64,000 nt of DNA from Tillus elongatus (lineage: Eukaryota > Arthropoda > Insecta > Coleoptera > Cleridae). Location: the NCBI GenBank assembly GCA_964006375.1, contig OZ023265.1, positions 13,000,993 to 13,064,992 of the forward strand. Reading direction: 5' to 3'. The translations under genes and the position numbers were made by a program. Below the pieces are notes generated by a model, which worked only from the letters and a program-made list of their open reading frames with translations, had not been told where the DNA came from and did not search any database. Below are positions 1 to 64,000 of the stretch, one piece after another. Positions within the stretch are counted from its first letter, which is position 1. The number at the start of each line of letters is the position of its first letter.

Positions 1-984
1 GTGGCATGTTTTAGCTTTGATAAATAAAAGCTTTGTATCTTTATTGTCTGACTTAATTGTTGACTTTGATGATGTTTGTAATAATAGTGTTTTACATTGC
101 TGTGCACAATACCCATGGGAAACATTATTTCCGATAAGCATTTTATTGTATTTCTAGATTTTTCCCCTGAAGACGGCTGGTTGGCAACTGAGACGCGTAA
201 GGTATTTGACAAATAAAGTTTGTCTTGAGGAAACATCCTTTTATTCAAGTGTTTGTAATGTCAACCTAGACCTTTTGACGTACAGAAGTAACTTCTATTG
301 TTTATCAGTAGAGTCCAAAATGCGTATTTAGTATATCCATAGTATTTCTGTGGTCTAATTTATGTAACTTCTAGTCTATATTTCCTTCTAGAGCTTGGCA
401 ACAACGCTCTGAATCCCAGCACCAGCATCTTATTAAGTGTAAACCTGTAAGAACGATCACACGGTTCAAAGGTGCCATTTTCAAAAGCCCCCGAGGTCGT
501 AGAAGTGCAAGTAGATATTTATAGTTTTAATGCTTCCTCTAAATATCACCAGAGCGTTTTAGTTCTTGTAATCCCATAGACGTATGACCGGTGTAGGCTA
601 ATAACCAAGACAGCCGCTTCCAGAGAACATGAAATTAGAATGCGAGAAATTCCCATTTAGAGTGCAAAATGTTGTTTGTAGCCCGTGATTTTATGTCGTT
701 CCAGATGTCCGCAAATGCTCGCTTGGTTTTAAATTTAGCGAACAACATGACGCCGCCACACCGAGCCGTAATTAGTGCCGCAGTTGCGTCAATCTCAGCG
801 GGGTGGTAAAAATATCGTTTCCTTTAAAAAATTAACTATTTCTTAGTAAAGGAAAGGAAATTATAAGTTCTCACCAACTAATTTATAGGTGAATTAACTT
901 ACTCATGTATATTTTAATTAGGAGATCTTCTACCTTATACACATAAGCTTCCCTGACCAAAAAATTAATTAAATCTAAAAAAGA
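1..984. other. AT-rich non-coding stretch
   Basis: No coding region, RNA gene or recognisable transposon core is visible. The only structured element is the short hammerhead-like motif near 167-199, described separately. Confidence 0.5.
167..199 (+). other. Decayed hammerhead-like 3' end motif
   Basis: CTGAAGA is followed by an imperfect hairpin and then GAGACGCGT, where the hammerhead pattern would have GAAAC. About 20 bases on comes an AATAAAG and a CCTTTTA block, the same order seen after the better preserved motif at 33650. This suggests both are ends of one retroelement family. The GAAA tetranucleotide is mutated and the helix is weak, so I see it as a relic. Confidence 0.35.
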
Positions 985-1099
985 AAAAGTCTGGACGCAG
1001 CAAGTGCGTCATAGAAGTGAATTTTCATAAAAATGTTTTTAATAGCAAATATGTTATTAATGTAAGCAGGCATCAGTTTGGTTACCGGTATAACCTATA

Positions 1100-1545
1100 C
1101 AGGCTGTTTCAAAAAACATGCACCATCGCTCGTGGAGCAATTCCTTACTAAAAAATAAGAAAAAAAGTTCCTGTGCACATGGGCCCGGAAACGCATAGTT
1201 TCCAATATACAGGGAGTTGAATTTTAATTTTTTTATTTTTTTTTCATAAATAATTTCAAAACCACTGGATTGATTTTAATGAAACTTGGAACTTGAAAGT
1301 GTATTATGAAAGTGCATATTTTCAAGTGAAAATCTACTTACAACTGCGTCAGTGGCGTGCGTACGGGGCAACTGTAAAAATTCATTTGGGGAAAAAATAT
1401 GTGCGCCACTGTCTTTTTCCAATTTTGATACATCAGTTATGAAGCTTATTACATAAGCCACAAAAGCCACCTCTTGGTATTTTTTCGTTCAGGGTATCCC
1501 CTAGGAGATATGATTAATCTTATAAAAAGGGGCAAAGTACCGATT
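1100..1545 (+). repeat. Left terminal inverted repeat of mariner-like element
   Basis: It matches 3115-3558 in reverse complement over about 445 bp with few differences. An open reading frame of about 60 codons appears in both arms, but only because the arms are copies of each other. Confidence 0.88.
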
Positions 1546-1829
1546 AGTCGGCGTACTAATAATAATAATAATAATAATAATATATGTTTACTGCAACCAT
1601 AAGAATATGAAAAACAAAACATACAGTAAACATTACAGCAATAAACGTGCAAATAACTAACCTACGTAAAACTTCTTGGTGATAAACATTGAAATGAATA
1701 TTACAAACATTGATAAAAAATGATAAATAAAAAATAAAAATAAAAAATGAAAAAAGTAATCGTAAAGACACCATGATTTTTCCAAACTCTTGTTTTTTGT
1801 ACATTACTCAATTGACTTTAATAACAAAG

Positions 1830-2909
1830 CTAAAGAAAATGTTGAAAGTGACCACCATTAGCGTCGTTACAATTATTTAACCTTCTGCGCAAAGATCTTC
1901 TTACTCTTCTGCAAATATTTTGATCTTCTCTAATGCTGTCAAATGCATATTCTATTCTTCCCAACAATTCTTCTCGTGTATTTACTGGTGTTTTATACAC
2001 TATTTCTTTTAAATGACCCCACAAATAAAAATCGAGAGGATTCAGGTCCGGAGATCGAGGTGGCCATGACACCGGACCTCCACGACCAATCCATCGGTGA
2101 CAATATGTGTTGGCTAAATATGTTCCTACAACTGCTGCAAAATGTGCGGGCGCACCATCATGCTGGAACCACATTGTACCATTTCTCATAAAAAGCGGTA
2201 GCAACAACGGCAAATCATTTTGTAAAAAGTTTAAATATGATTCATGGTCAAGACGATTCGGTAGAACAACAGGACCAATTATGTGATTTTCAATAATAGC
2301 AGCCCAAACATTGATGGAAAATTGATACTACGAATTTGCAACTCTTAGAGAGTGTGGGTTTTCATCGGCCCATGTATGTAAATTGTGAAAATTTACGATA
2401 CCTTTTCGCGTAAATGACGCCTTATCAGTAAATAGTACACGTTTAGAAAAATGTTGGTCGTGCCTAAGTTTGTTTAAGAACCACTGACAAAACATTACCC
2501 TTGGATGAAAGTCCCTAGGTAGAAGTTCGTGGACACGTATAAAATGATAGGGATATAAACTTTGATCCTTCAGAGTTCTGTGAACTGATGATGCCGAAAT
2601 ATTACCCAGTTCGGTGGCAATAATTCTCGTACTTGTACTAGGATCACGTTCAACTCTATTTAATATTGCCTCTTCTACTCGTACAGTTCGGCGGTATATT
2701 CTGCGTCCAGAGTCAGCTTTTAAAGGTTTTAAAGAACCAGTTTCTCTCAAATGTCTTACAATACGTGGGAAAATATTTTTGTCAGGAATTCTTCTTTGCG
2801 GATAAGTTTCCTGATAAACTCGCACAGCTTGTCTAGCATTTTGATTTGTTTGTCCATAAATTAACAACATATTAGTCAAATCCGCTGAAGTGTACTTAAT
2901 GAAAACCAT
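1830..2909 (-). pseudogene. DD41D mariner-like transposase, one internal stop
   Basis: Cut-and-paste transposase of the Tc1/mariner/IS630 superfamily, about 359 codons. I start it at the methionine at 2909 (MVFIKYTSADL), since the 26 codons upstream are hydrophobic and lack family features. The N-terminal helix-turn-helix region covers about residues 1-120. The catalytic triad is visible: the first Asp in LFTDKASF, the second in WFQHDGAPAH and the third in SPDLNPLDF. There are 41 residues between the second and third Asp, which is the DD41D spacing. One in-frame TAG at 2328-2330 splits the gene; the reading frame continues unchanged through 2327-2214 with family-typical sequence, so this is a single nonsense mutation and not a deletion. 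The residue two after the first Asp pair (usually Glu in FTDEA) is Lys. Confidence 0.9.
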
Positions 2910-3114
2910 CTTGAGAGGAGGAAATAATATTAATGAGCAGCTCAGTATCAACAAATAACTAAAAACGAAAATACTGCACCGTATCAAAATTTAAAGAATA
3001 GCACGAAAACTCTTTTGACGCCTACAAAGCACTTCAAAATTGTAGAATTTAGAGAACTGTCAAAAATTATAGTTTCATGGCACTTTACGATTACTGTTTT
3101 CATTACTCCAACGA

Positions 3115-3558
3115 ATCGGTACTTTGCCCCTTTTTATAAAATTAATCATATCTCCTAAGGGATACCCTCAACGAAAAAATACCAAGAGGTAGCTTTTGTG
3201 GCTTATGTAATAAGCTTCATAACTGATGTATCAAAATTGGAAAAAGACAGTGGTGCACATATTTTTTCCCCAAATGAATTTTTACAGTTACCCCGTAAGC
3301 ACGCCACTGACGCAGTTGTAAGTAGATTTTCACTTGAAAATATGCACTTTCATAATACACTTTCAAGTTCTAAGTTTCAATAAAATCAATCCAGTGGTTT
3401 TGAAATTATTTATAAAAATTTAAAAAAAAAATTAAAATTCAACTCCCTGTATATTGGAAACTATGCGTTTCCGGGCCCATGTGCACAGGAACTTTTTTCT
3501 TATTTTTTAGTAAGGAATTGCCCCACGAGCGATGGTGCATGTTTTTTGAAACAGCCTG
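3115..3558 (-). repeat. Right terminal inverted repeat of mariner-like element
   Basis: Reverse complement of 1100-1545. The element ends at 3558, directly before the TA target duplication at 3559-3560. Confidence 0.88.
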
Positions 3559-3559
3559 T

Positions 3560-4450
3560 ATATTAGAAACAATCTACATTATTATATCAAAATAACTTGT
3601 TTGAAAATGTACAAATGTACATTTTCAGAAAATAAACTTAAAATGTTTCCGAGAAAACTGGTTTCCTAGGCAACGCAAATTATGTAAATATCAAAGTGAG
3701 TTATTGAAATTTGAAACATTTAATGAAAATTCACTACCAAAATGCACTTACTGCGTCTCGATTTCTTTTTCACAAGCATGCAGCATATTTCGATGAAAAA
3801 TGCAAAAATGCAATAACAAGGAATGTTCGGAAAAAAATTTGTAGCTATCAGCAACGACTTATGGGCCAGCCTGTGATTGTGAAAATAACTTTACAAGATG
3901 CAGCTCAATACACCCTATAATTAACGTGTATAATTTTTTCGTACCTTGCATAATAACAATTATATTGAGCTTTACCGTAGAAATGTGTCACCCTGTATAT
4001 ATGTAAACAGATAAAATTGTTTTTAATGCAAGCAGGCATTAATCTGGTTACCGGTATAACCTATATAGTAGAAACAATGTACCATATTTTATCAAATTTA
4101 CTTATTGTTTGAAAATGTACAAAAATTTTTCGAAAATAAACTTAAAATGTTGGTTTCCTAGCCAACAAAGGATTTAACAAAAATTTGCTACCAAAACGAA
4201 CTTACTGCGTCACGACTTTTTTTCTTACAAACATGCATCAGATTTCGATAAAAACGCCAAAATGCGATAACGGTGTTCGAAAAAAAGAATTGTGGGGATC
4301 ACCAGCGACTTATGGACCAGCCTGTGATTGTCAAAATATTTTTATAAGACAACTTAAGACACCCTATAATTATCGTATAAAATGTTTTCTCGTATCTTGC
4401 ATAATAACAATTATATTGAGTTTTACCGTAGGAATGCGTCACCCTGTATA
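3560..4450 (-). repeat. Internal duplication within family H copy
   Basis: Two successive versions of one ~430-bp segment: each holds the TAGAAACAAT block, the hairpin-end variant (ACTTACTGCGTC), the CGACTTATGG block and a closing CACCCTGTATA. The second unit retains the uninterrupted TATATAG site used by the mariner element in the first, so it serves as an empty-site comparison. Confidence 0.65.
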
Positions 4451-5146
4451 AATGTAAACAGTTAAAAACTGAAAGTAATCACGGATATGGATTCTAGCGG
4501 CTCTAGTTTGCGCTTATTTGAAGAAATCTTTTTTAAAATTCCAAAGTCGCGGTCTCCTCGATAACGAATTTTTTCTACGAAAATTAGCTAAAAATTATAG
4601 ACCGTTAAACCATAAACTTCACTAAACCTACATCCAAAGCATCAACTTAACTAAACCTACAGCCGAAGCATCAGAGAAAGAGTCTATTTGAAATGAATTT
4701 TCTGTAAATATTTTAGTAAAATGAAGGACAATGACGGTTGAAGCTGAAACTTAAGTGTTTGCACAACACTTTTCTTGCGACAGTTTCTTTACATAATCAG
4801 TATTTGTTTCAGGTTCTTTGCCTAATTTTTACGAATTTCGACGTTTCAAACCGCGACTTTGACGTTTTCAGGAAAACTCCAATTTTTTTTCTTTAACCGC
4901 CCATAACTTTTTGTCTTTAAACTTACAGAATTAAATTTTGGTACATGGTTCACTCTTCATAATGCAAACACGCGTACCAAATTTGGTTGCCCTCAATTCG
5001 TTATTTCCAGATATATGAACTTTTTCCGAAATAAAACTCAAAATTTTCTATGAGAACCCGGGCCGATTTTCCTGGCTAACGAACATGGAAAGCACTCACC
5101 AAATTTGATCAAATTCGGCCCATTAGTTTTTGAGTTATCGGTGTGA

Positions 5147-5347
<201 letters not shown>

Positions 5348-5486
5348 CAATTGACCCCAAATATGTAATGTGGGGGGGGGGGGGGTGTCGCTAGTTAGCG
5401 CTCGTTTCAAGAAATTTTTTGAAAATTCAAAAGTGGGGGTCTCCTCATTAGTGATTAAAAAAAAATCACTAAAACATACATTTACA

Positions 5487-6885
5487 TTGGACAAGTTGTG
5501 GCATCTTGTTTTTACATCTTAACAAATCCGCCACTTCTACATTATTTCTGATATTTGTGATATAAGTGATTTCCTACCCAACCCAACCATAGATTTAGTT
5601 TTGCTTGTTAAAACCATTATCACATTATTTCGTGTTTTTTCTTGTAGAAAACTTATTTTTATTGTTTTGGGTATTTTTATGTCCCTTAGCAGAAAACTTT
5701 CACTGGTTATATACTTTTTTTTTTAAATCATTGAAAACCCCTTTAATCTTGCACACTCCCTTGGTCTCCTGGAGGTACAAAACAATTTTACCTCCACATC
5801 GTCACAACGTGTATCGTTATCGATGACAGAAATTAAAATATTTTTTTGCCAAACGTAAAAAAAAAGTTTCAAAACATAAAAATGATGATTCCGGAACGAA
5901 TATTTTTTGTCGGTCTGTACGTCTGTCTGTTAGTAGACACAATAACTTTCGAACGAATTGAAATATCGTCTTCTGGTATAGAGTTATCACGCGACAAATG
6001 AACGGTCCGTTTTTGGGTGAAATAGCTCCAGATGAGAGGGAGGTGGCCAATTGGTGAAAATTGACATTTTTTTCGTTAAAGCTCGAGTAAAATAACGTTT
6101 CAGGGTTTGCCTAAACTTTCAAGTTCATCACTAATCTGGCATTCTGTGATGAAATTGAAGTAGGGGTTGAATATGAGAGGGTGCAATATGAATTTAGTTT
6201 GAAAGAAAATGACATTAGATTATTAAGAACGTAGAGTTTAGTTCTTCCCTTTATTCTTTTCATCATGAAATTCACATTTCATAACAACATTATAATGGGG
6301 TTAGGGTTGATAGTGTGAATTTAGCACTTGTGTGGTGTCCCAAAAGTAACAGAATGGCAGAATAACTTGGAAAGTTCAAGTCGCGGAAAAAAAGTACCAG
6401 GCAAGAGCTCGATGATATTCGCTGGCTATCTGATTTGGATTTAATCTTGATGATGACCTTCAAGGTCTAGTAAAGTCAATTTCATATTTTTGGATGGAAA
6501 CCCATAATTTTGATTTCGGAAATCGAAAGACCAAAAAAATTTCACGTCCAGATAAGACCTCGGGCAGTGACCTTTCAACGTCATCTGAAAGTCGAACGCT
6601 TGTATACAAAAAAGTGTAACAATAACTCAAAAGTTCGAGTCGAGGAGGGGAAAAAGGCCAAAGAGCTCCAGAATATTTTCTTGACTATCTAAACGTGACC
6701 TTGCATTTGAGTTTCACGATGACCTTCAAGGTCAATTCTTTGTAATAAAGCCATGGACCCCAAATTCATTTCATGAAAGTCTTTCTGTGGAGAGTCGCTT
6801 ATCATAGCGATTTGGAAGTTAACTTCAATTTGCAGCATCATTTTTTTTTTATCACAACTCAGCTTTCTTTATTAGAGCTAGGAAA
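5487..6885. other. Non-coding, old interspersed repeats
   Basis: No coding region recognised. Between about 6335 and 6760 a segment is present twice in diverged form: each copy runs from a CTTGGAAAGTTC/CTCAAAAGTTCGAGTC start through an AGAGCTC block to GATGACCTTCAAGGTC. It looks like an old interspersed repeat with an internal duplication. A short GTCTGT run lies near 5915-5935. Confidence 0.4.
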
Positions 6886-7087
6886 ATTGTGAGATATATG
6901 ACAGGGTCGATATCTCGGTGCGGAATCAGGTAGTATGTCATCACGACAGCACCAAATAACACAACATGTAAATAGAGACTGTGTACACCCAACTAACAAT
7001 TGTTGTAAATTGTCAGCTCTGGCCCATTTCTTCCCTAATACCGGTACAATGTATGTAAAGCTAGATTTATTCTCACCATAATTCGAA

Positions 7088-7128
7088 ACGCAGACCGGTT
7101 TCGCTCTTATTAGAGATCGTCAGTGCGC
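7088..7128 (-). ncRNA. Hammerhead ribozyme-like core, locus 1 copy 1
   Basis: Read on the minus strand: stem I strand GCGCA, CUGACGA, a stem II hairpin with an AAUA loop, GAAA, a palindromic stem III (ACCGGU), C as cleavage-site base, then UGCGU closing stem I. All invariant core bases are present. One stem II closing pair is lost (U opposite C). The 6-nt palindromic stem III cannot fold in cis, so it would act as a dimer or between neighbouring units. Confidence 0.75.
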
Positions 7129-7396
7129 TACACCAATTACAGCGAGAGCACACCTATAAAGTAATACAGCTAAGCCAACCAGCCTACAAGAACATTGTGA
7201 TGTACGACAGGGTCGCCATTTCGGTGCGGCACCAGGTAGTATGTTGTCACGACAACTCCAATTAACACAAAATGTTATAAATAGAGACTGGGTACAGCCA
7301 ACTAACAATTGTTGTCAATTGTCAGCCCTGACCCATTTCATCCCTAATACCGGTACAATACATGTAAAGCTAGATGTATTCTCACTATAATTAGAA

Positions 7397-7437
7397 ACGC
7401 AGACCGGTCTCGCTCTTATTAGAGCTCGTCAGTGCGC
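7397..7437 (-). ncRNA. Hammerhead ribozyme-like core, locus 1 copy 2
   Basis: It has the same layout as copy 1, with a perfect five-pair stem II (GCUCU/AGAGC around AAUA), stem I GCGCA/UGCGU and palindromic ACCGGU. The conserved GAAA reads GAGA, which alters an invariant core A, so catalysis is probably lost. Confidence 0.65.
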
Positions 7438-7707
7438 TATACCAATTACAGCGAGAACACACCTATAAAGTAATACAGCTAAGGCAACCAGCCTACTAGA
7501 ACATTGTGAGATGTACGACAGGGTCGCCATTTCGGTGCGGCACCAGGTAGTATGTTGTCACGACAGCTCCAATTAACACAAAATGTTATAAATAGAGACT
7601 GGGTACAGCCAACTAACAATTGTTGTCAATTGTCAGCCCTGGCCCATTTTTTCCATAATACTGGGACAATATATGTAAGGCTAGATGTATTCTCACTATA
7701 ATTAGAA

Positions 7708-7748
7708 ATGCAAAGCGGTTTCGCCCTGATTAAAGCTCGTCAGTGCGC
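7708..7748 (-). ncRNA. Hammerhead ribozyme-like core, locus 1 copy 3
   Basis: CUGACGA and GAAA are intact and stem II pairs with two G-U wobbles (GCUUU/AGGGC). Stem III has drifted from the palindrome (ACCGCU) and the stem I 3' strand is UGCAU. Probably a decayed copy. Confidence 0.6.
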
Positions 7749-7765
7749 TATACCAATTACAACTC

Positions 7766-9108
7766 GAGAATTAGAAACTTAAAATCTGACACATGGAATT
7801 ACTAAAATTCATTTCCATAGCTTGTGTAGTTTTAAGAATATAATTATTTATATAACTACAATAATGTCTAAATTTTTAGAAAATGCTGTTTCTCGGGAAA
7901 ATTGTGAGAATGCAGTGGAGGCTTTGAAAAAAAAGTGACGAACTGCAACAAAAACATCCTCACGCTCAAGTAATAGGTAATATACATAAATAATCTTGAC
8001 AGGCGCTTTAGATTTCAGTAGAATCAAGAGCTCCTGATAAAAAAATGCCTAATTTTGTAACTTTCCTAATGCTGCAACTGAAAAATATTCAATTCATTAG
8101 CTCACCTACAGAGTTTTCAACTAAATGTAACAGTTGAGTAACCTTGAGTTAAAATTACAGAATTAAAAAAATATTTACTACAGACAGACGTGCGTCTGTG
8201 CACTTATCCGTGATGAATTTACGACGCTGCCTTCGTTCATTATCAATTTAAGAGATTTTTCTTAGTTGATGTTATTCTGTGGATTCTCTGGAAACTCAGC
8301 GTGATGAGCACGTTTATGTGTTCCAGTTGACAAGAAAGCGGTCTAAATTTACTCGGTTATGGCTGGGTGCTGTCAAGTGTAGTTTTAATGGGTAGACGGT
8401 TTTCAGGAAAATATCGTATAATTAGATTTAAAATATGAAACAGCGGGCGGTTTAACAGTTCCATTACTGTAGTCTCTTAAAAGACATTTAGATACATTCT
8501 GGAATACTAAAATAAATAAACTTACTGTGCAATTCCTAAGAACTTCACGTTTACTCCCGATGGTGGTTTATGTAACACTTACCTGAAACAAGAAAAGTAT
8601 ATAATTAGTACATATATTAATAAACTAAACAATACATATAGTTCCACAAACAAAAAAGCATTATATACAGGTGATTTAAATTCGAGCGTCCCCATGAAGA
8701 GGTCTGTTATTATCGAGAACTCTTAGTGCAGAGCGGGTTATTTTTTCTCTTTCGATGACTGTTTTTCAAATAATTATGTATAGTTTTAAAGAGTCAACGA
8801 TATATCCTTTTTCTGGGAGGTGAGAATGTAAATTATGTCTGCATTTGTACATACTAGGTGACCATTTGAAATCTTATAGCGATTTTGTTGACAATCGCAA
8901 CACCAAAATCTTAAATTACAAAGGTGTTCAAATATCACATCATTTTGGAGCTGGTATAAATCTCTTTTCAATTTTAAGCAGTGGGTTCTGCGAAATTGGT
9001 TTCTAAAAGTGAGCAATTTGTTTACCAAAAACTTCAGTTTATTAAATGGTCAAAATTGCGGCCGCCGGTCTTCACACGATAGTACAAGTTTTGTTCAAAA
9101 TGTCGGCG
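7766..9108. other. Non-coding stretch
   Basis: No coding region or recognised repeat. The AT content is high and no long open frame with a family signature is present on either strand. Confidence 0.45.
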
Positions 9109-9109
9109 C

Positions 9110-11060
9110 ACACTGTGTAACACTCAATGGGCCGGTACTCTCAAATTGTAATCGGAGGTGATTTTAATATTAATGTGCTTATGGATAGTTTTTTTTGCCT
9201 CTGGGCTCGTCCGCGACTTCGCCGCCCCTAAAGCACTGCAGCCTTTGTCTTATTGTACCCTTAGTCTTTTTACTCCACCCATTCCAAAATCACTGTGCCT
9301 TGAACTAGTCTGCACAGCGATTGGTAGGGTGAAGTTTTATATTGCTCTGTCTCCGGTCTAGACTGACCGTAGATCAGTTGTCTTTTGCGGTCCAGAGCTT
9401 TACACTCGCACAAGATGTGCTGGGCTGATTCCTCCCCCTCGCCGCAGAGTATGCATGCGCGGTCCCCCTCGAACCGTCCCATTTTATGCAGGTGTTTCTT
9501 GACGGCCATGTGTCCCGTCAAGAGACCTGTTATGTTTCTGAGCTGTCCTCTGCTAAAGTTTAGCAGCTCCACAGCTCGCTTTGAACTGGGTTCGTCAATT
9601 ACTGACTTCCCATGTCTGAGTCCTGGACAGTCTGCCCAGTACACCTTGTGTTTGTCTCTGAACCAGCACTTAATGGCTCCCCTAGCCGCGCTCTTTGTCA
9701 CGCCCAGAACCGGTTCTGGTCCCATAAATGGTGCTGCTTAACCTCTCTTCGCGAGACTGTCAGCTTCTTCATTGCCTTTGATCCCCGAGTGACCCGGCAC
9801 CCAGATGAAGGTGACATCATTCTGCCTAGTCTGGTCGTTCGTCTCGTCTCGGCACTCACTCACCAGCCAGGAATTTACCCGTGGGCTACTTAGGGCCTTA
9901 AGGGCTGCCTGGCTGTCTGTGGCTATGAGGATCCGCTTGTTGGTGTCGCCCCTCCTCTTGTTCTCCTACACGCAGTGCAGTATTGCGTACATTTCGGCCT
10001 GAAAGACCGTTGCATGGGCTCCGAAGGAAACACCTGACCCCGTCCCACGCTGCCCGCCGGATCAGTCCGTGAACCAGACGTGCGTGTCCCGTGGTATGCC
10101 CGGCGTCTCCTCCCGTCATGCCTCGCGGTCGTTTCCACTGTAAAGTTGTTTTCCCTGCAGATTCGCGGGCCCGCGAAGTCTGACGAAGCCTGGGTTGATC
10201 TTCAGTCTACCATTGCAGGCTAGTCTGTATAGTCCTAGACTGGCCTCCCCCATAATAACTAAGTGTAGGGGGGCAGATCCAGCAACACCCCCATGGCGGT
10301 TGTTGGGCTTGAAGACATGGCCCCTGTGATGGCTAGGCAAGCCATCCTTGCAAAGTTTTTGTTTGGCACTGGATTGTGTCACCTTTGGCCACCAGACCAG
10401 TGCCACGTATGTTAACGATGGTCTGACCACCCTTGTGTACAGTCAGTGGGCCATACTAAGTCTTAGTCCCCACGTTTTTCCATATGGACGCTTAGTGACG
10501 GCTAGGGTGATGACTGCCTTACGCAGTACTTTTTCAACGTGACCATTCCAGGTTCTTGTGGATAGTACTTCTCATAGACTATTTCACGATATCCTCGACA
10601 GTTATGGCATGAAAATCACCATACGTGAACCTACACGTGTGACGCCAACATCATCTATATGCATTGACAATTTGTTTGTGAGTGAAAATACCTTACCTAC
10701 TGCTCAGCCAAAACTTTGAAAATATTTCTTGGTGACCATCATGCAGTGTTCATATGGCTTCCCAGTGTCAAGTGTAGTGCGGACGGATCAACAGTCACTA
10801 AACGAGTAATAAGTGAGGCTATTATAGCCACCTTCATCAGATTGCTTGAACACGAGACATGGACAAACGTACTCCAAGAGACCTCCCCTGAAGATGCTTA
10901 TAACAATTTCCTGGCAACTTTCAGCAACCATTTCAATGCATGTTGTTAAATTAGAAAAATTAAAATAGGTAAGAAACGTGGAGCTCCTGCAACGACAGAA
11001 GTTAAGGAGATGAAACATGTCGTCGCACTATATGCTGAGTTTGTCCAACATTTTTCAGTT
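9110..11060 (+). pseudogene. Non-LTR retrotransposon endonuclease fragment, split
   Basis: Apurinic-type endonuclease (EEP fold) piece from a non-LTR retrotransposon, third family in the window. The catalytic-core strand IGGDFNINVLMDS is encoded at about 9150-9189. After the family R insertion (9190-10554, target duplication to 10566), the same frame resumes with HDILDSYGMKITIREPTRVT and PTSSICIDNLF, typical of the region before the catalytic SDH. A stop follows at about 10717. The next frame gives GDHHAVFIWLP, where SDH has become GDH, and then runs to about 10950. No RT domain follows. It is a double relic: an insertion plus frameshifts. Confidence 0.75.
9190..10554 (-). mobile_element. Family R non-LTR element, 5'-truncated and broken
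   Basis: A minus-strand copy of the element best seen at 19477-21855. It starts at a T run (its poly-A tail) at 9190 and keeps the C-terminal zinc-finger region and pieces of RNase H and RT. The frame is broken: a 151-codon piece at 9270-9725 holds the finger (CILCGEGEESAQHILCEC) and a 104-codon piece at 10116-10430 holds RT thumb remnants. The RNase H section has frameshifts and a deletion. A 12-bp target duplication with one mismatch flanks it (CTTATGGATAGT at 9178-9189, CTTGTGGATAGT at 10555-10566). It interrupts the endonuclease fragment of another retrotransposon. Confidence 0.85.
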
Positions 11061-11164
11061 TTTATTAAGCTTTTGATCAAAACAGTAAATGCACAATATT
11101 AACCACTTATTGCAGATGTAGGGAGGACCGAACTTGATAAAGTTATTAACAGCACCAACAACAA

Positions 11165-11708
11165 GAGCAAGCTGAAACTTAAGGCTTTGCAAAACACAGT
11201 TATTACGACATTTCTTCTACATAATCCGTATTTGTTTCAAATTATTTGTATGAAAATTGCAAATTTTGACGTGTGAAATGGCGACTGGCATTTTAAGCAG
11301 AAAAATTATAAAAAAAATTTTCTGCTGCTTCTTGACCTTTTTGCGTCAAGAAAGCTTAACCTTTGTCCATAATATTCAATTGGTATTGTTAACCACACAA
11401 AATATTTTGTTTTTGTGCTTTCCTCTTGATTTTTTGTTTTGTTTAAATGCCTATAACGTTTTTTTTTCCTTTTAACTGAATTTCGGCATGTATAGTAAAT
11501 TTGATAGCAGAAACTTGTATACCAAATCTGGTTGTAATAGCTTTGTTATTTTCGGAGATACCAAAATTTTCCGAAAGAAAAATCACAATTGCCCAAACAA
11601 AAAATAAACTGATCCAATTTGCCTGGCTAACGAACTTATCCAAGCCACTTACAAAAGGAAGGTACACAAAATATCAAAATCGACCAATTATTTTTAGAGT
11701 TATCGTTA

Positions 11709-11785
<77 letters not shown>
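11165..11785 (-). repeat. Diverged family H copy
   Basis: Reverse-oriented H sequence from the GCTGAAACTTAAGG block through CTGGCTAACGAACTTATCC to the TA array at 11711-11785. It is more diverged than the other copies. The hairpin end is missing. Confidence 0.65.
11711..11785. repeat. (TA)n microsatellite
   Basis: About 75 bp of TA, at the microsatellite position of family H. It directly abuts the left arm of the foldback sequence. Confidence 0.95.

Positions 11786-12545
<760 letters not shown>

Positions 12546-12634
<89 letters not shown>
12546..12634. repeat. (TA)n microsatellite
   Basis: About 89 bp of TA following the short inverted repeat that ends the foldback sequence. Confidence 0.95.
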
Positions 12635-12640
<6 letters not shown>

Positions 12641-12659
12641 AACAAAAGTCTATGGACAG

Positions 12660-13137
12660 ACGTGATGACGTCAGTTTATGTTGGCAAATTTCGTTGACTA
12701 ATAAATTATAATATAAGAATAATTATTATTGTAAAAATGGGCGAGTTTCAAAACGTGTAACACGTTACAACAATTTTATTGGAATTGGTCGAGTCTCACT
12801 GGGTGGTCGTTTTTTTTTTCAAGGAGTGGATTGGCGCTTGAGCACGTAAAAGTAACATTGTAACATGTCGCGTGTATTTAATAAGCGTCACATGTCACAC
12901 GCGTTAACGCCTTTCACTTTTAAGCTTCTGAATCAACCTCTTCAGTGACGTCAAACTCGGCGGTCGGTTACTCTACCGCATCCGAACTCAGTGGAACACG
13001 CCTGCAGCTGCGGTAGCTCCGTGACGTGTTTAGATAAGAACATCTTTATAAACGCTTGCAACGCGTGCCACGCTCTCTTCTGTTTCAAAATAACCAAGAA
13101 ATGATATCTTACAGCTAAATTTTAGTCGGAAAGCAGC
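12660..13137 (+). promoter_or_regulatory. Promoter-like region with CREs, CCAAT and TATA
   Basis: This stretch is less AT-rich than its surroundings. It has two perfect palindromic CRE octamers, TGACGTCA, at 12666-12673 and 12946-12953, and a half site TGACGT at 13022-13027. ATTGG, an inverted CCAAT, appears near 12778-12790. A TATA box (TTTATAAA, 13045-13052) is followed about 30 bp on by a CT-rich possible start. The first ATG downstream (13138) is followed four codons later by GTAAGT, a consensus splice donor. I infer a genuine RNA polymerase II promoter, possibly the only host-type one here. CREB/ATF control is inferred from the motif alone. Confidence 0.5.
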
Positions 13138-13149
13138 ATGTCTAAATGG
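13138..13149 (+). CDS. Candidate first coding exon (four codons)
   Basis: ATG TCT AAA TGG (Met-Ser-Lys-Trp), directly followed by GTAAGT. The position behind a TATA box and CREs makes this a plausible first coding exon. The best nearby acceptor is the weak TTTATAG at 13501-13507. Joining there gives only about 26 codons before a stop, ending inside the minisatellite. The true second exon may therefore lie elsewhere, or the transcript may be mostly non-coding. I do not recognise the protein. Confidence 0.35.
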
Positions 13150-13507
13150 GTAAGTTTTATATTCAGATGCCGGCTTATTTCCAACTGCTCGTACATTTAT
13201 TTGCTTGATAATAATTGTAGATTGCTTATTAGTGTATGTATACTGAATCCACTTTCGATGGTTGCTTTCTTTATTATAAACTTTATACTGTTAAACGGTG
13301 GCTTGTGGTAGCGTTAGTTCAGTAATTAATTGCTATTATGCTGTTTTAGTTGCATTTTAAAAGAAGGCATTTAAGATTTTGTTTTATATACATTAGTTTA
13401 TTTCCAATTATTAACGCAGATACATTTTGTAAGTAAACGCAACTTGCTACTAGCCGCCTCATGTAAATCATTAAGCCCCCAATACTCATACACATGGAAT
13501 TTTATAG

Positions 13508-14080
13508 CATCCCGCTTGGAAGCAGCCCTGTGAACAACACCTGGATAGATGCAGCCCTCAACAACACTCTAAATGAAACCGCTTTGGAGCAGCCCTCAAC
13601 AAAACCCGAAATGAAACCGCTTGGGAGCAGCCCTCAACAACACCCTAAATGAAACCGTTAGGAAGCGGCCTGCAACAACACCTCTTGGGAACAGCCCTGT
13701 GATCACCACCAATGAAACCGCTTGGGAGCAGCCCTCAACAACAGCCTAAATGAAACCGCTTGGGAGCAGCCCTCAACAACACCCTAATGAAACCGTTAGG
13801 AAGCGGCCTGCAACAACACCTCTTGGGAGCAGCCCTGTGATCACCACCAATGAAACCGCTTGGGAGCAGCCCTCAACAACAGCCTAAATGAAACCGCTTG
13901 GGAGCAGCCCTCAACAACAGCCTAAATGAAACCGCTTGGGAGCAGCCCTCAACAACACCCTAAATGAAATCGCTTGAGAGGAGCCCCTTCAATGAGATAT
14001 TAAACAACACCTGGATAGATGCAGCCCTCGAGCAGCCGTGTTAACAACACCTGGATAGATGCACGAAGTCTCTGAGGCAA
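13508..14080 (+). repeat. 38-bp minisatellite
   Basis: About a dozen units of 38 bp containing GGGAGCAGCCCTCAACAACA and AAATGAAACCGCTT, some replaced by variants (GGAAGCGGCCTGCAACAACA, CCCTGTGATCACCACCAATG). The variants recur in the same order, so there is a higher-order unit. The 38-bp period is not a multiple of three, so a repeated protein is not expected. GC content is well above that of the neighbours. It lies downstream of the promoter-like region, with an AATAAA at 14307-14312 beyond it. Confidence 0.9.
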
Positions 14081-15015
14081 CTCCAACATCCAAGGCTCGA
14101 CAAATGTGATCACCACTCCGGAGGCAGCAATCTAAAGCTGGAGTTAAGTACATTATTTATCTGTGGTTTTGTTTTTAAAGCAGTGTATGCTCCACAACTC
14201 ATTTTTACAGTGCTATATGCCATGTTAAAGTACTCAATTTATATCTTTTCTTTTATTAAATTTGCTTGATTAAATTTTCTGCATTATATAACTTCAATAA
14301 TCTTTTAATAAACTGATTTTACTCATAACACCCGACTTTCATTTGTGCATCTTGAAACCTACCAACTGCAAGTGCCTAAACCCAAGCCCTTAGTTAATTT
14401 ATGTTATATTATATTTGTGTTATTTATATCTTTGGTTACAACATGTCTATTAAAAATACTAACAAGATCCTCTAAACTATTTTAGATGAAACAAGCTGGC
14501 TTCAAAAACTGTTTGTTTCTATGTTAAGTAATTTACCAAGTTGCTGTGAATGTATAATCGTTTTTATAACCTGTAACTTTAGAAACCAGAACAACTTGTC
14601 TTTATCTAAAGTAGCAGGTAAATACAGCAAGGTTTAGGATTGCAGTGTGATATTTTTACTTTTTACTAATTACTTAAATTAAACTAATTACAATTAATAC
14701 CAATACTTGTCTACCGTCTAAATACACTGTTCGCATATTATTACCGGCATGTAGTTAATCATGTTGCAATTAGAACATACTATTACATCTATTTAAATCG
14801 ATAGATTATATAGTATTTACATAATTGTTGTTATTCCTTCGCTTCCCGGGATGGGAAATACTTTATATAACGTTCACCTATACAGTCATCACTTTTTGAA
14901 GCCGTCTTAGTAATATAAAAAAATATTTTCTATAACTTTTTTTCTTGTAACATACAAGTCTAAATTTTGGTGTATAGTTTACTCTTTATATCATTAACCT
15001 ACCCACCAAATTTTC
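14081..15015. other. AT-rich non-coding stretch
   Basis: No coding region found. AATAAA at 14307-14312 could end a transcript from the 13.0-kb promoter. The last ~80 bp (from about 14930) resemble the family H block TAACTTTTTT...CTAAATTTTGGT in reverse orientation, which is cut by the family J copy. Confidence 0.4.
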
Positions 15016-15653
15016 AACTTGTTAATTCTGGACTTGAAGGTTTTGAGGTTCGGAGGAGAAGGAAAAACATGTGCCGGCAAGGAATTCCACAACTTGGAAG
15101 TCCTCGGGACAAAAGAGCGGGCATAACAAGATGTTCTATGTGTGGTGACCTGGACAGTAAAAGGGTGCATTCGATCGGTTCCCCTGGTAGATCTGTTTGG
15201 GGCAGCAGGTGGAGGAACTATAGAATAAAGCTCCTCTGAGCAGTGCCCGTGGCGATAGCTATAAAAGAGAGAGAGAGAGGTCACCAACGACACGTCGGTG
15301 GGCAAGGGCAGCCTTTGGGTGAGGGTAGGGTCACCCATGAGACGTATAGATCTCTTCTGAATGGAGTCCAGGATAGCGAGTGTAGAAGCGGCAGCGCCAC
15401 CCCAGATGTGGGAGCAGTATTCGAAGTTTGGCCTTATTTGTAATATATATAAGGTATAGAGATTAGCTGGTGCAAAGTATTTGCGAGCCCGGAACAGGAA
15501 ACCTAATTTCTTACCAGCCGCTTCTGCAATTGATGTGACATGTCGGTGCCAATTGAGATTTCGATCCACAAAAATGCCAACAAGTGAAAAGTACTCATTA
15601 CTTTGAATAACTTGGTTGTTGATTGTGATGGGTCTAGGGCTGGTGTATCTCAT
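14994..15653 (-). CDS. Family J reverse transcriptase C-terminal part
   Basis: A 219-codon open frame encoding the RT thumb and C-terminal region of a Jockey/CR1-like non-LTR element. Visible landmarks are FSLVGIFVDRNLNWHRHVT (the LG-x-x-x-D strand near residue 25), IRPNFEYCSHIWGG and the tail FVPRTSKLWNSLPAHVFPSP. The last few codons run past the element into flanking sequence. There is no catalytic centre in this piece; YADD lies in the neighbouring frame at 15650-15868. It is a relic of a polyprotein and the Met at 15653 is not a true start. Confidence 0.75.
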   Translation of the reverse strand: MRYTSPRPITINNQVIQSNEYFSLVGIFVDRNLNWHRHVTSIAEAAGKKLGFLFRARKYFAPANLYTLYILQIRPNFEYCSHIWGGAAASTLAILDSIQKRSIRLMGDPTLTQRLPLPTDVSLVTSLSLFYSYRHGHCSEELYSIVPPPAAPNRSTRGTDRMHPFTVQVTTHRTSCYARSFVPRTSKLWNSLPAHVFPSPPNLKTFKSRINKLKIWWVG

Positions 15654-15995
15654 ATTAGCAAGAAAGCAAGACAGATTTGGTGGGATTGAATTGGCTTAGA
15701 ATATTGTATATTTGAGTGGAGTGTGCTGTCGTCCGCGTAACTGTAAACTGGGTTGGATGTGCTAGAGAGGAGGTCATTGATCTGGAGAAGAAACAAAGTA
15801 GGGGCTAAAGCTGAACCCTGAGGGACTCCTGCATTAATTGGATACCGTTTAGAGGAATGGCCATCCACGACAACAGAAATGCTCCGGTTGGAGATGAAAT
15901 TTGCTGTCCAGGTACAGGGTTTTGGTGATAGGCCACAGGCCGAAAGAAGTTTATTAAGCAGCGCTGCGTGCCAGACCTGGTAGAATGCTTTGAAT
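15016..15995 (-). mobile_element. Family J non-LTR retrotransposon, RT 3' half
   Basis: A minus-strand, doubly truncated copy of a non-LTR retrotransposon that recurs seven times here. It contains the RT palm from the GVPQGSALAPT motif and YADD through the thumb and C-terminal tail. A deletion between YADD and the thumb has shifted the frame, so it reads as two ORFs. Both flanks are family H sequence, but in opposite orientations (reverse to the left, forward to the right), so this is not a clean insertion. Confidence 0.82.
15650..15868 (-). CDS. Family J RT palm fragment with YADD
   Basis: A 72-codon piece with INAGVPQGSALAPTLFLLQI (RT motif B) followed by SYADDSTLHSNIQ, the catalytic YADD motif. 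About 40 residues normally found after SKP are deleted and the frame changes, ending this ORF at 15650. Confidence 0.75.
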   Translation of the reverse strand: MDGHSSKRYPINAGVPQGSALAPTLFLLQINDLLSSTSNPVYSYADDSTLHSNIQYSKPIQSHQICLAFLLI

Positions 15996-16011
15996 ATGTC
16001 TACAGCGATAT

Positions 16012-17128
16012 GTGTGTGTGTTTGTGTGTATGTATGTATGTATCACACCGATAACTCAAAAAATAATAGGCCGATTATGATTAAATTTGGTGAATACCTT
16101 CCTTTTGCAGGTGACTTGGGTAAGTTCATTAGCCAACAAAATCGGCCAAGGTTTTCCCCAAAAAAAAATTGTGTTTTCTTTCGAAAAAAAAATTATTTAT
16201 CCGGAAGTAACCAAATTTCGTGCGCGGGTTTATATCATTATAGGTAAATTAACTACCAAAATTTGGCTCTATAAGTTGAAAGATAAAAAAGTTAGAGGCA
16301 TCTAAAGAAAAATAAATTGGATTTTCCTCAAAACATCAAAGTCGAGATTTAAAACGTCAAAATTGGCAACATTTAGGCAAAGTACTTGAAACTAATACGG
16401 GCTATGGAAAGAAAATGTGTCCAGAAGAATGTTTTACAAACCCTGAAGTCTTAGCTTCAACCGTCATTGTCCTTCATTTTACTAAAATATTTCCAGAAAA
16501 TTCCTTTCAAATAGACCCTTTCTCTGATGCTTTGGCAGTAATCTTAGCTATAGAGTTTATCGGTTAATGGTATATAAGTTTTGTCGAATTTTCGTAAAAA
16601 ATCAATAAAGTTCAATATATCCGTTATTATACAAGATAGGAAAAAAATTGTACACATTAATTATAGGAGGTTTATAGCTACATCTTAAAAAAATATTTCT
16701 ACAATCACAGGCTGGCCCATAAGTCGTTGGTGATACAATTGTTTTTTTAAATTGAACACGCCTTATGTTATTGCATTTTTGCATTTTCCATCGAAATATA
16801 ATGCATGTTTGTAAGAAAAGAAATTCGGGACGCAGCAAGTGCGTTATGTTAGCGAATTTTCATTAAATGTTTCAAATTTAAATAGCTTAATTAACCTATA
16901 AGGTTGACCAAGAAAACGTTTTTTTTCGGGAACACTTTAAGTTTACTTAGCCGAAATTTTTGTACATTTTCAAACAATAAAGTTATTTTGATGAAACATG
17001 GCACATTGTTTCTGCTATATAGGTTATACTGCTAACTAAATTTGATGCCTGCTTTCATACACATATTTGCTATTAAAAACATTTTTATGAAAATTCACAA
17101 CCATCATGCACTTGCTGCGTCTAGACGT
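16012..17128 (+). repeat. Family H copy, forward
   Basis: It runs from the GTATGTATCACACCGATAAC block through the CGTCATTGTCCTTCATTTTA and TGGCCCATAAGTCG blocks to the terminal hairpin (CACTTGCTGCGT) at about 17118. The last ~300 bp (16825-17128) are the inverted-repeat sub-element, with arms GGGACGCAGCAAGTGCGTTA and its complement. The start is replaced by a family J fragment and a GT/TATG microsatellite. Confidence 0.82.
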
Positions 17129-18004
17129 TTTTATTTTGGAATAATAAAGAAGATATTGAACTTGAACGTACTGTTGGACCATCTGTATGTCTACGCATAT
17201 GTAGAAAATACATTTTATATATAATTTTGACTAGATTATTTATCATAAATAAGACTAAGCTCAAAAACCCTAAACAGACAGATTGATATATAATTATTTC
17301 CACATTTAGTACTTAACGGCTTATTTAATGTCAACACATGAAAAATTACTACTAGACAAAAAGGCATATTATACCACAGTTACAACAGTCTTGAACCAAA
17401 CATAATCTATAGTAATGTCTGTTCTCTTTTGATAGACCGTGTCATCGACTTCACAGCATGGGTTTTTTCTTTATTAAGGAAACACGTCGTCTCCAAATTG
17501 AACACGTAGAGTGCTTTGGCGTGTGCTGGTTGTTGTCAAGAGTATGTTACAACATCCGCTGTGGCCACGTCGTCAGAATACTCTAATGATAGCTGTTGTG
17601 TAGTTCGTTAGCAGTAGGCTGTGACTGAAGAAAACATCAAAGCATAAGAAATATGGCGTTTCTTTGATCTCTCGTTATTAGCCAGATCAATTACTATATG
17701 AGAAACAAACGCAGAAATATAGCGTAGATATTTATATAATTTGTATAATATGATCTATGACCTGTTCTTTATTTAAAGAGCAAAGATGCTACGTAAACAA
17801 AACAAACTAAACTGGTGATTTTACGCATGATCTGGCAAATCTGCAAAACTTATAGAAAATGTTATATGTACACAGTGGTTGGACCTTTCTTTTTCCTTAC
17901 ATATGTCCAGTACTCGATTTTCCTTCATTTAATTGGAGAATCGATACTTACCTAAGAAAATATACAAAATTGTTTTGTAATGAGCTCTAAAAATGTATAA
18001 TTTT
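17129..18004. other. AT-rich non-coding stretch
   Basis: I see no coding region or recognised repeat here. Confidence 0.45.
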
Positions 18005-18139
18005 TTTTTAGTGAATTTGTTTAAAAAATTCACTAATGAAGAAATCCCGACTTTTGAATTTTGAAAAAAATTCTTCAAATGAGCGCTAATTAGGCCTCCT
18101 AGAACACATATCCGGTGTCAGTTTCAATTTTTATATGTT

Positions 18140-18229
<90 letters not shown>

Positions 18230-18898
18230 TCACACCGATGATTTAAGCAATAATGCGCCGATTTTGCAGGTGGCTTGGGTAAGTTCATTAGCCAAGAAAA
18301 TCGGCCCAGGTTTTCCCGAAAAATTTTGTATTTTCTTTCGAAAAAAAAATTATATCTCCGGAAATGAGGAAGTAAGGGCAACCAAATTTGGTACGCGGAT
18401 TTATATTATTATACGTAAATTATGTACCAAAATTTAGCTCTGTCAGTTAAGAGATAAAAAAGTTATAGGCACTTAAAGAAAAATAAATTGGGGTTTTCCT
18501 CAAAAGTCGCGATTTAAAACGTAAAAATTGCAACATTTAAGCAAAAAACCTGAAACTAATACGGGCTAAGGAAAGAAAATGTCCCAAGAAGAATGTTTTA
18601 CAAACCCTGAAGTCTTAGCTTCAACCGTCATTTTACTAAAATATTTCAAAAAAATTCATTTCAAATAGACCCTTTCTCTGATGCTTTGGCAGTAGTCTTA
18701 GCTATAGAGTTTATCGTTTAATGGTATATAAGTTTTGTCGAATTTTCGTAAAAAATCAATAAAGCTCAATATATCCGTTATTATACAAGATACGAAAAAA
18801 AATTATATATTAATTATAGGGTGGCTTGAGCTACTTCTTAAAAAATAATTTCTACAATCACAGGGTGGCCCATAAGTCGTTGGTGATACAAATTTTCT
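18005..18898 (+). repeat. Family H copy, forward, 3'-truncated
   Basis: It begins with the palindromic start TAGTGAATTTG...AAATTCACTAATGA and the GAGCGCTAATTAGGCC block, then a TA/TATG microsatellite (18144-18231). It continues to the CATAAGTCGTTGGTGATACA block, where the next H copy begins in tandem. The final ~400 bp with the hairpin are missing. Confidence 0.82.
18144..18231. repeat. (TA)n-(TATG)n microsatellite
   Basis: About 60 bp of TA then seven TATG units. It is at the same position within family H as at 5147-5345. Confidence 0.95.
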
Positions 18899-19464
18899 TT
18901 TTTAGTGAATTTTCTTAAAAAAAATTCACTAATGAGGAGATCCCGAATTTTGAATTTTGAAAAAATTTCTTTAAATGAGCGCTAATTAGGCCCCCCAGAA
19001 CACATATCCGGGGTCGGTTTAAATTTTTATAAATGGCTTGGATAAGTTCGTTAGCCAGGAAAATCGGTCCAGGTTTTCCCGGAAAATTTTGTGTTTTCTT
19101 TCGAAAAAAAATTATATCTCCGGAATTAACAAAGTAAGGGCAACCAAATTTGGTAAGCTGGTTTATATCATTATAGGTGTGCCACCTACCAAAATTTAGC
19201 TCTGTAGGTCAAAAGACAAAAAAGTTATGGGCATTTAAAGAAAAATAAATTGGGGGTTTCCTCAAAACGTCAAAGTGACAATTGAAAACGTCAAAATTCG
19301 CAACATTTAGGCAAATAACTTGAATCTAATACGGGCTATGGAAAGAAAATGTCTCAAGAAGAATGTTTTACATACACCGAACTCTTAGTTTCAACCGTCA
19401 TTGTCCTTCATTTTACTAAAATATTTCCAGAAAATTCATTTCTAATAGACCCTTTCTCTGATGC

Positions 19465-19476
19465 TTGGCAGTAGCC
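19465..19476. repeat. Target-site duplication of family R insertion
   Basis: TTGGCAGTAGCC here and again at 21856-21867. A perfect 12-bp duplication, which fixes the insertion boundaries. Confidence 0.9.
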
Positions 19477-21855
19477 TTTTTTTTTTTTTTTTGTTCCCTC
19501 AGGGCTCGTCCGCGGCCTTGCCGCCCCGATAGCACCGCAACCCTTGGTTGATTGTGCGTACCCCTAGTCTTACTCCACCCATTCCAAAATCACTGTGCCT
19601 TGAACTAGTCTGCACAGCGATTGGTAGGGTGAAGTTTTATATTGCTCTGTCTCCGGTCTAGAGTGACCGTAGATCAGTTGTCTTTTCCGGTCCAGAGCTA
19701 TACACTCGCACAAGATGTGCTGGGCTGATTCCTCCCCCTCGCCGCAGAGTCTGCATGCGAGGTCCCCTTCGAACCGCCCCATTTTATGTAGGTGTTTCTT
19801 GACGGCCATGTGTCCCGTCAAGAGACCTGTTGTGTTTCTGAGCTGTCCTCTGCTAAGGTTTAGCAGCTCCACAGCTCTCTTTGAACTGGGTCCGTCAATT
19901 ATTGACTTCCCATGTCTGAGCCCTGGACAGTCCGCCCAGTACACCTTGTGTTGGTTTCTGACCCAGGACTTAATGGCTCCCCTGGCAGTGCTCTTTGACA
20001 CGCCCAGAGCCGGTTCTGGTCCCATAAATGGTTCTGCTGACCCCCTCTTTGCGAGACTGTCAGCTTCTTCATTGCCTTTGACCCCCGAGTGACCCGGCAC
20101 CCAGATGAGGGTCACCTCATTCTGCCCAGCCAGGTCGCTCGTCTCGTCTCGGCACTCACTCACCAGCCAGGAATTTACCCGTGGGCTACTTAGTGCCTTA
20201 AGGGCTGCCTGGCTGTCTGTGGCTATGAGGATCCGCTTGTTGGTGTAGCCCCTCCTCTTGTTCTCCCGCACACAGTGCAGGATGGCGTACATCTCGGCCT
20301 GAAACACCGTTGCATGGGCTCCGAGGGAAATACTGTGACTTACCCTCGGTCCTTCCGAGTAAACACCTGCCCCCGTCCCACGCTCCCCGCCAGATCCGTC
20401 CGTGAACCAGACGAGCGCGTCCCGTGGTATGCCCGGTGTCTCCTCCCGCCATGCCCCGCGATCAGGGATTTCCACTGTGAAGTTGTTTTCCCTGCACATT
20501 CGCGGGCTCGCGAAGTCTGACCTCATTTCAAGCATGGGTTCCTTCACGATCTCCTGAATTTTGCAGTGACCCCTGAAGCCTGGGTTGATCTTCAGTCTAC
20601 CATTGCAGGCTAGTCTGTATAGTCCTAGCCTGGCCTCTCCCATAATAACGAAGTGTAGGGGGGGTAGATCCAGCAACACCTCCATGGCGGCTGTTGGGGT
20701 TGAAGACATGGCCCCTGTGATGCCTAGGCAAGCCATCCTTTGGATCTTGCCTAGTTTTTGTTTGGCACTGGATTGTGTCACCTTAGGCCACCAGACCAGT
20801 GCCGCATATGTTAACGATGGTCTGACCACCCTTGTGTACAGCCAGTGGGCCATACTAGGTCTTAGTCCCCACGTTTTTCCATATAGCCGCCTAGTGACGG
20901 CTAAGGTCATGACTGCCTTACGCAGTATTTTTTCAATGTGACCATTCCAGGTTAGCTTAGAGTCCAATACGACCCCAAGATATTTTACCTCCCTGGCCAT
21001 TGGAACGCTCCTACCGTATAGAGTGAGAGTTCTGTGGCTTTCACACTTCCTCCTCCTCGTAAACGGCACGACGGTTGCTTTCTCGGGGCTCACCCCGAGC
21101 CCTTGATCAACCGTCCACCCTTCCACCACTTTCAGTGCAGTCTGCATACGCTCCCACACTGCCTGTGTGACCTTTCCTCGGACTATGATGACAATGTCGT
21201 CCGCATAGCCCTGTACCTCATACCCCCCTCCCGAGAGCCTCCCCAGCAGGCCGTCCACGACTAGACACCAGAGCAAGGGAGACAGAACGCTCCCCTGCGG
21301 ACACCCCGCCGCGACCCCCGCCAGCAGAGTCCCTCCCGCGAGTGAGGTGAACACCGCCCTGTCCCTGAGCATGGAACCGATCCACCTGCAGCAGGTCTCC
21401 TCTATTCCACGCTCCCGGGCAGCTGCCAGAACCGATCCGAACGAGGTGTTGCTAAAGGCCCCCTCTATGTCTAGGAAGGCCCCCAGCGCCACCTCCTTGT
21501 TCTCCAGCGTATTCTCCAGTTTCAGCACCAGTTGGTGCAGTGCTGTTTCTGTTGAGAATCCTGCTCTGTATGCATATTGTCCGCAGTGTAGAGGATATGC
21601 TTCCAGTACACCGCCCCTAATGTGCCGGTCGAGCAGTTTTTCCACTGTTTTCAGCAAGAAGGACATGAGACTTATTGGCCTCAGGGACTTTGCCTGGTCT
21701 GTTGGACGCCCAGGTTTAGGAATAAATACAACCCTGGCCAGTCTCCATGCCCTCGGAATGTACCCCAGAGCCAGGCTGGCCCTCATAATGAGGGTAAGCA
21801 CCGGCGCCAGTATATCTATCCCCTGTTGGAGCATGATGGGCATTATTCCATCAAA
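19477..21855 (-). mobile_element. Family R non-LTR retrotransposon, 5'-truncated
   Basis: A 2379-bp minus-strand insertion. The tail is a 16-T run at 19477-19492 (poly-A on the element strand), and it is flanked by a perfect 12-bp target duplication. It encodes RT, RNase H and a C-terminal CCHC finger in one open frame of 757 codons; the endonuclease and ORF1 are lost by 5' truncation. The domain order RT-RNase H-CCHC places it in the I/R1/LOA group; I cannot choose the clade. The 3' UTR starts with a GC-rich inverted repeat (GGCGGCAAGGCCGC), shared by all R copies here, which may be the RT recognition hairpin. Confidence 0.92.
19570..21843 (-). CDS. Reverse transcriptase-RNase H-CCHC polyprotein, truncated
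   Basis: C-terminal 757 codons of the ORF2 protein of an I/R1/LOA-type retrotransposon, uninterrupted. RT motifs are FLDIEGAF (residues 123-130, catalytic Asp), CPQGSVLSPLLW (181-192) and YADD (213-216). RNase H spans about 475-600, with all four acidic residues visible: D482 in FTDGSG, E517 in QAEMYA, D543 in ATDSQAA and D595 in NEEADSLAKR. A zinc-finger motif C697-x2-C700-x8-H709-x4-C714 follows. The protein would copy element RNA at a nicked target and degrade the template. The Met at 21843 is internal, since the frame stays open to the truncation point. The intact frame suggests a young copy. Confidence 0.92.
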   Translation of the reverse strand: MPIMLQQGIDILAPVLTLIMRASLALGYIPRAWRLARVVFIPKPGRPTDQAKSLRPISLMSFLLKTVEKLLDRHIRGGVLEAYPLHCGQYAYRAGFSTETALHQLVLKLENTLENKEVALGAFLDIEGAFSNTSFGSVLAAARERGIEETCCRWIGSMLRDRAVFTSLAGGTLLAGVAAGCPQGSVLSPLLWCLVVDGLLGRLSGGGYEVQGYADDIVIIVRGKVTQAVWERMQTALKVVEGWTVDQGLGVSPEKATVVPFTRRRKCESHRTLTLYGRSVPMAREVKYLGVVLDSKLTWNGHIEKILRKAVMTLAVTRRLYGKTWGLRPSMAHWLYTRVVRPSLTYAALVWWPKVTQSSAKQKLGKIQRMACLGITGAMSSTPTAAMEVLLDLPPLHFVIMGEARLGLYRLACNGRLKINPGFRGHCKIQEIVKEPMLEMRSDFASPRMCRENNFTVEIPDRGAWREETPGIPRDALVWFTDGSGGERGTGAGVYSEGPRVSHSISLGAHATVFQAEMYAILHCVRENKRRGYTNKRILIATDSQAALKALSSPRVNSWLVSECRDETSDLAGQNEVTLIWVPGHSGVKGNEEADSLAKRGSAEPFMGPEPALGVSKSTARGAIKSWVRNQHKVYWADCPGLRHGKSIIDGPSSKRAVELLNLSRGQLRNTTGLLTGHMAVKKHLHKMGRFEGDLACRLCGEGEESAQHILCECIALDRKRQLIYGHSRPETEQYKTSPYQSLCRLVQGTVILEWVE

Positions 21856-22532
21856 TTGGCAGTAGCCTTAGCTATAGAGTTTATTGTTTAATGGTATATA
21901 ATTTTTGTCGAATTTTCGTAAAAAATCAATAAAGCTCAATATATTCGTTATTATACAAGATATGAAAAAATATTGTATACATTAATTATACGGTGTTTTG
22001 AGCTACACCTTAAAAAATTATTGCGACAATCACAGGGTGGCCCATAAGTCGTTGGTGATACAAATAAATTATTTTTTTGTCGAAAACGCCTTATTTTTTT
22101 GCATTTTCCATCGAAATATAATGCATGTTTGTAAGTTAAGAAATTCTGGAGGCAGCAAGTGCGTTGTGGTTGCGAATTTTGATTAAATGCTTCATATTTG
22201 AAAAGCTCAATTTGCTATTTACCTATAAGGTTGACCAAGAAACGGATTTTTTCAGTAACACTTTTGGTTTACTTTTGGAAATTTCTGTACGTTTTCAAAC
22301 AATCAAGTTATTTTGATGAAACATGGCACATTGTTTTTACTATATATGTTATACTGGTAACCAAAATTGATGTCTGCTTTCTTAAAAAGAAAACACACAT
22401 ATTTGCAATAAAAACATTTTTATGAAAATTCACTACCATAACGCACTTGCTGCGTCCCGAGATTTTATTGGCGTCACTCTTTATAACGATGTAATAACCG
22501 TTGGTATTAGCGAATTAGCCTAAAATAAATAA

Positions 22533-24076
22533 CATATTTTTTTCTCCCTCAGGGCTCGTACGCGGCTTCGCCGCCCCGCAGGCACTGCAGCCCTTGGCCT
22601 ATTGTGCATGCCCTTAGTCTCTTCACTCCACCCATTCCAAAATCACTGCGCCTTGAAGCAGTCTGCACAGCGATTGGTAGGGTGAAGTTTTATAATGCTC
22701 TTTATCCGGTCTTGACTGCCCGTAGATCAGTTTTTCTTTACGGTCCAGAGCTTTACACTCGCATAAGATGTGCTGGGCTGATTGCTCGCCCTCGCCGCAG
22801 AGTCTGCATGCGAGGTCCCCCTCGAACCGCCCCATTTTATGCAGGTGTTTCTTGACGGCCATGTGTCCCGTCAAGAGCTCTGTTATATTTCTGAGCTGTC
22901 CTCTGCTAAGATTTAGCAGCTCCAAAGCTCTCTTTGAACTGGGTTCGTCAAATATTGACTGCCCATGTCTGAGCCCTGGACAGTCCGCCCAGTACACCTT
23001 GTGCTGGTTTCTGACCCAGGACTTAATGGCTCCCCTGGAAGTGCACTTTCGTCACGCCCAGAGCCGGTTCTGGTCCCATAAATGGTTCTGCTGACCCTCT
23101 CTTCGCGAGACTGTCAGCTTCTTCATTGCCTTTAACCCCCGAGTGACCCGGCACCCAGATGAGGGTGACCTCATTCTGCCCAGCCAGGTCGCTCGTCTCA
23201 TCTCGGCACTCACTCACCAGCCAGGAATTTACCCGTGGGCTACTTAGGGCCTTAAGCGCTGCCTGGCTGTTTGTGGCTATGTGGATCCGCTTGTTGGTGT
23301 AGTCCCTCCTCTTGTTCTTCCGCGCACAGTGCAGGATGGCGTACATTTCAGCCTGAAAGACAGTTGCATGGGCTCCAAGAAAAAAACTATGACTTACCCT
23401 CGGTCCTTCCGAATGAACACCTGCCCCCGTTCCACGCTCCCCGCCGGATCCGTCCGTAAACTAGACAAGCGCGTCCCGTGGTATGCCCGGCGTCTCCTCC
23501 CGCCCTGCCACGCGGTCGAGGATTTCCACTGTAAAGTTGTTTTCCCTGCAGATTCTCGGGCTCGCGAAGTCTGACCTCATTTCAAGCATGGGATCCTTCA
23601 CATCTCCTGAATTTCGCAGTGGCCCTTGAAGTCTGGGTTGATCTTCAGTCTACCACTGCAGGTTAGTCTGTAGTCCTAGCCTGGCCTCCCACATAATAGC
23701 TAAGTGTAGTGGGGGGGGGGGGGCATATCCAGCAACACCTCAATGGCGGCTGTTGGGGTTGAAGACATAGCCCCTGTGGTACCTAGGCAAGCCATCCTTT
23801 GGATCTTGCCTAGTTTTTGTTTGGCACTGGATTGTGCCACCTTAGGCCACCAGACCAGTGCCGCGTATGTTAACGATAGTCTGACCACCCTTGTGTACAG
23901 CCAGTGGGCCATACTAGGTCTTAGTCCCCATGTTTTTCCATATAGCCGCCTAGTGACGGCTAAGGACATGACTGCCTTACGCAGTATTTTTTCAACGTGA
24001 CCATTCCAGGTTAGCTTAGAGTCCAATACAACCCCAAGATATTTTACCTCCCTGGCCATTGGAATGTTCCTACCTA
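22533..24076 (-). mobile_element. Family R copy, truncated and frameshifted
   Basis: Minus-strand copy starting at a T run (22533-22539) with the same 3' UTR as the 19.5-kb copy. Its frame is broken into pieces. 22623-22997 (124 codons) has the finger region (CRLCGEGEQSAQHILCEC). 23023-23346 (107 codons) has the second half of RNase H (ATNSQAA, where the catalytic Asp has become Asn, then WVPGHSGVKGNEEADSLAKR). 23700-24131 (143 codons) has the RT thumb with unrelated flanking codons at its start. Homology ends at about 24076 by 5' truncation. No clear target duplication was found. A run of about a dozen G's at 23711 breaks the frame. Confidence 0.85.
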
Positions 24077-24077
24077 T

Positions 24078-24500
24078 GATCGAAATTTGAAGCATTTGCC
24101 AAACAATTATAAAATTTTGCAGGTATTTCAAACAACTGACTAACGTCTAAAATAGTGGTTACGTTAGGTCTGACTAACATCTAAACCATCAGGTAATTAA
24201 CATTTATAACTAAGAATTGATATATGACATTTAAAACAATCACCGAGCAATAAAAAACTTTTTCGGACATCTGAAAGATCTGTCTAGCATTTTAAACACT
24301 GACAGAATGTTTTAAAAAGTTGTCAGTCAATCTACATATATGATCGACATTTAAAACAGTTGAAAACGAGGGTTATCAAACAATTAATAAAAACTTTCTC
24401 AGATATCTCAAACATCTGGCTGACATTTTAAACAACTAACTCACATTTCCAAAAGTTGTCAGGTAATCAATATATATATGATCGACATTTAAAACACTTA
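24078..24500. repeat. Diverged ~135-bp tandem repeat
   Basis: About three units begin with TGATCGACATTTAAAACA-like sequence (near 24078, 24210, 24340 and 24479). Each continues with a CAATTAATAAAAACTTT/CAGATATCTCAAACATCTG block and AGTTGTCAG. The units are strongly diverged and non-coding. Confidence 0.6.
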
Positions 24501-25273
24501 AATACGAGGATATATTTGATACCTAGTTAGCCTGGAAAGTTTTCACTAAGCAACTGAGTTCATAACTCTTTACATAGTATATATCTATAATGCTGGCTCG
24601 GTGTCGGACGCTATGAAACGAGCGAAATAGCGCGATATGTATATGTTAGTTTGATTGTACCTACGTGAAAACAAATATAATTTTCACCTAAGCGTTAAAA
24701 TAATTCAACAACAGGAAAAAGCTTCTTCTCACGGTGTAAATAACAAGTCCCGAATGAACTAAAATGAATATTTACTCCACAAATTTCTAATTAGTTTCGT
24801 TAAAATTTACTGTTCATTCTGTACGTAATTAACGCATGTTGTACATTAGATGTTCAGGTTCTTAACATTAGACTCTCTGAATAAATTAACACTGTTCCAT
24901 CCGTTTACAGTAAATGGCTTGTAATGGAAATTATAGACCATAACAGAAGAAATTCTGCACACCAGAATATGAACATAAATTTTTTACAGAGTGTAATGAA
25001 TATTAATCAACGTATTCGTACTCCGATCTAATAAATCTGCAAGACCCATCTTGATAATGTCTATCAACCATTCTATAAGCTAAAATAATATATTCTTTAG
25101 TTGAATAAAATTGAGTAAAATGATGACGCTTTTACAATATTTTTTTTAGAAAGTAATTTCCTGTAAATTATATGGCATTAACCTATTCTTTACGGTTTTG
25201 GATTTTAAGAGGGTTAATTGTTGTTAAAAGTTAGTAAGCGTATGGCATTAGCCAACTATTTCTAAACCTTTTC
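24501..25273. other. AT-rich non-coding stretch
   Basis: No coding region or known repeat recognised. Confidence 0.45.
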
Positions 25274-25693
25274 TCAATTTGCTAAAATATCTGGTTTGAT
25301 GTATAAAAACGTCAAGACAAATATTAGCCACCAACCTCTCAGTACGCCAGTCCTGCAAAACATCGAGGCTACGCAAATCGTAGTCAACACTTCCTCTGCT
25401 GGCCCAATACAGCTCATTTCTGCATATAACACTCCACAAAAGAGAATTCTAAACGCCGACCTAGACCTCTTATTCGATACCAACCAGTCCATAATAATTG
25501 CTGGCGATTTAAATTCCAAACACCCCAATTGGCATTCTCGTAATGCCAACACAAATGGGAAAATCCTCCAAGCCTATGTCTATAACCATGCAAACTTCAC
25601 GGTTGACGCTCCCCAAATACCCACACACTTCGGCAGTGCGGGCAGACCCGACGTGCTCGACATAGTAATCATGTCGAACACCACCCTTCTCTG
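25274..25693 (+). pseudogene. Jockey-type endonuclease fragment
   Basis: About 132 codons (25296-25691) of the EEP endonuclease of a Jockey-clade retrotransposon. The motifs are PIQLISAYNTPQ, then IIIAGDLNSKHPNWHSR, the metal-binding/catalytic D-x-N motif followed by the SKHxxWxSR signature of the clade, and GRPDVLDIVI near the end. The catalytic SDH histidine region is not reached; homology stops at about 25693, where the minus-strand family J sequence starts. This endonuclease differs from the one belonging to family J (see 36030-37645), so the two halves come from different elements. Confidence 0.75.
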
Positions 25694-27045
25694 ATGAGTC
25701 GGCACGTCGCTGGGCAAGGGATGGCAGCCTTTGAGTGAGGGTAGGGTCACCGACGAGACGTATAGCTCTCTTCTGAATTGAGTACAGGATAGCGAGTGTA
25801 AAAGCGGCAGCGGCACCCCAGATGTGGGAGCAGTATTCGAGGTTTGGCCTTATTTTTGAAGTATATAAGGTAAAGAGATTAGCTGGTGAAAAGTATTTGC
25901 GAGCCCGGAAGAGGAAACCTAATTTCTTAGCAGCCGCTTCTGCAATTGATGTGACATGTTGGTGCCAATTGAGATTTCGATCCACAGAAATGCCAACAAG
26001 TGAAAAGGACTCATTACTTTGAATAACTTGGTTGTTCATTGTGACGGGTCTACGGCTGGTATATCTCTTATGAGATAGAAAGCAAGACTGAGATTTGGTG
26101 GAGTTGAATTGTACAATATTTCTACTTCCCCAGTCTAATATTTTTTTTGGAGATCGGCAAAGACAGAACCCTCCATGAGTCTGCGATCCTCATTTAATTG
26201 GGCTAAAGAGACAGGCTTAGAATATTGTATATTTGAGTGGACGGTGCTGTCATCCGCGTAACTGTGAACTGGGTTGAATGTGCTAGAGAGGAGGTCATTG
26301 ATGTGGAGAAGAAACAAAGTAGGGGCTGAAGCTGAACCTTAAGGGACTCCTGCATTAGTTGAATACAGTTTAGAGGAATGGCCATCCACGACAACAGAAA
26401 TGCTCCGGTTGGAGAGAAAATTTGCTGTCCAGGTACAGAGTTTGGTGGTAGGCCATAGGCCGGAAGTTTATTAAGCAGCGCTGCGTGCCAGACCTGGTCG
26501 AGTGCTTTGGATATGTCTAGAGCGACAATCTGGAATTCACCGTGTAGTTCCATAGACTTGTTCCAAAAATGGGTGACAAAGGAAAGGAGGTCGGCAGTTG
26601 ATCTTCGTTGACGGAATCCATACTGCCTGTTGTGGATTAGACTGTGTTTTCAACAAATTTTAGTAATTCGGTGTTTATATACTTTTCCATCACTTTAGAG
26701 ACGACTGAAAGGAGAGAAATAGGCATTTAGTTGCTAGGAAGCGCTTTGGATCCTTTCTTGGGGACGGGTTGTACTCGAGCAGTTTTCCAGTTACTAGGGA
26801 ATATGCCTCTATTGTAAGATGTCTGAAACAGGCGAGTCAGGACAGGAGCCAGTTCTGGTGCTTCTTTTTGAGAACAATTGCTGTGATCTCGTCAAGGCCA
26901 GAGGCTCTCCTGGTATTAAGAGAAGAGATCATCTTTCCTACCTTTTTAGTTTTGAAAACGATATGCGTCATTTTATGCGCGACATTGGGGACTGTTGGTA
27001 GTTGAATATTTGGAGGTGGGTTGGGAGTAGGCTGTGGGTTTAGTT
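25694..27045 (-). mobile_element. Family J copy, RT region, broken
   Basis: Minus-strand J sequence running from the region before RT (27045) through motifs ALDISKALDQVWHAAL (about 26500), INDLLSSTFNPVHSYADD (about 26270) and FSLVGISVDRNLNWHQHVT (about 25990) to TQRLPSLAQRRAD, where it breaks off. Frameshifts and stops separate the pieces. The open frame 25509-26039 crosses the junction and fuses the RT thumb to antisense endonuclease sequence, so it is a chimeric artefact. The J 3' end is absent. Confidence 0.82.
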
Positions 27046-27079
27046 AAGTTTATGGTTTAACGGTCTATAATTAGTGGCT

Positions 27080-27500
27080 AATTTTCGTAGAAAAAATTCG
27101 TTAATGAGGAGGCCGCGACTTTTGAATTTAAAAATATGCCTTCAAGTGAGCGCACACTAGGCCCCCTAGAATCCATATCCGGGTTTACTTACAATTTTGA
27201 TCTGTTTAAATATATACAGGGTGGCGCTTTTCTACGGTAAGGCTCAGTATAATTGTTGTTTTACAAGATACGAGAAAAAATTGTATACGTTAATAATACG
27301 GTGGCTTGAACTGCATCTTATAAAATTATTTTGACAACATGGTGGCCCATAAGTCGGTGATAGAAATTTTCTTGTTTCAGTGAATTTCCGCAGAAAAAAA
27401 TCCCTAATGTAGAGAGCGACTTCCGAATTTTGACAAGATTCCTTCAAATAAGTGCGAACTAGGCCTCCTAGAACACTTATCCAGCTTTGTTTTGGAACTT
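27080..27500 (+). repeat. Two partial family H units
   Basis: Two starts of family H (palindrome plus GAGCGCACACTAGGCCCCC and AGTGCGAACTAGGCCTCC variants) lie on either side of a segment with GGTGGCCCATAAGTCGG. They are diverged and lack a TA array and the hairpin end. Confidence 0.65.
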
Positions 27501-27590
27501 TCGTCGAAAAGCTTTTAATGAATAATTATATCGTGGCAGGTGGGTTATTACCTTTATATAAGGCTAAATGTATTCTCACAACAATTAGAA

Positions 27591-27631
27591 CCGTATACCG
27601 ATTTCGCTCAAATTAGAGCTCGTCAGTACAG
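27591..27631 (-). ncRNA. Hammerhead ribozyme-like core, locus 2 copy 1
   Basis: CUGUA, CUGACGA, stem II GCUC/GAGC, GAAA, then a drifted stem III (AUCGGU), A at the cleavage position and UACGG. Stem I pairs over five positions with one wobble. The core bases are intact; only the palindrome is damaged. Confidence 0.68.
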
Positions 27632-27910
27632 CATACTAATTGCAGCGAAAATACACCTATAAAGTAATACGACTATGATAGCCAGCCTTCCAACACTAAG
27701 TGAGTGATGAGACACGAACTAATATGCCGCCACCTAGTTGCGGAACCAAGTAGTATGTTGTCACGCCAGCTCCAAATAACACAAAGTGTTAAAAAATAGA
27801 GACTGTATTCAACCAACTAACAATTTAGTAAATTGTCAGTCCTGGCCCATTTCTACCCTAATATAGGGGCAAATTATGTAAGGCTAGATGTATTCTCACA
27901 ACAATTAGAA

Positions 27911-27951
27911 CCGTAGACCGGTTTCGCTCTAATTAGATCTCGTCAGTACGG
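27911..27951 (-). ncRNA. Hammerhead ribozyme-like core, locus 2 copy 2
   Basis: CCGUA, CUGACGA, stem II with one mismatch in five pairs (GAUCU/AGAGC), GAAA, perfect palindromic ACCGGU, C17 and UACGG. Stem I is a perfect five-pair helix whose sequence differs from locus 1 by compensatory changes. Together with 7088-7128, one of the best candidates for activity. Confidence 0.75.
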
Positions 27952-28294
27952 TATACTAATTGCAGCGAAAATACACCTATAAAGTAATACGGCTATGGTA
28001 GCCAGCCTCCCAAAACTAAGTGAGATGTAAGAGAATTTACTAAATTGTTAGTTGGTTGTATACAGTCTCAATTTTTTACATTCTGTGTTATTTGGAGCTG
28101 CCGTGAGAACATACTACTTGGTTACGCAACGAGGGGGCGACACGTGTAAAAGCGTAAAAACACGAACTAACGTGCCGTCACCTAGTTGCGGAACCAAGTA
28201 GTATGTTGTCACGCCAGCTCCAAATAACACAAAGTGTTAAAAAATTGAGACTGTATACAACCAACTAACAATTTAGTAAATTGTCATATATATT

Positions 28295-28540
28295 AGTAAA
28301 TACCTTTGTTGGACAGGAAAATCGGACCATTTTTTTCAGGAACATTTTATGTTTATTTTCGGAATTTTTTAATTTGTGCACAGTAAAATTATTTTGATTT
28401 GAATGTGGTACCTACATTGTTTCTGCTATATAGGTTTTACAGGCAACCAAATTTGATACCCGCTGTTATTTAAAAAAACATATTTGCTATTAAAAACATG
28501 TTTATATCACTACCATAACGCACTTGCTGCGTCCAGACTT
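28295..28540 (+). repeat. Family H 3' sub-element fragment
   Basis: It holds the GGACAGGAAAATCGG block, TATAGGTTTTACAGGCAACC and the terminal hairpin ACGCACTTGCTGCGTCCAGA at about 28518-28537. It directly follows the hammerhead repeats. Confidence 0.72.
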
Positions 28541-29425
28541 TTAATGTTTTACCCACTGTAGCAAGCCCTCGACTCCAAGCAACGGCTTCCACCCAGTATC
28601 CTGATCCTGGTCGTTTTTGAACATTTTACGTGATATTCAATGCACAAGTAAACATTATTAACATTACTATCATAATTGATATTATTACACATTAAACATT
28701 GTATTAGAAAGATGTGTTAAGTTTAGATTAAAATCTACAGAAAGCCATAATTTCCATCTCTAGTAAAGTTATTGACAAGTAGCATAATGACTTTACGATA
28801 TCAGGTCAGGTTATGCACGATTATTTAAGTAATGAATCTTGTAATGCTGGTAATGATATCTACGTGTCTAGAAAATCAAAACCACTAGATAGATTCATTA
28901 CGATTTGATAGGTGAGATCGCGGTTACAGATAACAGTTACATAAATTAGTAAAAAAAACTGGTAATAATCGCCAGAAGCACTTAGAAGTGCATTAAAAAC
29001 ATTTGCCACTTTGAGATTTTATAAACAAGCTATGTGATGTTAGCCCGAAAGAAATCGCCGTATTTTTAGCGAATTTTCACAAAGGAAATTCGCTTATAGA
29101 GAGGTAACGACTTACAAGTGTAAGAAAATAGGGAAACCGTCTAATTAAAAGGTATATTGAAGTAAACTGGACATCGTAATGGAATGCTAATTGTTACGTA
29201 TATTAAGTACATGTGGCGCGGACCGATGCTCGATGCTGCTTGAGATGTGTCCCCTCTCTGACCCATATCGCACTGCTTTGCTGCACTTGCACCCTCTTCC
29301 CACCAGGACCAGCAAACCCAGGGATCACCACCGGCTGCGTGTTAAGAAACTTGCGATGTTCCCAGCTTACAAAAGTGTTGCAAAAATATATTCGAATGAG
29401 CGCAAATAGAAGAGGTCAGTGCACT
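28541..29425. other. Non-coding stretch
   Basis: Mostly unrecognised. At about 29065-29110 a hairpin-like AGCGAATTTTC...GAAATTCGCT followed by GAGAGGTAACGAC resembles the start of family H or a relative. The 72- and 79-codon open frames near 29191-29452 overlap in different frames and show no family signature. Confidence 0.4.
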
Positions 29426-29429
29426 AGAA

Positions 29430-30646
29430 AATTCTTTCCGGAGGCTAAATAACTGGAAAACTGCTAGAGTACAATCCGTCCCCAAGAAAGGATCCAAAGC
29501 GCTTTCTAGCATCCACAGGCCTATTTCTCTCCTTTCAGTCATCTCTAAAGTGATGGAAAAGTATATAAACACCGAATTACTAAAATTTGTTGAAAACACA
29601 GTCTAATCCACAACAGGCAGTATGGATTCCGTCAACGAAGATCAACTGCCGACCTCCTTTCCTCTGTCACCCATTCTTGAAACAAGTATATAGAACTACA
29701 CGGTGAATCCCAGATTGTCGCTTTAGACATATCCAGAGCATTCGACCAGGTCTGGCACGCAGCGCTGTTTAATAAACTTCCGGCCTATGGCCTACCACCA
29801 AAACTTTGTACCTGGACAGCAAATTTCCTCTCCAACCGGAGCATTTCTGTTGTCGTGGATGGCCATTCCTCTAAACTGTATCCAATTAATGCAGGAGTCC
29901 CTCAAGGTTCAGCTTTAGTCTTGCTTCCTATCTCATAAGAGATACACCAGCCCTAGACCTATCACAATAAACGACCAAGTCATTCAAAGTAAAGAGTCCT
30001 TTTCTCTGGTTGGCATTTCTGTGGATCGAAATCTCAATTGGCACCAACATGTCACATCCATTGCAGAAGCGGCTGCTAAGGAATTAGGTTTCCTCTTCCG
30101 GGCCCGCAAATACTTTTCACCAGCTAATCTCTATACCTTATATACTTCACAAATAAGGCCAAGCATCGAATACTGCTCCCACATCTGGGGTGCCGCTGCC
30201 GCTTCCACACGCGCTATCCTGGACTCCATTCAGAAGAGAGCTATACGTCTCATCGGTGACCTTCCCTCACCCAAAAGTTGCCATCCCCTGCCCGCCGACA
30301 CGCCGTTGGTGACCTCTCTCTCTCTCTCTTATAGATATCTGCACGGGCACTGCTCAGAGGAGCTTTCTTACATAGTTGCTCCACTTGCTGCCCCCAACAG
30401 ATCTACCAGGGAAACAGAGCGAATGCACCCTTTTACTGTCCAGGTCACCACACATAGAGCGTCTTATTATGCCCGCTCTTTTGTCCCGAGGACTTCCAAG
30501 TTGTGTAACTCCTTGCCGGTTTTTCCTTCTCCTCCGAATCTACAACCCTCAAGTACAGAATTAACAAGTTGCCTCTTTCCTCCTTGTCGACACCCACGGT
30601 ACGATATTATTTAGGCTGTAAGCCATCGTGGTGTGTTGTTGAATCA
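29430..30646 (+). mobile_element. Family J copy with 3' end
   Basis: A plus-strand copy from before RT to the 3' end. The early RT is riddled with stops and frameshifts. An internal deletion joins PQGSAL directly to the region preceding the thumb, so YADD is lost. After it, 30021-30614 is open for 197 codons. The 3' UTR has GGCTGTAAGCC and ends in a short A run at about 30641-30646, next to reverse-oriented family H sequence. Confidence 0.85.
30021..30614 (+). CDS. Family J RT thumb and C-terminal part
   Basis: A 197-codon open piece: VDRNLNWHQHVT near the start is part of the RT strand conserved after YADD in non-LTR elements. It continues with the IRPSIEYCSHIWGAAAAST block, the basic region QKRAIRLIGD and the tail FVPRTSKLCNSLP. 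It lacks all catalytic residues. The Met used (30021) is internal to the ancestral protein. It is not expected to be functional. Confidence 0.75.
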   Translation: MDRNLNWHQHVTSIAEAAAKELGFLFRARKYFSPANLYTLYTSQIRPSIEYCSHIWGAAAASTRAILDSIQKRAIRLIGDLPSPKSCHPLPADTPLVTSLSLSYRYLHGHCSEELSYIVAPLAAPNRSTRETERMHPFTVQVTTHRASYYARSFVPRTSKLCNSLPVFPSPPNLQPSSTELTSCLFPPCRHPRYDII

Positions 30647-31048
30647 TAAAAAAGCCAAAGCATCAGAGAAAGGGTCTATTTGAAATGACTTTTCTGTAAA
30701 TGTTTTTAGTGAAATGAAGGATGATGACGGTTGAACCTGAAACTTAAGCGTTTGCAGAACACTCTTCTGCCGCATTTTCTTAACATAATCGTATTTGTTT
30801 TAGGTTGTTTGCTTAAATGTTGCCAAGTTTGACGTTTCAAATCGCGACTTTGATGCTTTGAGGAAAACCCCAAATTCTTTTCTTTAAGTGCTACTGGCAT
30901 CTAGGACGAAACAAGGAACTTAGTAAGATTATTGATTATTGCTGGTATAACACACTGATCAGCTCAAATAAGAGCGAAACTAATATGTGATGAAATTTTT
31001 TCAAAATTCAAAAGACGGGATCTCCTCAATAGTGATTTTTTTTACACC
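30647..31048 (-). repeat. Family H fragments with decayed hammerhead between
   Basis: Reverse-oriented H sequence covers 30647-30900 (AAAGCATCAGAGAAAGGGTC to the CCCCAAATTCTTTTCTTTAA block). After a ~110-bp gap holding the hammerhead relic, the H start appears at about 31000-31048 (AAAAGACGGGATCTCCTCAATAG). Confidence 0.7.
30951..30989 (+). ncRNA. Decayed hammerhead-like core on plus strand
   Basis: CACA, CUGAUCA (one core change from CUGANGA), stem II GCUC/GAGC with a long A-rich loop, GAAAC, then a disrupted stem III and UGUG that can still pair with CACA. Same family as 7088-7128 in opposite orientation, apparently a solitary relic. Confidence 0.5.
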
Positions 31049-31599
31049 TTCCATGTAGAATACAGAAATAAACATGTAAACAGGATATGTGCGGGAGCTA
31101 AAAGGAATTTAGATGAACAGGATGCGATACGAGGAAGTGATAATACCACAGTGAACGAACTAGCTGACTGTGATTACTAAGAACATTAAACTAATGGCGA
31201 TAAAATGAAACGTTTATGCAGTTATAAGAAAAAATGGCAATCTACAAAACGAATACGATTTTTAATGTAACTTAATGCACTTGACACTTGGAAATTACTG
31301 TGAAATAACTTTCCGATATATATACGAGGTAAGCGCCAACATATCCCGGCCTGGTATAGATCCAGGATATCGCAGCGCGTCCAAACTTGATAAAACATTG
31401 TTTTTTTTAAAGAAAGTTCACTTAAAAACCCAATACCAAAATGACTATGGAAGCAAAAGAAAAAGCACGACGATAAAATATTATGTTTAGTAAAAATTCA
31501 CTAAAATCCTAACGTAACGTTCAATTACTTACATTAAATTTGTAGTTACTTTTTTAGGAACTGAAATTATTTCTGTACGTCATAACGTCTGGATATGAT
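31049..31599. other. AT-rich non-coding stretch
   Basis: No coding region or recognised element. Confidence 0.4.
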
Positions 31600-32276
31600 A
31601 TGATTAAGGAAAAATTAAAAGGCTTTCACTACCAGACACTCCATATACAGAAACCTCACTGAATAGACTTTCAATGGTAGTGATCTAGCTCCAGTAATTA
31701 AAGTGCTCTTTGTTTTTCGGCACCAGAGTAAAAAATAACTTTCTTTTCACACGCAAAAACCTGAGTGAATGTTCTGTCATATGCAGAAACCTGACTGGTT
31801 AGACTTTCAATAGTATTGCTCCGAATGACATGTGATCGATTTCGGCCATGGAGCAAAAAATCGGGTGTTTCTTTGGTTCTCTCTCCACATCATTGACATT
31901 TTCTCCGCCCGCCGTAGTTTATACGTCACTTTTAGGTGGCATGTCACTTGTCCTTTTCAATTTGCATTTTACAGTTAGGTCTCTGAAGATCCATGTTAGA
32001 GACTCCATTTTGTTCGTCTGATAAAATTAAAATGATTTCTGATTTCTTCGAGTCTTGTGATGTTCTTGACTTCTTGTTTTATGCAGTTTTTGTTTGGAAT
32101 CCTGAAGACAATGGATGAAAAACCAAACTTTGGCAACTTTTCATATAGCAATTTTCTGTAACACAGACAGGAAACAGTAAGTATTAGCCACAAAATGTCA
32201 TTCATATCCTTCTTTTCTTTCTGAATTTCACATGTTCAGATGTTCTCGGTGAGTTCTGCTCGGCTGTACTTGCTTT

Positions 32277-33325
32277 TAGTGAATTTTCTTTAAAAAATTC
32301 AACAATGAGGAGATCCCGACTTTTGAATTTTGAAAAAAATTCTTCAAATAATCGCTAATTAGGCCCCCTAGAACACATATCCGGGGTCAGTTTCAATTTT
32401 TATATGTACGCTGGTTTATATCGTTACATGTGAGCTACCTGCCAAAATTTAGCTCTGTAGGTCAAAAGACAAAAAAGTTATGGGCATTTAAAGAAAAATA
32501 CATTGGGGTTTTTCTCAAATTGTCAAAGTGACAATTTAAAACGTCAAAATTCGCAACATTTAAGCAAATGACTTGAATCTAATACGGGCTATGGAAAGAA
32601 AATGTCTCAAGAAGAATGTTTTACAAACCCTGAAGTCTTAGTTTCAACCGTCATTGTCCTTCATTTTACTAAAATATTTCCAGAAAATTCATTTCAAATC
32701 GACCCTGTCTCTGGTGCTTGGCAGTAGCCTTACCTATAGAGTTTATCGTTTAATGGTATAAAATTTTTGTCGAATTTTCGTAAAAAATCAATAAAGCTCA
32801 ATATATCCGTTATTATACAAGATATGAAAAAATATTTTATACATTAATTATAGGGTGTCTTGAGCTACATCTTAAAATATTATTTCGACAATCACAGGCT
32901 GGCCCATAAGTCGTTGGTGATACAAATAATCTCTTTTTAGTCGAAAACGCCTTATGTTTTTGCATTTTCCATCGAAATATAATGCATTTTTGTAAGTAAA
33001 GAAATTCTGGACGCAGCAAGTGCGTTATGGTAGCGAATTTTGATTAAATCCTTCATATTTGAAAAGCTCAATCTGCTATTAACCTATAAGGTTAACCAAG
33101 AAACTGATTTTTTCGGTTACACTATGTTTACTTTCGGAAATTTTTGTACGTTTTCAAACAATAAAGTTATTTTGATGAAACATGGCACATCGTTTTTACT
33201 ATATATGTTTTACTGGTAATCAAATTTGATGCTTGCTTTCTGGAAAAAAAGGACACATATTTGCTATTAAAAATATTTTTATGAAAATTCACTACCATAA
33301 CGCACTTGCTGCGCCCCGAACTTTT
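32277..33325 (+). repeat. Family H copy, forward, with short internal deletion
   Basis: It runs from TTTTAGTGAATTTTC to the hairpin CGCACTTGCTGCG. Sequence from the microsatellite to the CTGGCTAACGAAC block is missing (jump at about 32405 from TTTATATGT to ACGCTGGTTTATATC). All other blocks are present in order. The inverted-repeat sub-element is at 33008-33320. Confidence 0.88.
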
Positions 33326-33649
33326 TTATGTTTGTGGTTGTCTGTAGCTTTTTATGTAGTTGATTAATTTGACTTTTAACCTGTTGCTTTTGACTCCATC
33401 AGAGTGTTGTTCATATTGTGGGACTCCAGTCCCGTTTTTTAAATTTGTACATTTTGTAGAAATGTTTTGATAACTCCTGACACTAATGTCAATTTTAATC
33501 TTGCATGGCCGTTAGAGCTATTCTGAATTTTGACACTTCGTTTGCTGGACCTTGTGTCTTTCTGTAGTTGCAGTGTTAGTCACTAGCATGGTAGACCTAC
33601 CAGAAACATAGTTTCTGATAACCGTTTTTTACATTCTAGGTCTAAACCC

Positions 33650-33685
33650 CTGAGGATGGCTCAATAATGGGCCGAAACGCGTAGG
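33650..33685 (+). other. Hammerhead-like motif of second type
   Basis: CTGAGGA, one extra T, a six-pair hairpin (GGCTCA/TGGGCC), GAAA, then the palindrome ACGCGT, then A. The extra base between the core and stem II departs from the canonical ribozyme, so self-cleavage is doubtful. The pattern resembles motifs at the ends of Penelope-like and related retroelements. AATAAAG follows at about 33692. Confidence 0.55.
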
Positions 33686-33751
33686 ATTAAGAATAAAGCA
33701 GTTGTTTGGTAGTGAAAGCCTTTTAATTTTTCCTTAATCATGAAGAACTGA

Positions 33752-34369
33752 AGTCTAATATTCAGTATGAACGTATGAACGCATCCCTATACATCTGTTC
33801 AACCATAGAGTAATATGTTTTTCCATTGACATTAATATTTAACTGTCAGCTCAAACCTGACACTTGTGTCTAGAGATACCAATTCCACTTTGGCTTTCGG
33901 GCTTCCGCTTGCCCAGTAAGTTGCCGGAATAAATCTAAACGAGTGTGCAGGACTTTTCGCTTATTGTAATTTATATTACACGTTTTGAAGACTTTTCAAT
34001 GTTATTAGGGAACATCCTGTATAAAAATAGATTAACTAAACTCCGATGGATACTATTAATGACACCAATAATGGTGGCTGTAAAACTTTCTACTTAAAAT
34101 GGTTTCAATTTTAATATACAACTCGCGCACAACAAATCGAAATAAGCTACAAAAGAAATTAGCGCAAAAAAATGTCAATGAAAAAGGTTATTGTAATATT
34201 TATTATAAAAATGAATCTACTAAGTTGCTTGTAAAATATTTACCTCTTCTGTATCCGGATTTGGTAAGCCCAATGTATAATGACTTATGGGTAATGTCTC
34301 AAGTTGTTCTCTGGATTGCCAGTGTTCAGATATTAGGAGTAGCTCGGGATCTTCATCTTGCACAACCAT
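33752..34369. other. Non-coding stretch
   Basis: No recognised element. The 96-codon plus-strand frame at 34099 shows no family signature and runs into antisense of RT-derived sequence. Confidence 0.35.
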
Positions 34370-34770
34370 CTCCAGCCGGAGAATTTTGAAATGCAGACAC
34401 TGCATGGGTTGTGACCATGGGTTTGACCATAGTTTGGTATATCAAACAAAACATTCTGGGATTCAGCCCTCACGTCTTTCCAACGAGTCTACGGAACGTC
34501 CACATTGGCATTGTGGCTCTTGAAAGAGTTTTCCCGGTGTGTGTTCCAGTTCAGTTTTTGGTCTAAGAAGATCCCTACATATTTAACATAGCAAAATTGT
34601 ATCTGTATTCTATTCAGAGTGGGGGCTTTTAAATTCAGTTTCCTTCTGCTCGTGAATACGACAAGAACTCTTGTGAGGATTGATATTAAGCCCATATTGA
34701 CTCACATCAGTTTCTTACCATATTTAGAGCTGTTTGCATTAGGCTAGATATTACAGCATCGTGCTTGCCC
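34370..34770 (-). pseudogene. R1-like reverse transcriptase thumb remnant
   Basis: Minus-strand fragments of an RT related to family R but clearly different. ISSLMQTALNMVRN precedes a frame change into VVFTSRRKLNLKAPTLN and FCYVKYVGIFLDQKLNWNTH (34489-34695). Another frame change leads into VGKTWGLNPRMFCLIYQTMV, the segment matching GKTWGLRPSMAHWLYTRVV of family R. No catalytic motifs remain. Several frameshifts make this an old relic. Confidence 0.68.
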
Positions 34771-36029
34771 TTTGTTGAAATGGGACGAGTCACTAGGACG
34801 TCCGAATTCCCGGGGCTCGCTTCTAACACTAACAATGGAGCTGTCCACCGACGAATGTTGGGTAAATTTAGTCGCTGTGGCACAAACAATGGCCGTAATC
34901 GCAGGTCACTTCTAGGTACGCCTAAGTTATTCCTGAATAGCCAGTATCTCTGCTGCAGCGACTGCTCGACAGGTCGCCACTGCGTTGACACCGCCACCAC
35001 ACTAGAAGGAAAAACCAGTGCATGCATTGACCCCAGAAACCAGCTTGCAACTGATTACCAAATTGCATTTCAGGGTAGGTATGTCTTGCCTTCCTTGAAA
35101 TTACTGCTAAGCATGTGTATAGAAGAAAAAAATATCTGAAGTTAGCGAAATTATGTTCAACGAATGTTTAGCAGTGGTTGGAAATAGGGCAGCATCAACT
35201 TTCTTACCTCAGGTAAAAAGTCACCACTGTCTTCGGCATCTGCACATACCGCGGAAAACTAACACTCTATTTAAATTTATTGAATGTAGAAAGCAATACC
35301 GTTCATTTTGTGGATATGTTACTGATCTGTGAAATGCACTAAAATAATTTTATAATTATCTACTTGGTTTGTACGTGTATGTAGTATTTTCTGTATTTAA
35401 CACGGAAGGAGATCGTTATCATGAAGTAATTTACTTTACGAGCGAAGAAAGTTTCAGGTTGTGTTTGTACATTTATGCATTTCCGCATGTCTTTTCATTA
35501 AATAGAATTTATTTAGCATCTAGTTATATTTATAGTTAGACCAACTGACTTGTCGTTTACGCGTTAGAGTTGCTTTCAAGATGTTACGTCCCCTTTGCAA
35601 TTCATAACTCGAAAATTCGTTTAAAGTATGCTTTAGGTCAAACACTATACTGGAGGTATTTTCCAACTAATTTAACATATTATGTTTTAATGAATTTTTA
35701 TTAAGAATTTTCTTAATGAAAATTCACTAATACAGAGGTAACGATGGTGAGAATATTTTTTCATATAAACGCGAATGAAGGCCCCTAGAACCAATATCCA
35801 AGGTCCGTTTGAATTCTTATATGCATGCCTTCGTTTTGTTACAATCACGGACGAGTTCGTCAATCAACGATAACGTACATATTTTTCAGCAAAAAATATA
35901 TAAAAATATGTTTGAATACGCTATATTTTTTAAAGTTTTAAAGTAACTGGAATGAGACTTTACATGTAGCTAGAAATGAAGTGAGTTAACCTCTGTTGTG
36001 AATTTTAAGTAATTTGGTTCAAAGAATTT
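34771..36029. other. Mostly non-coding; possible older RT remnant and H-like piece
   Basis: 34771-35030 is somewhat GC-richer and may continue the RT remnant on the minus strand, but no motif is recognisable. At 35695-35830 a palindromic TTAATGAAAATTCACTAAT start plus GGCCCCTAGAACCAATATCC resembles the opening of family H, diverged. Confidence 0.4.
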
Positions 36030-37645
36030 TGAGTTGGTTTGGTGCGCATTTTTTGAGAACGATTGCTGGGATCTCGTCAGGGCCAGAGGCTTTCCTGGTA
36101 TTAAGAGAAGAGAGCAACTTTCGTACCTTTTTAGTTTTGAAAATGATATCGGTCATTTTATGCGCGACATTGGGGACTGTTGGTGGTTGAACATTCGGAG
36201 GTGGGTTGAGAGTAGAATTGCCGGCGAACAACGAGGCAAAAAGTCCAGCCTTGTCCAGGGCGGTAGAAACAATTTCATCCCCTGAAACAAGATGTGGGAA
36301 CGTGCTCTTGCAGAAATTATGCCCCATAGATTTAGCAAGAGTCCAGAAGGGTTTGCTGCCGTTGGAGCTTGAGAGGACTTTGTTTTTGATGTGGTTATTA
36401 AACGAGTTTTTTGCCTCAGAAAGAATGCGGACATGGCGGTTTTTTGCGTCGTTAAATGCTTGACGGTTTTTTTGACTGGGATTGTGTAGAAGCGTTTTGT
36501 GAGCTTTGACCTTTTCAAGTCTGGCCTTGTCACAGTATTTAGAAAATCAAGGCTTTTGAGTGGCTAAAGAGGTTTTCTGTGTACGTGGAATAAATAATTC
36601 CAAGCCAGCTTAGATCATTTCGGTGACGCTTTGTGAGATATCAGAGGGGTCAGGATGAAAGAAGCAGACAGACGCCCATGGAAATGAGGAAAAGTAATCC
36701 CGCATTTCGTCCCAGTTCGCGGAGTTGTAGTGCCAAACGATACGTGGGTGTGATGACTGTGTGACATCGGGTTGCATTGCGCAGGAATGAGCGACCAAGG
36801 GGGGAGGTGACTGATATCTTATAGCATTCAGGTTCTGTAGTAAGAAGGAGATCCAAGAGATTTGAGCTGTGTGTTGGGATGCGAGGAAAGTGAGTAGGTG
36901 GCTGAACCATATTGGGTAAAGAATTGCTCACTGCAAAGGCATCCGCTGCTCTACCTTGTCGATCGGTTTTTGAAGATCCTAGCCATTCCTTATTATGGAC
37001 ATTGAAGTCACCAAGAATAGTGACCTCGGAGGAAGGATATTTAGAAATCAGATGGTCGGTTTCTTCAGAAAGGTAGTCGAAGAGCTGGACAAAGTTGTTT
37101 TCTGAAGATGACCGGTAAATGCAACAGATGAATTTAGTTTAGCAGCCCTGAGAGATAGTTTCATCCAAAGTATGTCTTTTCTTCCAGCTTCTAAATTGGG
37201 GAGTCTGGTGCAGGGTAGATTACTACGGACGTACGCGCACACGCCTCCATGCAATCTACAGGAAGTAAGGAGCTCATACCCCGGGAAATTAAGGTGATTA
37301 GTGGCTGCTTTGGCACTGATTTGGGTTTCGCTGAGGAAGAGGATTTGGGGCCTATTAGCCTCGAGGAAATGGTGGACGGAGTTCAGGTTAGAATTTAGGC
37401 CACATATATTCGAGAAGGTTAAATCTTGATGCCGGCGCCCCCTGCACACCCCTCCCCCGGAGATCCGAATGGAGGGGTATTTTATCTCCGGAATCTTTTG
37501 TACAAGGAGGAGCCATCATCATTTTTGCTTATAAGGGAAACCGACTCATACACCAGAACCGGAAACGTCCGTTGAGACTTCACTTGATGTAAGGGGTGGT
37601 ACCTCCTCGGGCGTGAAAAAATCCTTTACTATCACGTAAAGGAAA
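36030..37645 (-). mobile_element. Family J copy, endonuclease to start of RT
   Basis: A minus-strand copy covering the 5' part of J ORF2 and some upstream sequence. The endonuclease begins at about 37449 with FSNICGLNSNLN and LFLSETQIS (the catalytic Glu), continues to GDFNVHNKEWLGSSK (about 37015) and on to PPTHFPRIPTHSSNLLDLLL (about 36890). The spacer includes HVRILSEAKNSFNNHIKNKV and SGDEIVSTALDKAGLFASLF. The RT start has RKASGPDEIPAIVLKKCAPN, where it breaks at about 36040. Stops and frameshifts break the frame at least five times. It is the only copy showing which endonuclease belongs to family J. Confidence 0.82.
37048..37449 (-). CDS. Family J endonuclease N-terminal piece
   Basis: A 133-codon frame with the beginning of the EEP endonuclease fold. 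It has the N-x-x-G motif (residues 14-17), the metal-binding Glu 41 in SETQIS, the GYELLTSCRLHGGVCAYVRS strand-turn region and KDILWMKL. A frame change after about residue 110 ends homology, and the GDFN motif continues in another frame at about 37015. It would nick target DNA in an intact element; here it is inactive by fragmentation. Confidence 0.72.
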   Translation of the reverse strand: MCRGRRHQDLTFSNICGLNSNLNSVHHFLEANRPQILFLSETQISAKAATNHLNFPGYELLTSCRLHGGVCAYVRSNLPCTRLPNLEAGRKDILWMKLSLRAAKLNSSVAFTGHLQKTTLSSSSTTFLKKPTI

Positions 37646-39063
<1,418 letters not shown>

Positions 39064-39452
39064 TTTTTTTTTTATTTCAACAACACAGCACGAGGGCTTA
39101 CAGCCTAAATACTATCGTACCGTGGGTGTCGACAAGTAGGAAAGAGGCAACTTGTTGATTCTGGACTTGAAGGTTTGGAGGTTCGGAGGAGAAGGAAAAA
39201 CCTGTGCCGGCAAGGAATTTCACAACTTGAAAGTCCTCGGGACAAAAGAGCGGGCATAACATGATGTTCTATGTCTGGTGACCTGGACAGTAAAAGGGTG
39301 CATTCGCTCTGTTCCCCTCGTAGATCTGTTGGGGGCAGCAGGTGGAGGAACTATGGATGAAAGCTCCTCTGAGCAGTGCCCGTGCAGATATCTATAAACG
39401 AGAGAGGTCACCAACGGCACGTCGGTGGGCAAGGGATATCAGCCTTTGGGGC
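39064..39452 (-). mobile_element. Family J 3' end fragment
   Basis: It begins with a T run (39064-39075, the poly-A tail), then the J 3' UTR (antisense of GGCTGTAAGCC) and the C-terminal coding end. 39220-39432 reads 70 codons including HCSEELSSIVPPPAAPNRST and ARSFVPRTFKL. It is 5'-truncated at about 39452, directly next to the piggyBac promoter region. Confidence 0.82.
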
Positions 39453-39660
39453 AGATGAATATTGAATTCCTAATATATCGACTGCGCATGCGCCGAGGTC
39501 CGCGTCTCTGTGGTTATCTACACATTAGATAGTGTGTTTGCAGCTGCCAAAAGAATCACACGTTGGTAAGTACCGTTGCCGAGATAACTCGAGTTGACTT
39601 ACGCTTGGAGTTATGAGTGACACCACCTCACCACTTACGATACTTTTTTGTTTTCAGACC
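39453..39660 (+). promoter_or_regulatory. piggyBac-type promoter and 5' UTR intron
   Basis: TGCGCATGCGCC at 39483-39494 matches the NRF-1 palindrome (YGCGCAYGCGCR) at all but the last base. A 92-bp intron is predicted from GTAAGT at 39566 to TTTTCAG at 39657, three bases before ACCATGG, so it lies entirely in the 5' UTR. The arrangement suggests a TATA-less, broadly active promoter brought by the transposon or by a domesticated copy. Function is inferred. Confidence 0.5.
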
Positions 39661-40440
39661 ATGGCTAGTAATTCTCGATATGTGCAATATGGTGACCCCA
39701 ATTTCGAAAAAAATGTCATGAGGTGGTATAATGAGTTGGAAAGGAGGACGAGTGTGAAAATAATGATGATTTTGTGCAAGATGACCCTTCAGATACAGAG
39801 ACAGAAATGATGAAGAAGACATGAACCAGGAAGAACATGTGAATGACGACCGAGAAATGGTGAATTCCGAAAACCAGATATTTTCTACCAATCAGACTAA
39901 ATCTTATTATGAGAGATAGATTCAAGTGGTCATCTTCACCAATAATTCGAAGCCGAAAAACGCCGTCTATGAATATTGTTTCACTCATACCTGGTCTCCG
40001 AGGTCCAGCAAAAGCTTTATGCACTTCTGCTAAACCTGTGGATGCCTGGAATCTGATTTTTTCGGAAAATATGTTGCGGGAGATTGTAGAAAGAACGAAT
40101 CAGAAACTTCAAAGTAACAGGCACAAGTACAGTAAAGAAAATAAAATAGAAATGCAGGACACGGATATTACAGAAATCAAAGCTCTAATTGGTCTCTTAT
40201 ATTACTCTAGTGTCTTCAAATCGAATGATGAAGATCAAGTTCAATATTTTCAACAGATGGAACCGGCAGAGATATTTTCCGATGTACAATATTTCTGAAG
40301 AGAACAGTGACACTCATGAATTTCTTGCGTTTCGATGACGCAGAATCGAGAGCATCTAGAAGATAAATCGACAAGTCTGCTCCAGTGGCTTGAATTTTCG
40401 AGAAGTTGGTGGAGATTTACTTTGCAAAGCCGTTCTTAAC
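39661..40440 (+). pseudogene. piggyBac transposase N-terminal half, frameshifted
   Basis: Start chosen at 39661 (ACCATGG, MASNSRY) because it directly follows the predicted 5' UTR acceptor. The acidic N-terminus (DECENNDDFVQDDPSDTETE, then DEEDMNQEEHVNDDREMV) is spread over three frames. 39909-40298 then reads the conserved DDE_Tnp_1_7 N-terminal domain: FKWSSSPIIRSRKTPSMNIV, DAWNLIFSENMLREIVERTN and ITEIKALIGLLYYSSVFKSN. It continues in another frame with LMNFLRFDDAESRASRR and DKSAPVA, interrupted by stops. The catalytic Asp residues further on are missing. No TTAA-bounded ends found. A dead fragment of a PGBD-type gene. Confidence 0.8.
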
Positions 40441-41149
40441 AAAATACTGAAGTATACCTTTCCCGCGTCACTATAAAATGCAAAAAGCTGGAATTATAAA
40501 CAAATTTAAAATTCGCTTCACAAGTTTTTTACAGAAGGCACGGGATTACTAAAAAAGATGAAACCTTTATGCAAAATGTACTCCAGCCTAAAACTCCTAA
40601 ATTAAATAATAACTGTTCCGAAACTAACGCCTACTTTTAATGAGACAAAAAGCTTTTAATTTTCATGGCACCAGTAGAATGTTGGTTTTAGAATTATCGG
40701 TATCTATTATCACAAATTCGCAGATAGAGTTCAGAATCGCTGTAGTAGCCATAATTAAAGCAATCGACGGTAAAAAAACGCTTACGCCTCACAAATTACT
40801 GCCACCGACGACCCTTTTTTTGTGCCTCACTAAAATAATACGAGCCCTAGGCTTACGACAACCCCATCACCTCTGGCCTGGCTTATACATGACATAAAAT
40901 CTGCAAATAAATTGGGAGGTTTCACTTTTTCATCCGTTTTTTCACATGTCTGCTACCCTTTCAATTAATCAGTACAGAAAAGGAGACACCAGTTTAATAA
41001 CTCCTTTGTGTTCGCAATTATACAAGGTGTTTCAGTTTATAGTAGCAGGACTTCACAGTTTGAAAGAGGACATCATTTTAGAGTTGGCATCCTAACGCAA
41101 TCCGAAACATATCTAAAAAGTTATTAAAAATCTGTCCTTACAGACTGAG
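40441..41149. other. Non-coding stretch
   Basis: No coding region recognised. A mariner-end-like sequence TACAAGGTGTTTCAG occurs at about 41023-41037. Confidence 0.4.
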
Positions 41150-41470
41150 CGAAATTGCTCACTTTTAAAGGGAGACTCCTATTTCTAGACGAGATGAAAA
41201 CTGATGGCGGTCTCTTCGGCTCAATGTTCATGACAAACTTAATGGTGAAAACAGCATATCGATATCTATCACCGTTTCAGAGATACAGGCCGTTTTTCGA
41301 TACTGTGCATTTTTGGAAACTGGTTCTAACTTTTTTCCTATTAATTTTTTTTATTTCTATAAAAGCATTTCTAAAGCTTTTTTACGTAGAATTCAAAGGT
41401 GTAGAATATATAGATTATAGGTATTTTTTTTATTTTTTTTTGTAGTTATAAGCAGAAAAATCATTTTATA
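41150..41470 (+). repeat. Left arm of inverted repeat pair
   Basis: It matches 44268-44495 in reverse complement, with shared blocks TCACTTTTAAAGGGA, GAAAACTGATG, TTTTACGTAGAATTCAA and GTAGTTATAA. The right arm begins TACTGGGTGTCCCATTG, typical of a mariner-type transposon end. The arms may be two opposed copies of a short element, or diverged long TIRs of the mariner-like remnant between them. Confidence 0.55.
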
Positions 41471-41689
41471 AACTCAGTACATTTTCGCATATTTGAGTAA
41501 AGCCTAAAATTACCATTCCAAAAATATAAACTAAATATATTTCCTAAAGAATATTAAATAATATTTCTGAAAGAATATTAAAAAGACAAATTAATTGACA
41601 AAACTCATAAAGCTAAACGTAAAGAATAAACAGGAAACTAGAATTTTACGATTTGGGGTAATGGGGCAATGGGGCAATGGGGGGTAATT

Positions 41690-43650
41690 ACCTAATTCAA
41701 GAAGTTTTCAAAATGTCGACCATTTTTCGTTATGCACAAAAGGCACCTTTTTTGAACATGTCTTGCTGAGCTAATAAGTTCAATGGGGGTGAGAAATGCA
41801 AAATCCTCGAATACCGCGAGTTCTAAGTCTTATCTAGAGTTTGTTGGCAATTTAAAAATCATGTCTTTCAACCTTCCTTCAAAGATAAAAGTCCATGGGC
41901 GTTAAGTCCGGTGACCTCGCCGGCCAACGATTGAGACCTTGGTTAGCTATCCAATTATTACCAAAATTGGCCGTCAAAAATTGGTTACTACGTTGTGAGG
42001 CGGCCCTGGATTCAATTAGCGGCAGTTCATCCACAATAGGTTGCCTTAAAATTGGCAAATACGTTCACAAGGTGAGCATGCCATTGTAAATAACCGGACC
42101 GATAATCCTACCCCTGACAACACTTGTCCACATACCAAACCCATATCTTCGTTGATTTCCCTCCCACACAATTGAATGAGGTTTTTATAGTTCCCAAGTA
42201 TAACAGTTGGAGCGGTTGAAAATACCAACACTACTTACATAAGCTTCGTCTGTCCAAATACAGTTTGAAGAAAAATCGCGCACTTGGTTATAATTTTGTA
42301 GGACCCATTGTTCACAATCTCCTGGTCTATTTATGATCAACTCTTCGAGTCCTGTATGGCTTAAATTTGTGTTTTTTCAATATCCACCTAACACTAGTTC
42401 TTGTTTTTTTTTACCTTAGGGCTCGTCCGCGTCTTTGCCGTCCCGATAGCACCGCAGCCTTTGGCTTATTGTGCATGCTCTACTCCACCCATTCAAAAAT
42501 CACTGTGCCTTGAACTAGTATCCACAGCAATTGGTAGGGTGAAGTTTTATATTGCTCTCTCTCTCTCTCTCTCTCCGGTTTAGGCTGTCCGTAGATCAGT
42601 TGTGTTTTGCGGTCCAGAGCGCTACACTCGCACAAGATGTGCTGGGCTGATTCCTCCCCCTCGCCGCAGAGTCTGCATGCCAGGTCTCCCTCAAACCGCC
42701 CCCTTTTATGCAGGTGTTTCTTGACAGCCATGTGTCCCGTCAAGAGTCCTGTTATGTTCATGAGCTGTCCCCTGCTAAGACTTAGCAGCTCCACAGCTCT
42801 CTTTGAACTGGGTTCCTCAATCACTGACTTCCCATGTCTAAGCCCTGGACAGTCTGCCCAGTATACCTTATGTTTGTTTCTGACCCAGGATTTAATAGAT
42901 CCCCTGGCAGTGCTCTTCGTCACGGCCAGGACCGGTTCTGGTCCCATAATTGGTTCTGCTGATCCTCTCTTCGTGAGACTGTCCTTTAACCCCCGAGTGA
43001 CCTGGCACCCAGATGAGGGTGACCTCATTCTGCCCAGTCAGGTTGCTCGTCTCGTCTCGGCATTCACTTACCAGCCTGGAATTTACCCGTGTGCTACTTA
43101 GGGCCTTAAGGGCTGCCTGGCTGTCTGTGGCTATGAGGATCCCCTTGTTGGTGTAGCCCCTCCTCTTGTTCTCTCGCACGCAGTGCAAGATGGCGTACAT
43201 TTCGGCCTGAAGGACCGTTGCATGAGCTCTGAGGGAAATACTGTGACTTACCCTCGGTCCTTCCGAATAAACGCTTGTTCCCACGTTCCCCGACGGATCC
43301 GTCCGTAGTTCTTGGTAGTCCTGTTGATATCGTTCACTTTCGCATTGAAGTTCTCTGATTCTTTTCAACAGTTCCTAAAGCCACTAGTTTTTCAAACTCT
43401 CTATCACTAGTTGATGCACACCTTTTAGGTATTTTCTTCTAAAATTGACCACTGTTAATTATATTGTGTCGCAATCTTGCGAAAATATCTTTGAAGGGTT
43501 TTTCTTCTCTGGATACCACCCGCAGTACAAATTGCTTGCAGCAGCGTCTGCCTTCTCAGTTGCTTGTATGAAACAGAGAATCATGTTCCATATTTCATGG
43601 TTTTAGAATTTCATAACAAATTTAGTTCGAAAATTGAACAAAACCTCGAC
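41690..43650 (-). pseudogene. Mariner-like (DD41D type) transposase remnant
   Basis: A badly degraded transposase on the minus strand, split by family R (42404-43305). The N-terminal part at about 43580-43440 reads like MILCFIQATEKADAAASNLY and GWYPEKKNPSKI, matching the region before the DNA-binding domain in the 1100-3558 family. The C-terminal part at about 41900 has NRWPARSPDLTPMDFYL, the third catalytic Asp motif, followed by a stop. Intermediate catalytic motifs are not readable. It resembles, but is not a close copy of, the transposase at 1830-2909. Confidence 0.65.
42404..43305 (-). mobile_element. Family R copy, RNase H to 3' end
   Basis: A minus-strand 5'-truncated insertion of 902 bp, with a T run at 42404-42412 and a 9-bp target duplication TAGTTCTTG (42395-42403 and 43306-43314). 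It has two overlapping frames. 42892-43368 covers most of RNase H (QAEMYAILHCVRENKR, ATDSQAALKAL, WVPGHSGVKG). 42480-43028 covers the rest and the finger (CRLCGEGEESAQHILCEC). A ~13-bp deletion near 42980 shifts the frame between them. A CT dinucleotide run (about 42555-42576) has expanded near the 3' end. Confidence 0.88.
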
Positions 43651-44086
43651 AAGAACTAAGAAACAATAGCACTCTATTTTATCGCCGCAAGTTACGGTAG
43701 CACCACCCGGTATACCACATACTACAAGGCACCGACCAGCAATTGTGCGTAGCCTGCATTTATGCACCTGTATGCATTTCCTGTCCAGTCAGCGTCTGGG
43801 ACATTTCCAAACCAAAGACTTTATTGATTCATATCAGCATAGCTAAGTTTATAAATATAGGTAATAATCCATTTTTTTTAGTTAGTTAGTCCTTTCTGTC
43901 TAGCCTTAACAGTTTAGAATACTCATATTAATATTTTATAATTTACAACATTTAATTTATATTGTATTAATAAGTGTACTTTTGTAACTCAAGTTAAATA
44001 AATTTAACTTTAGAAAGTACTGAAGTACAACCCTAAGTATCGTGATTCAAACGCTAATTGTCACATGTCGCTTATACGTAAAAAAC
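43651..44086. other. Non-coding stretch
   Basis: No recognised element. Confidence 0.35.
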
Positions 44087-44100
44087 TTTGATGCTCGATT

Positions 44101-44170
44101 TTCTTTTTCTTCCCTAAGGGCTCGTCCGCGGCTTTGCCGCCCCGATAGCACTGCAACCTTTGGTTTATTG
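44101..44170 (-). mobile_element. 70-bp family R 3' UTR insertion
   Basis: Only the last 70 bp of family R: the poly-A tail equivalent and the GC-rich inverted repeat (GGCTCGTCCGCGGCTTTGCC). It has a perfect 14-bp target duplication TTTGATGCTCGATT at 44087-44100 and 44171-44184. This is an extreme 5' truncation. Confidence 0.9.
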
Positions 44171-44267
44171 TTTGATGCTCGATTGGTCAGAGACGAGTTG
44201 CGCAAAACATCAAATCTGTTATAATTTTTGAACTGTAATTTCAAGCGTTACTCGAATATTCCAAAAT

Positions 44268-44495
44268 ATACTGGGTGTCCCATTGAAAAAACTGATTTTT
44301 CTGTTTATAACTACAAAAACATAAATCTAAGGAAAAATGTAATCTACACCATTGAATTCTACGTAAAACGCGCTCTGGAAATGTTTTCATAGAAATCATA
44401 GAATCATATAAAATCTCAGGCAGCCTCAGACACCGACATCAGTTTTCGCCTGTCTCGCCAGAATAGGAGTTTCCCTTTAAAAGTGAGAAATTTGG
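44268..44495 (-). repeat. Right arm of inverted repeat pair
   Basis: Reverse complement counterpart of 41150-41470. It begins with TACTGGGTGTCCCATTG, resembling a mariner-type terminus next to TA. Confidence 0.55.
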
Positions 44496-45273
44496 CCGAG
44501 GTTGTACATAGTGACCGATAACTACTGAGGTCGTAGCCTTGTGTATGAGCAAGTTACGTAGCCGTGTATTCTGCTCGTCAAAGGGACCACCGCTTCAGCT
44601 GTCACTCCCGCTTATAATTCAATGTTGGGCACATACATGAACTCATAAAAGACATGGTTTCGTCAAAACTTACAGCTTGGCGAAGTGGGACTACTCCCTG
44701 GTCTAGGTGAAGAAACATACATACCTACAAGTTCAAGAGCAGATAAGTAAAATACTACTTTTCATGTAAGAATCACTGAAGAGTTTGTAATGTGCTGACG
44801 GGTCGCTTCTGATGCTAATTTTAGGTGTTCGTGAGAGTTTGTCACCATTATTCTTTGTACAATATGCTAATGTTACTGTACAACAAGCCACAGATAGAAA
44901 CATATAATATATACAACAGCAAACAATGATTAACGTACCTCTCAGGTTTCCAACGAACTGTGAGAATGGAGAATAGCAGAATAAATAAAATCTATAGATG
45001 TTGAGTATATGGTGCTCGTGGTGTGGACAATAAATATTGACACAATACATAACATTGTCGTATATGAGATTACAGATAGCCGTGATATATGGTCACAGCC
45101 TAACATTGCTGATATGGCGTTGCTCTAAATTCTAAATTGCGCTTATATCGCAGATATGGACAAAACCATTACACATACAGGCATTTAAAAGATTTCTTCA
45201 TTCTCGATTGGAAAACGCTATGGTTTTCATATTTACTACAAATAAGCACATTTGGAGAACCCGAATTTAAAAA
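44496..45273. other. Non-coding stretch
   Basis: No coding region recognised. The 105-codon minus-strand frame at 44733-45050 shows no family signature. Confidence 0.35.
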
Positions 45274-45315
45274 ACCTGACGATCGTTTCGCTAACCAAGT
45301 TAGCGTCATCAGAAG
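45274..45315 (-). other. Hammerhead-like motif of second type
   Basis: Minus strand: CTGATGA, one extra C, a six-pair hairpin (GCTAAC/GTTAGC), GAAA, then palindrome ACGATCGT and C. As at 33650 an extra base separates the core from stem II. It lies just upstream of a family J copy and probably marks the end of an unrelated retroelement relic. Confidence 0.5.
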
Positions 45316-45344
45316 ATGAATAATTCTAAATATCTTATATCCTC

Positions 45345-46847
45345 TCTTGCTCTATATGCTCTCTTCTCTTGATACCAGGAAAGCCTCTGGCCTTGACAAG
45401 ATCCCAGAAATTGTTCTCAAAAAATGCGCACCATAACTTGCTCCTGTCCTGACTGGTCTGTTTCAGACATCTTACAATAGAGGCATATTCCCTAGTAACT
45501 GGAAAACTGCTCGAGTACAACCCGTCCCCACGAAGGGATCCAAAGCGCTTCCTAGCAACTACATGCCTATTTCTCTCCTTTCAGTCGTCTCCAAAGTGAT
45601 GGAAAAGTATATAAACACGGAATTACTAAAATTTCTTGGAAAACACAGTCTAATCAACGACAGGCAGTAAGGATTCCGTCAGCGCAGATCAACTGCCGAC
45701 CTCCTTTTCTTTGTCGCCCATTCTTGGAACAAGTCTATGGAACTACACGGTGAATCCCAGATTGTCGCTCTAGACATATCCAAAGCATTCGACCAGGTCT
45801 GATACGCAGCGCTGCTTAATAAACTTCCGGCGTATGACCTACGACCAAAACTCTGTACCTAAACAGCAAATTTCCTCTCTAACCGGAGCATTTCTGTTGT
45901 CGTAGATGGCCATTCCTCTAAATGGTATCCAATTAATGCAGGAGTCCCTCAGTGTTCAGCTTTAGCCCCTACTTTGTTTCTTCTCCACATCAATGACCTC
46001 CCCTCTAGCACATCCAACCCAGTTTACAGTTATGCGGGCGACAGCACTCTCCACTCATATATACAATATTCTAAGCCTGTCTCTTTAGCCTAATTAGATG
46101 AGGATCGCAGACTCATGGAGTGTTCTGCCTCTGTGGATCTCCAAAAAATATTAGACTGGGGAAGTAGAAACCTTGTACAATTCAACTCCAGCAAATCTCA
46201 GTCTTGCTTTCTATCTCATAAGAGATACACCAGCCCTAGGCCCATCACAGTGAACAACCAAGTTATTCAAAGTAATGAGTCCTTTTCACTTGTTGGCATT
46301 TCTGTGGATCGAAGTCTCAATTGGCACCAACATGTCACATCAATTGCAGAAGCGGCTGCTAAGAAATTAGGTTTCCTCTTCCGGGCTAGCAAATACGTTT
46401 CACCAGCTAATCTCTATACCGTATGTATTTCACAAATAAGGCCAAACCTCGATTACTGCTCCCACGTCTGGGGTGCCGCTGCCACTTCTACACTCGCTGC
46501 CCTGGACTCCATTCAGAAGAGAGCTATACGTCTCACCGGTGTCCCTACCCTCACCCAAAGGCTGCCATCCATTGCCCACCGACATGCCGTTAGTGGCCCC
46601 TCTCTCATTTATAGATGTCTGCACAGGAACTGCTCAGAGGAGCTTTCTTTCATAGTTCCTACACCTCCAATAGGTCTACCAGGGGAACAGAGTGAATGCA
46701 CCCTTTTACTGTCCAGGTCACCAGACATAGAACATCTTGTTATGCCCGCTCTTTTGTCCCGAGGACTTCCAAGTTGTGGAATTCCTTGCCGGCACATGTT
46801 TTTCTTCTCATCCGAACCTCCAAACCTTTAAGTCCAGAATTAACAAG
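45345..46847 (+). mobile_element. Family J copy, complete RT region, dead
   Basis: A plus-strand copy from RKASGLDKIPEIVLKKCAP (45375) through the whole RT to the C-terminus, truncated at 46847 before the 3' UTR. Several stops occur in the fingers and palm (for example in DRQ-stop-GFRQRRSTADLL). The catalytic motif reads YAGD instead of YADD (near 46033). The last 238 codons are open. Family H sequence follows immediately. Confidence 0.86.
46115..46831 (+). CDS. Family J RT thumb and C-terminal part
   Basis: A 238-codon open frame, the longest J piece here. It starts after the YAGD site with ECSASVDLQKILDWGSRNLV and FNSSKSQSCFLSHKRYTSPR (the region following the catalytic loop), then FSLVGISVDRSLNWHQHVT, IRPNLDYCSHVWGAAATST and the basic helix QKRAIRLTGVPTLTQRLP. 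It ends with C-terminal sequence shifted out of frame near residue 180. It carries no catalytic residue, and the Met is internal. Confidence 0.75.
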   Translation: MECSASVDLQKILDWGSRNLVQFNSSKSQSCFLSHKRYTSPRPITVNNQVIQSNESFSLVGISVDRSLNWHQHVTSIAEAAAKKLGFLFRASKYVSPANLYTVCISQIRPNLDYCSHVWGAAATSTLAALDSIQKRAIRLTGVPTLTQRLPSIAHRHAVSGPSLIYRCLHRNCSEELSFIVPTPPIGLPGEQSECTLLLSRSPDIEHLVMPALLSRGLPSCGIPCRHMFFFSSEPPNL

Positions 46848-47300
46848 TGAATATTAAGGCTTTGTAAAACACACTTCTTACGACATATCGTCTACGTAGT
46901 TCGTATTTGCTTCAAATTCGTTGTCTGAAAATTGCGAATTTTGACGTTTCAAATCGCGACTTGGACGTTTGAAGAAGAAAAATTATCAAATTTTCAAAAT
47001 CTTTTTTCTGCTACTTCTAGACGTTTTTTCGTCAACAAAACTTAACTGTTGCATGTAATATTCAACTAGTGTTGTTAATCACACAAAATCTCTTGTCCTT
47101 GTGCTTTCCTATGATCACCGTTGGCACCCAATTTTTTTTCTCTTAAAATGCCTATAACTTTTTTTCCTTTTAACTTAGGGATATGAATTTTGGCGCCACT
47201 CACAAAAGGAAGGCGTGTACCAAATTCTATTAAAACCTGTTAGCGATTTGATATCTTAACTCACTTTACAGTTATAAAAAATTTTAAATCGTAAACAGGA
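46848..47300 (-). repeat. Diverged family H fragment
   Basis: Reverse H sequence: AAGGCTTTGTAAAACACA, TTTGACGTTTCAAATCGCGA and the TATAACTTTTTTTCC block. The flank to 47515 is AT-rich and unassigned. Confidence 0.6.
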
Positions 47301-47636
47301 TTTAAGGTATTTTAATTTATTTATTTTTTCTTCTAAATTTATTATACAATAGCACCGGAACCCAATTAATCAAAGTCCGTCAAGCGTCAAAACTTTTAAT
47401 TCCACTGTCTGATTAATTAACTTTTAGATTCATCCGTTTCACTTACAGTTTATCAATTCCATAAAATAATATTCCTCGAACACATTCGTTTTGTCTATTT
47501 GAAAATACAACTTGATTTTAGTGGATTTTCTTATAAAAAAAAATCACTAATGAGGAGACCGCGACTTTTGATTGTAAAAAAATTCTTCAAATGAGCGCAA
47601 ACTAGGACCCCTCAAGCCCATATCCGGGGTCAGTTT

Positions 47637-49318
<1,682 letters not shown>

Positions 49319-49844
49319 ATATCACAACGATAACTCAAAAAATAATGGGCCGATTTTGATCAAATTTGGTACCTTCCTTTCGTAAATGGCTTGGATAGGT
49401 TCGTTAGCCAGGAAAATCGGATAAGGTTTTCGGGGAAAATTTAGGTTTTCTTTCGAAAAGAAATTAATACCTCCCAAAATTAAAAAGCTATGGTAACCAA
49501 ATTTGGTACGCTGGTTTGTCATAAACAGTACCCTCTGTTACAAAATGCAGATCTCTAGGTGAAAAGACAAAAAAATTACAAGCCTCTGATTAAAAAAAAA
49601 GTTGAAACGTCAAAATTGATAATTCCGGTAGTCGTACATTAGTACGCATTAGCTCTTTGTGGGTTAAAAATACGACTCGAAATGACTAACAGGCTCCTAG
49701 ATCTGTGTCTCAGCCGTCACTTTCCTTCATTTCGTTAAAAGAAAAAAAAATCAATTTTAAACAAAAATTGTATGGTGTAAATAATCAAAACGTTAGATGA
49801 GTAATATACTAGAGTATATACCTGTTAGTAGCTACATCTGTCAT

Positions 49845-49926
49845 GTCGAGAATGGCCGAGAGGTAAAGACAGCAGTGTTGATTTAATAATGGACTCCTAT
49901 CACACGCGTTCTAATCTCAGTGACTT
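49845..49926 (+). pseudogene. tRNA-Ser-like sequence or SINE head
   Basis: An A-box-like TGGCCGAGAGG (49853-49863) and a B-box-like GTTCTAATCTC (49908-49918) are spaced as in a tRNA with a long variable arm such as Ser. The acceptor stem does not pair and the anticodon arm is not recognisable, so it is not a working tRNA. A T-rich stretch follows. It could be a tRNA pseudogene or the head of a tRNA-derived SINE. Confidence 0.45.
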
Positions 49927-49989
49927 CACTCAATTTTTTTATTTTTTTTAGTCTTATTTCATGTTAGAATTATCTGATCAGATTGTGTA

Positions 49990-50190
49990 ATTCCGATGAA
50001 TTCTTTTAGTAAGTTTTTGTATGACAAATTTAATTAAGACGAGATGAAAACCTTTAAGACTTAATTCAATTTAAATAACATATCTGGTTGCTTGTTATTG
50101 CGCTCACTTAGTAAAACCGTTCCATACTTAATACAGCCGTAGACTTTTTTCCGTGTCTTCACAAGTGCTTGTTCTTTTCTGCAACCGATT
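49990..50190 (+). repeat. Dispersed repeat shared with 63465-63605
   Basis: The segment AAGACTTAATTCAA...AACCGTTCCATA...TACAGCCGTAGAC...ACAAGTGCTTGTT is repeated at about 63485-63610. Both copies adjoin family H ends. Its identity is unknown. Confidence 0.6.
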
Positions 50191-50475
50191 TCTATTTTAC
50201 CTGGACGCAGAAAATGCGTTATGGTAGCGAATTTTTATAAAAAGTTTCAAATTTCAATAGCTCAATTTGCTATTAACCTAACGTTCGTTGGCCAGGAACC
50301 AGTTTTTCGGGAGCATTTTAAGTTTATCTTCGCAAAATTTTTCTACATTTTCAAACAATAAAGCCATTTTGATGAAATATGGTACATTGTTATTACTATA
50401 TACAGTGGGTGGCCAAATTATTAGTTACACTGTAGTTTCTTTTAATGATTAACATTCAAACACTATTAATGCACT

Positions 50476-50478
<3 letters not shown>

Positions 50479-50564
<86 letters not shown>
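50479..50564. repeat. (TA)n microsatellite inside Tc1 element
   Basis: About 86 bp of TA in the 5' UTR region of the Tc1 element. Confidence 0.95.
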
Positions 50565-50571
<7 letters not shown>

Positions 50572-50863
50572 AATTTATTTCTTCTGCGAGATATTTTGGT
50601 ATTATAATCCTGACAATACTCTTTGACATTTTTTGCTGTGGTAACACTGATTGATGACATGAGAGTGAAGTTGTAGATCTATATCCGTCACTTCCGTGTC
50701 AAATGTGAAAATTGCATTTTGAGGTTATATTGTTCTGAACAGTGCATATGCGTTTCTTGTGCTTTTTGTGTGTAGGACTTTTGAAATAACATTCTGAAAA
50801 TGTAGTTCTGTGTAAATATAGTGCATTCAATTATTCATATTTCAATTTTTGTGTGTGTAAAAA

Positions 50864-52006
50864 ATGGGAAAAACAAAAGATATTCCCCCAGAAAAGATTT
50901 CAGAAATTTCTGCATTATTGAAGCATTCAAATCATTCCCAAAGAAAGATTGCTTCACTTACAGGTGTGAATGTGATGACGGTGAACCGAATAAAAACAAA
51001 ACTTGATAAAAATATACCTCTAGGAAGTCAGAGAACTGGAAAATGTGGACATAAGCGAATCACTACGCCTCGAGATATCCGAAAAATAGGTAACATTTGC
51101 CTGGCTGACAGGAGAAAGTGTACGAAGGAGTTGACGAAAATTATAAATGAAGCCTGCATTACCATTTCTAGCAGAACAACTAGGCGTCGCCTTGTAGAAA
51201 TGGGATTCAAATGCTGCAGACCAGCAAAGAAACCAAAACTGACTCCGGCCATGAAGATTAAACGTTTGGCATGGACTAAGCAACATCGACACATGACGGT
51301 TGCAGACTGGGAAAATGTGAATATTCTGTTTTTGTCTTTAATTTTGGTTCTTTCGGTAATATTTTAATCAGTGTGGTCAATTTGTATTTAATATTTTCTT
51401 TTTGTTCAAGGTTTGCTTCTCAGACGAATATCACATTAAGATGATGATGGATAAATCTTCATTTGTTCGGCGAAGACAGGATAAGAAATATCACCCTAAC
51501 TGTGTTGTCGAGACTATCAAACATCCTCTGAAGATTATGGTATGGTGGTTTAGTATGATATCAGTGGAAGAGGTACAGGAAGCCTTTACATAGTAGTGGG
51601 CATGATGAAACAGGAGCAGTACAAAAAGTATAGGAGACAAGACTGATTCCTCAGATCAGTGAATGGTTTGCTAATCCTTCTGAATGCACTTTTAGGCATG
51701 ATTCCGCTCCTTGTCACAAAAGCTAAATCAGTAACAGCATTCTTGGAGAAGAAACATATCAAAGTTTTGCCTTGGCCGGGCAACTCGCCAGACATGAACG
51801 CCATCGAGGATTCCTCGGAGTCCCTGAAACGGAAAATATCCAAAGAAAACACCAAAAACAAGCAAAATCTCATAGAGGCATTGATTAAAGTTTGGCATCA
51901 TGATGAAGAATTAAAAGAAAATGTAAAAAAATGTATTCAGAGCATGCCAAAAAGGGTTCAAGCTGTAATTGATGCCAAAGGAGGATCTACTAAGGATTGT
52001 ACTTAA
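50864..52006 (+). pseudogene. Tc1 transposase with predicted intron
   Basis: Start chosen at 50864 (AAAATGGGAAAA context, MGKTKDIPPEKISEISALL), which gives the full paired DNA-binding region: a first helix-turn-helix at about residues 10-48 (HSQRKIASLTGVNVMTVNRI) and a second at about 60-120. Exon 1 ends at 51316. GTGAAT at 51317 to TTCAAG at 51410 (94 bp, T-rich, with in-frame stop) behaves as a phase-0 intron: joining gives DWEN-VCFSDEYHIK, the first catalytic Asp motif. Later parts are frameshifted at about 51575, 51650 and 51725. The second Asp is in FRHDSAPCH, and the Glu, 34 residues on, in SPDMNAIE, so DD34E. Inactive by frameshifts. Confidence 0.85.
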
Positions 52007-52185
52007 TATTTCGTACTTTGAATTTTTTTAATAATTTCTGATTTTAAAGAAATTTTCATGCCTGCTTTCTTTAAAAAAAAGACATATTTGTTCTTAAAGA
52101 CATTTTTATGAAAATATACTACCATATTTGCTATTAGAAACATTTTAATGAAAACTCACTTCCATAACGCACTTTCTGCGTCCAG

Positions 52186-54884
52186 GCTTTTCTCTTTAGT
52201 TTTATTGTGTGTATCTGTTACCATGCTACACTAATTGAACATTCTCACATGTGTATATTTCTGTTACGTTCTTCACGGAGTGTTTGTTTTACACAACAAG
52301 TTGCTTTTACACCTTCTAGTGTTAATGGTATCGAATTTCGGTATTATAATTGCCCGAGGACACAAACTCATCAGCATGACTTCCCTCATTTAGCCTCATG
52401 ATAGCAAAGGCGTCGGATGTCTATCATAGACAGTAGCGTATCTAGAAAATTTTGTAGTAATTGATCGAAGAATTTAATACTAACAAGTTTTATTTCCAAA
52501 AGTACTTAAAAAGTCTGGACGCAGCAAGTGCGTTTGTAACGGTTCGAAAAAAAATTTAAGGTGTAACGGTCCAAGAAAAATTTTAAACCCTCGTCACAGA
52601 AGGATAAGATAATCGTTCAAGATATTAAAAAGATATAGGACTTATAAAAGACCGAGTATATTTATTTGGTTGTTAATTGCTAGTGATATCTTACAATTGA
52701 CCTCAAGTGGATCCTAATCCAGACGATAGTGGTTAGTGGGTTTAGTAGTCACCATCACCTATTAAACCCAAACCTAAATTAAATGTTAAGATAAATAAAT
52801 ACTTACTGGTCCTTTAAGTTGCTCTGCCCGAAGTCCTAGATTTATGAGATCCCCAAGTCAGAACACTGTTATAGATAATTTTAGATATCTAGATAAGCGA
52901 TATAAAGAGTCTCAAACTTGCGCCGCTAATAGCTGGAGAAGTTTCATGGAGGGATTGTTGTTCAATTAAACAGATGTTAAAAAAACATAAATACTTAAAT
53001 TTATCGATAAAGGTTATTGGGCAAATAAATCAAATTAATGCTTCTGATAAATCAAAATAAACAATACATTTCACAGAGGAAGAAACAAACATTAAATATC
53101 ATCAGAAAGAAATTAAATATTGCACATGAAAAGAATAATCGATATTGTTACAAGAAATAAACAAATTTTATCTGTTTATACAAGAGAAATCCAGCGTTAC
53201 TCATTACAAATATGAAAAATAAACATTACTTGTTACTACTATTGTTTCTCTGTCAAAACTACTGATTGCCAAAATTTTTAACAAGTTTGAAAGGAATCTC
53301 TAGATACTGTCCCGATCAGGTTGGTTTTATTCTATAAAAGAAATTGACCAAGAGAAGCTCAGTCAATTTCAAAGCCAAATGCTATCTTCTGATTATAAAT
53401 TAAAAATTTGAGATACTTTAAGTTAGATAATTCATTTAACTAAAACACTGATTGATCTTAAATAACACAGGGAAAGTTCTGAATTTACACTATTAGCAAG
53501 ATATTGAAAAATATATATAAAACACAGTTACTTTTAAAAAGCAATCTCACTGATAAAATAAAATCTAATATAATTTCACTGGATTAAAGTTCATATTGCA
53601 AATTGAGTGAGGAATTCTACTTGAAGTATGAAAGTTTGAGAGATCACACACAGATAAATTGTAAAATGACGCACCGAGGCTGCGTTATGTTTAATGTTTA
53701 ATGGCAGCACTTCCAAACACTTGTTGGCTGTTGAAGGTATTACAGGTAGATGTTAAACATCTGCGCCCTAGACAGGCTCTTAGTTTCTCCACAGAGAAAT
53801 GTCAGGAGATAGTGAAAAACATTTCAATGGGTGGTGACCAGATAAACCATTACATACCATTATAATGCAAACGTAGTATGGCTAACTCTTAGTTTGAACC
53901 GACAGCTACTAAGATGACGTAATCGGCAGAAAAATTTATCACGGTTAAAAATATATCGGAAACTATGCAAAATTTACCAACGTTGAAAACTAATTGGCTA
54001 AAGAGATCGAAAAACTTTAGATATGCACTTGAAACTGCGTTGTAAACTTCACTGTACCGGGAGAATAAAGCGTCACTGTTTAGGTTACATTTACTTAAAA
54101 ACGGATTACTAATATTAACGAAAATCGAGATGAAACATTTATTTGCACCCACTGACCATTATTTAAAGCGATATTTACGGTAAAAGATATTAAACCCTTT
54201 TTGGGGTTAAAAAAGTGTCACAGCACTCTTTAAGGTGTTTACTCGTTGCTTGCTGACGCCCAAGTCTCCTCGAAACAAGTATCTACCTCCCTACCTTATT
54301 GACTCTGCCGCGCTTTTTCAACGGTCGCCCGTTACCTCTTTCTAGCTTATTATGTTGGAAGGAGATAGAGCGAAAGATCTACTTTTGACAAAAGACTTCG
54401 CGACCTTGAGCTGGGTACGCCGTCCCCTGAACTCCGCCCTGATACGACAATGGACTCGGTCCAACGTTTATTGGATGAAGGCCTATGACATCATCCTTTA
54501 TCACGAAGCAATAATACGTTTTTCCTCAATAAGAATATTCCGTCTTTTAATATTTGGATTTCAACGTATATTAAAAGGAATGCAGTACAGGTGCTACGAT
54601 ATAAAAGTCGTTAGCGAATTTTCAAAGAAAAAATTTGAAACTAAAACTTGAATTGCTTTTTGGAGATAAAGTAAGCTGTCATTAATTTGGCTCTTTGGGG
54701 TTTCTCTTTAGGTATTTAACGTAGTAACGATGGTATATATACCAGTCCTGAGGACTGCCTGAGTGACTGTTAGGATACTAAGATATTATGTATTTATAAG
54801 AAAGCATGAACTAAATGCATAAGCAATGTAATTATTTGTAAATTAAAAAAAAATATATATAAAAAAGTAATTGTTACACGTTCT
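52186..54884. other. Long AT-rich non-coding stretch
   Basis: No recognisable gene. A family H terminal hairpin alone (AGTCTGGACGCAGCAAGTGC) occurs at 52511-52532. The 99-codon frame at 54352-54651 and the 87-codon frame at 53889 lack family features. 54350-54480 is somewhat GC-richer and unexplained. Confidence 0.4.
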
Positions 54885-54973
54885 GCCAGTGAATTTTCAT
54901 AAAAATGTTTTTAATAGCAAATATGTCTCTGTCATGCAAGCAGGCATCAATCTGGTTACCAGTATAACCTATA
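54885..54973 (-). repeat. Family H end fragment at transposon boundary
   Basis: Reverse H sequence (AGTGAATTTTCATAAAAATG to GGTTACCAGTATAACCTATA) that stops where the next transposon begins, at the TATATA site used in two other copies. Confidence 0.75.
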
Positions 54974-56530
54974 CAGCGTGTTCCTAAATATCATGTACAA
55001 ACAGAACGTGGTAAATCTTTGGGTTATTTCATGACTAAAAGTTCGTATAAACATATAGGTCCGTAAACGCTTTGTTCTTGATGTACAGGGTGTTGACATT
55101 TGAAAAGTATTTTAGTTTTTTTTTTATAGCTCCTGCAAATCTGAAACGTAGGTTATGCTGTAGTGCTTATATCATTGGACGGGCCCAATGAATGTGAGAA
55201 TGTACAGGGGGTTACTTTTTCAGTGGTCGTGTCCCCTTTTCTCCTCCTGATCTTTTTTGCGCTGCGCCTCTGGTAGAATTTAAAATACAGAATAAATTTT
55301 CCGTTTCGTGAACAAACTTTTTGTGTCCTGTAGTTTTTTCGTAACTGCCACCGTTGTTGAGAAAAAAATTAAAATTGATTTTCTTTAATTCGCTAGAGGA
55401 AATTAAAATTTTTAAGAAAAATAAAGCTGGGAGAACAGTTTTTGTAGCAATGCTTTTATTACATTAAGAAAAACTTAAATAATAAACATAACAAATTAGC
55501 GTTACAAAAACTGCTTAAAGTGACCTCCTCCAACCCTTACATATACCTCCGCTCCTCTTGTGATTGATTCCGGTACTCTTTGGAACACCTCCGAAGTGTT
55601 TCTTACGATTTCAAATGCATCTAATATTCCATTAAGTGAATCTTCAACGGGATTCAGTAATGTTTTATACAATAGTGATTTGAGATGCCCTCCATAGGAA
55701 AAATCTATGATATTTAAATCGGGGGACCTAGGCGGCCACCCCGTCCTACCCACTTCTTCTCATACACTTCATTTAACTACTTCTGAGATACAATTGTAAA
55801 ATTGGCCGGGGTGCCATCGTGCATATACCGCATTTGGTTTCGCAGCAAAAGGGGCAACCCTTCGAGTAAGAAAGACAATTCCTGTTGCAAAAAATGGCTG
55901 TAAGTTGACCAGGTAAAAAGAAAGGACCAGTTAAATGATGCCCAATTATACCACCCCTACATTTAATGAAAATTCGTTACCACAATTTCATGTGGATTTT
56001 CTTCCGCCCATATGTGGTTGTTATGAAAATTAGTAATACAATTCCTAAAAAAAAAAAATTACTTCGTCGGTGAAAAAGATTTTACAATCAAAATTGGGGT
56101 TTACTACTAGCCTATTAAGGTACCAATTACAGAAATTAATCCTTGAAGGGAAATCTCTGGGAAGGAGCGCCTGTACCCTCTGAATGTGGTAAGGGTATAG
56201 CAAAGAATTACGCAATGTACGCCAAATAACTCGATGGCTAATATTTAAATGTTCAGAAATTTTTCCGGTACTTGTATCTGGGTGTTCTTCAATTTCATTA
56301 AGAACAGCTTCTTCGTTCCTTGGTGTTCTAACAGTACGTGGTCTACTTGCGTCATTGGTATTCTTAAACGTTCCAGTTTCTAAAAGACGCCTATGAATAT
56401 TTGAGAACATTCGATGATCAGGTAAACATACACGCAAACACAATGTATGATTTCGAAACAGAACTGTCAGAATTAATACAAACAAGAGGCTATGAAAATT
56501 AAGCCAGAGCCTACAAGACAATAAAAAAAA
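54974..56530 (-). mobile_element. Mariner-type element, degenerate transposase
   Basis: It begins CAGCGTGTTCCTAAATATCA next to TA at 54972-54973, inside family H. The minus-strand transposase runs from about 56480 to 55502. 56045-56521 holds the DNA-binding half and the first catalytic Asp (HPDTSTGKISEHLNISHRVI, YPYHIQRVQALLPRDFPSRI, IFFTDEV). A frameshifted middle has MHDGTPANF with the second Asp. 55502-55753 has WPPRSPDLNIIDF with the third, and the tail VGGGHFKQFL. The motifs match the family at 1830-2909. At least three frameshifts are present, and the right end is replaced by the opposing copy. Confidence 0.8.
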
Positions 56531-57612
56531 AATTTCGTGTAGCGAATTTGTATGCGGACATGCAGCTTATTTATGGAGACTCGATACGTGCCGTTCAGAG
56601 GTGGTGTGGTTTACAACGCCAGACGAGCGGCAAAGATATATGCGCAGCGCTACCCAGACCGACAACCTCCATGTTACGGCGTGTTCATAAGAACTCATAA
56701 CGCCTACAGCGCTGGTGGAATGCCTGGCATCGATCGTGTTGATCGAACTGGACGACCGCAAACTGCAGACGACGATGCTGTCCTAAATGCTGTTATCGAA
56801 GAACCTGGTACCTCGACGCGGAAGGTACAGAGACGAACTGGTGTCCCAATTTCTACTACTCATAGAATTTTAAAAAGGTATGGGTACCATCCTTACCATA
56901 TTCAGAGGGTTCAAGTTTTGGAACCGCGTAACTACGCAAAGCGCAAGCGAGTTTGCGAAACTATGTTAAGAAAAATCAGACCAGATCCCAATTTCTTCGA
57001 TAAAGTTATGTGGAGTGGCGAGTCAGCATATAAAAATGATGGATACATGAACCTTCACAGCTTTTATAGTTGTAAAATTGAAAATCCCCACGAGTTCTGA
57101 GAGGATTGGTCCCAGAATCAATTTAAGATAAACTTCTGGGCCGGTAGCTTTAACGAAACACTTTTGGGACCAGTGGAACTGCCTCCTACGTTAAATGGCC
57201 AAAGATAATTGGCGTTTTTACGAAATAATTTGTCAAAACTGCCGGAAAAAAACCCATTGGAACTTCGGAGGAAAATGTGGCTTCAAAATGATGGATGCCC
57301 AGCCCACTATGCCTTAGAAGTAAGGCAATACTAGAATCAGACATACCCGGGCAGGTGGATTGACCGTCTAGGACCTATTTTGTGGCCAGCTCGCTCACCG
57401 GACCTGAATCTACTATACTTTTTTATTGGGGATGCTTAAAAGATAAAGTTTATGAGAAGCCAATAAGAAATCAAGAGGAGCTACGTCAAAGGATCAGAAC
57501 AGCAGCTCAATAAATTTCACGAAGCGGTCTCAGAAGACTAAGAGGATCGTTCCTAAGAGATTGTCGTTTATGTATAAGACAGAATGGCCGTCAATTTGAA
57601 CATCTGTTATGA
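56531..57612 (+). pseudogene. Second mariner-type transposase, opposite strand
   Basis: A plus-strand relative. It starts at about 56540 with ADMQLIYGDSIRAVQR, changes frame, then 56552-57100 reads NARRAAKIYAQRYPDRQPPC, EPGTSTRKVQRRTGVPISTT, YHPYHIQRVQVLEPRNYAKR and FFDKVMWSGESAYKNDGYMN, where the first catalytic Asp motif FTDE is altered to WSGE. After stops come WLQNDGCPAHYAL (second Asp) and RWIDRLGPILWPARSPDLNL. The third Asp has been replaced (LLYFF for PLDFF). It ends at about 57612. It is more decayed than its head-to-head partner and not closely similar to it, so the pair is not an inverted duplication. Confidence 0.8.
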
Positions 57613-58989
57613 ATGAAATGATTTTTGTAAATGTCACAATCTGTTTATTTTTATTTATTAGTTACCTGATTTCACTTCCAAATTTACTTTCAATCGTCGA
57701 CAGTTAATCACTTTTAGAGATATTGATAATGTTTTATACCATTTTAGAAAAAATAGAGTAAATGTTGGAATATATAATAAAAATAAATAAATATTCTTCC
57801 GAGGCCATCCTTAGACTAACACACACATACCATTTTAGAATCTCCACAAAACATGGAAGTTTTTGAAACTATGAGCCAGTAAATTTTACTAACATTTTTT
57901 TCAGTACGGAGCTTTGTTCCAAATTTTTTTTAGATGGATTCAAACGGACCTTGGTTTCGGGTCCTAGAGGCCCAAATTCACGCTCATTTGAAGAAATTTT
58001 TGCAAAGTTTCCATCGATGCCCCACTATTAGCAATTTTTTAAGATAAAAATTCGCGAAAATAAACTACTACTTCCGAGGGGAAAACTTTTTTAGCGAAGC
58101 GATAGACCGCTCTAAAAATGTGTTGCGGTAAATCTGTTTTTTCAAATCTACCTTACGTAATTCAAAATTACATTTTGTGCAAAAAAAGCGTTATTACCAG
58201 ACGAAAAAACGAACACATATCCTTTAAAGATCATGCTTATATTTAGAAAAATCGGGGTATTTAAGCTAGTATAATCAATGCATGGATTCAAGTAACTTTT
58301 TAACAGTTTTTTAGCTTGATTACGCTGACAATGCTGAAACTATTATGCTTTTGATCCACTTGGAATTTGTAAAAACCACAAATATTTTGCAATTACTAAA
58401 ATTTCTAAATGCTTTAATACGGTCCTGTACATAATTCGTAACTAGATACACTGAACTAATTTTAACCGGCCATGGCGGTTTTCTGCTTTGTAAAAAGCCA
58501 ACATAATAGGAATGAAGAGCGTTCTGGTTACTATTATTACTAGTTATATACGTGTGTCGGCTTGTATACAAAAGATCAAAAGGATCGAAATCAAACAGCG
58601 GCGAGCGTTAAGAGATAGTGTACAGCTATAATAATTGAGTGATAACAGACGAGAACATCACGTTATCGTCAACCCACTCATTGCATTTACTTTCCATTAC
58701 ACAGATAGTACTAAAAATAATACTTTATCTACGTTCATTGGTATAAACAGAAAAAAAAAACAGAATTAATAGGTGGGCATTTAATGCAGTATATGCAATC
58801 AGAGCAGAAAACGACATTCCTTGTAAATGGTACAAAAATATCTTTTAAGTATCATTGTTTAATACAGTAGTGCCCTTCTTACAATGCCGAATGGCGAAAA
58901 TTCGTTAAAATCAAAAGTATGGGAGATTAAAACCACCCGAAAGGCGCATCGACAATCTTGACTAAGATTTTTCTTTGAATCTGGCCAGA
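57613..58989. other. Non-coding, one family H relative
   Basis: 57935-58050 has a diverged opening of family H in reverse (CAAACGGACCTTGGTTTCGG, GGCCCAAATTCACGCTCATT and a weak palindrome). The rest is unassigned AT-rich sequence. Confidence 0.4.
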
Positions 58990-59307
58990 ACCTGTCAACA
59001 AGGGAGCCTTCAAGTCGAACCATTTATGGGACCAGAACCGGTCCTGGGCGTGACGAGGAGCCCTGCCAGGGGATCAATTAAGTCCTGGGTCAGAAAAGAA
59101 CATAAGGTGTACTGGGAAAACTGTCCAGGGCTCAGACATGGGAAGTCGGTAATTGAGGAACCCAGTTCAAAGAGAGCTGTGGAGCTGATACAACTTATCA
59201 AAGGACAGCTCAGGAACATAACAGGACTCTTGACGGGACACATGGTGGTCAAGAAACAAGTGCATAAAATGGGGCGGTTCGAAGGGACCTGGCATGCAGA
59301 CTCTACT
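58990..59307 (+). mobile_element. Family R fragment, plus strand
   Basis: The only plus-strand R piece. 58975-59334 reads EPFMGPEPVLGVTRSPARGS, SWVRKEHKVYWENCPGLRHG and GHMVVKKQVHKMGRFEGTWH, i.e. the segment between RNase H and the CCHC finger. It ends before the finger, joined at about 59307 to minus-strand family J. There is no poly-A tail, so it is a rearrangement product and not an end of an insertion. Confidence 0.82.
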
Positions 59308-59612
59308 CTATTTTTTGGAGATCCACGGAGATAGAACCCTCCATGAGACTGCGATCCTCATCTCGTTGGGCTAAAGAGACAGGCTTAGAATGCTGTATAT
59401 TGGAGTGGAGGGTGCTGTCGTCCGCGTAACTGTGAACTGGGTTGGATGTGCTAGAGTGGAGGTCATTGATGTGGAGAAGAAACAAAGTGGGGGCTAAAGC
59501 TGAACCTTGAGGAACTCCTGCATTAATTGGATACAGTTTAGAGGAATGGCCATCCACGACAACAGAAATGCTCCGGTTGGAGAGGAAATTTGCTGTCCAG
59601 GTACAGAGTTTT
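59308..59612 (-). mobile_element. Family J RT palm fragment with intact YADD
   Basis: 59303-59557 reads 84 codons: MDGHSSKLYPINAGVPQGSA (RT motif B), SALAPTLFLLHINDL, HSYADDSTLHSNIQHSKPVS and the following helix. The few bases upstream still encode the WTANFLSNRSIS region. Both ends are truncated without tail or duplication. Confidence 0.82.
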
Positions 59613-60239
59613 ATTTATTTAAAATTTATTATGCCGTTAAAATGTTTGTATAAATTTTACTGTTGTATTAAAGTAGTTTTAAAACTAGATTTATATTCTT
59701 AGCATAAAAACCCTAACCCAGAGTTTATTTTAACACCTAATTTAAAATGATTGTGACGCGTTTCGACACTAGGTATATGCTAAGGCCGAATATATAGTAA
59801 GATTTTGGGGAATTGGTTCCAAATGCTCGGTCAAGTGTTCCAAACCAATATCAGGCAAGACCTGTGTTGAGGGTCGTTGAACAGAAATATTTTCTTTCAA
59901 TGTAACAAAGGGTAGTTTTTTGAATACACGTCCTGCCGCTCGGACGTTGCCCATTTTTAAACTCTACCTAAATAAATACTTACTCAGGTATTCTTACTAA
60001 TAAAAAGTTGAGACGAGTTAATGATAATTGCCGTTTACGGTCATATTGCTTTGTAGTAAAAAAAAAAAGTAAATGCCTCCTCAACCCGCCCCGTTAGACT
60101 ATTATAATTTAAATTGTGACGTGATCGGTACTAAGGATCGATAAAATTATTATCATCAGCAGCAGCACGATCAATTGTTTTAGGTGCCAGCGCTGCTTCT
60201 CTAATTCTTTGGCAAGATACAAATCGGCTGTTCATATTT
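59613..60239. other. Non-coding stretch
   Basis: Unassigned. On the minus strand at 59755-59764 is GAAACGCGTC, the 3' half of a hammerhead-like motif, without a convincing 5' half. Confidence 0.35.
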
Positions 60240-60249
60240 ACGTTCAGAT

Positions 60250-61694
60250 AATGATGGGAAAAACTGTTATATTGCTTTAACAGGTCGCACCTGTTACTGT
60301 TATTTAGAAATAACAGTTAAATATAACAGATTGAAAATAACAGTATGAACTAAGAATTATTAAGAATTCCACGTAGACGTAGTAACAGTAGCTGAACCCG
60401 TCCGGTGGTGTAGTTGGGTAATGTTTAAAATAAAAAATATTCTTGTATTATGTTTAAAACAATTAATAACTTTTTTATTAAAAAAATGATGGAGGTTTTT
60501 TTGGGTATTCATCACTAATAATAATTTGGTAAAAAATTCAACAATGCAGAATTTCTTTCGAATTTTCTTAACTAATTAAGTAATAGTTAAGCATTGAGCT
60601 TGAAAACCTCTATAGCCATCTTTTCCTTGAAAATGAGAGCTATATGAAATAAATGAATTATTGTAAGCAAAAAATAAAATAAATAATTAAAAAAAAATTA
60701 AAACTAATTTTTTTCTCTCCACCTATAGGGCGAAGTGTGTCTGGTTTCAACTATACCGGGTACAGGGAATATTTTTATAATTTCATTAAAATTGTTACTG
60801 TTTCTGAGATTTTTTAAGTTTCAGGGATTTTTTATTTTGCAGTAGTAATAAAAAAAAGATGTTTAAAATCGGACCTATTTCTTAGATTTCCAAAGTGAAA
60901 AGTAAAAAGGAATATTGATTTATTAGTTACATAAGGCAAAGAAGAATGAGCAAAAAACTACCTAATATAATATAATACCTAAGGACTCACGTTAAAGCAT
61001 AACTGTACATTTGTATACATATCAGTTTTTTCTTAAAACAAAAATGCCATCAGCATATCGAGTTATCTAATGAAGATTGAGTTTACGTCAACGCCTATGT
61101 GATTATTTTTTTATATACGCGGTGACCTGATTTTATTTTTACAGTGATATAGTTCATTTTTAATAATTTTCACTTGCTACATATACAGCCTTTTTATTTA
61201 CATTTTTCATATTTTGTGTTTGTTTATAAATTGTAAATATATGTGTGTGTCTTGTGTGAATCAACAACCTGTCAAAATTTAAGAGTTTCATTGTACCGAC
61301 GACCCTACGTTCCCAAAGCTGTGAGCACACTAGTATAAAGTAGTATGTTATGAAGTAAAGTCCGCTCTATACTCTATACCCCATTCCCAGTCTCATGTCC
61401 ATTCATCCTGTTATAACAGTTTCGGATGAAAACAGTATTATGTTATGAAGTAAAGTCCGCTCTATACCCCATTCCCCAGTCTCATGTCCATTCATCCTGT
61501 TATAACAGTTGCGGATGAAAACAGAAGCTGCTTCATCGTAGCAGTGCAACAGAAACAGATACGACAACAGAAACAGCAGACAACAGCATCCCCTCCACTG
61601 TAGCTGTTATTTGTATATATCCATAACAGGTTGTTACTGCTGCGGCTCGACAACAGTTAAAATATAACAGACTGTTAAATAACAACCCATCACT
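60250..61694. mobile_element. Non-autonomous DNA transposon, hAT- or Mutator-like
   Basis: A 1445-bp unit with short inverted ends (AATGATGGG and CCCATCACT) and a 10-bp duplication ACGTTCAGAT at 60240-60249 and 61695-61704. Both subterminal regions are rich in TAACAGT/ACTGTTA motifs, as expected for transposase-binding arrays. A ~92-bp segment (TATGTTATGAAGTAAAGTCC...) is tandemly duplicated at 61341-61523. There is no coding capacity. The AGTGATGGG terminus suggests hAT, but hAT normally makes 8-bp duplications; 9-11 bp would fit Mutator-like elements. Confidence 0.7.
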
Positions 61695-61704
61695 ACGTTC
61701 AGAT

Positions 61705-62095
61705 AGTCTCAGCGTTCACTAACAACATGGAGTTCTCTTCGAAAATCAAAGGTCAAGTGCTAAATAGTCAGAGTCTTGAAATTTTAGCGAACGGTATTCA
61801 TTTCATGGGGTGAGAGGAGAAGCCGAAACAAAGTCACCTGTGAAATAACTCACACAAGTTCAAGAACGTGTTGCATTGGCTGCAGATGTTTGCATCCGCA
61901 ATGTGCAAAAAGTGGAAGTTGAGATGAGACAAATGCAGAACGGTGAGAGTTTGTCGTTTTCGGCGCATGGTAAAAAGAGAGCCTGAGAAGAAGATTGAGT
62001 CCGCATAATAATATATGAGTCTGCGATCAAAATGTTCTGCGTCGCTTCATTATAAACTATAGGCTATACTTTGCATCTAAAGAAATCATTATAGA
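61705..62095. other. Non-coding stretch
   Basis: The sequence that hosted the 60250-61694 insertion continues here. No gene is recognised. Confidence 0.35.
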
Positions 62096-63420
<1,325 letters not shown>

Positions 63421-63424
<4 letters not shown>

Positions 63425-63470
63425 GTCTGGACGCAGCAAGTGCGTTATGGTAGCGAATTTTCGAATCTGA
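63421..63470 (-). repeat. Solitary family H hairpin end, in tandem
   Basis: AAAAGTCTGGACGCAGCAAG begins again exactly where the previous copy ends (...GAAAATTCACTAAAA), so two H copies abut and share an A run. This one is cut after about 50 bp. Confidence 0.8.
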
Positions 63471-63605
63471 CAAAGATGAGATGAAAGTTTTAAGACTTAA
63501 TTCAAATTGAATAGCATATCTGGCTGTTTGTTTTTGCCCTAACTTAATGAAACCGTTCCATATTTAATACAGTCGTAGACTTTTCCCGTGGTTACACAAG
63601 TGCTT

Positions 63606-63645
63606 GTTTTAGTGAATTTTCTCAAAAAAAATATTTAATTATCAA

Positions 63646-63720
<75 letters not shown>

Positions 63721-64000
63721 GAACCAGATACTAAAATTTAGGTCTGAAAGTTTAAAAACAAAAAAGTTAGAGACACTTAAAAAAAATATGAGTTTTCCTC
63801 AAAACGTACAATGTCGCAATTTGAAACGTCAAAATTGGCAACTTTTAGGCAAAAACCTGAAAGAAATACGGATTATATAAAGACTGTTCTGTAAACCCTT
63901 AAGTTTCAGGTTTAACCATCATTGGCCTTCATTTTAATAAAATATTTCCAGAAAATTCATTTCAAATAGACACTTTCTCTGATGCTTTGGCAGTAGTTTT
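63606..64000 (+). repeat. Family H copy, forward, leaving the window
   Basis: It starts TTTTAGTGAATTTTCTCAAA. Sequence between the palindrome and the TA array (63652-63716), and from the array to the CCAGATACTAAAATTTAGG block, is deleted. It then proceeds normally to the window edge within the CTGATGCTTTGGCAGTAG block. Confidence 0.82.
63652..63716. repeat. (TA)n microsatellite in family H
   Basis: About 65 bp of TA within the forward H copy at the end of the window. Confidence 0.95.

Follow-up and report, generated by a model that had tools for sequence, protein, structure and literature searches.

A dispersed hammerhead retrozyme family in Tillus elongatus whose paired 3′ ends resemble those of a resident Penelope-like element

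Hammerhead cores and retrozyme arrays in the window

The window, by which we mean the whole 64-kb stretch of DNA analysed (G000:C4:13000993-13064992; the genome comprises 1.72 Gb in 30 contigs), contains five hammerhead cores, all on the minus strand, which are distributed to two loci and reside in tandem units of ~309-320 bp, with core-to-core spacings of 309, 311 and 320 bp. The core stretches given below are the matches of a model (R1) built from relatives, including four of the five window copies. Unit positions (u) are numbered from the first base 3′ of the cleavage site, and the window coordinates of locus 2 equal the position in L009 plus 26039. The features identified are as follows.

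6882..7765, minus strand: locus 1 retrozyme array, subfamily 1; ~2.85 units of 309-311 bp, called from repeats (TRF 6882-7761, period 311)
7691..7776, minus strand: core copy 1 of locus 1; stem III drifted to ACCGCU, U at position 17; no Rfam match
7380..7463, minus strand: core copy 2 of locus 1; GAG for GAA; Rfam HH9 32.0 bits; predicted cleavage 3′ of 7402
7071..7154, minus strand: core copy 3 of locus 1; single stem II mismatch; Rfam HH9 20.7 bits; predicted cleavage 3′ of 7093
27555..28032, minus strand: main retrozyme block of locus 2, subfamily 2; ~1.49 units of 320 bp; 3′ end at site A (see below)
27894..27977, minus strand: core of locus 2; single stem II mismatch; Rfam HH9 24.4 bits; predicted cleavage 3′ of 27916
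27574..27657, minus strand: core of locus 2; stem III AUCGGU, A17; Rfam HH9 19.0 bits
28031..28145, plus strand: inverted partial unit of locus 2 (u79-u194), from inverted repeats I1-I3 and I5
28157..28286, minus strand: second partial unit of locus 2 in sense orientation (u78-u207)
45258..45329, minus strand: remnant of the 3′ region of a Penelope-like element (PLE), from homology to the sequence downstream of the PLE ORF in L076; minimal hammerhead-like motif of CUGAUGA, a hairpin and GAAACGAUCGU, read by eye

The five cores lie where the initial annotation had placed them and carry the letters that it reported, namely CUGACGA, a stem II hairpin and GAAA (GAGA in the copy at 7397), with stem III as ACCGGU, drifted to ACCGCU in the copy at 7708 and to AUCGGU in that at 27591. 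Reading of the sequence also bore out that every window copy has a flaw: the first stem II pair at 7088, GAG at 7397, stem III and U17 at 7708, stem III at 27591, and a stem II pair at 27911. The inner stem I pairs are GCGCA/UGCGU at locus 1 and CCGUA/UACGG at locus 2, as had been described, and the stem is longer than was then recognized: beyond the inner helix come an internal loop (UAUA/UU), an outer helix of 7 bp and then another of 6 bp. The 7-bp helix also covaries (UAAUUGG/CUAAUUA at locus 1 and CAAUUAG/CUAAUUG at locus 2).

The hammerhead assignment was upheld in part by an Rfam scan, in which Hammerhead_HH9 matched four of the five window cores (7380-7450, 32.0 bits; 27894-27964, 24.4 bits; 7071-7141, 20.7 bits; 27574-27644, 19.0 bits) and left the copy at 7708 unmatched. 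These matches are beyond chance, the best having an E-value of 4.2e-4 for 64 kb and 8.5e-6 for 1.3 kb, but none of the window's copies, the only retrozyme copies scanned, reached the family-specific gathering score of 52. The loose pattern CTGANGAN{8,24}GARA occurs 12 times in the window, compared with 3.28 expected, and none of 100 shuffles reached 12; five of the 12 occurrences are the cores.

The flaw in each window copy and the Rfam scores below the gathering threshold would suit a hammerhead resemblance that is due to chance or decay and has no function. This explanation is scarcely tenable when the genome-wide copies are considered. Every hammerhead rule (CUGANGA/GAA core, stem II hairpin, A15.1-U16.1, H17 and an open stem I) holds in 22 of the 85 cores scored, which remained from 121 extracted after 27 from duplicate or overlapping loci and nine with indels were dropped. 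The intact 35-nt core CTGACGAGCTCTAATTAGAGCGAAACCGGTCTACG occurs 1,496 times exactly in the genome, and its reversed control does not occur. Covariation and the conservation of the catalytic stretch, described next, also argue against chance or decay.

Among 79 distinct cores, standard pairs fill 93.6% of the pair cells, compared with 36-43% when the partners are slid. Double-sided changes affected 53 cells, compared with a mean of 17.7 after shuffling, and most of them lay at the stem I pairs 16-76, 27-67 and 30-64, with a double change in one sequence each at pairs 21-71 and 28-66 and none in stem II. Shuffled sets had at least as many pairs with double changes (5.2 versus 5 observed) and further pair types (26.6 versus 25), since most of the signal comes from a single split between the two subfamilies; the covariation thus appears to comprise few independent events. 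The covariation with retained pairing that had been noticed between the two loci is supported, and among genome-wide copies it corresponds mainly to this subfamily split. The subfamily majority units are 83% identical overall and 31/31 identical from CUGA to C17, the catalytic stretch. From these comparisons of sequence, identity as a type I hammerhead is supported, and we infer self-cleavage.

In the stem III palindrome ACCGGU, a single A-U pair is capped by a CCGG tetraloop. The proposal that it acts as a dimer fits a nearest-neighbour fold model in one respect, as two hammerheads sharing stem III lie ~9 kcal/mol below two monomer hammerheads, but not in another, as the best predicted folds of both the monomer and the dimer are other, non-hammerhead folds. 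Cleavage would probably occur as a dimer via the palindromic stem III.

Two other elements of the window were recorded. A sixth, decayed hammerhead-like motif is present as a single copy at 30930-31006 on the plus strand, with a CUGAUCA core and ACUAAU at the place of stem III; it scores 29.7 bits with model R1, a level also reached by opposite-strand mirror matches. At 19570-21867 on the minus strand, there is a 765-aa open frame of LINE type with RVT_1 and RNase H, and similar shorter frames occur elsewhere in the window.

A large dispersed family of short arrays

The genome-wide search for the ~310-bp unit that the initial annotation had proposed revealed a large dispersed family, with 10,828 and 7,702 first-look candidates in DNA searches with the two loci (40 scored each); the samples analysed are top similarity matches and hence non-random. 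Units are 309-320 bp long, form blocks of 0.22-3.48 units and contain one type I hammerhead each. The two majority units have GC contents of 0.425 and 0.434 (<50%) and no coding capacity, the longest stop-free frames over three laps being 47 and 86 aa; on reading the sequences, we noticed no LTR, PBS or PPT. Because no frame is long enough for a reverse transcriptase and a GIY-YIG domain, the element is not itself a PLE and can only be a possible client of one. One scan of viral contigs did not match the core pattern.

Metazoan non-LTR retrozymes have a type I hammerhead with an extended stem I and an internal loop, and consist of low-GC tandem units of 150-450 bp, from dimers upward (PMC7229834, in part); they generate target duplications, and insects are among the listed hosts (PMC7229834, Cervera and de la Pena 2020, in part). 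The present repeats resemble them in hammerhead type, unit size, low GC, tandem units and target duplications, and differ in belonging to a new sequence family. Judged by sequence features, they appear to be a metazoan non-LTR retrozyme, an ordinary kind of element, in agreement with the comparison to retrozymes made earlier. The term ‘satellite’, which had also been applied, is not the best one, as the 24 fully fetched loci are short dispersed arrays spanning ~0.6-1.5 kb. These short dispersed arrays, together with the clustered 3′ ends and the target-site duplications found at some of them (see below), point to a mobile element.

Subfamily 1 presents a different picture. Pairwise matches show that its arrays in L003-L008 and in nine of 10 longer fetches (L039-L046 and L048) have surroundings in common that extend for ~2 kb and up to nearly 10 kb. 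These arrays were copied along with their surroundings, do not represent separate insertion events and were excluded when ends were counted. L039-L046 and L048 represent a composite of up to ~10 kb that is dispersed with a subfamily-1 array inside, and an ORF for a hAT C-terminal dimerisation domain is present in L043. Furthermore, L034, L033 and L032 (G000:C9:123344122, 123452835 and 123561548) are one array found three times at even steps of 108,713 bp, which reflects either tandem segmental duplication on a large scale or an effect of the assembly. Both the shared surroundings and these even ~109-kb steps on one contig would be expected of a tandem satellite that spreads through recombination or DNA duplication and carries the hammerhead as a passenger. 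This is nevertheless highly unlikely as an account of the family, because the subfamily-2 arrays (minus eight overlapping or duplicate ones) have differing flanks, clustered 3′ ends and, at some arrays, duplications.

Copy ends, inverted pairs and target duplications

Ends were examined in 34 arrays, 24 of them from fully fetched loci and 10 represented by a pair of end fragments each. Among 45 automatically called subfamily-2 3′ ends, 34 fell in two 12-nt windows, compared with a maximum of 16 in 1000 uniform simulations. After cleaning, 42 of 47 3′ ends were located at one of two sites: 24 at A (u34-48) and 18 at B (u202-232), with five elsewhere. Site A reads ..CUUACAUA (in a wider form ..CCUUACAUA) and lies 37-41 nt after the cleavage site, and site B reads ..CACUUA at ~u219-221 of 320. 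The 5′ ends are scattered: only one of the 12 resolved outer 5′ ends is in A and none is in B, and the same scatter is seen when inner ends are counted as well (36 block 5′ ends in all, 10 of them near u198-228). Subfamily 1 contributes the ends of window locus 1 (sense 3′ end at 6882, u214) and of the composite array (u211), both within the equivalent of B, and those of L002 at u36 (A) and u145; no CUUA is present at site B in this subfamily.

In 21 of the 34 arrays, 3′ ends occur on both outer sides. Sixteen outward-facing inverted pairs of subfamily 2, hereafter twins, were resolved: 12 combine A with B, three A with another position and one B with another position. None of the 16 has both ends in A or both in B, although twin L023 nearly has two A ends, at u41 and u52. 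When 100 of the 1,496 core places were listed, seven opposite-strand core neighbours lay within 1 kb of one another, and all seven, counted by eye, face outward.

Exact flanking duplications of at least 9 bp (10-16 bp) were found in 6 of 29 arrays and in 2 of 812 mismatched pairs, and all six arrays are twins. Thirteen single-orientation arrays had no duplication of at least 7 bp in that test; one such array, L038, shows a 9-bp duplication in a separate comparison. No clear AT preference was seen at the insertion sites: the value was 0.686 within 16 nt of the ends and 0.661 at distances of 100-900 nt, and 14 of 22 arrays had the higher value close to the ends. A Helitron or a cut-and-paste DNA element was set aside because the duplication lengths vary and the inverted pairs have outward 3′ ends.

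To judge from the open-access literature searched, the manner in which the copies end, i.e. the A and B ends and the pair rule, has not been described in print. This pairing is a signature that can be sought in other animals, and the retrozyme copies constitute an unusually informative record of insertion.

The resident Penelope-like element

Searches with GIY-YIG profiles gave 150 scored matches from 14,221 candidates, all over the cut-off and many of them partial. L076:1252-3162 (+), near the start of contig C1, the one match of the 150 in which the presence of a reverse transcriptase was checked, is an uninterrupted 637-aa ORF with RVT_1 (49.7 bits) and GIY-YIG (29.7 bits). A minimal hammerhead-like motif follows 576 bp after this ORF, with the palindromic stem III GAAACGAUCGU and then ..GUGUACUUA; it was read by eye and by pattern and has no match with either Rfam or model R1. 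Among the regions that lie downstream of four other GIY-YIG matches, three (L077, L078 and L080) are arranged likewise, and L079 differs in having a CUGAAGA..GAAA motif without such a tail.

The remnant at 45258-45329 of the window belongs to these 3′ regions, with ..GUGCUUA just beyond the match; it has no Rfam hammerhead match and folds no better than shuffles (z -1.0). An assignment of CTGATGA..GCGAAACGATCG at 45286-45312 (-) to the 3′ hairpin and tail of a LINE was dropped, as this stretch is homologous to the PLE 3′ regions.

Twenty PLE copy ends, a non-random set taken from 39 non-self matches by rank and as pair partners, are of two types: 12 short ends (..GUACUUA) and eight tail ends (..UUUUCACAUA), the tail being ~34 nt longer. 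Six of the 12 short ends share a further UCAU and four of the eight tail ends a further GUG, and the ends vary by 0-4 nt. That all 39 non-self matches end at query positions 128-135 was not counted as evidence of independent ends because the query copy ends there. Outward-facing PLE pairs were also present (five seen), and the four fetched all combine one short and one tail end. Their shared flanks are 9 bp (4-5 nt off the ends), 11 bp, 13 bp and 14 bp (a TA repeat), and the 11- and 13-bp duplications directly abut ..ACUUA and ..CACAUA.

The retrozyme and the PLE agree in pair rule, outward layout and duplication lengths. Their 3′ regions share no alignable homology beyond short end motifs and one 9-mer, a match equalled in 23 of 2000 shuffles. 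Among all 4-mers, CUUA explains the most retrozyme 3′ ends (38 of 47 within -1..+8, a zone covering 9.4% of positions). The 5-mer pair ACUUA/ACAUA, a match noticed after the fact, accounts for 25 of the 47 ends while covering 5.6% of positions. Among 34,491 such pairs it ranks 20th, and the top twelve consist of overlapping words at the same sites.

The two sites were also located on predicted circular folds of the majority units. In that of subfamily 2, u32-35 pair with u228-231, and u41 pairs with u221, these being the two commonest end positions. In that of subfamily 1, the paired stretches are u32-36/u218-222 and u41-45/u208-212, and u214 lies in the intervening loop. When the one subfamily-2 unit of the window was folded by itself, the A/B helix did not appear. 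As A and B face one another on the predicted rod, one bound complex could offer both sites.

Mobilization of the retrozyme by a LINE, through target-primed reverse transcription and twin priming, is also to be considered. Scattered 5′ ends, variable 7-16-bp duplications and 5′-inverted copies are LINE-like too, and the window holds the RNase H-bearing reverse transcriptase frame noted above, which is not of PLE type. Twin priming by a LINE would place the second 3′ end at varying positions, whereas both A and B are used in 12 of 16 twins. In addition, the PLE copies, the only ones whose ends were compared, show the same two-ended layout in four of four fetched pairs. A LINE is thus an unlikely helper, and the resident PLE is preferred.

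Proposed copying mechanism and comparison with known systems

As the full best explanation, to which we assign a probability of roughly 0.72, a non-autonomous retrozyme is copied from both DNA ends by the machinery of the resident PLE. This explanation draws on the conservation of the ribozyme, on 3′ ends that cluster and 5′ ends that scatter, on the A+B rule and the target duplications, and on the same layout in the PLE; ribozyme activity, RNA circles and the PLE as the enzyme are what we infer. Transcripts would self-cleave at the type I hammerhead, most likely as dimers, to yield ~310-320-nt RNAs that, by analogy with the retrozyme literature, could be circularised. The PLE reverse transcriptase would start inside the retrozyme RNA at sites A and B. 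A staggered cut would provide two DNA ends, of which, in full events, one would prime at A and the other at B, each copying the RNA for 0.2 to 3.5 units. Joining of the two cDNAs 5′ to 5′ would then produce an outward-facing inverted pair with a 7-16-bp target duplication, and one-sided events would result in a single tandem array. Going a step further, the two entry sites may imitate the short and tail ends of the PLE, such that the PLE protein, perhaps as a dimer, primes both from one break and laps the circle, the arrays and A+B twins being the record of this; we would put the odds of this extension slightly above even.

A circular template is likely. Six diagnostic sites agree within blocks at 0.79, compared with 0.57 when permuted (17 pairs; none of 5000 permutations as high). 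This is weakened by the unit distances, which differ only slightly within and between arrays (0.069 and 0.083, respectively), and by array L016, which mixes two unit types; the near-equal distances and this mixture do not favour one circle per array. The same two observations would suit an uncleaved linear multi-unit transcript as the template, the hammerhead being dispensable for insertion, and a published PLE inserts in vitro with a catalytically dead hammerhead (PMC11167929, in part). A linear template is conceivable, albeit doubtful, in view of the agreement of diagnostic sites within blocks and of the presence of blocks of up to 3.48 units: linear rounds would lose the units 3′ of A or B and truncate the 5′ side, so that the number of units per array could only fall. 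The conservation of all 31 positions of the catalytic stretch between the subfamilies also argues against a dispensable hammerhead.

The preferred reading, copying by the PLE, has precedents in published PLEs. With one PLE protein, reverse transcription begins at two adjacent internal sites, both strands are cut and extended, and genomic copies of that PLE end at its two start sites (PMC11167929, in part). Penelope copies include inverted head-to-head pLTRs with 8-10-bp duplications and a tail on one pLTR, and a foreign gene has been mobilised by Penelope pLTR sequences (PMC3846280, in part). The present system is similar to those described in these accounts (PMC11167929 and PMC3846280, each in part) in having a hammerhead near the start sites, two sites at which reverse transcription would start internally, proposed extension of both strands, outward inverted pairs, short duplications and one tail. 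Unlike a PLE, the retrozyme lacks an ORF of that size, and its two sites are ~180 nt apart, compared with ~34 nt in the resident PLE; the AT-rich target preference of the published PLE (PMC11167929, in part) was not seen for the retrozyme.

In animals, retrozymes are recognized as hammerhead repeats that give rise to circular RNA, and the enzyme that copies them back into DNA has so far only been proposed. A PLE as the helper was put forward in 2020 from co-occurrence and shared features (PMC7229834 and PMC7761336, each in part), and a review of that year states, in its account of animal retrozymes, that their repeats show no conserved motif that would reveal the helper (PMC7761336, in part). 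Unlike the retrozymes of that account, those described here have two clustered 3′ ends and paired insertions, which point to the resident PLE. Since these ends are shared with the PLE in layout and motif, the helper can be tested with purified PLE protein and retrozyme RNA. If the proposed mechanism is true, it would supply the missing helper and the insertion mechanism of animal retrozymes, and the retrozyme could serve as a naturally occurring template from which PLE enzymes insert small RNAs.

Among other hammerhead repeats, HHR_Amex1 of the axolotl likewise has one stem III pair and a palindromic tetraloop; its units are ~330-350 nt long, and it works better as dimers (PMC7229834, in part). 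The present family differs from the amphibian repeats in host and sequence and in forming short arrays with inverted pairs. pDo500 of Dolichopoda is similarly an insect tandem repeat with a hammerhead and compensatory changes, and differs, as far as described in PMC2837043 (in part), in its larger unit (~500 bp by name) and in a stem III that pairs within one strand.

Two minor observations concern the sequences surveyed. Within one retrozyme copy (L037:1184-1267), a short repeat resembling CCGTACTGTA has been expanded at stem I. TCAGG-type repeats, the telomere repeat typical of beetles, are present on six of seven contig ends (five starts and one end).
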